Origin: an uncultured Armatimonadota bacterium
GTDB taxonomy: Bacteria; Armatimonadota; Fimbriimonadia; Fimbriimonadales; Fimbriimonadaceae
Assembly (NCBI GenBank): GCA_903899015.1
Contig: CAIUHP010000106.1
Location: 1-54,555, forward strand
DNA length: 54,555 nucleotides
Direction of reading: 5' to 3'
Position numbers and translations under genes: made by a program. Below, in pieces: positions 1 through 54,555 of the stretch (position 1 is the first letter of the stretch; every line of letters starts with the position of its first letter). Below the pieces are notes generated by a model. The model ran no database searches and was not told the DNA's origin. It was given only the letters and a program-made list of their open reading frames with translations.

Positions 1-698
1 ATCCAAGGACGAGAAAGACCAAGGCCCATCGCAAACAGCTCTTCAGATCTCATACAGAAATCATGGAACGAAAACTCGAAAAGTGTCTACTTCTATGCCA
101 AACCTACGCTGAACCTAACCCACACGAAATGAGAGAGAGCCTCTTACACTCTAATTCGCTCCGGGATGGAGGTCCAAGCTGTGACCTTCAGTCTATCGGA
201 TGAGCAGCAACTACCACAAAAGTCAGCACAGACTCCCACAAAACCAATACCCTCTTACACGGTTTCATGTAATGGTTAGGGGCTCTGAAGCTAAACTCGT
301 GCCTTGAGTTCCGCCTTTGCTGATTTGCCTCATTGTGGGTCGCAAAGGTTCGCGGAGGAAACATTTCTCTTTGCGTTCCTTCGCGACCATTGCGTGAATT
401 CTTTCAGCTGAATAACTCATACAGCGAGCCAAACCACATCATAAGCTTAATTCCCTCTACTTGCAAGAGGCGAGTGATTCTTCAGCGAATTTAAGCCCCG
501 TATCAGAACCTACAGCCACGCGCTTGAACTGGCGCTTTCGGGTGCCGAATCACAGTTGGTTGTATGGAGCAACGACTCCGTAGCCCTACTTGGGAACGGC
601 AATCGTTGGCTTGAATTGCCCCTAACAAAGAGTCCACATGCTGTACTGGACCCAATTCTCCGTTGCTTCACCATCCCACCCCAACCCGCTGTGAGGCT
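1..698. other. gene-free stretch with a degenerate inverted repeat
   Basis: I see no supportable gene here. The only open frames are short and lack ribosome-binding sites. Around 338-388 the sequence holds a diverged inverted repeat: GGTCGCAAAGG at 338-348 faces TTCCTTCGCGACC at 376-388. It resembles the low-complexity 'ttgcg..ccttcgcgacc' strings that litter intergenic DNA in several phyla. The stretch lies beyond the 3' end of moeA and could be decayed DNA. Confidence 0.5.
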
Positions 699-1871
699 TT
701 ACAGCAGGATCACGGGAATTTGGCGGCCGATGGCGGTGTCTTGGTGGGCGGGAAAGTGGGCTAAGGCTTGGGCGGTGGCGATGCTACGTAGGCCGAAGGA
801 GGCTTGTTCTGTACTGAGAGTGAGTTGACTGTCTTCGATATTGACTCGGACGAAATCTTCTCTGCCGACGGCGTAATGCGGGAACGTGGAGGGGAGTCTT
901 AACCACTGGAGCTTCCAATCCGACCAACCGGCGAGCAGTCTCAAGGCGGGGCGGACAAAGATCTCGAAGCAAACGAAGGCGCTTGCCGGATTGCCCGGGA
1001 GTCCAAAAACGAAGCTATTGTCGATTTTTCCGAAGAGAATTGGTTTGCCAGGCCGGATACCGACTCCGTGGAAATACGTCTTCCCTAGCCTAGCCATTGC
1101 GGGGGCAAGAAAGTCACGATCTCCAACCGATGCTCCGCCAGCTACAAGAATAACTTCACTGGTCTGGGCTGCGGCCGTGAGACTTTGGACAAGTTCTTCT
1201 TCACTGTCTTTCACCCGAGAACAGATCACATTTGAATGGGTTGCCGAAAAGACTTGGCGAGAGAGCATTACCGAATTTGTGTCACGAATCTGGCTTCCGA
1301 TCGGTTGTTCTGACGGCTCAACCAGTTCATCACCGGTCGTGATGACAGAAACGGTTGGAGCGCACCAGACCTTCACCGAAGTGTGGCCTGCAAAAGCACA
1401 AATTGCTGCGCTCCCGGGATGGAATACCGACCCACTCGGAAACAAGATAGCGCCCTTGGTGAAATCGGCCCCTTGTCGGCGAATATGAGCGGACGGTCGG
1501 ATCGATTCTTTGATGAGAACCAGAGATCCTTCGACCTCCACATCTTCTTGCATGATAATTCCGTAGGTGCCTTCGGGTACTGGTGCACCAGTTAAGATTC
1601 GAAGTGCGGTTCCTTGCTGGATACTTTTCTGTTCTATCCCACCCGCAGCGATAGAGCCTGCGAGGATTAGGCGAACATCTTCCATCCCATCTTCGCTTGA
1701 ACCTATCGCATAACCGTCGACCGCACTGTTGTCAAACCGAGGATTGGGTTCGGAAGCAATGACCGATTCGGCAACGGCTAGTCCGTCTGCATCTTCAAGA
1801 GCAACAACTTGAGACTTGGTCGTCGGTTGAATTCGCTTCGCGATCTCCAAAATCGCCTGTTCGTAGGTCAT
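699..1871 (-). CDS. moeA: molybdopterin molybdenumtransferase MoeA
   Basis: This is MoeA, which inserts molybdate into adenylylated molybdopterin in the cytoplasm, the last step of molybdenum cofactor synthesis. The protein is 390 aa, the usual family length. Visible family motifs are TGDELVEP in the MoaB/MogA-like domain, GGASVGDRDF starting near residue 245 and GLPGNPASAF near residue 290. The ATG at 1871 is chosen because homology begins at MTYEQAI; the frame stays open upstream to 2051, but that would run into the divergent kinase gene. No other moa or mob gene is in the window, so it stands alone, 49 bp from the divergent gene. Confidence 0.9.
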   Translation of the reverse strand: MTYEQAILEIAKRIQPTTKSQVVALEDADGLAVAESVIASEPNPRFDNSAVDGYAIGSSEDGMEDVRLILAGSIAAGGIEQKSIQQGTALRILTGAPVPEGTYGIIMQEDVEVEGSLVLIKESIRPSAHIRRQGADFTKGAILFPSGSVFHPGSAAICAFAGHTSVKVWCAPTVSVITTGDELVEPSEQPIGSQIRDTNSVMLSRQVFSATHSNVICSRVKDSEEELVQSLTAAAQTSEVILVAGGASVGDRDFLAPAMARLGKTYFHGVGIRPGKPILFGKIDNSFVFGLPGNPASAFVCFEIFVRPALRLLAGWSDWKLQWLRLPSTFPHYAVGREDFVRVNIEDSQLTLSTEQASFGLRSIATAQALAHFPAHQDTAIGRQIPVILL

Positions 1872-1920
1872 CGGGTATTCGGACACACTAGAAGTATGGG
1901 CGGTTCGAGCACAATGAGTC

Positions 1921-3762
1921 ATGCGTAGCTTGCGGAGCCAACTCATCTTGAGCCATTTGTTTCTAGTGCTCTTGATGGTGTTCGTCATGAGCGGCGCAAG
2001 CGTGACGTTCTTCACGATCACCCAATCCGTTAATCGAGTCCTGCAGGGCAATTTCAGAACGGTGCTTGCCGCGCAGGAGATGAACGCCTCGCTTCAGGAG
2101 CAAGAGACTGCTTTTGCTTTGCTTGCCAACGGCGACTTACCAGAAGCTAGAGCAACTTACGAACGCGCTACGAAGGTTTTTGAGTCCGCATTTAAGACCG
2201 CACGCCAAACCGCAACCACTCAGGACCAGCGGGCCTCGGTTGAAGAAATCTCGAGGGTCTATCTTGTCACCAAGTTGCAAGCGACTCAGGTGTTGCCTGC
2301 CCTTGGAATGACGTCTACTATGAGTAGCCTGGAGATGTTTAAGAACAGGCTCCGACCCGAATTACAGCGAATGAGGGACTTGAGCCAAAAACTACTCGCA
2401 GCCAGTCGACTCGCGATTATTCAAGATAACGAACTTGCTCGCCAAAGCGCCCAGACCGCGTTTTGGAAGAGCGTCGGTATCACGTTTGCTTCCATGGCTT
2501 TTGCCGGACTCATTGCGACAATGATGATTCGGCGTATTTTAACCCCACTGGCTGCCCTGGCGAGACATGCCGAGCGCATTGCAGAAGGCGACCTTTCCCA
2601 ACATGGCTTGAAGCCTCGAAGCGACGAAATTGGCGCACTGGCAGATAGCTTCAACGAGATGGCTGCGAAACTTGCGGAAGTTAGAAAGAGCGAAGTCCGG
2701 AAGATGCGTAGGCTCGAAAAGATCTCGGAAGCAGCCATCTCAAGCCTTTACGACCCTCTCATCGTAACTGATGCTCAACGGAGAATCATCAAACTCAACA
2801 AGGCCGCGGAAGTGCTCTTTGGCCCGGTTCCCGAGTCACCTCGGAAGCCGGTCCACGAACATATCTCTGACCGCCGTATCTTAAGGGCAATCGACAATGC
2901 GATTAGCGATCAAAAGGTTTCGGCGGGAGAAGACGACAGTTCGCATGTGCAGATCAAAGTCGGCGACGATCATAAGACCTATCGTCTGCGTGTAACCCCT
3001 ATGCGCGGTGAAGATGGCAACCTTGTGGGCAGTGTGACAGTATTGGAAGATATCACCTATCTCAAGGTCCTCGATCAAATGAAGAGTGAATTCATTGGTG
3101 TAGCTTCTCACGAGCTTCGAACGCCGGTGACTTCACTAATTCTTTCGGCCCAACTATTAAGAGAGGGTGCAGCAGGACCCCTTAATCCGTCTCAGACTCA
3201 GGTGGTTGAGGCACAACAACAGGACTTGGATCGGCTCGAGAAGCTGATGCGAGACCTGCTTGACGTGACGAAGCTTGAGGCAGGAATGAGTCCACCGAGG
3301 CTGGAATCCGTTTCAGCGGAAGAATTGGTTGCGTATCCGGTCAAGAATCTAAAACCTCAAGCGGAAAAGAAGGGGGTTCGACTCACAGTTGGATCACTTC
3401 CAGAAGGAAACATTTTGAAGGCAGACAAAGTCCAAATCGGTCGTGTTCTGACAAACCTAATCGCTAACGCGATCCGCCACACTCCCGAAGGTGGAGAGGT
3501 TCGAGTTCGTGCAGAGCTAGGCGAGAATGTTGTAACCTTTGCGGTCGAAGACACGGGTGAAGGTATTCCTGAGAAATATCGGGAGCGTGTTTTTGAACGG
3601 TTTGTACAGGTACCAGGCGCAACCCAGGGTGGGGCTGGCTTGGGTCTCTCGATTGCAAACGGCATCGTAAAGGCTCACAGTGGAGAAATCAAAGTTGAGA
3701 GCGAAATTGGCAAAGGAAGCATATTCAGCTTCACATTGCCGCTTTCGGCGTTGCTAAGTTAA
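1921..3762 (+). CDS. membrane sensor histidine kinase (HAMP-PAS-HisKA-HATPase)
   Basis: A 613-aa membrane histidine kinase. The order is an N-terminal membrane helix (about 10-35), an extracytoplasmic helical region of about 150 residues, a second helix (about 180-203), a HAMP domain ending with the EIGALADSFNEM segment, a PAS domain, HisKA with phospho-acceptor His397 in SHELRTP, and an HATPase_c domain with N box (NLIANAIRH), G1 (DTGEGIP) and G2 (GAGLGLSIA). It lies 14 bp upstream of a response regulator and is almost surely its partner. This domain order resembles the kinase half of KdpD-type and NtrY-type sensors. The signal sensed is unknown, but the downstream genes point to potassium or osmotic state (inference). 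No good ribosome-binding site precedes the ATG. Confidence 0.9.
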   Translation: MRSLRSQLILSHLFLVLLMVFVMSGASVTFFTITQSVNRVLQGNFRTVLAAQEMNASLQEQETAFALLANGDLPEARATYERATKVFESAFKTARQTATTQDQRASVEEISRVYLVTKLQATQVLPALGMTSTMSSLEMFKNRLRPELQRMRDLSQKLLAASRLAIIQDNELARQSAQTAFWKSVGITFASMAFAGLIATMMIRRILTPLAALARHAERIAEGDLSQHGLKPRSDEIGALADSFNEMAAKLAEVRKSEVRKMRRLEKISEAAISSLYDPLIVTDAQRRIIKLNKAAEVLFGPVPESPRKPVHEHISDRRILRAIDNAISDQKVSAGEDDSSHVQIKVGDDHKTYRLRVTPMRGEDGNLVGSVTVLEDITYLKVLDQMKSEFIGVASHELRTPVTSLILSAQLLREGAAGPLNPSQTQVVEAQQQDLDRLEKLMRDLLDVTKLEAGMSPPRLESVSAEELVAYPVKNLKPQAEKKGVRLTVGSLPEGNILKADKVQIGRVLTNLIANAIRHTPEGGEVRVRAELGENVVTFAVEDTGEGIPEKYRERVFERFVQVPGATQGGAGLGLSIANGIVKAHSGEIKVESEIGKGSIFSFTLPLSALLS

Positions 3763-3776
3763 GAGGGAATCATAGT

Positions 3777-4550
3777 TTGAGTGCACGAGTTTTATTAATT
3801 GACGACGAAGCAAACGTTCGGACCATGATCAAATTGGTTCTTGAACATGCGGGATACGAAGTAGATGTCGCTCCCGATGGTCCGCAAGGAATTGCTAAGT
3901 TCGGTGACGGCAAGGATTGGGACTTGGTTCTGCTCGATCAGCGAATGCCTGGAATGGCCGGAATCGATGTCCAACGTGAGCTGCTGAAGCGACGCAGCGA
4001 CATGAGGCTGATCCTGATAACCGCTTTTGGGACAATTGATTTGGCCCTTGAAGCCATTCAAGCTGGCGCATCTGACTTCTTACGCAAGCCGTTTACTGCA
4101 GAAACCCTTCGAAGCACGGTCAATACCGTTCTGGAACGGCCGATTCAACGTATGTCGGCGGTTCCAGTTGGGATGGTTTGTCGGGAGTTCACACGAACAA
4201 CGATCAACGGCTTCAGCTTTGAATTGGATCATCCGACCGTCGATGATTCAACCGGCGATATGACCTGCATTTTTGATGTCAATCATGCAGACCAGCCAGC
4301 CAAGAAAGTCCGAGTGGAACTCCCTGCCTACGTGATGGAATTAGTGCGTGCTTACGTCGACGCGGATGAAGTTCCCGGTGGCGAACGGTTCTGGCAAGCA
4401 ATGTGTGAGGAGGCATTAGCCAACTATCTATGGCAAAATGCAGAGGTTCCTGCCGATAAAGTGGTTCGAATAGATGATCTTTCGAGTACCCTAACCCGCT
4501 GGTTAGATTCTGTTCTCACTGTGAGCTTTGGCGAAGATAATGGCCGATAA
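3777..4550 (+). CDS. response regulator with unrecognised C-terminal domain
   Basis: A 257-aa response regulator. Residues 1-120 are a receiver domain: acidic pair D9-D10, phospho-acceptor D54 in VLLDQRMPG, a switch Thr in LITAFG and the Lys in LRKPF. The remaining ~130 residues show no obvious HTH, AAA+, GGDEF or HD-GYP signature, so the output is unknown; it may act by protein contact. The start is a TTG at 3777 preceded by AGAGGGA; no better in-frame start exists. It follows the kinase by 14 bp, and its stop overlaps the start of the KdpD-like gene, so the three are probably co-translated. Aromatic and acidic residues are frequent in the tail. Confidence 0.85.
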   Translation: MSARVLLIDDEANVRTMIKLVLEHAGYEVDVAPDGPQGIAKFGDGKDWDLVLLDQRMPGMAGIDVQRELLKRRSDMRLILITAFGTIDLALEAIQAGASDFLRKPFTAETLRSTVNTVLERPIQRMSAVPVGMVCREFTRTTINGFSFELDHPTVDDSTGDMTCIFDVNHADQPAKKVRVELPAYVMELVRAYVDADEVPGGERFWQAMCEEALANYLWQNAEVPADKVVRIDDLSSTLTRWLDSVLTVSFGEDNGR

Positions 4551-5637
4551 TCAAAAACGCACCATCCATTTGGATGGCAAACATAAGATCTTTTTGGGTT
4601 ACGCTCCTGGTGTGGGCAAAACCCACGCAATGCTTGAAGAAGCTCTGAGAAGAGCCAAGCGTGGTCAAGACGTAGTGATTGGTCTGGTGGATTCCGAAGG
4701 GCGTGCTCCCATCGAAGAACTCGCCTCGACCTTGGAGGTCATTCCACCACTCGTTCTTAACGGTTCAAAAGAGGTTGATGTCGATGCCATCATTGCTCGC
4801 AAGCCGGAAGTCGTTCTCATCGACGACATTCAGCACACCAATGCGGCAGGCTCTGCGAGAGAAAAGCGATGGCAAGATGTCCAAGCGCTTCTCGATTCCG
4901 GAATTGGGGTTCTTTCAACCGTAAACGTTCACCACTTCGAGAGTCTGAACGATAACGTTTCTGACATTACCGGCCTCCAGATTTCTGATACTGTTCCCGA
5001 CCAAATCCTTCACGAAGCATGTGAAGTCGAATATATCGATGTCACTCCAAGAGCTCTGATCAATCGACTCGACCGTGGCGATGTTTATAGTGCAAATCAG
5101 CTAACTCCCGATGTCGCGAGCTTCTTTAGGGAAGGGAATTTGAACGCGTTGCGAGAAATTGCGATGCGCGAAACCGCCAGCCGCGTGGATGAGGATCTCG
5201 TCGAGTACCGCAAGGAAAAGCGGATCGAAAAGCCTTGGGCGGCTCAGGACCGAGTCATGATTTGCATCAGTCCAACGCGAAGCGCACTTCGCCTCATTCG
5301 CAGGGGATGGCGCATGGGTCAACGCATGCATGGTGAAGTGTTATGCGTTCACGTTGAAGAGGGTCCGATCGGCGACAAGGAAAAGAAGATTCTCGCTGAC
5401 GACTTTAAATTGGCCGAGCGGCTTGGAATTCAAACGTTCACACTGAAAGGAGAACTCGCTCCTACCCTTATTGAATTCGCAAAAGAGCGAAATGTCACGC
5501 AATTGATCATCGGTCACCCGCGACGCAATCGATTTCAGGAGATCCTCAAGCCTGCGGTTCTTGCCGAATTGGTTAAATCGCTTCGAACGGTTGACATTTT
5601 GGTTGTCGCGACTGAGAGCCCGACGGCAGAACACTAA
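4540..5637 (+). CDS. stand-alone KdpD sensor domain with universal stress protein domain
   Basis: A 365-aa protein matching only the N-terminal cytoplasmic half of the potassium sensor KdpD. The KdpD domain has a Walker A motif GYAPGVGKT at residues 20-28, a modified Walker B, VLIDDIQHTN, where canonical KdpD has DELAHTN, and the segment STVNVHHFESLND. A universal stress protein (USP) domain follows from about residue 235. The membrane, dimerisation and ATPase domains of full KdpD are absent; the kinase gene two positions upstream may supply them. In some Firmicutes the KdpD USP domain binds c-di-AMP; whether this one does cannot be told. The ATG at 4540 overlaps the response-regulator stop. 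A TTG at 4528 is a less likely start. Confidence 0.85.
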   Translation: MADNQKRTIHLDGKHKIFLGYAPGVGKTHAMLEEALRRAKRGQDVVIGLVDSEGRAPIEELASTLEVIPPLVLNGSKEVDVDAIIARKPEVVLIDDIQHTNAAGSAREKRWQDVQALLDSGIGVLSTVNVHHFESLNDNVSDITGLQISDTVPDQILHEACEVEYIDVTPRALINRLDRGDVYSANQLTPDVASFFREGNLNALREIAMRETASRVDEDLVEYRKEKRIEKPWAAQDRVMICISPTRSALRLIRRGWRMGQRMHGEVLCVHVEEGPIGDKEKKILADDFKLAERLGIQTFTLKGELAPTLIEFAKERNVTQLIIGHPRRNRFQEILKPAVLAELVKSLRTVDILVVATESPTAEH

Positions 5638-5655
5638 AATTCTTTCAGAGTTGTT

Positions 5656-5685
5656 TTGGCCGCAGCGTCGCGAGCCTGCTATTAT
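5656..5685 (+). promoter_or_regulatory. possible promoter for the KimA-like gene
   Basis: TTGGCC (5656-5661) and TATTAT (5680-5685) are separated by 18 bp in the 72-bp gap before the transporter. The fit to sigma-70 boxes is moderate and untested. It would allow transporter expression separate from the regulators. Confidence 0.3.
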
Positions 5686-5709
5686 CATTTGTTGCGCTGC
5701 TGACAATCC

Positions 5710-7581
5710 ATGCAAGACACGCCTAAGCCAAGCTTAACGCACCGAGTGCGGAGAGCCCTTCTAGGGGCTCCTATTCCTACATCCCAGGCTCACCATGAAC
5801 GGCTATCTCCGTTTTTGGGTTTGCCGGTATTTAGTTCGGACTCTTTAAGTTCGGTAGCCTACGCGACAGAAGCGATTCTCGCGGTTCTGATTCTGGGCAG
5901 TGCGGGGTATCTCACCCACCAAATCTGGATTTCGATTGCGATCGTTCTACTGATCGTTATCATCGCGTTCTCGTATCAACAAACGATTCATGCCTATCCA
6001 TCCGGCGGTGGTTCCTATATCGTTGCCTCGGAGAATCTGGGGGAAACGGCAGGCCTGTTTGCGGCCGCCGCACTGCTAATCGACTATGTTCTGACGGTTT
6101 CGGTTTCGGTGGCAGCGGGAGTCTTGGCCATTACGGCGCTCTACCCGCGTCTGCTCCAAGACCTTGTTCCGTTGTCTCTCATGTTCATTGCCCTGGTTGC
6201 GTTTGCAAACCTCAGGGGTGTTCGAGAGTCAGGAGCAATTTTTGCATTGCCTACCTACGGATTTGTCGTGTCGATCCTCATCATGATCGGCTTTGGCATC
6301 TTTCGAGCCCTCACAACTCATACCCCTCCTCAAGTGCTCGATCCAACGCCGTGGGCTGGAAAGGATAGCCATCATGCTTTTCTTTTCATCCTTTTACGGT
6401 CCTTTGCCGCTGGTTGCACCGCACTGACAGGCATTGAAGCGGTCAGTAACGGGGTCCAAGCATTTAAGGCACCAGAGGCCGTTAATGCGTCCAAAGTGCT
6501 TCGTTGGATGGCTTTCCTACTCAGCGTGCTCTTTTTGGGGATTAGCTGGCTAGCGATGAAGATTCCTCACCTAGCGTTACTTCCCAACGACGATAAGAAT
6601 TACACCACGGTTTGCTACCAAGTCGCGGTTTACGCTTTTGGAAGTCCGAATTCCTGGTTCGTCTTCATTGTTCAGTTATTCACAGCTCTGATCCTTATTC
6701 TCGCCGCTAACACCGCATTTGCAGATTTTCCTCGACTAGCCAGCCTTATCGCTCGAGATGGATACCTTCCCCGCTACCTTGCTCGGCAAGGTGACAAACT
6801 CGTGTTCCATAACGGCATTCTCGTATTGGCGGCGGCGGCCGGAGGACTTGTTGTTATCTTCAAAGGTCAGTTAGACCTGCTTCTTCCCTTGTATGCGATT
6901 GGAGTCTTTACCGCTTTCACGCTTTCTCAAATCGGAATGGTCGTTCACTGGCTAAAGGTAAGGGGCACCGGCTGGCAACGCAGTATCGCAATCAACGCAG
7001 TCGGATCTGTACTTTGCGCTAGCGTGCTTCTCATAATCGCCTACACCAAATTTGCGGAAGGAGCATGGGTCGTTTTACTCCTGCTGCCCATTTTCTACAG
7101 CCTATTCAAATGGATTAAACGACGATACGCATCGATGGGCGAGCAGTTGGCGCACACGGTTCAATCGGTCCCGGGAGTCGAGGGGCACATGGTTCTGTTG
7201 CTGGTTCCTCGAGTACATCGAGGAATCGTCTCCGCACTCCAGTACGCTAAAATGCTTCAGGGCGAATGCCAAGCCGTTCACATCACGATTAACGAAAAGG
7301 GCTTACCAGAGTTGCAACGAAATTGGGCACAAGTTAGTGAAGACGTTCCTTTGGTCGTTTTGCCCTCGCCATACCGTTCATTGATCACACCCATGCTTGA
7401 ATACGTGGATCTTCTTCGATTGGAGCATCCAGGAGTGCTCATCACGGTCGTCGTCGCCGAAGCAGTATCGACCAAGTGGTATCAACGGTTGCTCACTGAA
7501 AATGTCGCTCAACAATTGAAGAGCGCACTTGCGAGCCGGCGAAACGTCGTAGTAGCAAATGTCCGATATTTTTTAAACTAG
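5710..7581 (+). CDS. KimA-like APC-superfamily potassium transporter
   Basis: A 623-aa APC-superfamily permease closely resembling Bacillus KimA (YdaO), a proton-coupled high-affinity potassium importer. Hallmarks are the N-terminal SSDSLSSVAYATEAIL segment, AYPSGGGSYIVASENLGE in the transport core, and about a dozen hydrophobic helices to residue ~470, followed by a ~150-residue soluble C-terminal domain, as in KimA. It lies 72 bp after the KdpD/USP protein. That supports potassium over amino acids as substrate, although APC substrates are hard to assign from sequence. KimA is inhibited by c-di-AMP in Firmicutes; the same control is possible here but not shown. Confidence 0.8.
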   Translation: MQDTPKPSLTHRVRRALLGAPIPTSQAHHERLSPFLGLPVFSSDSLSSVAYATEAILAVLILGSAGYLTHQIWISIAIVLLIVIIAFSYQQTIHAYPSGGGSYIVASENLGETAGLFAAAALLIDYVLTVSVSVAAGVLAITALYPRLLQDLVPLSLMFIALVAFANLRGVRESGAIFALPTYGFVVSILIMIGFGIFRALTTHTPPQVLDPTPWAGKDSHHAFLFILLRSFAAGCTALTGIEAVSNGVQAFKAPEAVNASKVLRWMAFLLSVLFLGISWLAMKIPHLALLPNDDKNYTTVCYQVAVYAFGSPNSWFVFIVQLFTALILILAANTAFADFPRLASLIARDGYLPRYLARQGDKLVFHNGILVLAAAAGGLVVIFKGQLDLLLPLYAIGVFTAFTLSQIGMVVHWLKVRGTGWQRSIAINAVGSVLCASVLLIIAYTKFAEGAWVVLLLLPIFYSLFKWIKRRYASMGEQLAHTVQSVPGVEGHMVLLLVPRVHRGIVSALQYAKMLQGECQAVHITINEKGLPELQRNWAQVSEDVPLVVLPSPYRSLITPMLEYVDLLRLEHPGVLITVVVAEAVSTKWYQRLLTENVAQQLKSALASRRNVVVANVRYFLN

Positions 7582-7929
7582 GTGAATATGAGTCTTATTT
7601 CAGATCGGCCCTCTGGAATTATCCTGGAGGAAAGCGAGCTAGGAGGTTTTGGCGGCTTTCCAGACAAGCTTTATCTCATTTCCGTTGGAGGCGACAAATA
7701 TGCGTGTAACAACGCGACTGCTCCCGATGGCCAGAAGCTAGATGGATTGGCGACGTTTCCTAATCCCGACGAAGCGACCACCTACATGGGAATGTTAGCG
7801 GGCCTTTCGGGTGAAATCGTCATGAAGTCCTTTGAAGAGGCCAGAGAGATCGCCAAGAGTAAGCCGAGGCTTTCGTGCCTGTTTCTCTTTGTGGCAGGCC
7901 ACATCGTCGAAATTCACTTTGTGCGGTAA
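7582..7929 (+). CDS. small hypothetical protein downstream of the KimA-like gene
   Basis: A 113-115-aa cytoplasmic-looking protein with no family I recognise. It begins directly at the transporter stop codon. Either the GTG at 7582 or the ATG at 7588 may be the start, the latter preceded by AGGTGA, so it is probably translated by coupling. The sequence is mixed alpha/beta with a Gly-rich N-terminus (GGFGGFPDK) and a hydrophobic C-terminal strand pair (LSCLFLFVAGHIVEIHFV). It may be an accessory factor of the transporter. That is inferred from position only. Confidence 0.6.
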   Translation: MNMSLISDRPSGIILEESELGGFGGFPDKLYLISVGGDKYACNNATAPDGQKLDGLATFPNPDEATTYMGMLAGLSGEIVMKSFEEAREIAKSKPRLSCLFLFVAGHIVEIHFVR

Positions 7930-7944
7930 GTTTGGCAGGCAATC

Positions 7945-8112
7945 TCATTCTTCTCGGACGAGTGGAATGATGCTCAGGGTGAATCCTGGAACGCCTAACC
8001 AAGCCAGCCCCCGGCAGATTAGAACCACCGAAAACAGCATCACGAACAAGCCCATGATCTGACGGACTCTGGGTCGGTGAGCTTGCTTTCTGCCAACATC
8101 TGAAATGGCCAT
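7945..8112 (-). CDS. candidate 55-aa single-pass membrane protein
   Basis: A short open frame fills the gap between two plus-strand genes on the opposite strand. It starts with ATG at 8112 and ends with TGA at 7945. The basic N-terminus (residues 1-18, rich in Arg and Lys) is followed by a hydrophobic stretch at about 19-50 (IMGLFVMLFSVVLICRG and on) and a short charged tail. This positive-inside, single-helix layout is typical of real small membrane proteins and uncommon by chance. No clear ribosome-binding site is seen, so confidence is moderate. Confidence 0.45.
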   Translation of the reverse strand: MAISDVGRKQAHRPRVRQIMGLFVMLFSVVLICRGLAWLGVPGFTLSIIPLVREE

Positions 8113-8344
8113 AGAGCTATCTTGCGATCAAGCCTTTTTTTAAAGAAGTCATGGTTTTTTGTGGCCACGATTTTTGGCTACTGGATTTACGCGACATTCG
8201 CAGGCTTATTTATTTGCGGATGAGCTCAGGGAACCTAAAACACGCTGTTTAATATCGAAATGAGACCGAAATTTGCGCAAAACTTTGACGCAAGCCCAGT
8301 TGAGGCCATTAAGATCGCTAATCAAAAAGGCATAATATAGACAC

Positions 8345-8674
8345 GTGCGCGAAATTGCCCTGTACAGTGAAGCCGGAGCTCTTGCAGCCTATGAAATCGA
8401 GGTCTCGACCGCGATCCAAGGTATGCTTGCTGTCCGCCTTTGCGGTCCAGATGGCCGCGTTTTGGCCGAGGGCCCTGTTCCCCGCCACCTTCTAACTGAT
8501 CTGCTCGTTCGCAGACAGCCCCATGTTTACATGGGTGAAGCTTCCATTCGAAATTCGGATATCACTGACGACTTAGTCGTTCACGTCGATGTTAAGAATG
8601 GTAAGAGAGAATTCTGGATTCGCAGAGTTGACCTAGCTGGCGCGCTCGTCCGTGTCGGCGAATTCGATAACTAA
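8345..8674 (+). CDS. hypothetical protein, about 109 aa
   Basis: A 109-aa soluble protein that I do not recognise. It is rich in beta-strand-like segments and charged residues, with no signal peptide or Cys/His metal motif. The start is a GTG at 8345. No Shine-Dalgarno sequence lies upstream; an AT-rich TAATAT at 8333-8338 sits only 6 nt before the start, compatible with a leaderless message. It is a single gene, convergent with feoB. Confidence 0.6.
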   Translation: MREIALYSEAGALAAYEIEVSTAIQGMLAVRLCGPDGRVLAEGPVPRHLLTDLLVRRQPHVYMGEASIRNSDITDDLVVHVDVKNGKREFWIRRVDLAGALVRVGEFDN

Positions 8675-8730
8675 TCGCCTAAGAGCGACCACGACAGTTC
8701 CTAACTACGTTGGGCTTAACTCTTGTTCCG

Positions 8731-10968
8731 CTATGAGCCAAACAAGTGTCCGATCTGTTGGACAAGCACCGCACCCAGATAGGCCAGCGTCGTCATGTAG
8801 GTAAACATGAATAGCGGCCACTTCCATGAGTTTGTTTCACGCTTTACGGTGGCGAGCGTGGCCATACACTGAGCACACAAGGCGAAGAAGACCATCAGGC
8901 CAATTGCGGTCCAAGGAGTGAATAATGGCTTGCCGTTGGGCCATGTAGCCTCGTTCAGCGCTTTAGGTAAATCTGATGAGTGTTCGTCCACATCGCCCCC
9001 CAAAGAGAAGATGATGCCGAGGGACGGCACGACTGTTTCTCGGGCTGGAAACGCCGACAGGATGCTTGTCGTGATTCTCCAGTCAAATCCGGCTGGAATG
9101 AACGCTGGTTCAATCGCCTTACCAAACCGACCAAGGACCGAGTTGGCTAGTTGAGCCTGATCCATCTGCTTCTTGAGGTCCTGCTTTGTAGCTTCGGGAT
9201 GGCTCACCTTGTACGTGCTCGATACCGCTGTACGATCTTCTTGACTGAGTCGTGGGAAGTAAGACAGTCCCCAGATCAGGATCGACATGAAAACAATGAT
9301 CGTTCCCGCTGTTTGGACAAAGATCTTGCCCCGGAAATACATCGCGATCCAGACGTCACGCCACTTTGGCCACTGATAGGGTGGCAGTTCCAGCAAGAAC
9401 GGCAAGCGCTTGCCCTTAATCACCTTGCGGTTTAAAAACCAAACTAAGGGAACGGCAACAAAGAGTCCGACCAAGTGCATTGCGAACAAGGCAAACCCAG
9501 CCCATAGCGCTCCGTATTTGGGTTGGATGAAAGCACCGATGAGCAGCAGATAGACCGGCAGTCGCGCACTACAAGACATTAACGGAGCGATCAGGATCGT
9601 CGCAAGCCGGCTATTGCGGTCTGGCATCACGCGGGCAGCCATGATTCCCGGGATCGCGCAGGCAAAACTGGAGAGCAATGGAATAAAAGCTCGTCCGTTG
9701 AGACCACACCATCCAAAAAGTCGATCCATTAGGAATGCGGCGCGAGCTAGATATCCCGTTCCCTCGAGCACGGCGATAAACAGGAACAGAATCAGAATTT
9801 GAGGCAAGAAAACGAGCATGCCTCCCACTCCACTTAAAATGCCGTCGACGATCAGCGACTGGATGACCGGCACACCTGCTAGATGGGGGCTGATTTCACC
9901 CTTCAGCCAGTCAAAGCAGAATGTTATTCCGTTCATGATGGGCTGAGCAAAGGTGTAGATGGATTGGAACACCAAGTACATCAGAACCACAAAGATTCCG
10001 AGTCCAAAAACACGGTGGGTCAGAACCAGATCAATCTTGTCGGTTAGGGTGCGCTCGCTCTTGGGGGTTTTGACCTGACGGACAACTGCGCGCTTGACGA
10101 CGCTCGCCCATTGATATCGGCTTTGGACCTCGATCGCGGGCTTAAGGAGGCCTTCTTCGCCTAATTGTTGCCGCGCATCACTAAATGCGTCCTTCATCTC
10201 CGGAAAATCGTCTAGGAAGCGATTAAACGGATCATCGGGATTAAAGAGAGCGTGACGAATATCGGCCTTCGTAAAGTCAATACCGACGCGCGCAACTCGT
10301 TCTCGAAGTGAAGCCATTCGAGTCTCAAGCGCATCGGGAAAGCCAATTTCAAATGTCGGCTTCCGAGGACTTTCAAGATTTCGCTCAATCGCGTCCTTCA
10401 GCTCCTGGAGTCCCTTATCTTTGTGCCCTACCATGGGCACGATTTCGACGCCGAGCAAATTCGACATCTTGGGCAAGTCGATCTCATTTCCGCTCTGCTC
10501 CAAACGATCCACCATCGTCATCGCGGCGACAATCGAGTGACCCGCTTCCGCAAGCTGGCTGAAGAAGTAGAGATTGCGTTCGAGGTTAGTAGCATCCAAG
10601 ACGCAGACAAGGAGGTCCGGTCTTCGCGTATCGGGAAGGGTGCCTTCGATAACACCTACGGCTACCATTTCATCTTCTGAGACGGCCGATATAGAGTACT
10701 GCCCCGGAACGTCGATGCACTCGACCGTCATGAGGTCGAGTTTCAGGAACCCGGAGACCTTCTCCACCGTTACGCCCGCGTAGTTGCCGACTTTTTGATG
10801 AGAGCCGGTCAGGCTGTTGAAAAGGGTGGTCTTTCCGGCGTTAGGGTTGCCAACGAGAGCAATGAGATATCGTCCGTCGGTTCGTTCGGACAATTCTCCA
10901 GAACTATTCGACGGGTTCGACTTCAAAGCCCTTAGTCTCGTTCTTTCGCAGGCACAGACGATAGCCAC
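8731..10968 (-). CDS. feoB: ferrous iron transport protein B
   Basis: FeoB is the inner-membrane Fe(II) importer with a cytoplasmic G domain. The protein is up to 745 aa. Visible G-protein motifs are G1 GNPNAGKTT, G3 DVPGQYS (usually DLPG) and a G4-like TMVDR. The membrane part has the paired Gate motifs, for instance FACAIPGIMAARVM and SAFPARET. The start is uncertain: GTG at 10968 gives a 65-bp overlap with feoA, whereas TTG at 10893 lies 10 bp after the feoA stop and still keeps the G domain whole. It forms an operon with feoA, probably under the palindrome upstream of feoA. Confidence 0.93.
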   Translation of the reverse strand: MAIVCACERTRLRALKSNPSNSSGELSERTDGRYLIALVGNPNAGKTTLFNSLTGSHQKVGNYAGVTVEKVSGFLKLDLMTVECIDVPGQYSISAVSEDEMVAVGVIEGTLPDTRRPDLLVCVLDATNLERNLYFFSQLAEAGHSIVAAMTMVDRLEQSGNEIDLPKMSNLLGVEIVPMVGHKDKGLQELKDAIERNLESPRKPTFEIGFPDALETRMASLRERVARVGIDFTKADIRHALFNPDDPFNRFLDDFPEMKDAFSDARQQLGEEGLLKPAIEVQSRYQWASVVKRAVVRQVKTPKSERTLTDKIDLVLTHRVFGLGIFVVLMYLVFQSIYTFAQPIMNGITFCFDWLKGEISPHLAGVPVIQSLIVDGILSGVGGMLVFLPQILILFLFIAVLEGTGYLARAAFLMDRLFGWCGLNGRAFIPLLSSFACAIPGIMAARVMPDRNSRLATILIAPLMSCSARLPVYLLLIGAFIQPKYGALWAGFALFAMHLVGLFVAVPLVWFLNRKVIKGKRLPFLLELPPYQWPKWRDVWIAMYFRGKIFVQTAGTIIVFMSILIWGLSYFPRLSQEDRTAVSSTYKVSHPEATKQDLKKQMDQAQLANSVLGRFGKAIEPAFIPAGFDWRITTSILSAFPARETVVPSLGIIFSLGGDVDEHSSDLPKALNEATWPNGKPLFTPWTAIGLMVFFALCAQCMATLATVKRETNSWKWPLFMFTYMTTLAYLGAVLVQQIGHLFGS

Positions 10969-11131
10969 GAAGATCGATCTCTACTGGATCGCCAAATGGA
11001 GCAACCTTGATGACTCGGAAGGTTGTTCCAACGGTTAATCCCATCTCTTGGAGTCGATCCATTTCACTTGAAGTAGATCCAACGCTAGTGATGCGTGCAT
11101 GCATACCCTTTTGAAGTTTTGAAAAACTCAT
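10904..11131 (-). CDS. feoA: ferrous iron transport protein A
   Basis: FeoA is a small SH3-like cytoplasmic partner needed for FeoB activity. The 75-aa form starts at ATG 11131, which has GGAG eight bases upstream; an in-frame ATG at 11155 would add eight residues but has a poorer site. The family pattern is clear: RLQEMGLTVGT (the LxxLGhxxG-type motif) followed by DPVEIDLRGYRLCLRKNE. It is the first gene of feoAB. Confidence 0.88.
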   Translation of the reverse strand: MSFSKLQKGMHARITSVGSTSSEMDRLQEMGLTVGTTFRVIKVAPFGDPVEIDLRGYRLCLRKNETKGFEVEPVE

Positions 11132-11181
11132 TTCGAGCGCTCCGACTGCGGACATGTGTTTAATCTACCCAAAAACGTATA

Positions 11182-11197
11182 TTTTGACTCGTCAAAA
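11182..11197. promoter_or_regulatory. perfect 7-2-7 palindrome upstream of feoA, candidate iron-regulator operator
   Basis: TTTTGACTCGTCAAAA has two perfect 7-bp arms around a 2-bp centre. It lies 50 bp upstream of the feoA ATG, and its minus strand contains a TTGACG box. Size and position fit a metal-dependent repressor operator (DtxR/MntR or Fur type), but the sequence is not a textbook box of either, and the regulator is not in this window. Confidence 0.55.
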
Positions 11198-11379
11198 ATC
11201 ATGTTTGCACTCGATATTTAATGATGTTCGATTTAGGTTCAAATCACGCCAGATATCCAAAGATAATTGTGGAGATTTGACTGATTTATAATCCGAAAGT
11301 TGCGTGCTTTTGACAGAAAATCCAAAGATTTGGCGGATTTTGGCCAGGACATCGTTTCTCGAATCCAAAGAGCGAGGAC

Positions 11380-13551
11380 ATGCTTCCAACCGCCAGCCGA
11401 CACTTTTTTCCTGAGTTCTCTCTTGCAGCTCTGATCGAATTGACTCGCAAATCCGTCGCTTGTAGTGTGATCCCTTTTCTTGCTCTTGCGATCCTTAGCC
11501 AGACTCAATCCTCCGTTAGCATTGTCGCAAGGGGAATTACAGTGGCTTCGCTCTTGAAACAAGTAACGACCCAAACGGGTGTGCCGATGGAAGCGATGCC
11601 ACAGACGAAAAGCGAAATCGTGATCGTCTCGGTCAAGAACGTGAAGGTCGCCGATTTTCAGGACAATCTGGCGCGCGCTATCGGAGGTCGCTGGAAGAAA
11701 GAAGGCAACGTGATTCGACTTGGAAGATCGCTCGATCTAGAACGAGCCCAGCAGCTAGCAGAACGCAAACTACGAATAGAAGAAGTCAAAGTGGGGCTCG
11801 CCAATCTGCGTAAGAAGGTTGCTGCCCAACCACCATTTGATGCCAAAGTCGCCCACAGCTTAGCTTCCCAGGTGAGCGCGCTCTATGCCAAGTACAAAGG
11901 CCATCTCAGTGATTCTCCTGGTTTAGAAGCATCCATGGCACTCGATTCGTTAAGTCCCGGAGGGAGACTTGCGATTGCTGCGATATCCGAGTTGACCACC
12001 GATCAGATCGCAGATGTGGAGCCTGGTGGACGCATTGTGTATTGCAGCGACCCAACCTCCATGCAACGCAAACTTCCCGACAAAGTGATGCCCCTGGTCG
12101 AGAGGTTTGTTTTAGAGCAACGGCTCTATTCTGAGGAACTCAAACGATTGCCAATTGCCGACCAGATCAAACACACGTGGACATCGTTGCTTAACTCGGA
12201 TGAGGCTGAAATGCCGGCAACGGTTCTTATTTCGACGGAACGGTCACCTTACAATCCTAGCTTGACGGTGAGATGCGACCTGGTCAATAAGGATGGATCG
12301 ATCGCCCAGCAACTTCAGTCCCTCATTGATTTACCTTCCGCGCCGATGTCGGTTCCTGACATAGCCCCAGGAGAAACCTCCCTATCGGAGCCATCAGCAC
12401 GGCTGATGCTCAATATGAAGTCACTTCAAAGCGGGAAGACATTCTTGGATGACAAGGTTACGATCAATGAACTCTCCCATATGGAATCTCATGATCCCCT
12501 TTCCTACTTAGTGGCAGACGGTATCTTTGGCTTAGGCCCCGAAAAGAATATTCTCGCGTGCGTCCCCGATGACGTGTTCCAGTCGAGCCTTTTTGAAGTC
12601 GAGACGCCTAAAGGAAATATCGACAATCAAAGATTTTGGAAATTGCTCAATCGAGAGTGCTTGGTCGATGCATCTAACGGGTGGTTGATCGCTTCCCCTC
12701 GGAGAATGGTAACCACCCGTAACCAACGAATGGATCGACTCCTAGCAAGTCAGTTTCTTAGGAACTCACGAGATAACGACGGCGCAACTCTTGAGGAGAT
12801 GGCTGCTTTTGCCATCCAAATGCCTAAGAACTATATGGAGACACTCGTACCGTTCATCGCCTTCTTTGTCTATCCCGAGCTCAACTCGGGAATTAACGAT
12901 CGAAATGTTGAGTTGCTCCGAGTCTATGGTCGACTTACGCCGACTCAAAGGATTGAGCTTTCCACCCACGGGTCAATGTCAGTAGGGGCGTTGACTCAGG
13001 CGTCTCTGGATGATCTCAACTATCTTGTTTACCGTGCCGACGCCCCGATCCAAGTCGTGATCAGTTCGTCTCGTAACGGAGCTCCTGCTCCCGACTCACT
13101 GGTGAGGTCCATCAACTCGGAAATCACAGTTGCCCTGCCAAGCGGAGTTCCTCAGAAGGCAACTCTGACCATGAATTCTAGCAACAATGAGGCAGTGATC
13201 GTGGATGGTGGGGATTCAACTTCGGCTGGTTATCAGCCCCTCAACGCCTTTTCACTAGGCTATATGCTCGCGCGAGCGGAAGTTGCGGATCCAAGCGATA
13301 AACGCGAACGTGTCCGAATCGATAAATACCGTTATGGTAAGACACGTCAAATCACCCTAGAACTCCGGCTTTCGGAATCCGTATCCGTCGGCGAAACGTT
13401 CCACGAGAGCAAATTCTCACGCAAAGGTCAATCTGTGTCCTACGATCAGCTTCCAGACAGTTTTAAAAAGCAGGTGGACGAAGCAAAGATTCAAGCTCGC
13501 AAGAGTTTGGCCAGAGAAGGCAACAAAGTAAAGGTTCCACCTCCGTTCTAG
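11380..13551 (+). CDS. large exported protein of unknown function with STN-like N-terminal region
   Basis: A 723-aa protein. A hydrophobic segment at about 26-45 suggests a signal peptide or anchor, which would be unusually far from the ATG; a later start is possible but none is obvious. Residues ~50-105 (ITVASLLKQVTTQTGVPMEA and following) resemble a secretin/TonB short N-terminal (STN) domain. Such domains bring in partners at the cell envelope. The rest has no family I recognise. It ends in a Lys-rich tail (KVKVPPPF). It is a single gene, divergent from feoA. A 224-bp gap (11156-11379) upstream holds three short copies of ATCCAAAGA. Confidence 0.7.
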   Translation: MLPTASRHFFPEFSLAALIELTRKSVACSVIPFLALAILSQTQSSVSIVARGITVASLLKQVTTQTGVPMEAMPQTKSEIVIVSVKNVKVADFQDNLARAIGGRWKKEGNVIRLGRSLDLERAQQLAERKLRIEEVKVGLANLRKKVAAQPPFDAKVAHSLASQVSALYAKYKGHLSDSPGLEASMALDSLSPGGRLAIAAISELTTDQIADVEPGGRIVYCSDPTSMQRKLPDKVMPLVERFVLEQRLYSEELKRLPIADQIKHTWTSLLNSDEAEMPATVLISTERSPYNPSLTVRCDLVNKDGSIAQQLQSLIDLPSAPMSVPDIAPGETSLSEPSARLMLNMKSLQSGKTFLDDKVTINELSHMESHDPLSYLVADGIFGLGPEKNILACVPDDVFQSSLFEVETPKGNIDNQRFWKLLNRECLVDASNGWLIASPRRMVTTRNQRMDRLLASQFLRNSRDNDGATLEEMAAFAIQMPKNYMETLVPFIAFFVYPELNSGINDRNVELLRVYGRLTPTQRIELSTHGSMSVGALTQASLDDLNYLVYRADAPIQVVISSSRNGAPAPDSLVRSINSEITVALPSGVPQKATLTMNSSNNEAVIVDGGDSTSAGYQPLNAFSLGYMLARAEVADPSDKRERVRIDKYRYGKTRQITLELRLSESVSVGETFHESKFSRKGQSVSYDQLPDSFKKQVDEAKIQARKSLAREGNKVKVPPPF

Positions 13552-13598
13552 GTCCCAGTTAGCTCCTCGGAGAGGACAAAACACTCTCTTATAGAAAA

Positions 13599-13659
13599 AG
13601 TGCCAGTTTTTTGGCGCTTCATATTGGCATTTGGAGAAAGATGTGCCAATAATCTGGCA
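13599..13659. promoter_or_regulatory. cluster of TGCCA/TGGCA half-sites upstream of the blaI-like gene
   Basis: Several inverted half-sites occur within 61 bp: AGTGCCA (13599-13605) facing TGGCGCT (13612-13618); TATTGGCA (13622-13629) facing TGCCAATA (13644-13651), a perfect 8-bp inverted repeat; and TGGCA at 13655-13659, which pairs with the preceding TGCCA across 6 bp. BlaI-type dimers bind dyads near their own promoter, so this is the likely autoregulatory operator. Its half-site differs from the classic TACA/TGTA. Confidence 0.55.
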
Positions 13660-13698
13660 TGTTTGAAAATCGTGTGATTTTTGTGGGGGTTGCCTAGC

Positions 13699-14091
13699 AT
13701 GAGCAACGCCGACGAAACCGGGATTCTGAGCCGTCGAGAGCGCCAGATCATGGAGGCACTTTATCGCCTCGGCAAGGCATCGGCGATCGAGATTCGGGAT
13801 GCTATGCCAAACCCTCCAACTTATACGGCGGTCCGAACTCATCTTGCATTGCTTCAAGACAAAGGCCATATTCGCCATGAGCGGCAAGGCGCCAAACATA
13901 TCTATGAGCCGGTCGTTCCTCGGGACGAAATGGCAAAGAACGTCATCACTGGCGTTCTCGAGAATTTCTTCGGAGGTTCCGTCGAGCGTGTGGTGGCTAC
14001 GCTCATTGAACCAGGAACGGGTGGCCTCTCCGACGAGCAATTGGATCGCATCAGTAAGTTGATCGAAGAGGCGCGAGAACAAGGAAGATGA
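13699..14091 (+). CDS. BlaI/MecI-family transcriptional repressor
   Basis: A 130-aa winged-helix repressor of the BlaI/MecI/CopY family. Family features include LSRRERQIMEALYRLG at the N-terminus, the recognition region PTYTAVRTHLALLQDKGH and a C-terminal helical dimerisation part with GLSDEQLDRISKLIEEA. The ATG at 13699 follows a GGGGG tract. Its stop overlaps the start of the M56 peptidase gene (ATGA). This is the classic sensor-repressor pair, in which ligand sensing by the peptidase leads to repressor cleavage. The target genes beyond autoregulation are unknown; no beta-lactamase gene is near. Confidence 0.9.
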   Translation: MSNADETGILSRRERQIMEALYRLGKASAIEIRDAMPNPPTYTAVRTHLALLQDKGHIRHERQGAKHIYEPVVPRDEMAKNVITGVLENFFGGSVERVVATLIEPGTGGLSDEQLDRISKLIEEAREQGR

Positions 14092-15692
14092 ATCACTCTC
14101 CGTTTCTTATTTACGCTATTTCGGCCAGTGAGTCGATCATCAAGGCTAGCCTGCTTTTGTTAATTGCCACGTTCCTTGCCTTCACGTTTAGAAAGCGTTG
14201 GCCCGCAGTAAGCCACTTTGCCTGGGTGCTTGCCTTTGTCTCGATTCTGGCTCTTCCGATTGTTTCTGCATTCGCACCATCAACCAACATCCTTCGCATC
14301 GATGATGCTTTCCTATCCAAGATTGGCGTTAAGGAGCGACAACTGGCTGAGCTTCCTCCCTCGGGGCCTCGTTATGTACTAATCAATCCACAGCAACCGA
14401 TTGCTGACCCGGCCCCCGCCGAAGTTGGCACCCGGCTCGTACAGATGCTTCGTATTCCCGCCTGGTTTGAAGTTCTATTTCTTGCATGGCTCGTCGGCTT
14501 TCTCGCTGTTCTTTCTAGGACCGCCTACGGCCTGAATTGCCTGCGAATCATTAGAAAATACGGCACGCGTAAAGTGGAATCAGACGAACTAGCGGAGAAG
14601 CTCGACCTACTTGGGCAGACTGCTGGGGTTCGCCGAAGCTGGGACCTACGAACAAGCATGACTCATGAACTCAGCTTGCCCATGACCTGGGGAGTCATTC
14701 GACCCACCATTCTGCTCCCAAAACACGCAGAGGAATGGTCGCCATCACAGTTTGAAGCAGTCATGCTTCATGAACTCGCCCACGTGCGCAGGTTCGATTT
14801 TCTTAGCCAGATCGTGGCAGAAATCGTTTGCGCCACCTACTGGTTCCATCCGCTTGTATGGCTTGGCGCGCGAGCCATGCGAGCGGATGCTGAACTGGCA
14901 GCCGACGAAGCCGTCCTTTTGACTGGCCTCAAACCTTCCGATTATGCCTCTGAACTCATGAAATTAGCCGCGACGATCGGCAGTCAGAAGCAACCTTTCG
15001 CACATGTAGGAACACTTGCTATGAACAACTCGAAAATCGAAAATCGACTCCATTCCGTATTGAAATATCCGGTTGGTAAGAGAGGGGTATCTTCCCTTCA
15101 AATGCTAACCGCGTGCGCCGCTGCGGTGGTTATTTTGCCAGTTATTGCTGGCGTTCACATTGGATCAAAGCAACCAGTTATCGGTGGCGCTCCCGCTATG
15201 ACCATGCAGCAAGACGACGCAAAGAGCCGCCTGAAACAGGTTGCTTTGGCTACCATGATGTATGCCCAAGATTGGGATGGCGATTTCCCCTATGTCCAAA
15301 ACACCGGCTCAGCCGCGGCGGTGCTCTACCCCTACGCAAAGAACACAAAGATATTCCAATCTCCAACCAAGGGCGGGCAATTTATCTTCAATATGAACGT
15401 GGCGGGCGTCAACATGCAAAATATTACTGCTCCCGCAGAAACACCCATGTGGGCCGAGATCTTGCCCAAGTCGGCCCTGTCAATGTTCGTTGCTTATGCC
15501 GACGGTCATGTGAAATGGACACCCGTCGCGGACTACAAGGCAGCTGCTGCTATCCGGTTTAAGAGAGCCTCAAAGATGAAACCGTTGCCTGCTGACTGGA
15601 TGCTTAAGACCAAGAAGTCGGCGAGCCAGGGTGGGACATTACGTGTTGCGGCGATGACCCAAAGCGGTTTTGAAATACACCGTAAGAACTAA
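14088..15692 (+). CDS. M56 (BlaR1/MecR1-type) membrane peptidase fused to an H-X9-DG-like domain
   Basis: A 534-aa membrane protein. The N-terminal half has several helices and the gluzincin site HELAHVRRFDF, with a downstream third ligand in the ADAELAADEAVL segment, as in BlaR1/MecR1. After a further helix (about residue 340-355) the sensor domain is not a penicillin-binding domain. Instead residues ~370-490 resemble the soluble part of pseudopilin/H-X9-DG proteins: LKQVALATMMYAQDWDGDFP and FVAYADGHVKWTP. The gene overlaps the blaI-like gene by 4 bp, so the two act together. The ligand is unknown. Confidence 0.85.
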   Translation: MNHSPFLIYAISASESIIKASLLLLIATFLAFTFRKRWPAVSHFAWVLAFVSILALPIVSAFAPSTNILRIDDAFLSKIGVKERQLAELPPSGPRYVLINPQQPIADPAPAEVGTRLVQMLRIPAWFEVLFLAWLVGFLAVLSRTAYGLNCLRIIRKYGTRKVESDELAEKLDLLGQTAGVRRSWDLRTSMTHELSLPMTWGVIRPTILLPKHAEEWSPSQFEAVMLHELAHVRRFDFLSQIVAEIVCATYWFHPLVWLGARAMRADAELAADEAVLLTGLKPSDYASELMKLAATIGSQKQPFAHVGTLAMNNSKIENRLHSVLKYPVGKRGVSSLQMLTACAAAVVILPVIAGVHIGSKQPVIGGAPAMTMQQDDAKSRLKQVALATMMYAQDWDGDFPYVQNTGSAAAVLYPYAKNTKIFQSPTKGGQFIFNMNVAGVNMQNITAPAETPMWAEILPKSALSMFVAYADGHVKWTPVADYKAAAAIRFKRASKMKPLPADWMLKTKKSASQGGTLRVAAMTQSGFEIHRKN

Positions 15693-15790
15693 TTCTTAGT
15701 CGTAAGGGAGGCCGTGCCCACTGTGAGAACGTCGAACGTTCGTCACTTTGACCGTATCCAATTCATGCCTTCGACGAATATGCTGGAGGC

Positions 15791-16636
15791 ATGAGTTTGA
15801 TTCTTGGTCGCTGGGACATGATGGTAGGGGAAGGGGCAACGGCTTACCCTTCTTGGGTCGAGATAAAGCCGGACGGCGGTCAGTTTGTCGGCAAGGTGGG
15901 CAGCGCTCGTCCCCTAAAACAAGTGGAGATCGACGGATCGTCGGTTACCTTTTCTCTTCCCCCACAATACGAGAGTCGCAAAGATGACCTCATTTTCCGA
16001 GGTGAGTTTGTTGACGGAATTCTGTCCGGAACAACCACACTGGAGGATGGCAAAGAGTCGATTTGGTTTGCCCGGATGGCTCCTGAACTTCCCCACTTCT
16101 CCCCGAAGTGGGGCGAACCAATTGAGCTCATTCAGAGCGATCTGACCAACTGGACCGAGCGCAGTCCCGACTGGGTAAGTCATTGGAGCATCAAGGACGG
16201 AATGCTAGACAATGCTGAGGCAGGATCCGACCTAATTACGGTCGATGCCTTCATGAACTTCAAACTCATCGCTGAATATCGGTATCCGCCGAAAAGTAAC
16301 AGCGGTATCTACCTACGGGGAAGATACGAGTTCCAGATACTTGATGATTTTGAGGGTCAACCGAATGGCGTGGGAAATAGCTCAGCTATTTATGGCTTCA
16401 TCGCCCCTCGTGTGAATACCATCCACCCTCCAAATGAGTGGAACACAGCTGAAATCACACTTCTGGGCCGATACGTCACGGTTGTTCTGAATGGAGAGAC
16501 CGTAATCGATCAGCAGGAAATCCCTGGAATCACGGGTGGCGCACTGGACAGTAACGAGGGAGCGCCTGGTCGGTTATTTGTTCAAGGCGACCACGGACCG
16601 GTAACTTTCAGAAGGCTCACCCTCTACCCCGCTTAA
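15791..16636 (+). CDS. DUF1080 / 3-keto-disaccharide hydrolase-like protein
   Basis: A 281-aa protein. The C-terminal ~180 residues fit the DUF1080 (3-keto-disaccharide hydrolase) beta-sandwich family: SHWSIKDGMLDN, DAFMNFKLIAEYRYP, NSGIYLRGRYEFQILDD and a closing EWNTAEITLLGRYVTVVLNG. The N-terminal ~90 residues form a small beta-rich domain with GRWDMM. No signal peptide is seen, unlike many DUF1080 proteins. A true sugar substrate is not evident. A terminator-like hairpin follows at 16650-16677. Confidence 0.75.
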   Translation: MSLILGRWDMMVGEGATAYPSWVEIKPDGGQFVGKVGSARPLKQVEIDGSSVTFSLPPQYESRKDDLIFRGEFVDGILSGTTTLEDGKESIWFARMAPELPHFSPKWGEPIELIQSDLTNWTERSPDWVSHWSIKDGMLDNAEAGSDLITVDAFMNFKLIAEYRYPPKSNSGIYLRGRYEFQILDDFEGQPNGVGNSSAIYGFIAPRVNTIHPPNEWNTAEITLLGRYVTVVLNGETVIDQQEIPGITGGALDSNEGAPGRLFVQGDHGPVTFRRLTLYPA

Positions 16637-16649
16637 TTCAGACAATCGG

Positions 16650-16677
16650 GCCCTGATTGAGGTAACTCAGTTAGGGC
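16650..16677 (+). terminator. hairpin terminator after the DUF1080 gene
   Basis: GCCCTGATTGAG (16650-16661) pairs at 10 of 12 positions with CTCAGTTAGGGC (16666-16677) around a GTAA loop, followed by TCTTGTC. It lies between convergent genes and may serve both. Confidence 0.5.
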
Positions 16678-16683
16678 TCTTGT

Positions 16684-17052
16684 CTACTCGACCCAGTCAA
16701 ACGGCCGAAAGGCGATTACGTCAACCATTTCTTGCTTCGGAACGGTAACGACTACGTCACCGGGTTCAAGATCCATTTTCAAAATCTGCTTACCGCTGGC
16801 GTTATAGAAAATTGCGTTGCCAGGTCTCAACGCCTGTACTCGATACTTATGGTCAGTAAGTTTTCCGTAGACTTCGAACTGAACGAGTGTTCCTTGGTCG
16901 ATGCGAGCAACCTGCATCTTTGGATTTGCGGCTTGCAGCTTTTCTAGATCTTTTTTCGCCATGTGAGACTGATCGGCTCCAAGCGTATAGAAAATGACTG
17001 CTCCCAAGATACACGCCATGACCATGGGAATAATCTTGTACAGCTTCTGCAT
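16684..17052 (-). CDS. membrane-anchored hypothetical protein
   Basis: A 122-aa protein with one N-terminal helix (residues ~7-25) acting as signal or anchor. A short Lys/Asp-rich linker follows, then a beta-rich extracytoplasmic domain (GTLVQFEVYGKLTDHKYRVQ). I recognise no family. The layout suggests a small SH3-like or OB-like envelope domain. It ends 48 bp from the convergent DUF1080 gene and shares the intervening hairpin. Confidence 0.6.
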   Translation of the reverse strand: MQKLYKIIPMVMACILGAVIFYTLGADQSHMAKKDLEKLQAANPKMQVARIDQGTLVQFEVYGKLTDHKYRVQALRPGNAIFYNASGKQILKMDLEPGDVVVTVPKQEMVDVIAFRPFDWVE

Positions 17053-17115
17053 GGGACTAGTCTATCATTGACTTCCAAATTTCAAAGTCCCTTTTTTGTG
17101 TAATTGATCAACAAG

Positions 17116-17146
17116 ATCGCCCTGCTCGATGATCGAGCAGGGCGAT
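17116..17146. terminator. perfect 15-bp stem hairpin
   Basis: ATCGCCCTGCTCGAT and ATCGAGCAGGGCGAT are exact reverse complements around a single G. The hairpin lies just after the 3' end of the zinc-ribbon membrane gene. No uninterrupted T run follows on either side, so it may act as an RNA-stabilising stem or a factor-dependent terminator. Confidence 0.5.
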
Positions 17147-17167
17147 TACAAAACTCTGACTTTCAGT

Positions 17168-17785
17168 TTATGAGCGCTTTGCTGCGCTGAAGTTGTCGAA
17201 TAGTTCAAGCATGTTGTACCACGCCGTGAAACGGTGCTTTTGAAGATCGTGAACGGTTCCACACTCTCGGCAGTAACCCATTCGACTCCATACTTTACGC
17301 CTTCGCTCTAATACTTTGAGTTCCAAGCCTTGGTCAGCAATTCGCTGCTTCTCCTTCTGAGCTTGGGCCATGTTGAGGCGCGTATTGGATTGACCTGCCC
17401 GGTAGGCGTTGAATCCCCACACTAGCGCCGCGATCAGGGCGATCTCCCAACCCAGGATGAAATCAATCGTTAGAATCATGATTGAAGTCGTGATCCCGAG
17501 AATGAGTCGGTCCAATGGAAGGGACTTTGAACGCATCTCGGTGCGCAAGGTGCCTAAACCACCAGGAGCTCTCAGCCATTCTGCAGCGAGAGCACTGGTT
17601 GCGAGAGCCAATCCGGTCACGCCAATTGTGCGACCATCAAGAACTTCAGGCGTTAAGCTAGAAAGCTTAATGACATCGGTCGTACCACATGCCATACACG
17701 CTTCTGCGTTTTCGAGTTTAGTTTTCTGGGGCTCCTCTACAAAGAGGAAATGCTCGGTGTAGGTATCTATCCGTGCTTCAATCAT
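17168..17785 (-). CDS. membrane protein with two CxxC zinc-ribbon-like knuckles
   Basis: A 205-aa protein that I cannot assign. One CxxC knuckle is near residue 30 (CMACGTTD) and a second near residue 173 (CRECGTVH), and together they could form one zinc site. Between them are hydrophobic segments at about 52-70 and 96-130 (LGITTSIMILTIDFILGW), then a charged coiled-coil-like part (AQAQKEKQRIADQGLELKVL). The two cysteine knuckles would then lie on the same side of the membrane. It is a single gene with its own 3' hairpin. Confidence 0.6.
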   Translation of the reverse strand: MIEARIDTYTEHFLFVEEPQKTKLENAEACMACGTTDVIKLSSLTPEVLDGRTIGVTGLALATSALAAEWLRAPGGLGTLRTEMRSKSLPLDRLILGITTSIMILTIDFILGWEIALIAALVWGFNAYRAGQSNTRLNMAQAQKEKQRIADQGLELKVLERRRKVWSRMGYCRECGTVHDLQKHRFTAWYNMLELFDNFSAAKRS

Positions 17786-17916
17786 TTATTTATAAACCAT
17801 GCCTTCCTCTCCAAGAAGACTCGACTCACACATATAATAACCGGTTAAACGAAGAATTTCCCGTGTTTTAGGATGTTTTACATTAAAACATTACTGGAAC
17901 TTCACTTCAACCAGTC

Positions 17917-18615
17917 TTAAGCCCGGTTCAATAGCAGTAAAGCGGCCGAAGCAGGTCCCGCGTGGTCCACTCGGAGCACTCGCGGCCCTAACGTAACCCC
18001 TCGCTCGCCAATGAGTTTCAGCTCCGGTTTTGACCATCCACCTTCTGGACCGACGACAATGGTCATTGAGTTCCCTTGTTTTTGAAGCCCTGAGTGAATT
18101 CCTTCAACCTCAGAGAGCACAACTGCGTTTGGATTGCGTTTCAACACATCCTTGAGGTTTGCGGCCACCTCAAAGGTTGGGATATGGGTTCGAAAACAAA
18201 CTTCGGCAGCTTCCCTTGCAATTGCTTGGAGTCTGGCGACGCGGTCAAGAGTCTTCTTTTCATCCCACTTCACGACCGTTCGGTCACTGGGAAAGATTAG
18301 GAAATGCGAAACTCCGATTTCGGTACACGCCCGTACGATCTCGTCCATCTTGTCCCCTTTCGGCAAAGCCTGGGCTAATGTAAGCTTAAATTCAGGCTCA
18401 GTTTGGGGTGCAAAGACCGCAATAGGAGTAGCATGTGTCGCTTCCAAGCGACATTGGATCAAGGTGCCGTCATTCGGCAGAATGGCGATTTCTGCTCCAG
18501 GTGAGAGTCGGAGCACCTTTCGTAACTTGTTCAGTTCATCTTTCGGAATCTCAATCGGCCCGTCTGCGCTTGCTTCGGGGATGAAAACCCGTGGAAGGGC
18601 GCGCAGATTTAGCAT
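17917..18615 (-). CDS. rsmE: 16S rRNA m3U1498 methyltransferase RsmE
   Basis: RsmE is the SPOUT-family enzyme that methylates N3 of U1498 of 16S rRNA with SAM. The 232-aa protein has the usual N-terminal PUA-like part (RALPRVFIPEAS) and the SPOUT knot motif VVGPEGGWSKPEL. The final motif reads LRVDHAGPASAAL where most homologues have LRTETA. It overlaps the prmA stop by 7 bp and is the last gene of the rpoZ-dnaJ-prmA-rsmE operon. prmA-rsmE adjacency is common in bacteria. Confidence 0.9.
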   Translation of the reverse strand: MLNLRALPRVFIPEASADGPIEIPKDELNKLRKVLRLSPGAEIAILPNDGTLIQCRLEATHATPIAVFAPQTEPEFKLTLAQALPKGDKMDEIVRACTEIGVSHFLIFPSDRTVVKWDEKKTLDRVARLQAIAREAAEVCFRTHIPTFEVAANLKDVLKRNPNAVVLSEVEGIHSGLQKQGNSMTIVVGPEGGWSKPELKLIGERGVTLGPRVLRVDHAGPASAALLLLNRA

Positions 18616-19436
18616 GAGAACGCAGCGGCTACCCAGCCGTCTTCTTCCCGCTTTTCTCGCAGCTTAAACCCAGCTTTCTCGGCTGCTTCCAAAACGTCGG
18701 GCCAGTTATCCACGATGATTCCACTGACGATCCAAGAACCACCGTCTCGAATAAGCTGCCGAACGTCTCGTGCGAGTCGAATAAGGGTTGCGCTAATGAT
18801 GTTGCTCACAACTACGTCCCACTTCTCTTCGTAAACAAGAACACCCTCACCGATTACCGCTTCAAATTGAACTTGGTTCATCTCGCGGTTTTCTTTGGCT
18901 ACTTCGACGGCGATCGGGTCAATGTCAATCGCAAGGACTTTGGTGGCTCCTAATAGGCAGGCTCCAACGGACAAGATGCCGCTGCCACAGCCAATGTCCA
19001 AAACGGTTTGTCCCGAAATTTGGTCCGCTTCAAGGAGTTCAAGGCAAAGTCTTGTCGTCGGATGGTCTCCGGTACCAAACGCCTGACCTGGATCAAGAAC
19101 GATCACCAGATCTTCGGGGGTCGATGCAAACTCTTCCCAAGTCGGGCGAACAACAAACCGCTTGCCGATACGCCTTGGCTTGAAGAATTGCCGCCAGGCA
19201 ATTTCCCAGTTGTCTTCAACTAAGTCTCGAGTCTCAACAAACACTGCTCCGGCTACTTTCAGTGCAACTTCAAGTTCATTGATTCGGTCTTGCGAGCCCT
19301 CAACACTTACGAGACAGCCAGTGAGTGTGCTCCCTTCCTCAAGGGTGTTTTCGATCCCGTATTCTCCGAAAATGTCGACGTAGGGTGAGAGGTCTTGCCC
19401 CGCTTCAAATCCGGCCTTTACTTCAATCCAACTCAT
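18609..19436 (-). CDS. prmA: ribosomal protein L11 methyltransferase PrmA
   Basis: PrmA trimethylates ribosomal protein L11 using SAM. The 275-aa protein is slightly short for the family. Diagnostic segments are [21 protein letters not shown], the SAM-binding motif [20 protein letters not shown] and [14 protein letters not shown], matching the PrmA NI motif. The start overlaps the dnaJ stop (ATGA) and the stop overlaps rsmE, so the operon is tightly coupled. Confidence 0.92.
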
Positions 19437-20551
19437 CGCTTTTTATGGAAGAGGCCGCCCAAAATGCCGCCCTTCTCATCCCCTTTCGGAACCGCTTCGC
19501 CTCTTAGCTCGGCGAACTCACGAATGAGTTTCACTTCCGCATCACTCAACTTCTGAGGAACCTTGACGTTCACCTGCACGACCAAATCGCCTCGGCGACC
19601 TCCGTGAAGGGGCGGCAAACCGGCTCCTTTGATCGCGATCTGCGTACCTGGTTGCGTTCCAGCCGGTACGGTGAGTTCAAAAGTGTCGTCAACGCCTTCA
19701 ATTTCAACCCGATCACCAAGAGTCGCCTGGGCAAAAGTTGATTCCAAAATGGTGTAAAGCGTCTGACCGTGTCGTTGGAATCTTCGATCGTTTGCAATCT
19801 GCAGAACAACATACAAGTCGCCGGGACGACCTTCACCGACTCCATCGCTTCCCTGGCCTGGCACGTGGAGAGTTGCTCCATCGTCAAATCCGGGGGGAAT
19901 CGTAACATTGACCTTGGCCGTTTCCGGAATAACCGCGCGGCCCTTACAGGCTTTGCAAGGATCCTTGATAACGGTTCCGTTTCCATGGCAAGTTGGGCAT
20001 GGCGCAGAAGTTCGGACTTGACCGATAAACGTATTGCGTACGGTCGAAACCTGACCTTGACCACGGCAGGTGGTGCACGTTTCAGGAGCCTTGCCCCCTT
20101 CAACACCGGTTCCGTTGCAAGAAGTGCACGTCGCCTTCCGATTGACGGTCACCTCGGTTTGAATTCCAGTGATGACTTCGCTGAGGGTGAGTTGAAGATC
20201 CACGCGGGCATCTTCTCCGTCACGACCGACTCGACGTCGGCCACCACCGCCGCCGCCATTTCCGGCTCCGAAAAATACATCAAACAGATCCGAGATGTTT
20301 CCGCCGCCAAAGAATGGATCCTGGGGCGCATCGTCGGTAGAACCCGTTTGGTCGAATCGGGCACGCTTAGTAGGGTCGGAGAGAACCGAATAGGCCGCTC
20401 CTACTTCTTTGAATTTTTCTTCGGCACTAGGATCGTTCGGGTTTACGTCGGGGTGATACCGGCGCGCGAGGCGTCGGTATGCAGATTTAATTTCATCTGC
20501 ATCCGCGCTTCGTGAAACTCCTAGGACCTCATAGGGATCCTTGCTCGGCAT
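19433..20551 (-). CDS. dnaJ: chaperone DnaJ
   Basis: A full-length 372-aa type I DnaJ, co-chaperone of DnaK. It has the J domain with the HPD motif (RRYHPDVNP), a Gly/Phe region with a run of seven glycines, and four zinc-binding repeats [24 protein letters not shown] and CKACKGRA. The last of these lacks the final G-x-G form. The C-terminal substrate domains follow. It begins 3 bp after the rpoZ stop. No dnaK or grpE lies in the window, so it belongs here to a translation/transcription housekeeping operon. Confidence 0.95.
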
Positions 20552-20554
20552 AGT

Positions 20555-21040
20555 TTAGGACTCGTCGGCTTCGTCGTCTTCGGCGGTTTCTTGTTCGGCG
20601 ATATCAGACAATGAAAGCGTATCGTCTTCCGAAGGGTTTGCAACAACTTCATCTTCGTCGTCTTCGACGAGGTCAGAAAGGCTGAGAACTCCATCACCTT
20701 CGAGATCATTCTCATGATCTTCTTCTCCAACCGCTACAACTAGGGCAGCTTCGGTTTCATCGAGGGCAGGAAGCAACATACCTAGCTCGGCAGGAACATG
20801 CTCATCGATCAACAATGGCAAGTCGTCCAGCGGTACAACGACCTCAGAAAGACTCGGCATGATCGGCTTGATTTTGCCAGCCGCGATTTCAGCCAGTGCG
20901 ATAGTAAGGGGGTGGTTTGACTCGCAATGAACTAACTGGGGAGCACCCTCGCGCAACTGTTTAGCCCGCTTGGCAGCCAGGTTAGAGAGCACAAATTTGC
21001 CGTGCTCGTAGTTGTTTAAAATATCTGGACTTGGCAGCAT
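20555..21040 (-). CDS. rpoZ: RNA polymerase omega subunit with long acidic tail
   Basis: The omega subunit, which helps assemble RNA polymerase. The first ~60 residues match the family: GKFVLSNLAAKRAKQL and HPLTIALAEIAAGKIKP. The start is set at ATG 21040 because homology begins there; the longer frame to 21205 has no support. The protein is 161 aa, whereas omega is normally 70-100. The extra ~95 residues are strongly acidic and hold two copies of an LSLSDL/LSLSDI motif flanked by Asp/Glu runs. It is the first gene of the rpoZ-dnaJ-prmA-rsmE operon. Confidence 0.85.
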   Translation of the reverse strand: MLPSPDILNNYEHGKFVLSNLAAKRAKQLREGAPQLVHCESNHPLTIALAEIAAGKIKPIMPSLSEVVVPLDDLPLLIDEHVPAELGMLLPALDETEAALVVAVGEEDHENDLEGDGVLSLSDLVEDDEDEVVANPSEDDTLSLSDIAEQETAEDDEADES

Positions 21041-21207
21041 AAGACGTCGTTTCGGAACTTCGAATTCTACCTTATATCTACAGGGCAAGCGCAAGGAACG
21101 TTGCAGGCTCAAACGATCGCGTTCGAGCCATCCGTTCAATTCAAAGTAGGATCGGGCTACAGCACCCCAGCTTATGGCTGATCCCTTTTTTCTAGCTAAT
21201 TTCAAAC

Positions 21208-21804
21208 TTATTGGTTGAGTTTGATGTCTTCTTTGACCCTTTTCGTTTGGCTCGGAATGATATGGCCCTTTGAATCATAGCGAAGCTCCAGGACCCAGTC
21301 GAACACCTCGTCGGGCCACTTCCCGCCTGGAATAAGTTTCGAAGAATCGGCTCCTAGCGCTTGGACTAACTTAGGGATGTTTCCGTGATGCCAACAAATA
21401 ATGATGTTCTTTCCAAAAGGCTTGTACTTCATCGCGTTGGCCAGCTCTTGATACTGATTGTTTTTGAATAAGCAATCAACCGGAACTCTCGCAGCCTTAC
21501 CTAAAGGGTCGAGAGTGAGACGCTCGCGAAAACTCTTCTTCGTATCCATGGAAGCAAACATCCAGTCAGGCTTAAAAGTCGCGCTGCCTATCTTAAGCGT
21601 TTGAAAATACTTCACATACGCTTTAGCACGAGCTTCGCCCGCTGGAGCAAGGCCGGTACCTGAATCCGGCTTTTCACCGTGGCGGATGACTAAAACAGTC
21701 GCATTGGCTAGTCCAGGGGCATCGGACGATTGCGCGGTTGCCGCTCCAGCAGACATGACCGCCAAAACAAACAAACCGAACGAGCCAAGGCGGAATAATT
21801 TCAT
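21208..21804 (-). CDS. exported histidine phosphatase-superfamily protein
   Basis: A 198-aa protein. Residues 1-25 form a signal peptide ending near ATAQ. The core has the catalytic VIRHGEKP motif and a second His pair in CWHHGNIPKL, typical of the phosphoglycerate-mutase-like/histidine phosphatase branch. The ATG at 21804 places the signal peptide at the N-terminus; an upstream extension to 21960 is unlikely. The substrate is unknown, and it is probably a periplasmic phosphatase. It is a single gene just downstream of the rpoZ promoter region. Confidence 0.75.
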   Translation of the reverse strand: MKLFRLGSFGLFVLAVMSAGAATAQSSDAPGLANATVLVIRHGEKPDSGTGLAPAGEARAKAYVKYFQTLKIGSATFKPDWMFASMDTKKSFRERLTLDPLGKAARVPVDCLFKNNQYQELANAMKYKPFGKNIIICWHHGNIPKLVQALGADSSKLIPGGKWPDEVFDWVLELRYDSKGHIIPSQTKRVKEDIKLNQ

Positions 21805-21935
21805 TTCGTTGATTGTATCTAGCAACCGACTCTCAAGGCACTTACCTAAATCATTTCTATGTTCAGAACACTTTCGCGAAAAACACCGAAAAGGCATTGG
21901 TTGGCAGAATTCCCGCATGTGTGTAATCTTCTCGT

Positions 21936-22340
21936 ATGATCGCTGGCTACTCGGGCACACCCCTCCTTAAGAAATTAGGAGTGAAACACGGAAGTTCGTT
22001 TCGAATATTCGACGCTCCAGTGAACTTCTTAGATTGGCTCAAATCCCAACCCGACCCGATCCAGTGGGCGACCGATGGTGAACTTGCCGACGTTGAAGTC
22101 CTCTTTGTAGAGTGGGAAGAAAGTTTGACTTCCCTTTTGCCCATCGCCATCAAGGGGCTCACAAAAGCAGGGGGCCTATGGATTGCTTGGCCCAAGAAAG
22201 CATCAAAGGTTCCAACGGATATCACCGAAAACCGACTGCGAGACATCATCCTTCCAATGGGATTGGTCGACAACAAGGTCTGCGCAATTGACGAGAAATG
22301 GTCGGGCCTGCGGTTCTGTTGGCGAGTCGAACTAAGATAA
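21936..22340 (+). CDS. DUF3052-family protein
   Basis: A 134-aa cytoplasmic protein. The N-terminus AGYSGTPLLKKLGVKHG matches the DUF3052 signature, and the later part (GGLWIAWPKKASKVPTDI) also fits. The molecular function of the family is not settled. It is a single gene, convergent with glyQ, and shares the hairpin at 22345-22374. Confidence 0.8.
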   Translation: MIAGYSGTPLLKKLGVKHGSSFRIFDAPVNFLDWLKSQPDPIQWATDGELADVEVLFVEWEESLTSLLPIAIKGLTKAGGLWIAWPKKASKVPTDITENRLRDIILPMGLVDNKVCAIDEKWSGLRFCWRVELR

Positions 22341-22344
22341 ATGC

Positions 22345-22374
22345 AAATCGCCAGCAGAAACCTGCCGGCGATTT
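22345..22374. terminator. bidirectional hairpin between the DUF3052 gene and glyQ
   Basis: AAATCGCCAGCAG pairs with CTGCCGGCGATTT around AAAC, 12 of 13 positions matched. The A/T ends can serve as U-tract on either strand. Confidence 0.65.
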
Positions 22375-22393
22375 CGAAACGATCTTATGGTTA

Positions 22394-23338
22394 TTAAACG
22401 GCCGCTTTAACTTTGTAGCGCTCAACATATTTTAGGCAGCAAGCGCGAACTCGGGCCCGGATTCGATTGATGTAAGCGGCACGCTGAGTCACACCAACCG
22501 CTCCTCGAGCGTCAAGAAGGTTGAAGACATGTGAACACTTCAAGGCGAGATCAAGAGCTGGATAGATCAACGCGAGCGATCCAGTATAAGATTCTGGTGG
22601 CGTCCCATCCATTTGTTCCGTTGTCATGATGTCTTGCACGGAATCCCAATAAACGGGGGTCTCGATGACTCGCTTGGATTCAGCTTCGTACATCTCGAAA
22701 AGCTGGGTCAACATTTCGGTTGAAGCGACTTCGAAGTTGTAAACGTTGTTCTGCATCTCAAGTTCGAACTCGGCCTTGCGATAGGTAAGCGTTTCGTTCC
22801 AATCAAGTCCATCCCAAAAAGATGTTTTGCCATCGAGCATCAAACATAAGCGCTCAGGACCATAGGTGATTTCCGCACACACCGGATTGCACTCAATACC
22901 TCCCATTTGCTGGAAGAACGTGAACTGCGTTATTTCGGCCCCATTGACCCAAACTTCCCAACCCACTCCGCTCGCACCCGCTGCTTGGGACTCCCAGTCA
23001 TCCTCAACGAGTCGAACGTCGTTCTTGGCCGTGTCGAAGCCAAGAGCGTCGAGTGACCCCATGTAGAGGTCCACAATGTTCTCGGGCGAGGGCTTCATGA
23101 TGACTTGGTATTGGTAGTACCGCTGGCTTCGTTGGGGGTTTCTCGTGTATCGACCGTCGTTGGGTCGTCGAGAAGGTTGTACGTAAGCAACGTTCCAACT
23201 ATCGGGTCCAAGTACTCGAAGCGTGGTTGCGGGATGCATCGTTCCGGCGCCGACTTCAACATCGTATGGCTGCAAAATCGCACAGCCCTGAGCGGCCCAG
23301 TAGGCGTTAAGTCGGAAGATCATTTCCTGCATCGTCAT
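22394..23338 (-). CDS. glyQ: glycine--tRNA ligase alpha subunit
   Basis: The alpha subunit of the bacterial tetrameric glycyl-tRNA synthetase, about 314 aa from ATG 23338. Family segments are clear: LNAYWAAQGCAILQPYD, VEVGAGTMHPATTLRVLGP, FTFFQQMGGIECNPVCAEI. The upstream TTG at 23383 would add 15 residues and is less likely. The beta subunit gene glyS, usually next to glyQ, is not adjacent here, so the pair is split. Confidence 0.95.
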   Translation of the reverse strand: MTMQEMIFRLNAYWAAQGCAILQPYDVEVGAGTMHPATTLRVLGPDSWNVAYVQPSRRPNDGRYTRNPQRSQRYYQYQVIMKPSPENIVDLYMGSLDALGFDTAKNDVRLVEDDWESQAAGASGVGWEVWVNGAEITQFTFFQQMGGIECNPVCAEITYGPERLCLMLDGKTSFWDGLDWNETLTYRKAEFELEMQNNVYNFEVASTEMLTQLFEMYEAESKRVIETPVYWDSVQDIMTTEQMDGTPPESYTGSLALIYPALDLALKCSHVFNLLDARGAVGVTQRAAYINRIRARVRACCLKYVERYKVKAAV

Positions 23339-23415
23339 GATTCCAGGAAGGATACCTTTCAGCCGAATTTCTGCGGAGTGCAACTTTTGGGCGGTTTATC
23401 CAGTATCGGTTGCAC

Positions 23416-24237
23416 ATGAGACCATTGCATCGAACTCGAATCCTCCTCGCTATGCTGTCCTCAGTGGTAGCCGTGCTGGCAGTTGGTTGCTCGTTTGTTG
23501 CCCGCAGCGTTGGCCATTTGGCCCAGAGCGGGTTCAAGCCGACTGGCCCGATGACCAGTTCCCTTCGTTCCGTCCCAACCTTCGACAAGGTGGACGCGGG
23601 GCAATCTTACGAAGTCGATATTCGCTTTGGTCCAACACCTTCCGTGACGATCGAGGCTCCCAAAGACCTCCTTCCCCATCTCACCACCAGCGTAACCGGT
23701 GGAACGCTCAAGCTTGGGGCCGACGCCAGTTATTCTCTTGATAACCGAAATGCGGTTAAAGCCCATATCGTGGTGACTCACCTTACGGGCGTGAGCGCAT
23801 CAGGAGCAAGCCGAATGGTCATCAAGGACCCCATCGCGGAGACTAGCTTCGTTGCTTCAGCCGCAGGAGCTTCAAACCTGACCCTCTCTGCAAACGTAGA
23901 TTCGTTCAAACTCGAGCTTGAGGGAGCCGCTCACGCTTCCATTAATCGCTTGAAGGCTCAAACGCTCGACATTAAAGCGTCCGGTGCCTCAAATTGCGAC
24001 ATCAGTGGTTCCGCATCCAAGGGCCAGATTGAAAACGAAGGCGCTTCAACCATCAGTGGAAAGGGCATGTCCATCGACAAAGCAAGCATTACTGGAAGCG
24101 GCGCTTCAACAACGGAGATTCGAGTCACAGCCGACCTCAAGGCAAACGCAAGCGGGGCATCAACAATTCGATATCTTGGCAACCCCAAGGCGTCGCGTGA
24201 CACCGCAGGTTCCTCTAGTATCAATCAAATCAATTAG
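23416..24237 (+). CDS. DUF2807 (GIN-domain) lipoprotein
   Basis: A 273-aa probable lipoprotein: residues 1-23 are hydrophobic and end in LAVGC. The rest is a right-handed beta-helix-like DUF2807/GIN domain with many SGAS/EGAS turns (SASGASRM, AAGASN, ASGASN, GSGASTT). Such proteins sit in the periplasm or on the cell surface; their role is unknown. The ATG at 23416 is preferred over TTG 23410. It is divergent from glyQ with only 77 bp between starts. Confidence 0.8.
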   Translation: MRPLHRTRILLAMLSSVVAVLAVGCSFVARSVGHLAQSGFKPTGPMTSSLRSVPTFDKVDAGQSYEVDIRFGPTPSVTIEAPKDLLPHLTTSVTGGTLKLGADASYSLDNRNAVKAHIVVTHLTGVSASGASRMVIKDPIAETSFVASAAGASNLTLSANVDSFKLELEGAAHASINRLKAQTLDIKASGASNCDISGSASKGQIENEGASTISGKGMSIDKASITGSGASTTEIRVTADLKANASGASTIRYLGNPKASRDTAGSSSINQIN

Positions 24238-24246
24238 CGACTTGGG

Positions 24247-24687
24247 CTACGGTTCGACTGGTTGAATCAGCAAATGGACGGAAGCTAACGCATCGGTTAG
24301 CTTGCGTCCATATTGCTTTTCGGCGTCGGAAGCCAACCAGGCGATAGCTTCTGACTCCGAGATTCTTAGTTGCCCATGGCAACCCCTCAATCGGTTGTCA
24401 AACGCTTCGCAAATTTGAATTACCGAACCTAGCTCAGCTCCGAGCGACGGTTGATCGTCAAGATCGTGCCTTTGAGCAGCGATCCTTACCTCGACGAGAT
24501 CGCTTAGATCGTAACCCAGTCTTTCTGCCAGCGCGGTGGCATAAACGGCAACTCGTTGAGCGTGGCTTGCACTTTCAGGATGCTTCCGGTCCAATTCCGC
24601 AAGTTCCATTCGAATAGCTTTGTTACGTTGGCGTATGGTGGAATTCAAGTGAGCACTTTCGGGGTTGCAACCCGTCTTAAGTTGCAA
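24247..24687 (-). CDS. short degenerate HD/HD-GYP-like protein
   Basis: A 120-146-aa protein; start at ATG 24609 or TTG 24687, neither with a convincing ribosome-binding site. The segment HAQRVAVYATALAERLGYDL followed by VRIAAQRHDL resembles the first helices of an HD or HD-GYP phosphohydrolase. The HD pair is present (RHDLDD), but the rest of the domain, including a GYP motif, is lacking. It is either a minimal or inactive HD-like protein or a remnant. It converges on the DUF2807 gene. Confidence 0.5.
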   Translation of the reverse strand: MQLKTGCNPESAHLNSTIRQRNKAIRMELAELDRKHPESASHAQRVAVYATALAERLGYDLSDLVEVRIAAQRHDLDDQPSLGAELGSVIQICEAFDNRLRGCHGQLRISESEAIAWLASDAEKQYGRKLTDALASVHLLIQPVEP

Positions 24688-24796
24688 GCGTATCCGAATT
24701 TCGCAGATTCAGATCGAATGGTTCCGGTAATTGTCCTCTCAAAATTGATTGGAAGCATACAGGAACTCGATTCGCGATGGACGCAAAGTAGAAATC

Positions 24797-25450
24797 ATGG
24801 AATCACCCCCTTATATGCCTGGCCCCAAGAAGAGCAAAACTGGACTCATCGTGGGAGGAATCGTCGCTGGCGTCCTATTCTGTTGTGTCTTACCCATCGG
24901 TCTCATCGGAGGCGGCGCGCTCTACGGGTGGAAGAAGATTCAAGGAACGGCGTCGTGTGTTTTCACCTTTGGCGACATGAAGCGAGCTGTCCAACTGTAC
25001 ACGGCGGAGCATCACGGCAAATTACCAGACGCAGAAAAATGGCAGGATGAACTTCGGCCTTACTACAAGCGAGCAATGACTCCTAAGGAACAACTTGGCC
25101 CATTCCCACAAATGCAGCCCGAAGGAGATTGGGGTTGCAAGGAATCTGACGGCACTTCCACCGGAATGGCTTTCAACTCGGATGTGTCGGGCAAGGACGT
25201 CAGTGAAATCAAAGATTCTGAGAACACCGTTGCCATTTTTGAAACCGAACATCCAGCCAAAAATCAGCACATGGCATATAAAAAGCTTGATCCGTTGTCG
25301 AGTCCGAAGATATTTAATGAACCTCGCGGATGGTTCTTTGTGAGCGTCTCGGGAGACGTGTTTACCGATTCTCCGAAGAAGGGTGTTCAGCGAATGGGCA
25401 ACATCAGCGGTGGCGGTGGGTTCAAGATTCAGACCGGTTCTGGAAACTAG
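24797..25450 (+). CDS. membrane-anchored pseudopilin-like (H-X9-DG relative) protein
   Basis: A 217-aa protein. After a Pro-rich start (SPPYMPGPKKSK) comes one hydrophobic helix (about residues 15-43) and an extracytoplasmic domain. FTFGDMKRAVQLYTAEHHGKLP recalls the helix-plus-loop after the pilin-like helix in type II pseudopilins and H-X9-DG proteins, which also occur in the fused peptidase at 14088. The final part ends with a Gly-rich GNISGGGGFKIQ. ATG 24797 is chosen over 24749 because it is better placed for the domain. Function unknown. Confidence 0.6.
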   Translation: MESPPYMPGPKKSKTGLIVGGIVAGVLFCCVLPIGLIGGGALYGWKKIQGTASCVFTFGDMKRAVQLYTAEHHGKLPDAEKWQDELRPYYKRAMTPKEQLGPFPQMQPEGDWGCKESDGTSTGMAFNSDVSGKDVSEIKDSENTVAIFETEHPAKNQHMAYKKLDPLSSPKIFNEPRGWFFVSVSGDVFTDSPKKGVQRMGNISGGGGFKIQTGSGN

Positions 25451-25490
25451 GTCGGGCACGACTGGCCCGCTCTAGGCGTATACTAATATG

Positions 25491-25508
25491 GCCTCTGCGC
25501 GCAGAGGC
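25491..25508. promoter_or_regulatory. perfect 18-bp GC palindrome in the tatA leader
   Basis: GCCTCTGCGCGCAGAGGC is a perfect palindrome lying between a TATACT -10-like box (25479-25484) and the tatA ATG (25523). Directly after a promoter box it could be an operator, or a stem at the 5' end of the mRNA. No T run follows, so it does not look like a terminator of the upstream gene. Confidence 0.45.
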
Positions 25509-25522
25509 ATCGAAGGGAAATT

Positions 25523-25795
25523 ATGTTTAACGACGTTGCAATGATTGGCATGGAACCCATGTTGATCATCTTTATTCTGGTACTGGTTCTGTTCGGCGGC
25601 AAGAAGATTCCCGAGCTCATGCGGGGCGTTGGCCGAGGCGTTGGCGAATTGCAGAAGGGCTTGGATGAAGGAAAATCGCATCTCGCAGCGAGCTTGCGAG
25701 AAGAGCCAACTCCTACTCCAGCTCAAATGGTTACTCCAACTGTTGAAGAGAAAGAAAAGACGACAGTTACCACGCCAAGCGCACCTGGCAACTAG
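25523..25795 (+). CDS. tatA: twin-arginine translocase subunit TatA/TatE
   Basis: A 90-aa Tat pore component. The N-terminal transmembrane helix (MLIIFILVLVLFGGKKIPEL) carries the FGxKKIP hinge, then an amphipathic helix and a Thr/Pro-rich tail. TatA oligomers form the channel for folded proteins. tatB and tatC are not adjacent. A GAAGGGAA ribosome site precedes the ATG. Confidence 0.9.
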   Translation: MFNDVAMIGMEPMLIIFILVLVLFGGKKIPELMRGVGRGVGELQKGLDEGKSHLAASLREEPTPTPAQMVTPTVEEKEKTTVTTPSAPGN

Positions 25796-25875
25796 ATATT
25801 GAGCTTCGTACCCTTCGCTTGAACGCCTGGGTGCCGATTCTCCACTATCGAAGATCGCCTAAGCCCAATCGTGAG

Positions 25876-25909
25876 ATCCCCACTTTCATCACGGAAGTGG
25901 GGATTTTTT
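25876..25909 (+). terminator. intrinsic terminator after tatA
   Basis: ATCCCCACTT and AAGTGGGGAT form a 10-bp stem with a nine-base loop, followed by a TTTTTT run. This is a textbook terminator. Confidence 0.9.
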
Positions 25910-25933
25910 GTGCATCAGCACGACCTATAGAAA

Positions 25934-25961
25934 GAGCCGAGACCTCACGTGGCCTCGGCTC
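25934..25961 (-). terminator. terminator of the exported gene at 25987
   Basis: GAGCCGAGACC and GGCCTCGGCTC form an 11-bp stem with one mismatch around TCACGT. On the minus strand it is followed by TTTCTAT. Confidence 0.7.
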
Positions 25962-25986
25962 AATACGATCTGTTCAGATCCGGATC

Positions 25987-26850
25987 TTACTTATCAACTG
26001 TAAGCGTTACTGTCGATGTACCGGTTGAAGGGATGGATTGGCCCTGAACCTGCATCTCTTGCTTCGTGTCGAGCTTGATCTTCATCAGAATGGTTTGGCC
26101 GGTGGTCTTATCGACGTTTGCCTCACCCTTGAAGTCAATAGAACCCTTGATCTGCATTTCCATCTGTCCGATCGGACCGAGGTCGGCTTGGCCACTCGCT
26201 TTTACGAGCTCCGCAAAGTCGATGTCGGTTTTGATCGTGCCTGAGATCGAAACGACATAGACATCCTTTCCATCAACCTGCTTTTCTGCCTCTAGTTTGG
26301 CAGTCAGCTTCTGATCTTGCTTACCCGTTACTGGGCTCTTCTTGATCACTACATCCCAAGTGTCGCCAACGTTTACAGCCTTGTCGGGAAACTCTAGGAA
26401 CAATCCCAAGAGCGAGTTACTCGTTGCCCCGTTGAGAACGGCCATCGGGTCAAGCTTGGCTTTAGGATCGGGCGTGAATCGGTTCTTGGTATCCAACGTT
26501 CCGCTTGAAGTCGTCGACTTCATGAACTGGTCCTTGTTGGCACCCATCATGTCCGCCATAGGACCACCGATGTCGAACTTTTCTACCTTGGAAACGATGT
26601 CGACGGGAGCGGATCCGCCATCAGCGACGAGAGCGCCAATCTTGACGCTGTAGCTGGTTGTGCTCGTGGTCTCGAGTTCCTGGTCGCCACCGCCAGGAAC
26701 GGTAATCGTTTGTTTTGACTTTGACTGAACGTGGTAGCTCTCCGTTCCGGTCTTGAGAGTCTTTCGGAGAGTGATGCCGTCGGTGGCAGCCATTGCGATG
26801 GATGCAGCGACAAGCGATGTCACGACAAGAAGTTTTTTAGCACTATTCAT
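25987..26850 (-). CDS. exported hypothetical protein
   Basis: A 287-aa protein with a signal peptide (MNSAKKLLVVTSLVAASIAMA). The mature part is beta-rich, with alternating Thr/Ser-rich strands and no catalytic motif. It resembles DUF6263-like secreted proteins in style, but I cannot confirm the family. It is divergent from the CapA-like gene with only 34 bp between starts, so the two promoters must overlap or lie within coding sequence. Its own terminator lies at 25934-25961. Confidence 0.65.
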   Translation of the reverse strand: MNSAKKLLVVTSLVAASIAMAATDGITLRKTLKTGTESYHVQSKSKQTITVPGGGDQELETTSTTSYSVKIGALVADGGSAPVDIVSKVEKFDIGGPMADMMGANKDQFMKSTTSSGTLDTKNRFTPDPKAKLDPMAVLNGATSNSLLGLFLEFPDKAVNVGDTWDVVIKKSPVTGKQDQKLTAKLEAEKQVDGKDVYVVSISGTIKTDIDFAELVKASGQADLGPIGQMEMQIKGSIDFKGEANVDKTTGQTILMKIKLDTKQEMQVQGQSIPSTGTSTVTLTVDK

Positions 26851-26884
26851 TAGGATTTCTCTTTATTGAGCGAGGATGCGCACG

Positions 26885-27964
26885 ATGATACGAGGAATTG
26901 ACAGATTTGGTTTCTACGCCAAATTGAACGCCAGGATCGTCTACTATCGTGTGCTGTTGACCATTGTCGCGCCTCTTTTCGCAAGAACTACAACGTTATT
27001 GTTTGGTGGCGATATTATGCTCAACGGTATTGCCCCATCACCCAAGGTATTTGCAAATATCCGACCTTTGGCCGCAAAATCAGATCTTGTGTTCGGCAAC
27101 CTTGAAATTCCGTTGACGTCTTCGCAGACGAAGACAAGCCGTAAGAGTGCAGCCGAGCTTCTCAAAAAGGATCAATGGATTCTTAAAGCCAATCCGGAAC
27201 ACGCCGCTTTTCTTGCCAACGCAGGCATCAACGCGGTGAGTCTGGCCAACAACCACGCCATGGATTACGGTCCCGGTGGCTTGAGCCAGATGACTTCCCT
27301 ACTCGACAAGAATCATATTAGCCATGCTGGCGCGGGTTTGAACGCGGACCAAGCCATGCAAGGCACCGTTATTAGTTCCAAAAACCATAAGTCAGTTAGT
27401 CTGCTTTCAGTGATGGGATTTCAAACCACCGGGGCATTACTCAAAACGACTCCCGCGACTCTCACTTCGCCAGGTATCGGCGTTTTGAACCTTAAAGGGC
27501 GAATGGACTCGAAAGTAAGATCCAAGCTCACGGGTTGGATTGGCCGGGCCAAGAGAAAATCTGAATTTGTCGTTGTGGCCATTCATTGGGGCGTCGAGCG
27601 AAAAAGCATCCCAAATCCATATCAAGTACAACTAGGACGAGCCCTTGTTGATGCAGGCGCAGATATCGTATGGGGCAACCATCCCCACGTACTTCAAGGT
27701 GCCGAACTCTATCGCGGCAAACTGATCATGTACTCCATGGGCAACATGATCTCAAACCTTCCCGCAAAGGGCGGTTTTATCAATGACATCATCGACGATC
27801 AGGGGCATCAAAAGGTGTTCTTTGCTCCCACTGAGATTCGAGGCGGCCAAATCCGTACCCTTTCGGGGCCAGCAAGAACTACTGCCACGCTGGAAATGAA
27901 GCGTTTGTGCCAACTGTTGGTGAAGCGATACCCAAGCCCTGTATCCACACCCGCTCTTAAATAG
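26885..27964 (+). CDS. CapA-family (poly-gamma-glutamate synthesis-like) metallophosphoesterase
   Basis: A 359-aa protein of the CapA/PGA_cap family, a calcineurin-like phosphoesterase fold. Visible motifs: FGGDIMLN, FGNLEIPLTS, SLANNHAMDYG, AIHWGVE, WGNHPHVLQG and YSMGNMISN. An N-terminal hydrophobic stretch (YYRVLLTIVAPLFA) suggests export. ATG 26885 is preferred because AGCGAGGA sits eight bases upstream; ATG 26876 would overlap that site. No capB/capC neighbours, so polymer synthesis is not implied. Confidence 0.85.
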   Translation: MIRGIDRFGFYAKLNARIVYYRVLLTIVAPLFARTTTLLFGGDIMLNGIAPSPKVFANIRPLAAKSDLVFGNLEIPLTSSQTKTSRKSAAELLKKDQWILKANPEHAAFLANAGINAVSLANNHAMDYGPGGLSQMTSLLDKNHISHAGAGLNADQAMQGTVISSKNHKSVSLLSVMGFQTTGALLKTTPATLTSPGIGVLNLKGRMDSKVRSKLTGWIGRAKRKSEFVVVAIHWGVERKSIPNPYQVQLGRALVDAGADIVWGNHPHVLQGAELYRGKLIMYSMGNMISNLPAKGGFINDIIDDQGHQKVFFAPTEIRGGQIRTLSGPARTTATLEMKRLCQLLVKRYPSPVSTPALK

Positions 27965-27981
27965 GCGGATATACTCCGACT

Positions 27982-29238
27982 ATGGACGCTGATGCCCTTT
28001 ATGCTGACGTCATTGACAAGTATTCGCGACATCTGAACCCTCACCTCGCGAAGCTCATGGCTTTCGCCGGGTTTGGAGTGGAGATGGAAGGAGACGGATG
28101 CTATCTCATCGACCACGAAGGGCGTAAATTCTTAGACTGCCTCGGCGGATATGGCACTTTCAGCCTTGGACATCGCCATCCAAAAGTAGTTGAAGCGGTC
28201 AAGAATCAGCTGGACCATCTCGCGTTGAGCGGCAAGGCATTCTTCTCGAAGAACAGCGCAGACCTCGCTGAAAAGCTCGCAGAAATCACCCCCGCCGGTT
28301 TGGACTATTCGTTCTTCTGTAACTCCGGAACCGAAGCCGTCGAGGCATCGCTTAAGTTTGCAAAAGGCGTCACCGGACGTACGAAGATCGTTTCCACTAC
28401 GGAAAGCTTCCATGGAAAGACGCTCGGTTCCCTTTCAGTGATGGGGCGTGAAAAATATCGAAAGGGATTTGAGCCCTTACTGCCTGGTGTGGTCTTTGTT
28501 CCCTTCGGAGATTCTCAAGCGGCGGCTGAGGCAATCGATGGCACTACCGCTTGTATGATCGTCGAGCCCGTTCAGGGTGAAGGTGGCATCATCGTTCCTC
28601 CTGCGGGCTACCTCAACGATCTGCGAACCGCGTGTGATAAGCACGGCGCGTTGCTTATTTTCGACGAAGTTCAATCGGGCTTGGGTCGAACCGGCAAGAT
28701 GTGGGGATGCGACCATGATGGTGCGATTCCAGACTTATTAACTTCTGCGAAAGCACTCGGTGGAGGAGTCATGCCTCTCGGCGCAGTGTGTGGCACCGAG
28801 GCTATTTGGGACGCGATATACAGCAAGAATCCGCTTTCTCACACGAGCACGTTTGGAGGCAATCCTTTGGCATGCGCAGCCGGGCTCGCTACGCTTCAAG
28901 TCTTGCAGGAAGAAGGGCTAGTACAGCGCTCGCACGATATGGGAGTCCTACTTCTGGAAGGCATGCATTCGATCGGTCACAAACACCGAAATTGGATCAA
29001 AGAAGTTCGCGGTAAAGGCCTGATGGTGGGACTCGAGTTTGCCGAAGATGAAGTCGGTGAATTGGTGGTCGCTCAGTTGCTGAAATACGGTGTCTGTGTC
29101 GCCTATGCGCTGAACAACCCTCGTGTTCTCAGATTTGAGCCACCTCTAATCATCACCGCAGAGCAAATCGAGTTTGCTTTGGAAGCAGTGGATGGAGCCA
29201 TCGTCGAAACCGGCGAGTTGCTTTCAACTTTGGTCTAG
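27982..29238 (+). CDS. class III PLP-dependent aminotransferase
   Basis: A 418-aa fold-type I class III aminotransferase. PLP motifs: NSGTEAVEASLKFAKGVTGR, SFHGKTLGSLSVMG, VEPVQGEGGI, FDEVQSGLGRTG and the Schiff-base lysine in TSAKALGGGVMPLG. The sequence best recalls putrescine or acetylornithine/ornithine aminotransferases (PatA/ArgD branch). No arginine or polyamine gene is next to it, so the substrate is open. It starts 17 bp after the CapA-like gene. Confidence 0.88.
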   Translation: MDADALYADVIDKYSRHLNPHLAKLMAFAGFGVEMEGDGCYLIDHEGRKFLDCLGGYGTFSLGHRHPKVVEAVKNQLDHLALSGKAFFSKNSADLAEKLAEITPAGLDYSFFCNSGTEAVEASLKFAKGVTGRTKIVSTTESFHGKTLGSLSVMGREKYRKGFEPLLPGVVFVPFGDSQAAAEAIDGTTACMIVEPVQGEGGIIVPPAGYLNDLRTACDKHGALLIFDEVQSGLGRTGKMWGCDHDGAIPDLLTSAKALGGGVMPLGAVCGTEAIWDAIYSKNPLSHTSTFGGNPLACAAGLATLQVLQEEGLVQRSHDMGVLLLEGMHSIGHKHRNWIKEVRGKGLMVGLEFAEDEVGELVVAQLLKYGVCVAYALNNPRVLRFEPPLIITAEQIEFALEAVDGAIVETGELLSTLV

Positions 29239-29246
29239 TTTGGTCC

Positions 29247-29270
29247 TGAGCTCGAAATTATTCGAGCTCA
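29247..29270. terminator. hairpin after the aminotransferase gene
   Basis: TGAGCTCGAA and TTCGAGCTCA form a perfect 10-bp stem with an ATTA loop, followed by ATTTC. A second smaller hairpin (GATGCC/GGCATC, 29295-29315) follows before TAGTTTT. Confidence 0.55.
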
Positions 29271-29356
29271 ATTTCAAATCGAAGTTGCTCGCTGGATGCC
29301 GAGATTACTGGCATCTAGTTTTGCGGTAACATAGGTTTCAAGGAAAATTGAAACTT

Positions 29357-30295
29357 ATGAAAGTTGTTGTTTTCGGTGGGACTGGGCATATCGGTGCGGC
29401 GCTCATGCGACACTTCGACCCCGATAAATTTCATGTGACGATCGTTAGCCGGTCAGCTATGGGACCGGGCCAAATACAATGGGACGGCAAGACATTGGGT
29501 CCTTGGCGGGAGGCCCTTGAAGGCGCTGAAGTGGTCATCAACTTGGCGGGTAGAAGGGTGCATTGCCGCTACAACGAAGAGAATCTTCAAGAGATGCTCG
29601 ATAGCCGCATTGACTCCACTCGTTTGATCGGAGAGGCCATTGCCCAATGTAAAAACCCACCAAAGGTCTGGCTCCAATCGAGCACCGCAACGATTTACGC
29701 CCATACGTTCGACCACGATAATGATGAAGAGTCAGGAACGATGGGCGGCACCGAGCCAGAAGTCCCTGCGGTTTGGAACTTTAGTATTAAGATCGCCCAG
29801 GAATGGGAAACGGCTCTGATGGAAGCCAATACTCCTAAAACACGGAGAATCGCTATGCGCAGCGCGATCATGATGGGAGTGGATAAAGACAGCGCGTTTG
29901 AGATTTTTTCCCGACTCACTCGTCTTGGACTTGGAGGGAAATTGGGCAGCGGCGAGCAGTTCGTTTCCTGGATTCACGAAGTGGACTTTGTCCGCGCGAT
30001 GGAGTTCTTGATTGACCATCCAGAGTTAGAAGGCCCCGTCAACATCTGTGCCCCCAATCCCTTACCCCAAGTCGATTTTGCCCATGCGATGCGCCGAGCA
30101 TGGCGCATACCGTTTGGATTACCGGCTGCTCCGTGGATGATCGCCATTGGAGCTTGGTTTCTCAATGGCGACACCGAACTGGTGATGAAAAGTCGACGAG
30201 TTGTACCTGGGAGACTTGAAAAATCCGGATTCAAGTTTCAATTCCCCACTTGGCCCGAAGCCGCACAAGATCTCGTCGAAAAGATGCGCCCGTGA
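29357..30295 (+). CDS. TIGR01777-family NAD-dependent epimerase/dehydratase-like protein
   Basis: A 312-aa extended short-chain dehydrogenase of the TIGR01777/SDR39U1 (YfcH-like) group. N-terminal nucleotide motif FGGTGHIGAALMRHF, then LAGRRVHCRYNEEN and LQSSTATIYAHT. The C-terminal part has WIHEVDFVRAMEF and the PAPWM segment found in this family. ATG 29357 is the start; the upstream TTG at 29348 is less likely. Substrate unknown. Confidence 0.88.
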   Translation: MKVVVFGGTGHIGAALMRHFDPDKFHVTIVSRSAMGPGQIQWDGKTLGPWREALEGAEVVINLAGRRVHCRYNEENLQEMLDSRIDSTRLIGEAIAQCKNPPKVWLQSSTATIYAHTFDHDNDEESGTMGGTEPEVPAVWNFSIKIAQEWETALMEANTPKTRRIAMRSAIMMGVDKDSAFEIFSRLTRLGLGGKLGSGEQFVSWIHEVDFVRAMEFLIDHPELEGPVNICAPNPLPQVDFAHAMRRAWRIPFGLPAAPWMIAIGAWFLNGDTELVMKSRRVVPGRLEKSGFKFQFPTWPEAAQDLVEKMRP

Positions 30296-30310
30296 AGGTG
30301 CCTCCCCCAT

Positions 30311-31321
30311 TTAAAGAAATTCAGCGAGATGGACGCGTTCGCCTCGAAGGGTCGATTCAACGGCCGCGCAGACCATGGCAAACGACTTGATGTTATCGTG
30401 ACATTCTCCGTTTGGAGTGCTTCCCGTTTGCAGCGCAAGAATGAAATCTGCAAGAGAACCTTCGATGCCGGTTTTCACTTCCGGTGACTTTTCCGTGACG
30501 TCTTTCACGTTGGAATGAAATCCATTGGGCTCGGTGACGACTTGGGCTCTGGGGTCGCCGTGACCGTCCCAAAGCGCGGTGCCGCATTCGCCTACTGCCC
30601 GCCAGTCAGCTTCCCAAGAACTGTGAAGGCCCTCGGCGCACCATGAACCGCGATAGGTGTAACGGAGGCCGTTACTCATTTCGAACAAACAGTTCGCAGA
30701 TGACGCACCGCGATACCAACTCCAAGTCGGATTGAATTCCTCCGCATAAACCGAGACCGGGTCTGCTTGAGAAAGGTAACGAGCAGCGTCAAAAGTGTGA
30801 ATCGCCATGTCGATCAGGAGTACGTGGTCCATCTCGTCTCGGAAACCGCCAAAGTGAGCCCCGATGTAAAAGTCCGAGTTGAGGATGCCTAACTTTCCGA
30901 GGTTCTCGGCGATCAGTTTGCGATAGGCCAAGACTCGACCGTCGTACCGACGGCTTTGACTGACCATGTAGAGTGTCCCGCTGACTTCCGAGGCGCGAAC
31001 CATCTCTTTCGCTTCGTCAAGCGATGTCGCCATCGGCTTTTCGCCAATCACCGGAATGCCATGGCCAAGCGCGGTCAACGTGACTTCGCGGTGGCCAGCA
31101 GGAGACGTAACATCGACGACGAAATCAGGCGCCAAGGCTTTGATGGCTTCTTCTAGGTTTGTGCCCAAATATCCTGGCAAGACATTCAGCTCCGTTGCCG
31201 CTTCTTGAGCAGCTCCCTCTCGTAAATCGATCCAGCCGGAAAGCTCGACATCATTGTTCGCAGTGAGGTTTCGCCCCCAAGCTTTCCCCATTCCACCCGC
31301 ACCGACAAGTAAAGCACGCAC
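30311..31321 (-). CDS. Gfo/Idh/MocA-family oxidoreductase
   Basis: A 336-aa NAD(P)-dependent oxidoreductase. The Rossmann motif is VGAGGMGKAWG at the N-terminus, the family EKP motif is in GEKPMATSLDEA, and the C-terminal alpha/beta domain carries DMAIHTFDAARYL (the GxxxHxxD-like region). These enzymes usually act on sugars, inositols or similar polyols. No sugar genes are adjacent, so the substrate is unknown. It ends 15 bp from the convergent epimerase. Confidence 0.88.
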   Translation of the reverse strand: MRALLVGAGGMGKAWGRNLTANNDVELSGWIDLREGAAQEAATELNVLPGYLGTNLEEAIKALAPDFVVDVTSPAGHREVTLTALGHGIPVIGEKPMATSLDEAKEMVRASEVSGTLYMVSQSRRYDGRVLAYRKLIAENLGKLGILNSDFYIGAHFGGFRDEMDHVLLIDMAIHTFDAARYLSQADPVSVYAEEFNPTWSWYRGASSANCLFEMSNGLRYTYRGSWCAEGLHSSWEADWRAVGECGTALWDGHGDPRAQVVTEPNGFHSNVKDVTEKSPEVKTGIEGSLADFILALQTGSTPNGECHDNIKSFAMVCAAVESTLRGERVHLAEFL

Positions 31322-31441
31322 GACGGGGTTGTACCTTGGATCGTCATGGATCTGTATCCTCTTCCATGGGTTCCGACCTATGAATTTACGATTGAATGGA
31401 TTGCGATAGATTGAGCATCCGCTTCCCTGGTAAAACGAGTT

Positions 31442-32539
31442 GTGAGCAGTCCAGCCTTTCCACCTGAAGTCGAGAACTTAGTTGACCTAAGAAGCGATAC
31501 CGTAACCCGCCCAACGCCCGAGATGTATGAGGCAATGGCCAATGCACCGGTCGGTGACGACGTTTTAGGCGATGACCCGACCGTGATCCAACTTGAAGAA
31601 TTGGCCGCCCACATGACGGGTAAAGAAGCCTCCCTCTTTGTGCCAAGCGGCACAATGGGCAATCAGATTGCCCTGGCATGTCACTGTCAGCCTGGCGATG
31701 CGATTCTGATCGAAGAGGAAGCTCACATCCTCTATTACGAAGTAGGTGCCCCTGCACTACTTGCCGGTGTCGTTAGTTGGACCCTTCCCTCCAATCGGGG
31801 TGCGATGGATCCAGACCACGTTGAAAGGCGCATCCTGAAGGCCAATCTGCACACTCCCGGCACCACTCTCATCTGCCTTGAAAACACTCACAACCGAGCA
31901 GGCGGCGCCATTATCCCATTGGAGTACATGGAGGCTTACCGAGCGAAAGCGGACAGTCACGGCGTGAAGGTTCACTTGGATGGAGCGCGCGTTTTCAATG
32001 CCGCAATTGCCCTCGGCGTATCGCTCCAAGACATCACCGACAACGTGGACTCCGTCAATTTCTGCCTCTCGAAGGGACTCCGCTCTCCGATTGGCTCAAT
32101 GCTTTGTGGAGATGCCGCATTCATCGAGAAAGCTCGAATCTGGCGTAAACGATTAGGCGGAGGAATGCGACAGGCGGGAATTTTGGCAGCTTGCGGGATC
32201 GTGAGCCTTACCAAGATGGTGGATCGACTGGCAGAAGATCATGCCCGCGCAAAGCGACTGGCAGTGGCGCTTCAGGGTCAACCAGGCATCTCCGTGGATC
32301 TGGACACCGTCGAAACGAATATGGTGCTGGTCAACACGGTCGCTCCAGCGGGCGATTGGCAAGCTTGGCTTCAGCAAGAAGGAGTGCTTTGCTTCCCTGT
32401 CGGGTCAAATCGATTACGCTTGGTGTTCCACGGAGACATTTCGGACGAAGCAACTGACCGGGCGATCGAAGCTTTCAAAGAGGTCGCCAGTCAAAACTGC
32501 GACCAACTTCATGCGATTGCGGGCTTAGAAACCAAGTAA
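31442..32539 (+). CDS. ltaE: low-specificity L-threonine aldolase
   Basis: A 365-aa PLP enzyme splitting L-threonine or L-allo-threonine to glycine and acetaldehyde. Family features: [39 protein letters not shown] and the lysine in [15 protein letters not shown]. The start is a GTG at 31442; the homology begins about 12 residues in. The gene lies divergent from the oxidoreductase and just upstream of an acetyltransferase. Confidence 0.92.
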
Positions 32540-32546
32540 TCGTTTC

Positions 32547-33119
32547 ATGAATCTGCGGATCGAACGCAAAGGGTCGGAATCTTTAGTTTCATATGAACAG
32601 GTTCCGATCTCGTTTGAGATTCACGGTCGGGTTGATCTGACTCGACTAGAAGATATCGGCAGCGTCGAAACGGTTCCTTGCTTCCCTCGCAGGAAGGGCT
32701 ATGATGAAGTCTCCGATCAGCGACCGACTCAACTGGCCCTCCGCTACGATATAGCCAACTGGCCGATTCTGATGGTTTACGAAGGCGATACAGTCGTCGG
32801 TGGGGCGATTCTTGCGCCACCCAAATCTGGTTACGAGTTGCCGGGTGCCCAAAACGGGTCTGGAATCATGGTCGATCTGCGCGTCCATCCCTCAATGCGG
32901 CAACGAGGAGTAGGAAGGGCTCTCATCTCGGCCGCAATCTCTCTCGCCCATCATTTGGGATGGGAGGAAATACTCGTGGAAACACAAGACACGAACCTGG
33001 CTGCTTGCCAGTTTTACGCCAACATGGGCTTCTCGGTGAGATCCATCGATCGTGAAGCTTACGGCACCAGCTTGGACGAAGCCCAGATCATCTGGCGTTT
33101 CAAGCTTGGCGAATCTTAG
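32547..33119 (+). CDS. GNAT-family N-acetyltransferase
   Basis: A 190-aa protein. The GNAT core is clear: VDLRVHPSMRQRGVGRALIS carries the acetyl-CoA-binding R/QxxGxG/A pattern, followed by ILVETQDTNLAACQFYANMG. The N-terminal ~80 residues are less conserved. It begins 7 bp after the aldolase stop and is probably co-transcribed. Substrate unknown. It overlaps the convergent nuclease gene by 4 bp. Confidence 0.88.
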   Translation: MNLRIERKGSESLVSYEQVPISFEIHGRVDLTRLEDIGSVETVPCFPRRKGYDEVSDQRPTQLALRYDIANWPILMVYEGDTVVGGAILAPPKSGYELPGAQNGSGIMVDLRVHPSMRQRGVGRALISAAISLAHHLGWEEILVETQDTNLAACQFYANMGFSVRSIDREAYGTSLDEAQIIWRFKLGES

Positions 33120-33880
33120 ACTTCAGCGGTCAACTGTGCGAGAGTCTGGGTCTTCAAATGCTCGTAAGCATACGTCGCAAGATATTCCATGTTTACGACA
33201 TCTTCTCGGTTGTACGCAATGAGCGTTTCAAGAGCTTCGTCATCGCCAAGCGTGGTGTACCTGCGCCATAGCCGAATGGCGTCAAGCCCTCCGAGGCCGT
33301 CGGTGTCTTCCCCGCGCGAAATGCCGAGTTGCTTCTCGATCTTCTTCAGTCCGCCTTTTATGCCAAGGCGATGCAAGGTCGGGCATAAATCCAAGTGAAT
33401 CTGATTGAAGCGAATGCCGGGATAACGCTTCTCAAGCATGGGCAAATCAAAATTAGCGCCAAAGAAGGTGACCACCATGCTGTATTGGCTCATGATCTCG
33501 GGAAATTGATCGAGATCTCGACCCTTGATGAGGCATTTGAATTCGACGCCATCGAACAGGCCAATCGTCGTGACTGACGATCCCGAACGGCCACCATCGG
33601 TCTCGATGTCAAGGTAGACACACTTGTCTCGGAATTCTGGGAAGGCTCGCCAAGATTCCTTGAGGCCGAGTCCTTTGCTGAAGAAAGAACCATCTCGAGT
33701 TTCGAGAGATTTGAAGCTTTTGTCGAGTGCTCGCTTAACGGTTGCTCGCTCAACTTGGCCATAGGAATAGGTGTCGAGCCCTTCCGCTAAGTCCTTCCAA
33801 GTCATACACCCGTTCTTCCACAAAGACAATTCGTCTTTTGCGGAAAGACCGGGAATATGAAGAAAGGTGCTCTCAAGCAC
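33116..33880 (-). CDS. YprB-like RNase H-fold 3'-5' exonuclease
   Basis: A 254-aa protein with a DEDD-type exonuclease domain (RNase_H_2 / YprB group). Acidic site: YLDIETDGG near residue 90, FFGANFDLPMLEKR, HLDLCPTLHRLGIKGGLK and YNREDVVNMEYLA. The N-terminal part (FLHIPGLSAKDELSLWKNG) is the helical region typical of YprB homologues. Function in cells is poorly known; DNA or RNA trimming is likely. Confidence 0.85.
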   Translation of the reverse strand: MLESTFLHIPGLSAKDELSLWKNGCMTWKDLAEGLDTYSYGQVERATVKRALDKSFKSLETRDGSFFSKGLGLKESWRAFPEFRDKCVYLDIETDGGRSGSSVTTIGLFDGVEFKCLIKGRDLDQFPEIMSQYSMVVTFFGANFDLPMLEKRYPGIRFNQIHLDLCPTLHRLGIKGGLKKIEKQLGISRGEDTDGLGGLDAIRLWRRYTTLGDDEALETLIAYNREDVVNMEYLATYAYEHLKTQTLAQLTAEV

Positions 33881-33889
33881 GGAGAGGGC

Positions 33890-34516
33890 TTAGCCGCCCT
33901 TTCCGTTGATCTTAATCTTAGGTGTTTGCACCCCGAAGACCGTCTTTGGACACGTTGGCTGGTTGCCGCCTGTTCCCCAGTCGTTCTTCTTGCCATCGCT
34001 GTACCAGTAATATCCGGTTTCAAGATCCTTATCGAATTCACCCGCGAGTCGGAAAACGGCATGACCGTTGAACTTGGCGGTGAGGTCTCGACCGAACCAC
34101 TGGAGAGCGTGCCATCCGCCATCGACGATGAGCTTGCCGGTGCCGTGGTAGACCACTCGACCATGGTAGGAGAGTTCTTTGATAACTGCTCCTTCGGCTT
34201 TGATCGTGGTGGTGAGGCCGCGTGGGTGCTTGGTCGCTTCTGATGTATCGATGAGGACCGTACCGGTGAAGTTCATTTCGAAATGACCTTCGGGCTGACC
34301 ATCATCGTTGTATTCAAGCATCTTAAAGCTACCGAGCTTTGTTGACATGTTGAATTCGCCGTACTGGGGTTTTCCAGAAGGCTTGTCGGGAGTATCCTGC
34401 TTAGCCGCTGTTGGGAGCTTGGCTTGCTGTGCAGGGCTCAATGACACCGCGCAAAGGGCAAGAGTTCCTATAATCGCCGTAAATAGCGGCTTTGAGGATG
34501 AAACATTCATTGTCAT
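33890..34516 (-). CDS. exported hypothetical protein
   Basis: A 206-208-aa protein with a signal peptide (ATG at 34516 or 34510; SSKPLFTAIIGTLALCAVSL). The mature part is beta-rich with repeated short strands (LGSFKMLEYNDDGQPEGHFE, YHGRVVYHGTGKLIVDGGW) and ends in KIKINGKGG. No family recognised. It resembles LptA/OstA-like or DUF-type envelope beta-jellyroll proteins only loosely. Divergent from ccmE, with 84-90 bp between starts. Confidence 0.6.
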   Translation of the reverse strand: MTMNVSSSKPLFTAIIGTLALCAVSLSPAQQAKLPTAAKQDTPDKPSGKPQYGEFNMSTKLGSFKMLEYNDDGQPEGHFEMNFTGTVLIDTSEATKHPRGLTTTIKAEGAVIKELSYHGRVVYHGTGKLIVDGGWHALQWFGRDLTAKFNGHAVFRLAGEFDKDLETGYYWYSDGKKNDWGTGGNQPTCPKTVFGVQTPKIKINGKGG

Positions 34517-34600
34517 CAGTGTATCCAATAACCATGAGAGAGAGAATAGAGTTCCCACGTATATATGGTTGGGATTCGGTATCCTCTTGATTGGAGTGAA

Positions 34601-34984
34601 ATGAAAAAAGGCCCAATTATCACAGCGATCTTCACCGTCCTTGCCCTCGGAGCGGTGGTGCTTGCCTTCGTTTCCAGCGCGAGTCCCTTTGTGACGATCG
34701 CCCAAGCCAAGACAACGTCAGGTGACCAGCTTCACATCGCTGGCGACGTTATTAAGGACACCGTAGTAGCCGATGCACGTAGCCACGTCTTAGTCTTCCA
34801 GATGAAAGACGAAAATGGCGACATGGTAACCGTTCGACATACGGGTGAAATGCCAAGCAATCTCAGCGAGGTTAAAAAAGTCGTAGCAATCGGTGGAATG
34901 GAAAACGGACAGTTCCATTCGAGTAAATTACTTGTCAAATGCCCGTCGAAATACGAGGCCGAGCGTAAAGTCGCGAGCAAATAA
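34601..34984 (+). CDS. ccmE: cytochrome c maturation haem chaperone CcmE, CxxxY variant
   Basis: CcmE is a membrane-anchored periplasmic haem chaperone of system I cytochrome c maturation. The 127-aa protein has one N-terminal helix (6-27) and the OB-fold domain. In most CcmE the haem-binding motif is HxxxY; here it is CPSKY, Cys114 and Tyr118, the CxxxY variant known from archaea and some Deltaproteobacteria ('system I*'). ATG 34601 is chosen from the helix position and the GGAGTGA upstream. ccmF follows 24 bp downstream. Confidence 0.88.
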   Translation: MKKGPIITAIFTVLALGAVVLAFVSSASPFVTIAQAKTTSGDQLHIAGDVIKDTVVADARSHVLVFQMKDENGDMVTVRHTGEMPSNLSEVKKVVAIGGMENGQFHSSKLLVKCPSKYEAERKVASK

Positions 34985-35008
34985 ATCATAGACATCCCGG
35001 GATAGTTA

Positions 35009-37378
35009 TTGGATAACGAATTACTTAAGCAGCTACCGTCGGCCCCTCAGTGGGCGTTATGGGCCGGAAAGAGTGGAGGCCTGCTTATTGATCTCGGTAT
35101 CGGTCTGTTTGCTCTCACGGTGATACTATGGCTTCTTCAATCGAAGAAGCCATCGGTTTCTAAGTTCGCTGGCATCACATTTTTCGGCGGATGCCTTTGC
35201 CTTATTGGCGCGATGGGATGCTTGGTCTCCCTATTTGTCAACGACCAGTTCGAGTACCGATATGTTTTCGCCCACGGCGATTCCATCAATGCGCTGAAAT
35301 ACAAAATTGCCGGGGTTTGGACCGCTCAAGAAGGCAGTTTTCTGTTGTGGGCAACGGCGTCCGCCATTTTCGGCATGCTTGCCTACCGAGGAACCGGAAT
35401 CTACCGGCGTTGGTACGCGATATCGTTCAGCATTTTCCTTGGCTGTCTTTGCGGAATATTAGCCTACGAGACTCCATTTGACACCGTGAAACAGTTTGTG
35501 TTGGATGGCGTTTTGAAGCAACCCCACAACGGTAGCGGCATCACTCCTTCCCTCCAAAACTACTGGGTCGTCATCCACCCACCGACCATTTTCATGGGTT
35601 TTGGCTCACTGACCGTGATGTTCGCGATGAGTGTGGCGGCGATGATGACCGGAAACGCAGTTGACTGGGTCAAAATCACCCGACCTTGGGCCCTTGTCTC
35701 GGCATCTATTTTGGGGCTCGGACTCTGCATGGGCGGCATGTGGGCCTATGAGACTCAGGGTTGGGGTGGCTTCTGGGCCTGGGATCCGGTTGAGAACGTT
35801 AGCTTTGTTCCCTGGCTGTTTACAGTGGCCCTGATCCACGGAATCATCGTTCAGGTAAGTAAGAAGCGCTGGATCGGAACGAACTTGATTCTGGGTGGAC
35901 TTCCCTTCCTTACCTTTGTCTACGGAACGTTTCTAACTCGTTCTGGCTTGCTCGATAAGGTCAGCCTACACTCCTTTGCGTCGATGGATCGAAGCGCCTT
36001 AGTGGTGCTGAAATCGTTCTTGATTGCGGTGGTCGCAGCCTTCGTCGTTCTCTATGCCATTCGGGGCCGCAAGCTTGCCAAAACTTCGGCGGAAAACACG
36101 TCAACCGGACTCGATCGAGAAGGTTTCTACCGGGCTGGCACCCTCATCCTAAGCTTGCTCGCCATCGGAATTACCATCGGCATGAGCTGGCCGTGGTGGA
36201 GCGCTTTGAAGTCTGGAAAAGGCAGTGCGATTGAGGAGGCTCAATATCACCTCGTGGTGGTTTGGTTCTTCATTCCGATCATGTTGCTGATCTCGATCGC
36301 TCCTTTCGTAAGTTGGAAGGCGATGACTGCCAAGGCAATTTTCGACCGTCTCGTTTCCGTTTTGAGCGTAACGGCCGGGCTTACTGGATTCGCTCTTGTC
36401 GCGATTCAGAACCCCTCGATTGGCGTCAAGATGATTCCGGGCAGCTCCGTTCACGTACCCGGCGGGTTCAAAATGAACCTCATGCCGTGGATGGCGGTGT
36501 TGCTTTTTGTCTGCATTTTCGCGATCGTCGGGAATGTTTGGCGAATTGCTGAGATCATCAAGCGATCACGATTGACCCTCGGCGGATTTGTCGCCCACGT
36601 TGGTTTGGCGGTCTTGATGACGGGACTGATCATCTCACGAGGATTTGAAAGAACCGATCGTGGAGTGGTTGACCCAGCGTTTGGCCCTACGTCGATCATG
36701 GGGTATTCGATTGCGTTCAAGAAATTCGATGCCAAAGATCCGGCCGACAGAGACGGCAAGATTTGGTTCGACGTCACCGATCCGGACGGCACCAAGTTCG
36801 AAGCGAGTCCGGGCCTCTATTACTATCCCGGTGATGACGGCGCTCCGACCGCCATGGTTTGGCCGTACATCGACAAGCACCTTTCCCACGATTTCTATCT
36901 GGCGATGGCAGCGCCCGAAATGTACGCTTGGACGACTCCTGAAACCTTCAAGGAAGGAGAAACTCGCGAGGTCAAGAACGACTTAGTGGGCAGTCTTCAG
37001 GTGACGTACAAGAAGTTTGTACGTCAGGGCGAAGCGGGCATGGCGGGTACGACGTTTGGAGCGGAGCTTCACATTGTCGACGGTGCGAAGTCTTACGACA
37101 TTACACCAACAATGAAGATCAGCAGCGACGGCGCTCCCGATCGAGATATGCCGAGAGTCGGCGATATGTACCGACTGGCTTTGCTCGGAATGAATCCGGC
37201 TGACCGAAGCGTGAACCTTCAACTTATGTTCTCGCCTCCGCTGTATCCGATCGTTCTATTCTACAAACCGATGACGATATTGGTCTGGCTCGGAACCGCG
37301 ATCCTGACTCTCGGCGGTTTGATGTCCGCGTTTGCGAGACGGGTTGTCAAGGGCAAAGAGAGCTCCCCCGTTTCGTAG
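35009..37378 (+). CDS. ccmF: cytochrome c haem lyase subunit CcmF
   Basis: CcmF joins haem to apocytochrome c in the system I pathway. The 789-aa protein has many membrane helices and the tryptophan-rich WWD motif GWGGFWAWDPVENVSF, with conserved histidines (NYWVVIHPPTIFMGFG). The C-terminal ~170 residues form the extracytoplasmic domain that family members carry between the last helices. The length is a little greater than the usual 650. The start is a TTG at 35009. ccmE lies upstream; ccmABCDGH are not in the window. Confidence 0.93.
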   Translation: MDNELLKQLPSAPQWALWAGKSGGLLIDLGIGLFALTVILWLLQSKKPSVSKFAGITFFGGCLCLIGAMGCLVSLFVNDQFEYRYVFAHGDSINALKYKIAGVWTAQEGSFLLWATASAIFGMLAYRGTGIYRRWYAISFSIFLGCLCGILAYETPFDTVKQFVLDGVLKQPHNGSGITPSLQNYWVVIHPPTIFMGFGSLTVMFAMSVAAMMTGNAVDWVKITRPWALVSASILGLGLCMGGMWAYETQGWGGFWAWDPVENVSFVPWLFTVALIHGIIVQVSKKRWIGTNLILGGLPFLTFVYGTFLTRSGLLDKVSLHSFASMDRSALVVLKSFLIAVVAAFVVLYAIRGRKLAKTSAENTSTGLDREGFYRAGTLILSLLAIGITIGMSWPWWSALKSGKGSAIEEAQYHLVVVWFFIPIMLLISIAPFVSWKAMTAKAIFDRLVSVLSVTAGLTGFALVAIQNPSIGVKMIPGSSVHVPGGFKMNLMPWMAVLLFVCIFAIVGNVWRIAEIIKRSRLTLGGFVAHVGLAVLMTGLIISRGFERTDRGVVDPAFGPTSIMGYSIAFKKFDAKDPADRDGKIWFDVTDPDGTKFEASPGLYYYPGDDGAPTAMVWPYIDKHLSHDFYLAMAAPEMYAWTTPETFKEGETREVKNDLVGSLQVTYKKFVRQGEAGMAGTTFGAELHIVDGAKSYDITPTMKISSDGAPDRDMPRVGDMYRLALLGMNPADRSVNLQLMFSPPLYPIVLFYKPMTILVWLGTAILTLGGLMSAFARRVVKGKESSPVS

Positions 37379-37401
37379 GAATACCGAGCCACCGATTATC
37401 C

Positions 37402-37728
37402 AGACGCGGCATCTTCACCCCGCACTGGGTGACAGAATTTAGCCCCGGGTCATCTCCGTGTTGACCAGGGGTTAGAGGCAACAGCCGATCCCGACTCCAG
37501 CGCGGGTCGCAGACTACCGCCAACCAACCCCGCGCGACTTGCGGAATGAACGAAATCAATCTGACCAATACTCGTCAAGCTTCGGCAGCCATCCGAACAC
37601 GGCATCCCGACCCCGGAGTGGGTCGCAGAATTTAGCCCCGGGTCATCTCCGTGGTGCCCCGGGGCAAGAGGCGACAGCTGATCCCGACCCCAGCGTGGGT
37701 CGCAGACTACCGCCAACCAACACGCGGC
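37402..37728. repeat. two tandem copies of a GC-rich structured repeat
   Basis: Copies at about 37402-37533 and 37594-37728 share the core GCATCCCGACCCCGGAG, GGGTCGCAGAATTTAGCCCC and the closing GGGTCGCAGACTACCGCCAA. Each holds nested inverted repeats: GACCC/GGGTC and GCCCCGGG/CCCGGGGC. The family recurs at 54226-54555. The stretch 37379-37823 has no gene of its own; the open frame running into pyrE is incidental. Confidence 0.75.
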
Positions 37729-37823
37729 GAAACTACGGCAATCACAATCATAATTTCGATTCACTACCCCAACCGGGCCTTATAAACATTCCTACCATTA
37801 AACCGTCCCACTGCGGTACAACG

Positions 37824-38396
37824 ATGAGCATGTCCATCGATCTAGGCCAACTACTTGAATCGTCGGGAGCGATCCTTCGCGGCCACTTCCTGCTTACATC
37901 CGGAAGACACTCCGACATCTACTTCGAGAAGTTCCGGATCCTTGAGCAGCCCCATGTGCTGTCCGCTCTCTGCACCCTGATCGCCAAACATTACAAGGAC
38001 GCCGGAATCCAATTGGTCGCCGGACCTACCACCGGCGGCATCATCATCGCCTTCGAAGTCGCCCGCCAGATGGGCTTGCCCGCAGTCTACGTCGAGAGTG
38101 AGAACGGGATCAAAACTCTACGCCGCAACAAATCGATCGAAGAGGGTGTCAAGACCTTGATCGTCGACGACGTTTTGACCACCGGCACTTCCCTTTTCGA
38201 GACCCGAACCGCGATCGAGACCGCCGGTGGCACCGTGGTCGGCTATGGCGTCCTCATCGATCGTTCCACCCCCGAAACCGACTTCAAACTGCCTCTTTAC
38301 GGTGCCTATAAAGTGGAAGCACAATCCTTCGCACCCGATGCCGTCCCCGATTGGCTCGCAAACATTCCAATCCACAAACCCGGCACCCGCAAATAG
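37824..38396 (+). CDS. pyrE: orotate phosphoribosyltransferase
   Basis: PyrE makes OMP from orotate and PRPP in pyrimidine synthesis. The 190-aa protein has the family start (LLESSGAILRGHFLLTSGRH), the orotate-site segment AGPTTGGIIIAFEVARQ and the PRPP motif LIVDDVLTTGTS. Start at ATG 37824 (or ATG 37830); the frame is open upstream through the repeats but homology begins here. It stands alone, between the repeat pair and tRNA-Leu. Codons end in C more often than in several neighbours (for example ATC for nearly all Ile). Confidence 0.92.
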   Translation: MSMSIDLGQLLESSGAILRGHFLLTSGRHSDIYFEKFRILEQPHVLSALCTLIAKHYKDAGIQLVAGPTTGGIIIAFEVARQMGLPAVYVESENGIKTLRRNKSIEEGVKTLIVDDVLTTGTSLFETRTAIETAGGTVVGYGVLIDRSTPETDFKLPLYGAYKVEAQSFAPDAVPDWLANIPIHKPGTRK

Positions 38397-38426
38397 CCCG
38401 AGATCGGGTATCTTTTTAACCCGCCT

Positions 38427-38510
<84 letters not shown>

Positions 38511-38694
38511 CTCCGCAGTTTTAGGTTCAGGCTCTACGCCATTAATGGGGGCACCTCAGTCATTCACAGCCTTCGTCTTGGCGTCGGCTGGAAACTAGAT
38601 TCATTCGCACCGAGCTCAAACTGAGGATGTCCTAAAGAGACAGCAAAGGCTTGGACGCAAAATTCAAAAGCGAGTCACGACGCTATCACGTCCG
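38511..38694. other. intergenic sequence between tRNA-Leu and the arsenic island
   Basis: No gene or clear structure is seen. It is the junction region between the core chromosome (tRNA side) and the arsenic genes. No integrase remnant and no copy of the tRNA 3' end is visible here. Confidence 0.4.
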
Positions 38695-39054
38695 TTATTC
38701 CTTATTGCTTGGACACCAACCGTCAATGCGCTTCTGCATTTCGTTAACCAGAAGATTCTTGTCCGTAGCCATGTCAGGATCCCAATCGAGTGTGTTGTCG
38801 AACGCTTCAAACACCTTCTCGATCAATTCGGCGTATCGGGTGTTTAAGCGATAGGCAAACCATTGCCCACGCGACCTCGTTTTCACGAGGCCAGCGTTCC
38901 GCAACTTCCTTAGCCGCAGATCAACTACCGACCGATCAGCTCTCAGAACGGATTGCATCGCGCAAATGCATAACTCGCTATGCCGTAACAGCCCAAGCAA
39001 CCTAAGAGTAAGTGGATCGCCGAGACACTGACCAAATAAAACAACATTGTCCAT
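38695..39054 (-). CDS. arsR: ArsR/SmtB-family metalloregulator
   Basis: A 119-aa winged-helix repressor. The metal-binding ELCICAMQSVL segment is the usual ELCVCDL motif of ArsR, carrying the As(III)-binding cysteines (CIC), and the recognition region is ADRSVVDLRLRKLRNAGL. It releases DNA when arsenite binds. Unusually it is the last gene of the cluster on this strand, 67 bp after the arsC stop, rather than first. Confidence 0.9.
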   Translation of the reverse strand: MDNVVLFGQCLGDPLTLRLLGLLRHSELCICAMQSVLRADRSVVDLRLRKLRNAGLVKTRSRGQWFAYRLNTRYAELIEKVFEAFDNTLDWDPDMATDKNLLVNEMQKRIDGWCPSNKE

Positions 39055-39121
39055 TAAAGTCTTATCCTTATATGCACTTCAGCCGAAAATCAAGAACTCA
39101 CGCTATTGCCCGCAACGGCTG

Positions 39122-39535
39122 TTATCCAACTTGCTCAATCTCTGAGAGAAGCGTCTCAACATGCGTTCGAATTTGGTCGCGGATTTCGCGCACCTTTTCA
39201 ATCGGCTGGCCCGCAGGATCATCGAGGCCCCAATCCTCAGTGAGAATAAAGCGAGCTGGGCACGCTTCTGCATCGACCCCACAGCCCATCGAAATGATCT
39301 TGTCTGCTTGTTTGACCATTTCATCAGTCATGATTTTGGGAGATTGTCCTTCCATCGAAATGCCCGCCTCTTCCATGGCTTTCACGGCAATGGGGTTAAG
39401 TTCTCGACCGCCGACCGTGCCAGCAGATAATGCGCGCACGTCCAGACCGTCACGCTTTGCGAAGGCGTTCGTCATGGCTTCTGCCATTTGCGATCGCCCG
39501 CTATTGTGAACACACACAAACAGAATCGTTTTCAT
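39122..39535 (-). CDS. arsC: arsenate reductase (thioredoxin-coupled, LMW-PTP type)
   Basis: A 137-aa arsenate reductase turning As(V) into As(III). Catalytic P-loop CVHNSGR with Cys8 and Arg14, plus a second pair Cys85 and Cys92 (CGVDAEAC) that matches the redox relay in thioredoxin-coupled ArsC. Start at ATG 39535; the open frame continues upstream to 39628 without homology. It follows the DUF2180-like gene by 16 bp. Confidence 0.93.
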   Translation of the reverse strand: MKTILFVCVHNSGRSQMAEAMTNAFAKRDGLDVRALSAGTVGGRELNPIAVKAMEEAGISMEGQSPKIMTDEMVKQADKIISMGCGVDAEACPARFILTEDWGLDDPAGQPIEKVREIRDQIRTHVETLLSEIEQVG

Positions 39536-39551
39536 CGTCCGTAATCTCCTT

Positions 39552-39800
39552 TCAATGGTGTATGAGCTTCTGAAGAATTCCCGTTCCCTTCTCAGGCGTG
39601 GATTTCGCTTTTGCAACAGGGCGGGCAAGGCCTAACTCTTTCGCGCAAGCCAAACAGGTGAAGCCATGCTCCGGATAGCGCGTGGCATGGGCGAGACAGA
39701 CTCCAATGTGGCAGCGTCTGCATACTCCGGCGGCTGGTTGCACACCGTACCGAAAGCCGCCGTCCCGCATGGCTTCCATCTCACAGTAATAGCACGTCAT
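39552..39800 (-). CDS. DUF2180-like cysteine-rich zinc-binding protein
   Basis: An 82-aa protein with paired metal knuckles: CYYC near the N-terminus, CRRC around residue 28, CLAH and CLAC. The GVCRRCHIGVCLAH core matches the DUF2180 / small B-box-like family. It sits between acr3 and arsC in the same strand cluster, 12 bp from acr3. A role in metalloid binding or regulation is possible but not shown. Confidence 0.7.
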   Translation of the reverse strand: MTCYYCEMEAMRDGGFRYGVQPAAGVCRRCHIGVCLAHATRYPEHGFTCLACAKELGLARPVAKAKSTPEKGTGILQKLIHH

Positions 39801-39812
39801 CAGATTTTCTCC

Positions 39813-40931
39813 TTAGCCTTTCGCCGCACCTTTACGCGGATAGGATAGGCCAAACCATTTCCGGCCAAGCGCCAACGAGACACCGACCAGTGTAATGAGC
39901 GCCGGCACTTCCACCAGCGGCCCCACGACGGCAGCAAGTGCCTGACCGGATTTGATACCAAACACCGCCACAGCAACCGCGATCGCGAGTTCAAAGTTGT
40001 TGCCCGACGCCGTAAAGGACAACGTCGCGGCCCGTGCATAGTCGGAGCCAGCGCGGCGAGCCATCACCATGCTCGTGAAGAACATCACGGCGAAGTAAAT
40101 GCATAGCGGAATGGCAATACGAATGACATCGAGAGGCTGTCCAACGATCACCCGACCTTGCAGACTGAACATCACCACGATCGTTGCCAGTAGCGCAATA
40201 AGTGTGATCGGGCTAATGAACGGCAGGAAGTGTTCCGCGTACCAATTGGCACCCTTCGTCCTTAGTGCAATAACCCGTGTGAACATTCCGCCAAAGAATG
40301 GGATGCCCAGGTACACCATCACACTCGTAAAAATCTCCTTAACCGACACATGGATGGCCGTCGAGGTGAGACCAAAGAATGGAGGCAATACGGTGAGGAA
40401 GAACCAGGCATAGACTCCGAAGAACAGCACCTGAAAGATGCTATTGAAGGCGACGAGGCCTGCCGCGTAATCGTTGTCACCATCGGCCAGGTTGTTCCAA
40501 ACAAGCACCATGGCGATACACCGAGCGAGTCCGACAAGAATGAGGCCAGCCATGTATGCGGGTTTGTCCGGCAGGAGTAAGACCGCGAGCGTGAACATCA
40601 AGACAGGCCCGACCACCCAGTTCTGAAGGAGCGATATTCCCAGGAGCTTCTTGTCCTTGAAGACTTCAGGAAGCCGCTCATATCGAACCTTCGCAAGCGG
40701 GGGATACATCATCAGAACGAGCCCGATTGCGAGGGGAATGTTGGTCGTCCCGACGGCCATCTTGCCGAGGGCGCCTTCAACGCCAGGAACGAAGCGACCC
40801 ACGAAGACTCCTATCGCCATCGCGAGGAATATCCAGAGCGTCAGGTATCGGTCAAGAAACGAAAGACTCTTACGAGCGCCAGGGTTGCTCTCGTTGGTTG
40901 TGGGTGCTGGATGCTTTTCAATCTGAGTCAA
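39813..40931 (-). CDS. acr3: arsenite efflux transporter Acr3
   Basis: A 372-aa, ten-helix carrier of the ACR3 (BART) family that exports arsenite. Family hallmarks: [30 protein letters not shown]-like [14 protein letters not shown], and the conserved Cys in [16 protein letters not shown], needed for transport. It overlaps the second arsC by 14 bp. Confidence 0.93.
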
Positions 40932-41349
40932 GTTGTCTATCTCCTTCGTTGCGCACGAGGTAGTCCTCGACGAGTGGCCTCAGTTGGTCACGGACGACGC
41001 GGAAAGCCGTCAGTCGAGCGTCCTCAGTGCCGGAGACTTCAACTGGGTCATCTATGGCCCAAGTCTCGACGGCAAGTCCGGGCCAGTTGGGGCATTCATC
41101 TTCGCTTTGGCCGCAAACAGCGATGATGGAGTGAATCGGCTTCGGGACCTCAGTGAAGTTCTTCGGGCTCGCGCCCGAAATGTCGATTCCCACTTCAGCC
41201 ATGACCTGCACTGCCAGGGGATGAACTTCGCGCGAAGGGAACGTCCCTGCCGAGGCGAAGATGAGCCGGCCATTGCTCAGGTGTTTGCCCCATGCCTCTG
41301 CGATTTGGCTACGCGCAGAGTTTCCACGGCACAGGAACAGAACGCTCAC
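40918..41349 (-). CDS. arsC: second arsenate reductase (LMW-PTP type)
   Basis: A 143-aa arsenate reductase. P-loop CRGNSAR (Cys7, Arg13) and the redox pair CGQSEDEC. It diverges from the 39122 copy, so it is not a recent duplicate. The start overlaps the arsA-fragment stop by 4 bp, the sign of an old arsA-arsC-acr3 operon. Two reductases in one small island are not rare. Confidence 0.9.
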
Positions 41350-41852
41350 GGAGCAATGGCCTCGGCTTGCTTTGGATTGTCAACCAGAGGGGTTCTCGTC
41401 CAAGGTTGGATGACCACTCGCGGACTCAAAGCCAAGACCTCTTGAATAGGACCGATTTCCTTTGAAGCTTTACCGGCAAGAAGAGGCTCTATCACTCCAG
41501 CGAGCGCTAGGGACCGATTGACCACCCACCCAAACGGCTCAATGCCTGCCCGCCTTAAATCTTCCTGCAATCGCTGAGCTTCATGGACTGGCGTCGGCTC
41601 AGGGAGGGCGACAAGAACGACTCTGGTGAACTCGGCGTCTCGAAGGCGCGGGAGCAATTGCTTGACGGATTCGGGGGCGTCTCTTTGGGTTCGGGCGACC
41701 TCGCGGTGATACGCCTCGGTTGCATCCATCAGAAGGATGGTGTGGCCGGTCGGAGCAGTATCGATGACGACGAATCGGTCACTGCCTTGAGCCACCGCAT
41801 CCGCAAATGATAACTTCATTGTGACGATCATGTTCAAAGCTGCCAGTGTCAA
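41346..41852 (-). pseudogene. arsA: C-terminal fragment of arsenical pump ATPase ArsA
   Basis: A 168-residue remnant of ArsA. It has the switch region FVVIDTAPTGHTILLMDATE and the following ArsA-type segments (LLPRLRDAEFTRVVLVALPE, FGWVVNRSLALAG). The N-terminal part, with the P-loop GKGGVGKT, is missing, and a stop lies just upstream of the first alternative start (near 41860). It cannot work as an ATPase. The break probably marks the edge of the transferred island. Confidence 0.85.
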
Positions 41853-42032
41853 TGCTCAATGGGTACCCGTCAAAAATGCCACATGGAGTTGGAATGCAGA
41901 CGCATCACAAGCAACGACGATCCCTGGTTTACTAGGATCACATACATGCTCCGCTTGGGCAGATACTCTCGATCATCCGACATGGACAAACATCCATAGC
42001 CTCCACTAATTGAAAACAACGTGAGGAAATTA

Positions 42033-42635
42033 ATGATGAAATCAACTTTAGTTTTGTGTCTCGCCGCGATGGCATTGGCATCGGTCGGCACGAGTCAAAC
42101 CAATCCAAATCAAACTCAATCAATGGCTAAGAACGAGAAATACGCATCTCTGTTTGCAAAGTTCGATGCTGCCAAAAACTCAGGGAAGCTCGCCGAGGCA
42201 AAAGCAATCCTGGAAAATCAGATCATCCCTGAAAAGCCTGGGGCATCTGGGAACCTCCTTTTTGCGGCACATTTATGTTATGAGATGCAGGAATACGGCG
42301 CGGCAGACTCCTACTTCAAACGCTATGAAAAATCATATAGCTTTGACAAAGCCTCGCCGGAAGCAATAGCCCAGAATATGTGCTTCAAAATCCTCTTACA
42401 GTCGGCAGTCTCTGGAACAGCCCCGCACTGGAACTCATTGCCGACAAAAAGCAGTGTGCTCAATCCAGCCTCCATACTAGAGCGCGAGTGTCAGATTGCG
42501 ACGGCCGATTTTTACTTCAGGACTGCAAAAGTGGTTCTTTCTGAGATGAAAAAAATAGGTGCGTCCCCTGAAACGATTAACATCCTTCAGCTCCGCCTGA
42601 ATCAGAAAATTCAGCTTCAAAAGAATCACCCTTAG
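42033..42635 (+). CDS. secreted hypothetical protein with TPR-like helices
   Basis: A 199-200-aa protein with a signal peptide (STLVLCLAAMALASVGTSQ). The mature part is helical, with short paired helices (YASLFAKFDAAKNSGKLAE and AAHLCYEMQEYGAADSYFK) like TPR repeats, probably a periplasmic helper. The ATG at 42033 (or 42036) follows GTGAGGAA. The 168-bp gap before it (41853-42032) has only a spurious open frame. No function known. Confidence 0.65.
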   Translation: MMKSTLVLCLAAMALASVGTSQTNPNQTQSMAKNEKYASLFAKFDAAKNSGKLAEAKAILENQIIPEKPGASGNLLFAAHLCYEMQEYGAADSYFKRYEKSYSFDKASPEAIAQNMCFKILLQSAVSGTAPHWNSLPTKSSVLNPASILERECQIATADFYFRTAKVVLSEMKKIGASPETINILQLRLNQKIQLQKNHP

Positions 42636-42644
42636 GTGAATTTC

Positions 42645-42677
42645 CGAGCTAGGGGTAACTCACTTATCCCTAGCTCG
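42645..42677. terminator. hairpin after the secreted protein
   Basis: CGAGCTAGGG and CCCTAGCTCG are exact complements, 13 bases apart. It lies 10 bp after the stop, but no T tract follows. The remaining 42678-42970 has no supportable gene; a 64-codon open frame there lacks a ribosome site and any recognisable pattern. Confidence 0.5.
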
Positions 42678-42970
42678 AAATGAAAGTCAACACGGTTCAA
42701 TTAGCCCTGGGACGAACCGTTTGCTACAGAATTCGAGCTGGATCACTTCATGCTCAGCTGGAACGCATCATTACAAATGAGGTCGAGCTGTTTGACGAGA
42801 CAGTTTCAAAGCCTGGGCCGGATTCTCCAATAGCTAAGTACCCCGCCTCCACCTTGGCAAACCGACATGGCTAATTTGTCCAACGAAGTGACATCAAATT
42901 AAGTATCGATTGGTCCACTGTATCCTCTATCCTTTTGGTGACCTTCCTTGCTGAAGATTTGAGATACAAA

Positions 42971-43762
42971 ATGAGCCAATCCTTAGTTCTTGCTTCCCCA
43001 GACGCGATTCGCGCCGAGTTCCTTGAGAACGGTTTCTATCACGCAAAGGGAGTTTTCACCGCGTCAGAAGTTGCCGAGTTGGAACGAGATTTCGATCGAA
43101 TCGTTCACCAAATAACGAGCGCAGATGAAGACACGAATGCACGCTGGTCTGGACCAGAAGTGGACCGATTGAATGCGAACCAAACTGTTGTCACACACAC
43201 GCACAACGTCCAAAAATTCTCTGCGGTTTGGACACGGGCACTGCTACAGGAGCGGTTCCTCGACATAACTGAAGCCATTTTAGGACCCGATATCATCATG
43301 CATCACACGAAGCTGTTTCAAAAACCAGCGGAGAAAGGTGCGCCATTCCCGATGCATCAGGACTGGGATTACTTTCCAAGTATCAAAGACTCAATGATTG
43401 CAGGGGTCATTCACGTGAGCCATGCTACGGACGAAATGGGATGCTTGCGGGTCTTCCCTGGTAGCCATAAATTGGGTCGATTGAATCAATCAAACGGACA
43501 TTCCGATGGTGAAATCCTGAGGAACTACCCCATCGAAAAGGCAACTCCAGTTGTAGCGGAACCAGGGGACGTGGTCTTCTTCCACTACTTCACCATCCAC
43601 GGTTCGCTCCCAAATGTTTCTCAAGACGTTCGTAAGACGGTTCTCGTCCAGCTCCACTCCGGTGACGACCGCATCGAAGATGGAATCACCCACCCGAATG
43701 CAAGAATGGTTCTGCGCGGTTTCAATCACGAGATCACTCGTTCGATTGCCAACGAAGATTAA
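42971..43762 (+). CDS. phytanoyl-CoA dioxygenase (PhyH) family protein
   Basis: A 263-aa Fe(II)/2-oxoglutarate dioxygenase of the PhyH family. Iron ligands: His129 and Asp131 in MHQDWDYFP and the distal His in VVFFHYFTIHGSLPNVS, followed by an Arg for 2-oxoglutarate. The ATG at 42971 is preceded by GAGATACAAA. The substrate cannot be told; family members hydroxylate lipids, amino acids or natural products. It is a single gene with a loose hairpin (43766-43801) downstream. Confidence 0.85.
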   Translation: MSQSLVLASPDAIRAEFLENGFYHAKGVFTASEVAELERDFDRIVHQITSADEDTNARWSGPEVDRLNANQTVVTHTHNVQKFSAVWTRALLQERFLDITEAILGPDIIMHHTKLFQKPAEKGAPFPMHQDWDYFPSIKDSMIAGVIHVSHATDEMGCLRVFPGSHKLGRLNQSNGHSDGEILRNYPIEKATPVVAEPGDVVFFHYFTIHGSLPNVSQDVRKTVLVQLHSGDDRIEDGITHPNARMVLRGFNHEITRSIANED

Positions 43763-43989
43763 TGGAACTTGGCTGGGAAGATCCTGATTTTTCAGCCAGT
43801 TAATCCCTAAACCTCAAATCGAAGGAACAATCCCGAGATCTTCAGCGCATGAAACATCCCTACAATAGCCGCCTAAAGTCCTAGCTTTTCGACATGACAT
43901 CATCCGCTTATTACGCGATGCCCACTTTTTTACCTGGACTTATTTGATGATAATTGGTCTCTCGTGCTTCTAGCGACGGGAAAACTGGG

Positions 43990-44142
43990 TCTATGAAGAT
44001 TTGTGTGGATTCATCCTATGGTTCTGGCCGGATCAGAAACGCTGTTTTCCTCTGATTTGAACCTGCGCATGGGCACTAGAGGTTCAAATCAGAGGAAGAA
44101 CAGCGCCACTCAAATGCGATTGCCCACACAGAAGTTCATAGA
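43990..44142. repeat. long imperfect inverted repeat of unknown nature
   Basis: The inner arms are GCTGTTTTCCTCTGATTTGAACCT-type sequence at 44041-44064 and its complement at 44080-44104, 24 matches with one inserted base and a 15-nt loop. Outer arms at 43990-44008 (TCTATGAAGATTTGTGTGG) and 44124-44142 match at 16 of 19 positions. Together they span 153 bp. It sits in the 504-bp gene-free stretch 43763-44266. It could be a MITE-like element, an RNA with function, or a terminator-like structure; no T tract fits the last. Confidence 0.7.
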
Positions 44143-44207
44143 GCCGGAAAACTCAAATACGATCAAAAAGTCTCTAAATTCCTATAGGTAAATCAGACTT
44201 TGTTCCC

Positions 44208-44213
44208 TATAAT
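44208..44213 (+). promoter_or_regulatory. TATAAT -10-like box of the sedolisin-like gene
   Basis: A perfect TATAAT lies 53 bp before the ATG, but no clear -35 box is seen at the usual spacing. It is a likely but unproven promoter. Confidence 0.35.
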
Positions 44214-44266
44214 CACTACCAACTTTATCCGTTGGGATGAAGACACTTCTTAGGGAGGAGTTTTTT

Positions 44267-45493
44267 ATGAATAAGATGCTTTCTTGGCGGGTGGGATGCC
44301 TGTCAGCCGTGCTGGTTGCCGTTGGTTGCGGTGGAAATAGTCCAGTATCCAATCTGAATCCGACTTCATCTCCCGTGCAATTTGGTGCGCAAGCGGGTCA
44401 GATCTACATTCCGGATACGTCCATCGCTCTCAAAGAGGATATCGGACTTCGCTCTCATACGAACCATATCATCTTCTTCCCCGAGGCAAAATCGTTCGCT
44501 GGGCCTAGCGGACTTTCTCCAGCTCAACTTCGATCGGCTTATGGCGTACCTGCAACCGGTGGTTCAGGAGTAATTGCAATCGTAGATGCCTATAACTACG
44601 CAACTGCCCTCAACGACTTTAATGTCTTCGCCACCCAATTTGGCCTGCCGAAGGAAACCTCCACAAACGTTACTGCATCCACAAACCAGGTTTTCCAGGT
44701 TGTCTACGCATCCGGTACCAAACCAACGAATAATGGAGGTTGGGCTCAGGAAATGGCCCTCGACATCGAATGGGCGCATGCAATGGCACCCAATGCCAAG
44801 ATTGTTCTTGTTGAAGCAGCGTCCAACAGTAACGCAAACTTGATCCAAGCTGAGAATGTCGCGAAGTCGCTGGCTGGCGTCAAGCAAGTGTCAAACAGCT
44901 GGGGCGGCACCGAATCCGCTAGTCTCTACACAAGCTACGACAGCGTCTTTGTTCAACCAAACGTAGTCTTCTTCGCATCAGGCGGAGATACAGGCGGACA
45001 GCGCAACTGGCCCGCACTCTCTTCCAATGTGGTAGCCGTAGGTGGAACCACGCTGAAGATGAGCGGCACAACATATCTTGGCGAAACTGCTTGGAGTGGC
45101 ACTGGTTGCGGCCCAAGCGCTTATGAGGCTCGACCAGCATTCCAGAGTGTTGTGCAAGGATTAGTCGGAACACACCGCGGTTCTGATGATATTTCTGCCA
45201 TTGCTGATCCCAACACTGGCGTTTCCGTTTACGACAGCACGGCCGTAAGAGGCGTCAGCGGATGGTTGGTCTTCGGCGGGACAAGTGTAGCGTGCCCTGT
45301 CGTTGCCGGAATCGCAAATAACTCGGGTGTCACCCACACGAGTTCACAGGATCAAAATGCAAAGTTCTATGCAAGCATTGGATCCTCGAGTTACCACGAC
45401 GTTCTTAGCGGAACGGCAGGTAGTTTCTCGTCAGGAACCGGTTGGGACTTCCCCACCGGTGTTGGAACACCGAACGGTCTTACGGGCTTCTAA
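44267..45493 (+). CDS. sedolisin-like (S53) exported serine-carboxyl peptidase
   Basis: A 408-aa probable lipoprotein (hydrophobic start ending in AVGC21). The catalytic domain has the sedolisin layout: Glu and Asp in GWAQEMALDIEWAHAMAP, the oxyanion Asp in FFASGGDTGGQ and the serine in FGGTSVACPVVAGI. A calcium-site-like C-terminus follows (YHDVLSGTAGS... DFPTGVGTPNG). S53 members often carry a long pro-domain; here only a short one is present. The ATG has a strong AGGGAGGAG six bases upstream. A terminator follows at 45506. Confidence 0.85.
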   Translation: MNKMLSWRVGCLSAVLVAVGCGGNSPVSNLNPTSSPVQFGAQAGQIYIPDTSIALKEDIGLRSHTNHIIFFPEAKSFAGPSGLSPAQLRSAYGVPATGGSGVIAIVDAYNYATALNDFNVFATQFGLPKETSTNVTASTNQVFQVVYASGTKPTNNGGWAQEMALDIEWAHAMAPNAKIVLVEAASNSNANLIQAENVAKSLAGVKQVSNSWGGTESASLYTSYDSVFVQPNVVFFASGGDTGGQRNWPALSSNVVAVGGTTLKMSGTTYLGETAWSGTGCGPSAYEARPAFQSVVQGLVGTHRGSDDISAIADPNTGVSVYDSTAVRGVSGWLVFGGTSVACPVVAGIANNSGVTHTSSQDQNAKFYASIGSSSYHDVLSGTAGSFSSGTGWDFPTGVGTPNGLTGF

Positions 45494-45505
45494 TTAAGCG
45501 ATTGA

Positions 45506-45539
45506 ACGGCCCTCAGCCAAGAAGGTTGGGGGCCGTTTT
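45506..45539 (+). terminator. intrinsic terminator after the sedolisin-like gene
   Basis: ACGGCCCTCAGCC and GGTTGGGGGCCGT form a GC-rich stem around a short AAGAA loop, followed by TTTT. Confidence 0.8.
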
Positions 45540-45540
45540 G

Positions 45541-45672
45541 CGTCTCTCAGAGGCAAGTTGCTTGCCCACTAGAATGTTTTGAAGCATCCTTTACGGCTGA
45601 TTACCCTACCGGAGACAGGGGTCACGCAAAGGTGGGACTAGAGATGTCAGACATGCAAAAGCACAATGAAAC
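45541..45672 (+). promoter_or_regulatory. structured leader of the 74-aa gene with GEMM-like piece
   Basis: Between the terminator and the small gene lies a 132-nt segment. It holds GGTCACGCAAAGG (c-di-GMP-I riboswitches contain GGTCACGCA and ACGCAAAG pieces), an ATGTC/GACAT hairpin and other short pairings. The full c-di-GMP consensus cannot be traced, so this is only a possible structured leader. Confidence 0.3.
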
Positions 45673-45897
45673 ATGCCCCTACAACATATTCTTGAGGAGT
45701 GTGTAGCAGTTCAGAGACACTTGCGCGAACCCGAATTGGACCTCGATTTCATTGTACGACACGCCGAAGCACTGATTCGGCACGCGCATTTAGCTCAAGA
45801 AGGAGCTTCCTATGTTTCCACTTCCGATAACGATCGGATGCGAATTCGAGAGGCTTTCCTTTCAAAGATTCAGTCAAAAGAAGTCGTCTCGAATTAA
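45673..45897 (+). CDS. small hypothetical protein
   Basis: A 74-aa soluble, helical protein with alternating charged and hydrophobic residues (LDFIVRHAEALIRHAHLA). It has no family I know. The ATG at 45673 has no ribosome site, but a 20-codon open frame starting at ATG 45644 (after GGTGGGACTAGAG) overlaps it and could couple translation. A perfect terminator at 45907 supports that something is transcribed here. Confidence 0.5.
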   Translation: MPLQHILEECVAVQRHLREPELDLDFIVRHAEALIRHAHLAQEGASYVSTSDNDRMRIREAFLSKIQSKEVVSN

Positions 45898-45906
45898 GAC
45901 TTTACC

Positions 45907-45944
45907 AAGCATCTAGAAGGCACCTCCTTCTAGATGCTTTTTTG
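45907..45944. terminator. strong intrinsic terminator
   Basis: AAGCATCTAGAAGG and CCTTCTAGATGCTT are exact complements around CACCT, followed by six T on the plus strand. It ends the small gene and may serve the convergent gene as well. Confidence 0.88.
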
Positions 45945-45948
45945 TGAT

Positions 45949-48507
45949 TCAGTCACGATCCATGGATTTCCACTGCGCCCCTTTGAATGCGGGGCGAGGC
46001 GTTTTTGCTCCTTTGATCGCGCCCCAAAGGATGTCGTTCAATTCAACATCCGAAGCCGAATTCTCACTTCGCTTTGCGATTAACTTGGCGCTATCCTTTG
46101 CGCGATAGGCTGTTTCTTCATTGATCTCACCAATAATGCTTTTTGCCGGCAAGATTGCATTGAAAGGCTCGTCATTTTGAGCACGCTTGTTAAATACGTT
46201 GATCGGTGACGCGACCGCATCGTACTGATTTAGCGGCTTGAGACCTAAGAGTAGTTCCATGGTCCGGATCATGCTGTCAGTGTTGTAGAACTGGCTGCTT
46301 GCAGTTGCTTTCTCGATCCAAGGGCTGATCACATAAGCGGGCGATCGATGGCAGTCCACGTGGTCAAATCCAGCTTGAGCATCGTCTTCTAATACGCAGA
46401 TCACTGTCCGCTTCCAGTAGGGGCTATGACTGATCGCATCCACAACTTGTCCAACTGCGTAGTCGTTGTCCGCAACCATCGCCCTTGGCGAATGTATGCC
46501 GGGACTTGTTCCGGCGGTGTGATCTCTCATGAGTCGCAACATCGTGAAACGAGGCATTGAGTTTGTCTTGACTTGTTGATTGAAATCACGCATCCAAACC
46601 GAAACTCGACTAGGATCTTTTTGCGATCCGTAGGTCGCCATTTGATTGGGCGCAGGCTTCAATCCATATTTCACCCAAGCGTCACTATCCGCATACGACG
46701 TATCAAACTGCAGAAAGTCCGTGTTGGTATGCCCCAACAATGCTTTTTTACTAGGAGTGTTGTTCTTCGCAAAAGGCGGTCCTGCTGCCGCTGTCTTGGG
46801 GGATTCATCGCCAGTAAGGAAGAATCCGTAATTTCGATAGGTCACGTTTTGCTTCAAGCACTGATCCCAAATGTATCCGTTTGGAGTTCGAGCGACGTCT
46901 TTCAGACCGTGGAGGTCAACAGGTACTCCTCCGTTTTCACCTTCGCTATCGTAGCTACCACCACGACCACTATAGTTGTAAACAACATTCCTCTCGACGT
47001 ACGGATTTGCCATGCCTTGGGTTGACCATGCCCAGCCATCGTACGAAACTTCCGCGCATACGTAGAAGTTGTCCAGCAATAGGAATCGGTTGGCCAGCGC
47101 GTGCTGATTCGGAGTGACTTTCTCTGGGAAGAGACAAATACTGGCATCTCCGTTGCCCCGCTTCACATCACCCAGAACCTGATCGTAGGTTCGGTTTTCC
47201 TTGATGATGTAGACCACGTGGTCAATTCCAGGATTCACAAATTGTTGGCGATTCGCTCGTTCGACGTTGCCAACTGCCAAGTTGTTTGAAAGGACGACCT
47301 TCGTGGAATTATCAAGGTTGCTCAATGCGCTTGGCAGATCAACAACGGATACTGTGCCTTCGAGAATGTTGGGATGATATTGGCCAAAACTTCGGACCGG
47401 TTTGTCGTTGGGATTCTTAGTTTGAGTTCCCTTGGCGTTCGAAACAAAAAGCCGTTGTTCGTTGCCAGAAACAACAACTGAAGTTGGTCCCCAACCAACC
47501 GGTATGAAGCCCTTTACTTTGCCATGAACAGCATCGACTACCGCAACCGCGTTGAGGTCGTACATCGCAACGAAGAGGGTCTTCTCGTCTTTCGAGAGAG
47601 CTAAACCTAGTGGAGACGTACCTGGAATACTGCCTAAATCGCCGATTCGAAGCAAGATGGTCTGAACGACACGATCCGTTTTCGTGTCAATCACACTCAC
47701 GGTATCCCCGCATGAATTGCTGACATAGACTTTTGACTGATCGGCATTGAGAACAAGCGAAGTTGAGTTTGCTCCGCACTTAATTTCAGTCGTCCTTTGA
47801 GTCTTAAGATCAATCGCAGAAACGGAGCCGTCTCGTTCGTTACTAACATAAAGCTTCCCTGCTTCTCCTAGTCTCTTCGCAAGTGCGATATCAAAGGGAT
47901 ATCCGCCAACCGGTATAGATGGATTATGGGTCCCGTTGTTGCCCAGAATTCCAACCACACTGGTCGTCTTGTTGTAATCATAGGTGTGATTGAAGACTGC
48001 ATAAGTGATGTCACCGTCTGGAGCAATACCGGCAACCATGTTCTTCGCAGCTGATTGCCCCTCCACGGTGGCTTTGATGTTGCCGACTTCTTTGAGAGTG
48101 CCAGAAGGCGAGATCGTATAAGTCGTCACAAGGTCTTGAGATCCTCGAGACACGTAAAGTAGGTTCTCACCGTTCTTCGAACCAAATGCTAGTCCAAAGT
48201 AGAGACCGTTAGGTTTATTTCGTGAAGTGACAAATTCTTTCTTGCTGAGCAATGCACCTGTCGTCGCGTCAATAACCGATAATTGCTCACGAAATCCACA
48301 GTTAGAAACGACGATAAATCTACCGTCGGGACTGAGCTTCATGTTGATCGGAAAACTCCCAACCTCAATTTGGTCGCCGGTTGGAGCAATGAATTTGCCC
48401 GTTACGAGTCGTTCAGAATGTGTTTGATTTCTAGTGGCAACAAAGGCAATGCCCATGGCAGTGCCAGCAACCAAGCCAAAGGCAATCGAGAACCTACCGA
48501 GTCTCAT
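45949..48507 (-). CDS. YncE-like beta-propeller fused to alkaline-phosphatase-like phosphoesterase
   Basis: An 852-aa exported bifunctional protein. After a signal/anchor segment (residues 5-25) the first ~430 residues are YncE/YVTN-type propeller repeats (KVYVSNSCGDTVSVIDTKTD, LFVAMYDLNAVAVVDAVHGK). The rest is an alkaline-phosphatase-superfamily phosphoesterase domain opening with VYIIKENRTYDQVLGDV and containing VLEDDAQAGFDHVDCHRSPAYV, the metal-ligand region. It acts outside the cytoplasm; substrate unknown. Similar two-domain proteins are common in environmental bacteria. Confidence 0.88.
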   Translation of the reverse strand: MRLGRFSIAFGLVAGTAMGIAFVATRNQTHSERLVTGKFIAPTGDQIEVGSFPINMKLSPDGRFIVVSNCGFREQLSVIDATTGALLSKKEFVTSRNKPNGLYFGLAFGSKNGENLLYVSRGSQDLVTTYTISPSGTLKEVGNIKATVEGQSAAKNMVAGIAPDGDITYAVFNHTYDYNKTTSVVGILGNNGTHNPSIPVGGYPFDIALAKRLGEAGKLYVSNERDGSVSAIDLKTQRTTEIKCGANSTSLVLNADQSKVYVSNSCGDTVSVIDTKTDRVVQTILLRIGDLGSIPGTSPLGLALSKDEKTLFVAMYDLNAVAVVDAVHGKVKGFIPVGWGPTSVVVSGNEQRLFVSNAKGTQTKNPNDKPVRSFGQYHPNILEGTVSVVDLPSALSNLDNSTKVVLSNNLAVGNVERANRQQFVNPGIDHVVYIIKENRTYDQVLGDVKRGNGDASICLFPEKVTPNQHALANRFLLLDNFYVCAEVSYDGWAWSTQGMANPYVERNVVYNYSGRGGSYDSEGENGGVPVDLHGLKDVARTPNGYIWDQCLKQNVTYRNYGFFLTGDESPKTAAAGPPFAKNNTPSKKALLGHTNTDFLQFDTSYADSDAWVKYGLKPAPNQMATYGSQKDPSRVSVWMRDFNQQVKTNSMPRFTMLRLMRDHTAGTSPGIHSPRAMVADNDYAVGQVVDAISHSPYWKRTVICVLEDDAQAGFDHVDCHRSPAYVISPWIEKATASSQFYNTDSMIRTMELLLGLKPLNQYDAVASPINVFNKRAQNDEPFNAILPAKSIIGEINEETAYRAKDSAKLIAKRSENSASDVELNDILWGAIKGAKTPRPAFKGAQWKSMDRD

Positions 48508-48616
48508 GGTGGAAGCCTACACTTTTTTCGATTGAGATGGAGTTAAGGAGACAGGAGAACCTTTTGAAAGTGATCTCATAATCATCGAGACAATTGCCCT
48601 GAAGTACACTTACGGC

Positions 48617-48832
48617 GTGGATCGACTGAACTCTGAAGGAATTCCACGCTATCAGTTGACCATTGCGCTCAAAGATCGGCGCCAGGTCTTCGAGGCCAGG
48701 AAGGTCAACACGTGCATGCTGTGCCGCCGCCGCGGAGTCAACAGCAGCGGCTTGTGTGACATTTGTTACTCGGGGCTAGACGGAGAAGAGTTGCGACTCG
48801 CTAGTCTTTGGCTTACCGGGGTCAATCCTTAA
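48617..48832 (+). CDS. small zinc-ribbon protein
   Basis: A 71-aa protein with a treble-clef-like zinc knuckle pair, CMLC and CDIC, separated by about ten residues (RRRGVNSSGL). The start is a GTG at 48617. The stop overlaps the next gene's start (TAATG), and that gene overlaps hisF, so three genes form one unit. Function unknown; the ribbon could bind nucleic acid or a protein partner. Confidence 0.6.
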   Translation: MDRLNSEGIPRYQLTIALKDRRQVFEARKVNTCMLCRRRGVNSSGLCDICYSGLDGEELRLASLWLTGVNP

Positions 48833-49665
48833 TGGCGGCCGCCTTCCTGTTTGCTTTTGCTTTTGGCCTCATCACGACTTACCTTTGGGTCACGCGGAGC
48901 CACCGAACGACTTATCTCGCGCTTGCTGAGTACTGGGTCTACTTACCAGGAGACAAGATGCCTAGCCAGGACGAGATGATGACCCTAATGGTTCGAGACA
49001 ACCCATACCATCGTCGAGGCGCTTCGCCTATCGGCCCCAGTGAGGGACTCCTTTTCTCCGATGTTCGGTTACACAGCGCTTTGGTGCTTCGGTCCAAGAA
49101 CCCACATGTATTTCGTCCCGACCAATTTGACGATCACATGCACCCTTCTGCCGAGATTCTTGACGCTCTCAAAGAGTCTAAATCTCTGTTGAAGATTCGC
49201 TACGTGAGTGAAATACCGCTCAAGGATAAACGGCACCTTCAATTTCTACTTCATGCGGCAGATTCCATGAGCGAACTCGGGCATGCGAAAGTCATTTTTG
49301 ACCTTAAGCAAGAGAAGCTGTTTACTCGCGAAGAACTACGCCAGATGTTGACTCGAAACTTCAATGTTACGGGCTGCGATCTCCACACTCAGGTCGTTTG
49401 GAAGCAATCTGGTCGTATCGGCAGAGCAGAAACGCGAGGACTCAACAAGATTGGACTAGATGAATGGCAATCAGTGGATCTTGAGCTTGACCAGCAAGTC
49501 ATCGCAACCCACGTATTTACAGAAGGAATTCGCTCAATCTGGGAAAGAGCCGAACTAAGCGACGGCATCGAAATCGATGCATTTGGAGATACGTTCCGGC
49601 TCCAATTTGAAAAAATGAAAGATAAGATGACGAAAGTAAAAATTCTGAGGGTGCAGGCACTGTGA
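48832..49665 (+). CDS. membrane-anchored hypothetical protein
   Basis: A 277-aa protein with one N-terminal helix ([19 protein letters not shown]), then a soluble domain of about 250 residues, rich in charged helices ([20 protein letters not shown]) with no motif I recognise. The ATG at 48832 overlaps the zinc-ribbon stop, and the stop overlaps the hisF GTG, so the genes are translationally coupled. No link to histidine synthesis is evident. Confidence 0.6.
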
Positions 49666-50507
49666 GTTCGATCCGGCTCATCCCGTGCCTTGATATTAAA
49701 GACGGCAGAGTTGTTAAAGGTGTTAATTTTGTTGGGCTCCGCGATGCTGGCGATCCGGTTGAATTAGCCAAGTTCTATGACTCTGAAGGTGCCGATGAAC
49801 TCGTATTTCTAGATATCACCGCCTCTCATGAAGACCGCGCACCGGTGATTGCCCTTGCAGAACGCGTGGCCGAACAAGTGTTTATTCCATTCACCGTCGG
49901 GGGAGGCATTCGAACCGTCGATGATATTCGGGGCGCTCTGCTAGCAGGCGCCGACAAAGTCAGCCTCAACACTGCGGCTATTCAGCACCCAGAACTCATT
50001 TCCGAAGCGGCGCTCAAGTTTGGATCTCAATGTGTGGTTGTGGCGATTGACGCTCGTCAGGTGCGCCAAGCAGACGGCCTCATACCCAACGACATGATGA
50101 TCATGGATTCGGCTTCCGGCGTTATTGGAGCGAGTGCGGTGGGATTGCCCGAGAAACACTGGGAAGTATTCACCCATGGTGGGCGCAAGCCCGCGAACCT
50201 GGATGTTGTGGAATGGGCTTGTGAAGTCGCTCGCCTCGGTGCAGGAGAAATTCTCTTGACCAGCATGGACGGAGACGGCACTCAGGCGGGATACGATCTC
50301 GACCTGACCCGAGCCGTGAGTGAGGCGGTCTCAATCCCGGTTATTGCCAGTGGCGGCGCTGGCGAGCCTCAGCACCTGATTGACGCGGTTGAACTAGGAA
50401 AAGCGGATGCTGTCCTGTTAGCCAGTATTGTGCATGATGGAATCTATTCCATCAAACAGATAAAGCAGGCAATGGCCCATGCCGGTTTGCCCATGCGGTT
50501 GGTCTAA
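49662..50507 (+). CDS. hisF: imidazole glycerol phosphate synthase cyclase subunit HisF
   Basis: HisF makes IGP and AICAR in histidine synthesis with HisH glutaminase. The (beta/alpha)8 barrel keeps catalytic Asp11 (IPCLDIKDG) and Asp130 (VVVAIDA), [30 protein letters not shown] and [12 protein letters not shown]. The protein is 281 aa against the usual 250-258: an extra ~28 residues lie at 135-166, before the [11 protein letters not shown] segment. The start is a GTG at 49662 overlapping the upstream stop. No other his gene is next to it. Confidence 0.93.
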
Positions 50508-50564
50508 ACCTCCTCTCACGTTAACGGCATAACGCACGACATACCTGTTTCGCAATCGGAAGGC

Positions 50565-50714
50565 TGATTCTTCGCAGGCCGAATCAAGCCCCGACAAGTG
50601 AAACCGGAGCACAAACCACCTCCGGTCTGAACAAGAGCAAGGTTGGATTGTGTCCCGGTTTAATGACCGGTAATTTGAACCTCCTAGCCCCATACGACTA
50701 TCTGGACTAGGAGG
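50565..50714. other. run of four hairpins between convergent genes
   Basis: Within 150 nt lie TGATTC/GAATCA (50565-50586), ACCGGAG/CTCCGGT (50603-50626), CCGGT/ACCGG (50655-50670) and CCTCCTAG/CTAGGAGG (50680-50714). The last, read on the minus strand, can end the exported gene. The other three are unexplained and may be a small structured RNA or decayed repeats. No gene is present in 50508-50728. Confidence 0.4.
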
Positions 50715-50728
50715 ACAATTGCGAATCT

Positions 50729-52081
50729 CTAGAGTCCGCCGACCGTGATGTACTGAACCTGCTCGATTTTCTTACCGTTGAGAATCGCAGAGAACTTCAC
50801 CGGGAATGTTCCTGAGATGTTTGGAGGAAAGAAGAGGTCGAAGGTTTGTCGATCTTTGCCCCGATTGCCTTGGATGTTGATCTTGCGATCAGCACCATTG
50901 AGAACCTTGAGCGGATCAGGAACTGAAATCGAAACTTCTCCCTTTACCGATCGAGAAGAATTTGACTTTGCGTAGAACGAGAACCGAACCGAGCGGTCTA
51001 GGGGAGCAACCGCTAGGGCTTGTCTCGGTACCTCGAAATCAACCAAAGGTCCGATTCGGTACGAAGACTCCATAACAGCCGGAATGTTGTCGGCGGTCGA
51101 AAGGGTGCCCTTGAGAATCCGGTATCCGATGGACGTGCTTTCCGCAATCGCCGTCGAATAATCGACGTACGACCTTCCCTTCTCATCGAACTTTGGAAAA
51201 GGCACCATCATTTGGTTGGTGTCGTTTTTCGAAAAACCTTCCGAGTGCATCTCTAGGCGTTGAAGCTTCATCGAGTTGTTGCCGTTGTAGGTCAACCGAA
51301 GCTTGATACTCTCTCCTGGAATCGCCGCATGTCCGGCTCCTTCGGTATTGAACCAAAGACCATTCGGCAAAGCAGCGGATCGTTGAATTGCAAGGCTAAC
51401 GGGAGTTAAGACGCGAGGAAGATAAGCAGGCGATGGAGCGTCGGTGCTTTCGGGATCGTCAAGCCGAAGCATGAGCTTGGTTCCCGCTTCCGTTGGAAGC
51501 AGGCCAATTCCTGGGTCGCTGATACTTGCTTCGTATGTCGTTGTCGCTCCGTTGGTGATGACAGAAGCAAAGGAAGCCATCGTCATACCTGGCAAATCGA
51601 TCCATTTCGGACCTGAAATGCTTGTGTTGTCGACAACCCGACATGTCATCGTCACTTTTGAATTGGCATTGCTGAGACGAACTTCCAGGTTGTCTTTACC
51701 GATCAGCCAGCCGTTGCCTTTGAGATCAAAACTAGCAACCAAATCGTGGCCCGACGGCACCTGAGCAGCGAAATGTAGCTTGCCTGGTTCCCATTGGAAG
51801 TAACTCTTCATGTCTGAGGAAGTAGACAAAGCATCCCACTCTTCTTCGTCAATCGTTCCGTCAATTTTAGGGGTAAGTGCAAGACGGACCGGCTCGACTA
51901 TAGTGAAGGGAATCGTGTACGGTTGAGCGGCAGCACCAGCATCTGATTTTTGAGCCGGTGTTTGGATCGTACTTTGAGTAGCAGCGGTTTGCTTTGCGTT
52001 TGATTGAACACTTCGCAAAACGGTTTGGTGGGCAGAGGGGCCCTGCGCAACGATTAAGGCGACGAGAAGCTGTAAGGCCAT
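50729..52081 (-). CDS. exported hypothetical protein with CBM9-like domain
   Basis: A 450-aa protein with a signal peptide (MALQLLVALIVAQGPSA) and a low-complexity Gln/Thr/Ala linker to about residue 55. Residues ~60-210 resemble carbohydrate-binding module family 9: the opening TPKIDGTIDEEEWDALS and a long beta-sandwich. The rest is beta-rich, perhaps further Ig-like domains (TFPVKFSAILNGKKIEQVQY). No catalytic motif is visible. Its 3' hairpin lies at 50680-50714. Confidence 0.65.
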   Translation of the reverse strand: MALQLLVALIVAQGPSAHQTVLRSVQSNAKQTAATQSTIQTPAQKSDAGAAAQPYTIPFTIVEPVRLALTPKIDGTIDEEEWDALSTSSDMKSYFQWEPGKLHFAAQVPSGHDLVASFDLKGNGWLIGKDNLEVRLSNANSKVTMTCRVVDNTSISGPKWIDLPGMTMASFASVITNGATTTYEASISDPGIGLLPTEAGTKLMLRLDDPESTDAPSPAYLPRVLTPVSLAIQRSAALPNGLWFNTEGAGHAAIPGESIKLRLTYNGNNSMKLQRLEMHSEGFSKNDTNQMMVPFPKFDEKGRSYVDYSTAIAESTSIGYRILKGTLSTADNIPAVMESSYRIGPLVDFEVPRQALAVAPLDRSVRFSFYAKSNSSRSVKGEVSISVPDPLKVLNGADRKINIQGNRGKDRQTFDLFFPPNISGTFPVKFSAILNGKKIEQVQYITVGGL

Positions 52082-52175
52082 TACGCTAGAAAAGACGTTT
52101 GGGGCACTTGGTTCGCATCATCGAATTTCCCTTGCGCCCATGTAAATACCGCATCAACAATAGGTCTCAAATGCG

Positions 52176-52212
52176 AAAGGCTCGCTCCGCTAGTACTGCA
52201 GAGCGAGCCTTT
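52176..52212 (-). terminator. ftsZ terminator
   Basis: AAAGGCTCGCTC and GAGCGAGCCTTT are exact complements around a 13-nt loop, lying 21 bp after the ftsZ stop. The AAAG/CTTT ends supply a short T tract on the minus strand. Confidence 0.75.
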
Positions 52213-52233
52213 CAGGGGCGGTGAGCGTAAACC

Positions 52234-53484
52234 TTAGCCGCGCTGTCGATGCTCGCGGATAAATGCGGGAATGTCGAGATCGGACTCATCAAAGACTGCG
52301 CTTGTGTCAGGCTGTGGAGTTCGATTCGCCATGTTGATTCTCTCGCGTGCCGCTGCAATCACATCAGCAGTGGAAACAGTTGCCTGGGGAGGCGTAACGG
52401 GAGTCACGATATTGGCAGGCGTCGTGGGAGTTACTGGCGTAGTCGTTGCCGCAGGCTGAGAAGCTGGCATTCCTACTGAAAATGTGGCCTCGGCAGCCTT
52501 CTTTCCTTCTCTGGAGTAAGGATTAAAGCCGGTAGCCAAGACTGTGACACGGACCGTTCCATCCATTTCTGGGTCCACAACCGTACCGAAGAAGATGTTT
52601 GCTTCGTCGCCATCGCAAAGATTCTGGATGTACTGCATTGCCTCGTTGGCTTCTGCAAGGGTGAGATCTTCGGAACTTGTGACGTTGACAAGGAGCCCCT
52701 TCGCTCCGTGAATGGTTTGTTCGAGCAAAGTCGAGTTGGTCGCTGATCGAGCGGCTTGCAAGGCTCTTTGGTCGCCGACTCCGTAGCCAATACCCATCAG
52801 TGCAGGTCCGGCATTTGCCATTACAGCTCGAACGTCTGCAAAGTCAACGTTGATTTGACCGGGGATAGTGATGATGTCGGAGATACCTTGAACGCCTTGT
52901 CGCAGGACATCATCGGCAACTCGGAAAGCATCCACGAGGGTGGTCTTCTTCTCGACAACGCTTAGCAACTTGTCGTTGGGAATCGTAATAATGGTATCGA
53001 CTCGTCCCATCAAGGAAGTCACACCCTGTTCGGCGAGACGTGATCTTCGGGGTCCCTCAAAAGTGAAGGGTCGCGTTACGACGGCAACCGTCAAAGCGCC
53101 GATTTCTCGTGCAAGATCGGCAATGACAGGAGCAGCACCCGTACCTGTTCCGCCGCCCATACCAGCGGTGACAAAAACCATGTCTGCGCCTTCAAGCGCT
53201 TTTCGAATTTCTGCCTTTGATTCTTCAGCAGCTGACTTACCGATCTCAGGATCGCCGCCAGCGCCCAAGCCACGTGTTAGCGCCGCGCCAAGTTGGACTT
53301 TCTTTCCAGCAGTACTCAGGTCAAGCACTTGAATGTCCGTATTCATCGCAATGAATTCGACACCCTTGATGCCACTTTGGATCATTCGATGGACAGCGTT
53401 TGATCCGCCACCACCCACACCAATAACTTTAATTACTGCACTTTGTCCGTTCACGTCTAAGTTCCCACCCTTTTCTCGTTTCAC
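52234..53484 (-). CDS. ftsZ: cell division protein FtsZ
   Basis: FtsZ is the tubulin-like GTPase that builds the division ring. The 416-aa protein has [18 protein letters not shown], the tubulin signature [13 protein letters not shown], and TIPNDKLL. A disordered Pro/Thr-rich linker follows, then the conserved tail [15 protein letters not shown], which contacts FtsA, ZipA-like or SepF partners. It is a single gene here; ftsA and ftsQ are not adjacent upstream, where rimM is divergent. Confidence 0.95.
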
Positions 53485-53676
53485 GATGAAGTCCTATTTT
53501 AGAATTACCAGGAAGGTTTTGGGTGCCGAAATCGAAGAAGATTGAGAGAATCACACAAAAACGTGCGACTTTTCGCAAGACAAGCCCGTCTTAAGACGCC
53601 CAGCCCCTGAAAACCAGTTATGTTTCTTGCAATTAGGATTCCGAACGCATCGATTGGTTGAAAGTACGGGAGGCTC
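53485..53676. promoter_or_regulatory. divergent ftsZ-rimM control region
   Basis: A 192-bp intergenic region between divergent ftsZ and rimM. It holds a perfect 12-bp palindrome CGTCTTAAGACG at 53587-53598, which could be a repressor or activator site for either gene. No certain -10/-35 pair was found. Confidence 0.35.
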
Positions 53677-54183
53677 ATGTTAGGAGCCATAATTGCGTTC
53701 GTGCCGAAGTATAAGCGGATTGGTCAAATAGTAGGAACTCACGGGCTGAAAGGGCTGGTGAAGGTGTTGCCCATGACCGACTTCCTCGAGAGATTTGAGA
53801 AAGGTTCCAAGTTAAGACTTAATGATCAGTGGGTGGTAGTCGAGTCGTTCTCCATGCACAAAGAGCGTCCGCTGATAAAGATAGAGGGCATCAACGGAAT
53901 TTCGGCCGCCGAGAAATATCAATGGGCCTATCTTGAGATCCCAGAACCGCAACGCCCCGATCTTGATGAAGATGAATATCTTTCGGAAGACTTGGTGGGC
54001 TTGAAAGTAACGACGACAGACGGCATTGAGCTAGGAGTCATCGATGATATCGTGGCGATGCCAGCACACGACGTCATCAAGATTGGCGAGCTTTTAATTC
54101 CAGCGGTGGAAGAGTTCGTAAAAGAAATCGATCTCGAAGCGGGCACGATGATCGTTCAGTTGATTCCTGGAATGCTTGAGTAG
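53677..54183 (+). CDS. rimM: 16S rRNA processing protein RimM
   Basis: RimM helps assemble the 30S head and binds S19. The 168-aa protein has the N-terminal beta-barrel (IGQIVGTHGLKGLVKV) and the PRC-barrel part (LVGLKVTTTDGIELGVIDDI). An ATG at 53677 with GGGAGG upstream is chosen; a GTG at 53701 would fit the homology as well. rpsP, trmD and rplS, usual neighbours, are not seen; the gene stands alone divergent from ftsZ. Confidence 0.9.
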   Translation: MLGAIIAFVPKYKRIGQIVGTHGLKGLVKVLPMTDFLERFEKGSKLRLNDQWVVVESFSMHKERPLIKIEGINGISAAEKYQWAYLEIPEPQRPDLDEDEYLSEDLVGLKVTTTDGIELGVIDDIVAMPAHDVIKIGELLIPAVEEFVKEIDLEAGTMIVQLIPGMLE

Positions 54184-54225
54184 GTAGCTTTTCAGGAAGC
54201 AAATTCAAGCATTCAAATTTGAACA

Positions 54226-54555
<330 letters not shown>

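What the first reader, a model, noticed from the sequence alone, without database searches (positions are those of the whole stretch)
1921..7929. Potassium-control cassette: kinase, regulator, stand-alone KdpD sensor/USP and KimA-like carrier
KdpD is normally one protein, with the KdpD and USP domains fused to the kinase. Here the kinase is a separate HAMP-PAS protein, and the KdpD-N/USP part is its own 365-aa gene beside a KimA-like carrier instead of kdpFABC. The Walker B reads DDIQHTN, not DELAHTN. This could be a split sensor system tuned to KimA, perhaps using c-di-AMP, with a novel small protein (7582-7929) as last member. Sequence shows the domains; the joint function is inferred.
Basis: partly seen in the sequence, partly recalled or inferred. 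Interest (0 to 1): 0.75.

Follow-up and report, generated by a model that had tools for sequence, protein, structure and literature searches.

The report
Bacterial potassium-uptake control gene cassette
This is a conserved set of genes with which bacteria of the phylum Armatimonadota probably control potassium uptake, built around a free-standing piece of the known potassium sensor KdpD that elsewhere in the phylum serves the Kdp pump and here sits beside another potassium importer, KimA.

Summary
In detail: a HAMP-PAS histidine kinase (HK), response regulator (RR), stand-alone KdpD-N/USP protein (short KdpD) and KimA homologue form one gene run. The order is conserved: of 46 RR loci inspected across Armatimonadota, 43 have the short KdpD beside the RR and 34 of these also the HK. 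The trio adjoins kdpABC in 13 genomes, KimA in 12 (both in two) and an Na+/H+ exchanger in 2. The window KimA keeps all tested K+-site residues of B. subtilis KimA. Split or short KdpD is already known, so the split is not new. New here: coupling to KimA; an RR with an acidic C-terminal domain of no known family; and loss of the catalytic glutamate of the KdpD serine kinase, which is kept in all 13 kdpABC-linked copies but replaced in 18 of 28 others (Asp in the window). This KimA has also lost the c-di-AMP contacts of its B. subtilis relative. The small last protein is not an obligate member. The genome also has full-length KdpDE and a separate kdpABC-KimA2 operon. Mechanism is inferred, not shown.

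The parts
1921..3762 (+). Sensor histidine kinase (HK), HAMP-PAS-HisKA-HATPase; no KdpD-like GAF part found
   Evidence: Pfam; orthologues in the cluster in 34 of 43 inspected RR-short KdpD loci
3777..4550 (+). Response regulator: receiver domain plus a ~130-aa acidic C-terminal domain of unknown family
   Evidence: Pfam PF00072 only; no Pfam family for the C-terminal part; pI 4.2-5.1 in 14 homologues; AlphaFold2 pLDDT 80.8; domain found in 53 of 291 Armatimonadota genomes
4540..5637 (+). Stand-alone KdpD N-terminal domain plus USP domain (short KdpD); Walker A GKT, Walker B DD instead of DE
   Evidence: PF02702 263.5 bits, Usp; 2r8r and 7ji4; residue table
5656..5685 (+). Promoter-like match upstream of kimA (TTGGCC-18-TATTAT, extended -10); weak, chance matches expected
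   Evidence: consensus scan, 10 found against 5.2 expected in 1700-8400
5710..7581 (+). KimA homologue, predicted K+/H+ symporter with cytosolic domain
   Evidence: phmmer 425 bits to 6s3k over residues 10-621; K+-site residues conserved
7582..7929 (+). Small protein of unknown function (likely start ATG 7588, 113 aa); neighbour rather than obligate member
   Evidence: relatives in 19 of 20 genus members but mostly elsewhere in the genome; AlphaFold2 pLDDT 40.7, uninformative

Best explanation
The genes form a potassium-uptake control module that is widespread in Armatimonadota: histidine kinase, response regulator without a recognisable DNA-binding domain, and a stand-alone KdpD-N/USP protein. 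In most inspected genomes outside the family the module is the tail of a kdpABC operon; in Fimbriimonas it is coupled to the K+ carrier KimA. Proposed working, inferred: the HK senses a membrane or cytoplasmic signal and phosphorylates the RR (pairing supported by a natural HK-RR fusion). The RR acts by protein contact, most likely on the short KdpD encoded in the overlapping gene. The short KdpD reports potassium status through its USP domain (c-di-AMP is the leading candidate ligand) and acts on the transporter after translation. Where KdpB is the partner, the short KdpD is predicted to phosphorylate it, as E. coli and Deinococcus KdpD do. Where KimA is the partner or no transporter is linked, that kinase chemistry is no longer under constraint, so control is more likely through binding than through phosphorylation. 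Shown: gene order, residue states, distribution. Inferred: partners, ligand, direction of control.
For: Short KdpD next to RR in 43 of 46 inspected loci, HK in the cluster in 34 of these. kdp genes attached in 13; KimA attached in 12, in several different gene orders, plus HK-RR-KimA without KdpD in two genomes; operons with both kdpABC and KimA in G061 and G068. HK and RR fused in G012. KimA residues D36, Y43, D117, T121, S125, T230, E233, Y377 all conserved, which PMC6994465 ties to K+ binding, gating and proton coupling. Catalytic Glu (E. coli E110) kept in all 13 kdpABC-linked copies, replaced in 18 of 28 others, at least 4 changes on the tree. The clade of 8 genomes without the HK and without the window-type KimA also has GKA/DN in place of GKT/DE. 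RR C-terminal part is acidic and of no known family. Diadenylate cyclase in all 37 genomes checked.
Against: No direct evidence of any interaction, ligand or phosphotransfer. All losses of the catalytic Glu lie within one family, so the association with kdpABC linkage (Fisher p about 9e-5) is inflated by shared ancestry. Six Fimbriimonas genomes keep Glu without kdpABC in the operon. Asp may still work as a base. The genome has kdpABC elsewhere, so KdpB could still be the partner in trans. The USP motif matches the S. aureus c-di-AMP motif only in part (CISPTRSAL). A DNA-binding role for the RR cannot be excluded from sequence.
Confidence: 0.55

Rival explanations
1. Ordinary two-component transcription control: the RR binds DNA or RNA polymerase through an unrecognised C-terminal domain and switches kimA (or kdpABC) transcription; the short KdpD only tunes the kinase/phosphatase balance.
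For: In Deinococcus, with a similarly split KdpD, the RR acts on the kdp promoter (PMC5716572). A 72-base gap with a promoter-like match lies before kimA. The modelled C-terminal domain begins with a four-stranded sheet followed by helices, in part like OmpR-type domains (comparison from memory).
Against: No Pfam DNA-binding family, even at E = 10, in any of 14 homologues, while KdpE of the same genome has Trans_reg_C. The domain is acidic, pI 4.2-5.1. No C-terminal wing hairpin in the model.
Confidence: 0.25
2. The short KdpD is a working c-di-AMP-stimulated serine kinase that phosphorylates KimA (or KdpB in trans), with Asp replacing Glu as base.
For: KdpD-N alone is an atypical serine kinase, and short D. 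geothermalis KdpD is stimulated by c-di-AMP (PMC11018627). The window copy keeps GKT, the Walker B Asp and R190. Diadenylate cyclase present; KdpB with TGES present in the same genome.
Against: The catalytic Glu was essential in E. coli (E110A inactive, PMC11018627) and is Asp here; the adenine-pairing W39 is His; relatives in the same genus keep neither Walker A Thr nor Glu. No phosphosite in KimA is known to me.
Confidence: 0.2
3. The genes are co-located but not functionally joined; the trio serves the genome's distant kdpABC-KimA2 operon and KimA here is a chance neighbour.
For: The genome has kdpABC and a full-length KdpDE elsewhere; trio and KimA are separated in G008 and G017.
Against: KimA joins this trio in 12 inspected loci in several different orders, and twice joins HK-RR without KdpD. 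The full-length KdpDE of this genome is already a candidate regulator for kdpABC.
Confidence: 0.1

Closest known systems
Deinococcus radiodurans split Kdp system (kdpBAC-kdpD-N with separate sensor kinase and RR; PMC5716572)
   Same: Separate HAMP-type kinase, RR and KdpD-N/USP; the kdpABC-linked relatives of the window cassette look alike in outline
   Different: Short KdpD belongs to a different clade; the RR there is a transcription factor that binds the kdp promoter; no KimA; Walker B keeps DE
Short KdpD/Usp atypical serine kinase of D. geothermalis (PMC11018627)
   Same: KdpD-N plus USP, no histidine kinase part; host makes c-di-AMP
   Different: Here next to KimA; catalytic Glu is Asp; the genome also has full-length KdpD, a case that the survey in that paper left out by design
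NCBIfam NF038185 KdpD-like non-kinase potassium sensor
   Same: Best NCBIfam match of the short KdpD, 334.8 bits over residues 12-358
   Different: Below the curated cut-off of 550 bits, so not an assigned member
Bacillus subtilis KimA (6s3k, 8b70)
   Same: Full-length similarity, all tested K+-site residues, R337
   Different: Cytosolic c-di-AMP contacts P479, H579, N580, Q581, S582 replaced; encoded with a two-component system, no c-di-AMP riboswitch in the window
KdpDE two-component system (E. coli)
   Same: KdpD-N/USP homology; potassium transporter linkage
   Different: KdpD split; HK has HAMP-PAS instead of the KdpD transmembrane/GAF part; RR lacks the OmpR-type DNA-binding domain

Membership tests
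KdpD N-terminal domain (PF02702) | Curated Pfam score over the domain | tested here: met
   263.5 bits against cut-off 26.1, residues 13-216
KdpD-like non-kinase potassium sensor (NF038185) | Curated NCBIfam cut-off 550 bits | tested here: not met
   334.8 bits
KdpD atypical serine kinase (PMC11018627) | Walker A G36 K37 T38 | tested here: met
   GKT in the window copy
KdpD atypical serine kinase (PMC11018627) | Walker B D109 and catalytic E110 | tested here: not met
   D kept, E replaced by D
KdpD atypical serine kinase (PMC11018627) | Adenine pair W39/R190 | tested here: inconclusive
   R kept, W39 is His; Y or F in most KdpDs tested
KdpD atypical serine kinase (PMC11018627) | Transfers phosphate to KdpB Ser162 | not testable with these tools
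   needs purified proteins
c-di-AMP-binding KdpD USP (PMC8214093) | Motif (A/G/C)xSxSxxN(Y/F) | tested here: not met
   CISPTRSAL: C and first S fit, second Ser is Thr, Asn is Ala. The motif was derived for Firmicutes, so this lowers but does not exclude binding
KimA potassium carrier | Residues D36, Y43, D117, T121, S125, T230, E233, Y377 | tested here: met
   all identical in the window protein
KimA potassium carrier | K+/H+ symport activity | not testable with these tools
   complementation needed
KimA potassium carrier | c-di-AMP pocket of B. subtilis KimA | tested here: not met
   R337 kept; P479L, H579T, N580E, Q581N, S582V; a regulatory trait, not a defining one for transport
KdpDE two-component system | RR with OmpR/KdpE-type DNA-binding domain | tested here: not met
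   no Trans_reg_C in RR or its homologues; present in the genome's own KdpE
KdpDE two-component system | Sensor kinase with KdpD transmembrane/GAF part | tested here: not met
   HK shows HAMP-PAS-HisKA-HATPase only

The most novel reading that the evidence does not exclude
A KdpD-derived protein that has turned from a serine kinase into a non-catalytic potassium or c-di-AMP reporter, switched by a response regulator that works by protein contact instead of DNA binding, and controlling KimA, a carrier that has lost its own c-di-AMP pocket: control outsourced from the transporter to a separate sensor.
Probability: 0.25. Interest if true: 0.75.

Novelty: new variant of a known kind. Interest (0 to 1): 0.55.

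Why it matters
How one KdpD domain came to control transporters both as a kinase and as a sensor is open. Armatimonadota hold a natural series in which the same module is tied to KdpABC, to both KdpABC and KimA, to KimA alone, to an Na+/H+ exchanger, or to nothing, with catalytic residues intact at one end and lost at the other. That makes it directly testable whether KdpD-N works as a kinase, a sensor or a scaffold, and whether a response regulator can control potassium uptake without binding DNA. The published survey of KdpD forms set aside short copies in genomes that also hold a full-length KdpD (PMC11018627), so this class was not examined there.

Tried and rejected
AlphaFold2 of the small protein: pLDDT 40.7, discarded. 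Pfam at E up to 10 on the RR C-terminal domain: three different single-member weak matches, taken as chance. c-di-AMP riboswitch as control of this kimA: none in the window; the two in the genome lie before other reading frames, with no potassium transporter recognised directly downstream. Amino-acid carrier reading of the permease: rejected because the protein matches KimA over its full length and keeps the K+ residues. Small protein as a fixed member: rejected. Literature: no paper found with KdpD and Armatimonadetes and, in two term searches, none on a KimA gene linked to a two-component cassette; only open-licence papers were searched.

Full report
What is there. The window lies in a 4.94-Mb genome (G000, contig C106) whose named relatives are Fimbriimonas and other Armatimonadota. 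Five open reading frames follow each other on the + strand from 1921 to 7929. Searches give their nature: a 613-aa HAMP-PAS histidine kinase, a 257-aa response regulator whose last 130 residues match no Pfam family, a 365-aa protein made of the KdpD N-terminal domain and a USP domain, a 623-aa KimA homologue, and a small protein. RR and short KdpD overlap by 11 bases, and HK and RR are 14 bases apart, which points to co-expression of those three. KimA follows after 72 bases with a weak promoter-like match, so it may have its own promoter.

The genome has more potassium genes. A full-length KdpD (C43) with a KdpE that has a normal DNA-binding domain lies elsewhere. kdpA-kdpB-kdpC followed directly by a second KimA (41% identical to the first) lies on C92. 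So the cassette is an addition to a standard Kdp system, not a replacement for it.

Conservation of the order. All 20 genomes of the genus that were searched have the RR-short KdpD pair. HK is adjacent in 12 of them, and in G012 HK and RR are one 869-aa protein. KimA follows in nine. Across the phylum, the RR C-terminal domain was found in 53 of 291 genomes, in 27 of 156 genera. A scan of 84,980 species gave only Armatimonadota or unnamed MAGs, but with a single peptide pattern, so absence elsewhere is not shown. In all, 46 RR loci were inspected: the 20 of the genus, five from the rest of the family and 21 from other families. The short KdpD is in the cluster in 43 (not in G088, G090 and G119); HK is also there in 34 of these, absent in eight and cut by a contig end in one.

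Linked transporters. Thirteen of these loci have kdp genes directly upstream (kdpA-kdpB-kdpC-HK-RR-short KdpD; two are cut by contig ends). Two have an Na+/H+ exchanger upstream. KimA is in the cluster in 12 loci, in different positions: after short KdpD, between kdpC and HK (G061), after an MpsC-like gene that follows short KdpD (G068), and between HK and RR (G076). In G088 and G090 HK-RR is followed by KimA with no KdpD. Joining of KimA to this HK-RR pair in several different orders is hard to explain by chance and is the strongest evidence for a shared function. In G008 (probably Fimbriimonas ginsengisoli Gsoil 348, judged from memory by its single 5.23-Mb contig) KimA has left the trio and sits at the end of the kdpDE-ABC run.

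The carrier. The window KimA aligns to B. subtilis KimA from residue 10 to 621 (425 bits). D36, Y43, D117, T121, S125, T230, E233 and Y377 are identical. PMC6994465 shows that D36, Y43 and E233 are essential and that T121, S125 and Y377 affect growth at low K+. Of the c-di-AMP contacts given in PMC10284832, R337 is kept but P479, H579, N580, Q581 and S582 are L, T, E, N and V. The second KimA of the genome keeps P, H, N and Q. The window KimA is therefore a likely K+ carrier that probably does not bind c-di-AMP in the known way.

The short KdpD. PMC11018627 shows that the KdpD N-terminal domain is an atypical serine kinase that phosphorylates KdpB Ser162. In E. coli it needs the Walker A residues, W39/R190, D109 and E110, with E110 as the base. 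The same paper shows that a short Deinococcus KdpD is stimulated by c-di-AMP, and that kinase and histidine-kinase parts are on separate chains in some phyla, most commonly Acidobacteriota and Chloroflexota. In the window protein E110 is Asp and W39 is His, with GKT, D109 and R190 intact. Across copies, E110 is kept in all 13 loci linked to kdpABC and replaced in 18 of 28 others, as D, N or P. Fisher's test gives p about 9e-5, but all replacements are within one family, so that figure overstates the strength of the association; the tree still needs at least four changes. Eight Fimbriimonas genomes form a clade with GKA and DN at these sites. The same eight lack an HK orthologue genome-wide, and seven of them have no KimA match at all, while G010 has only weak fragments. 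Since GKA and DN are constant across the eight, the protein still seems to be under constraint, in a form predicted to be non-catalytic. The short KdpDs of Armatimonadota form one clade apart from the Deinococcus and cyanobacterial short forms and from full-length KdpD.

The response regulator. The receiver has its phospho-acceptor Asp (D54, invariant). The C-terminal domain is acidic (pI 4.2-5.1), has no Pfam match, and is modelled as a four-stranded sheet with three helices and a short strand, without the C-terminal hairpin of an OmpR-type domain. Structure searches matched only the receiver, so whether its fold is new was not tested.

Working model and limits. HK to RR phosphotransfer is supported by the fusion. 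RR to short KdpD contact is inferred from the nearly constant gene pair and the overlapping genes. USP sensing of c-di-AMP is possible (cyclase in all 37 genomes checked) but the motif fits only in part. Control of KimA by the short KdpD is inferred from linkage. Direction of control is unknown.

Verdict. The split as such is known. The KimA coupling, the unusual RR and the graded loss of the kinase residues make it a new variant of the Kdp control system worth an experiment.

Noticed in passing
window 8345-8674 (+): A 109-aa protein without a Pfam match, conserved next to the cassette in three close relatives (G013, G005, G004).
   Followed up: partly
window 8731-11155 (-): A FeoB-like ferrous iron transporter and a small FeoA-like gene, judged by eye from the sequence, follow the cassette on the other strand.
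   Followed up: no
window 699-2051 (-): A MoeA-like gene (by eye) is divergent from the histidine kinase, leaving only about 50 bases between the likely starts.
   Followed up: no
L124 (G000:C92) 6273-12781 (-): kdpA-kdpB-kdpC is followed by a second KimA that keeps most c-di-AMP contacts of B. subtilis KimA but has F at Y377 and H at R337.
   Followed up: partly
L144 (G119:C53) 8114-11600: RR-HK-RR arrangement with two regulators of this kind and no short KdpD nearby.
   Followed up: no
L147 9778-10152 and L085 387-758: An MpsC-domain protein (PF10057) lies between short KdpD and KimA in one genome and upstream of kdpA in another; ORFs of similar size precede kdpA in several relatives.
   Followed up: partly
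G008:C1:3638152-3640010: A third KimA-like gene of G008 appears split in two open frames (113 and 567 aa).
   Followed up: no
G000:C81:45727-45863 and G000:C43:136930-137064: Two c-di-AMP riboswitches; the first reading frames downstream are a sulfotransferase-like one and one with no Pfam match.
   Followed up: partly
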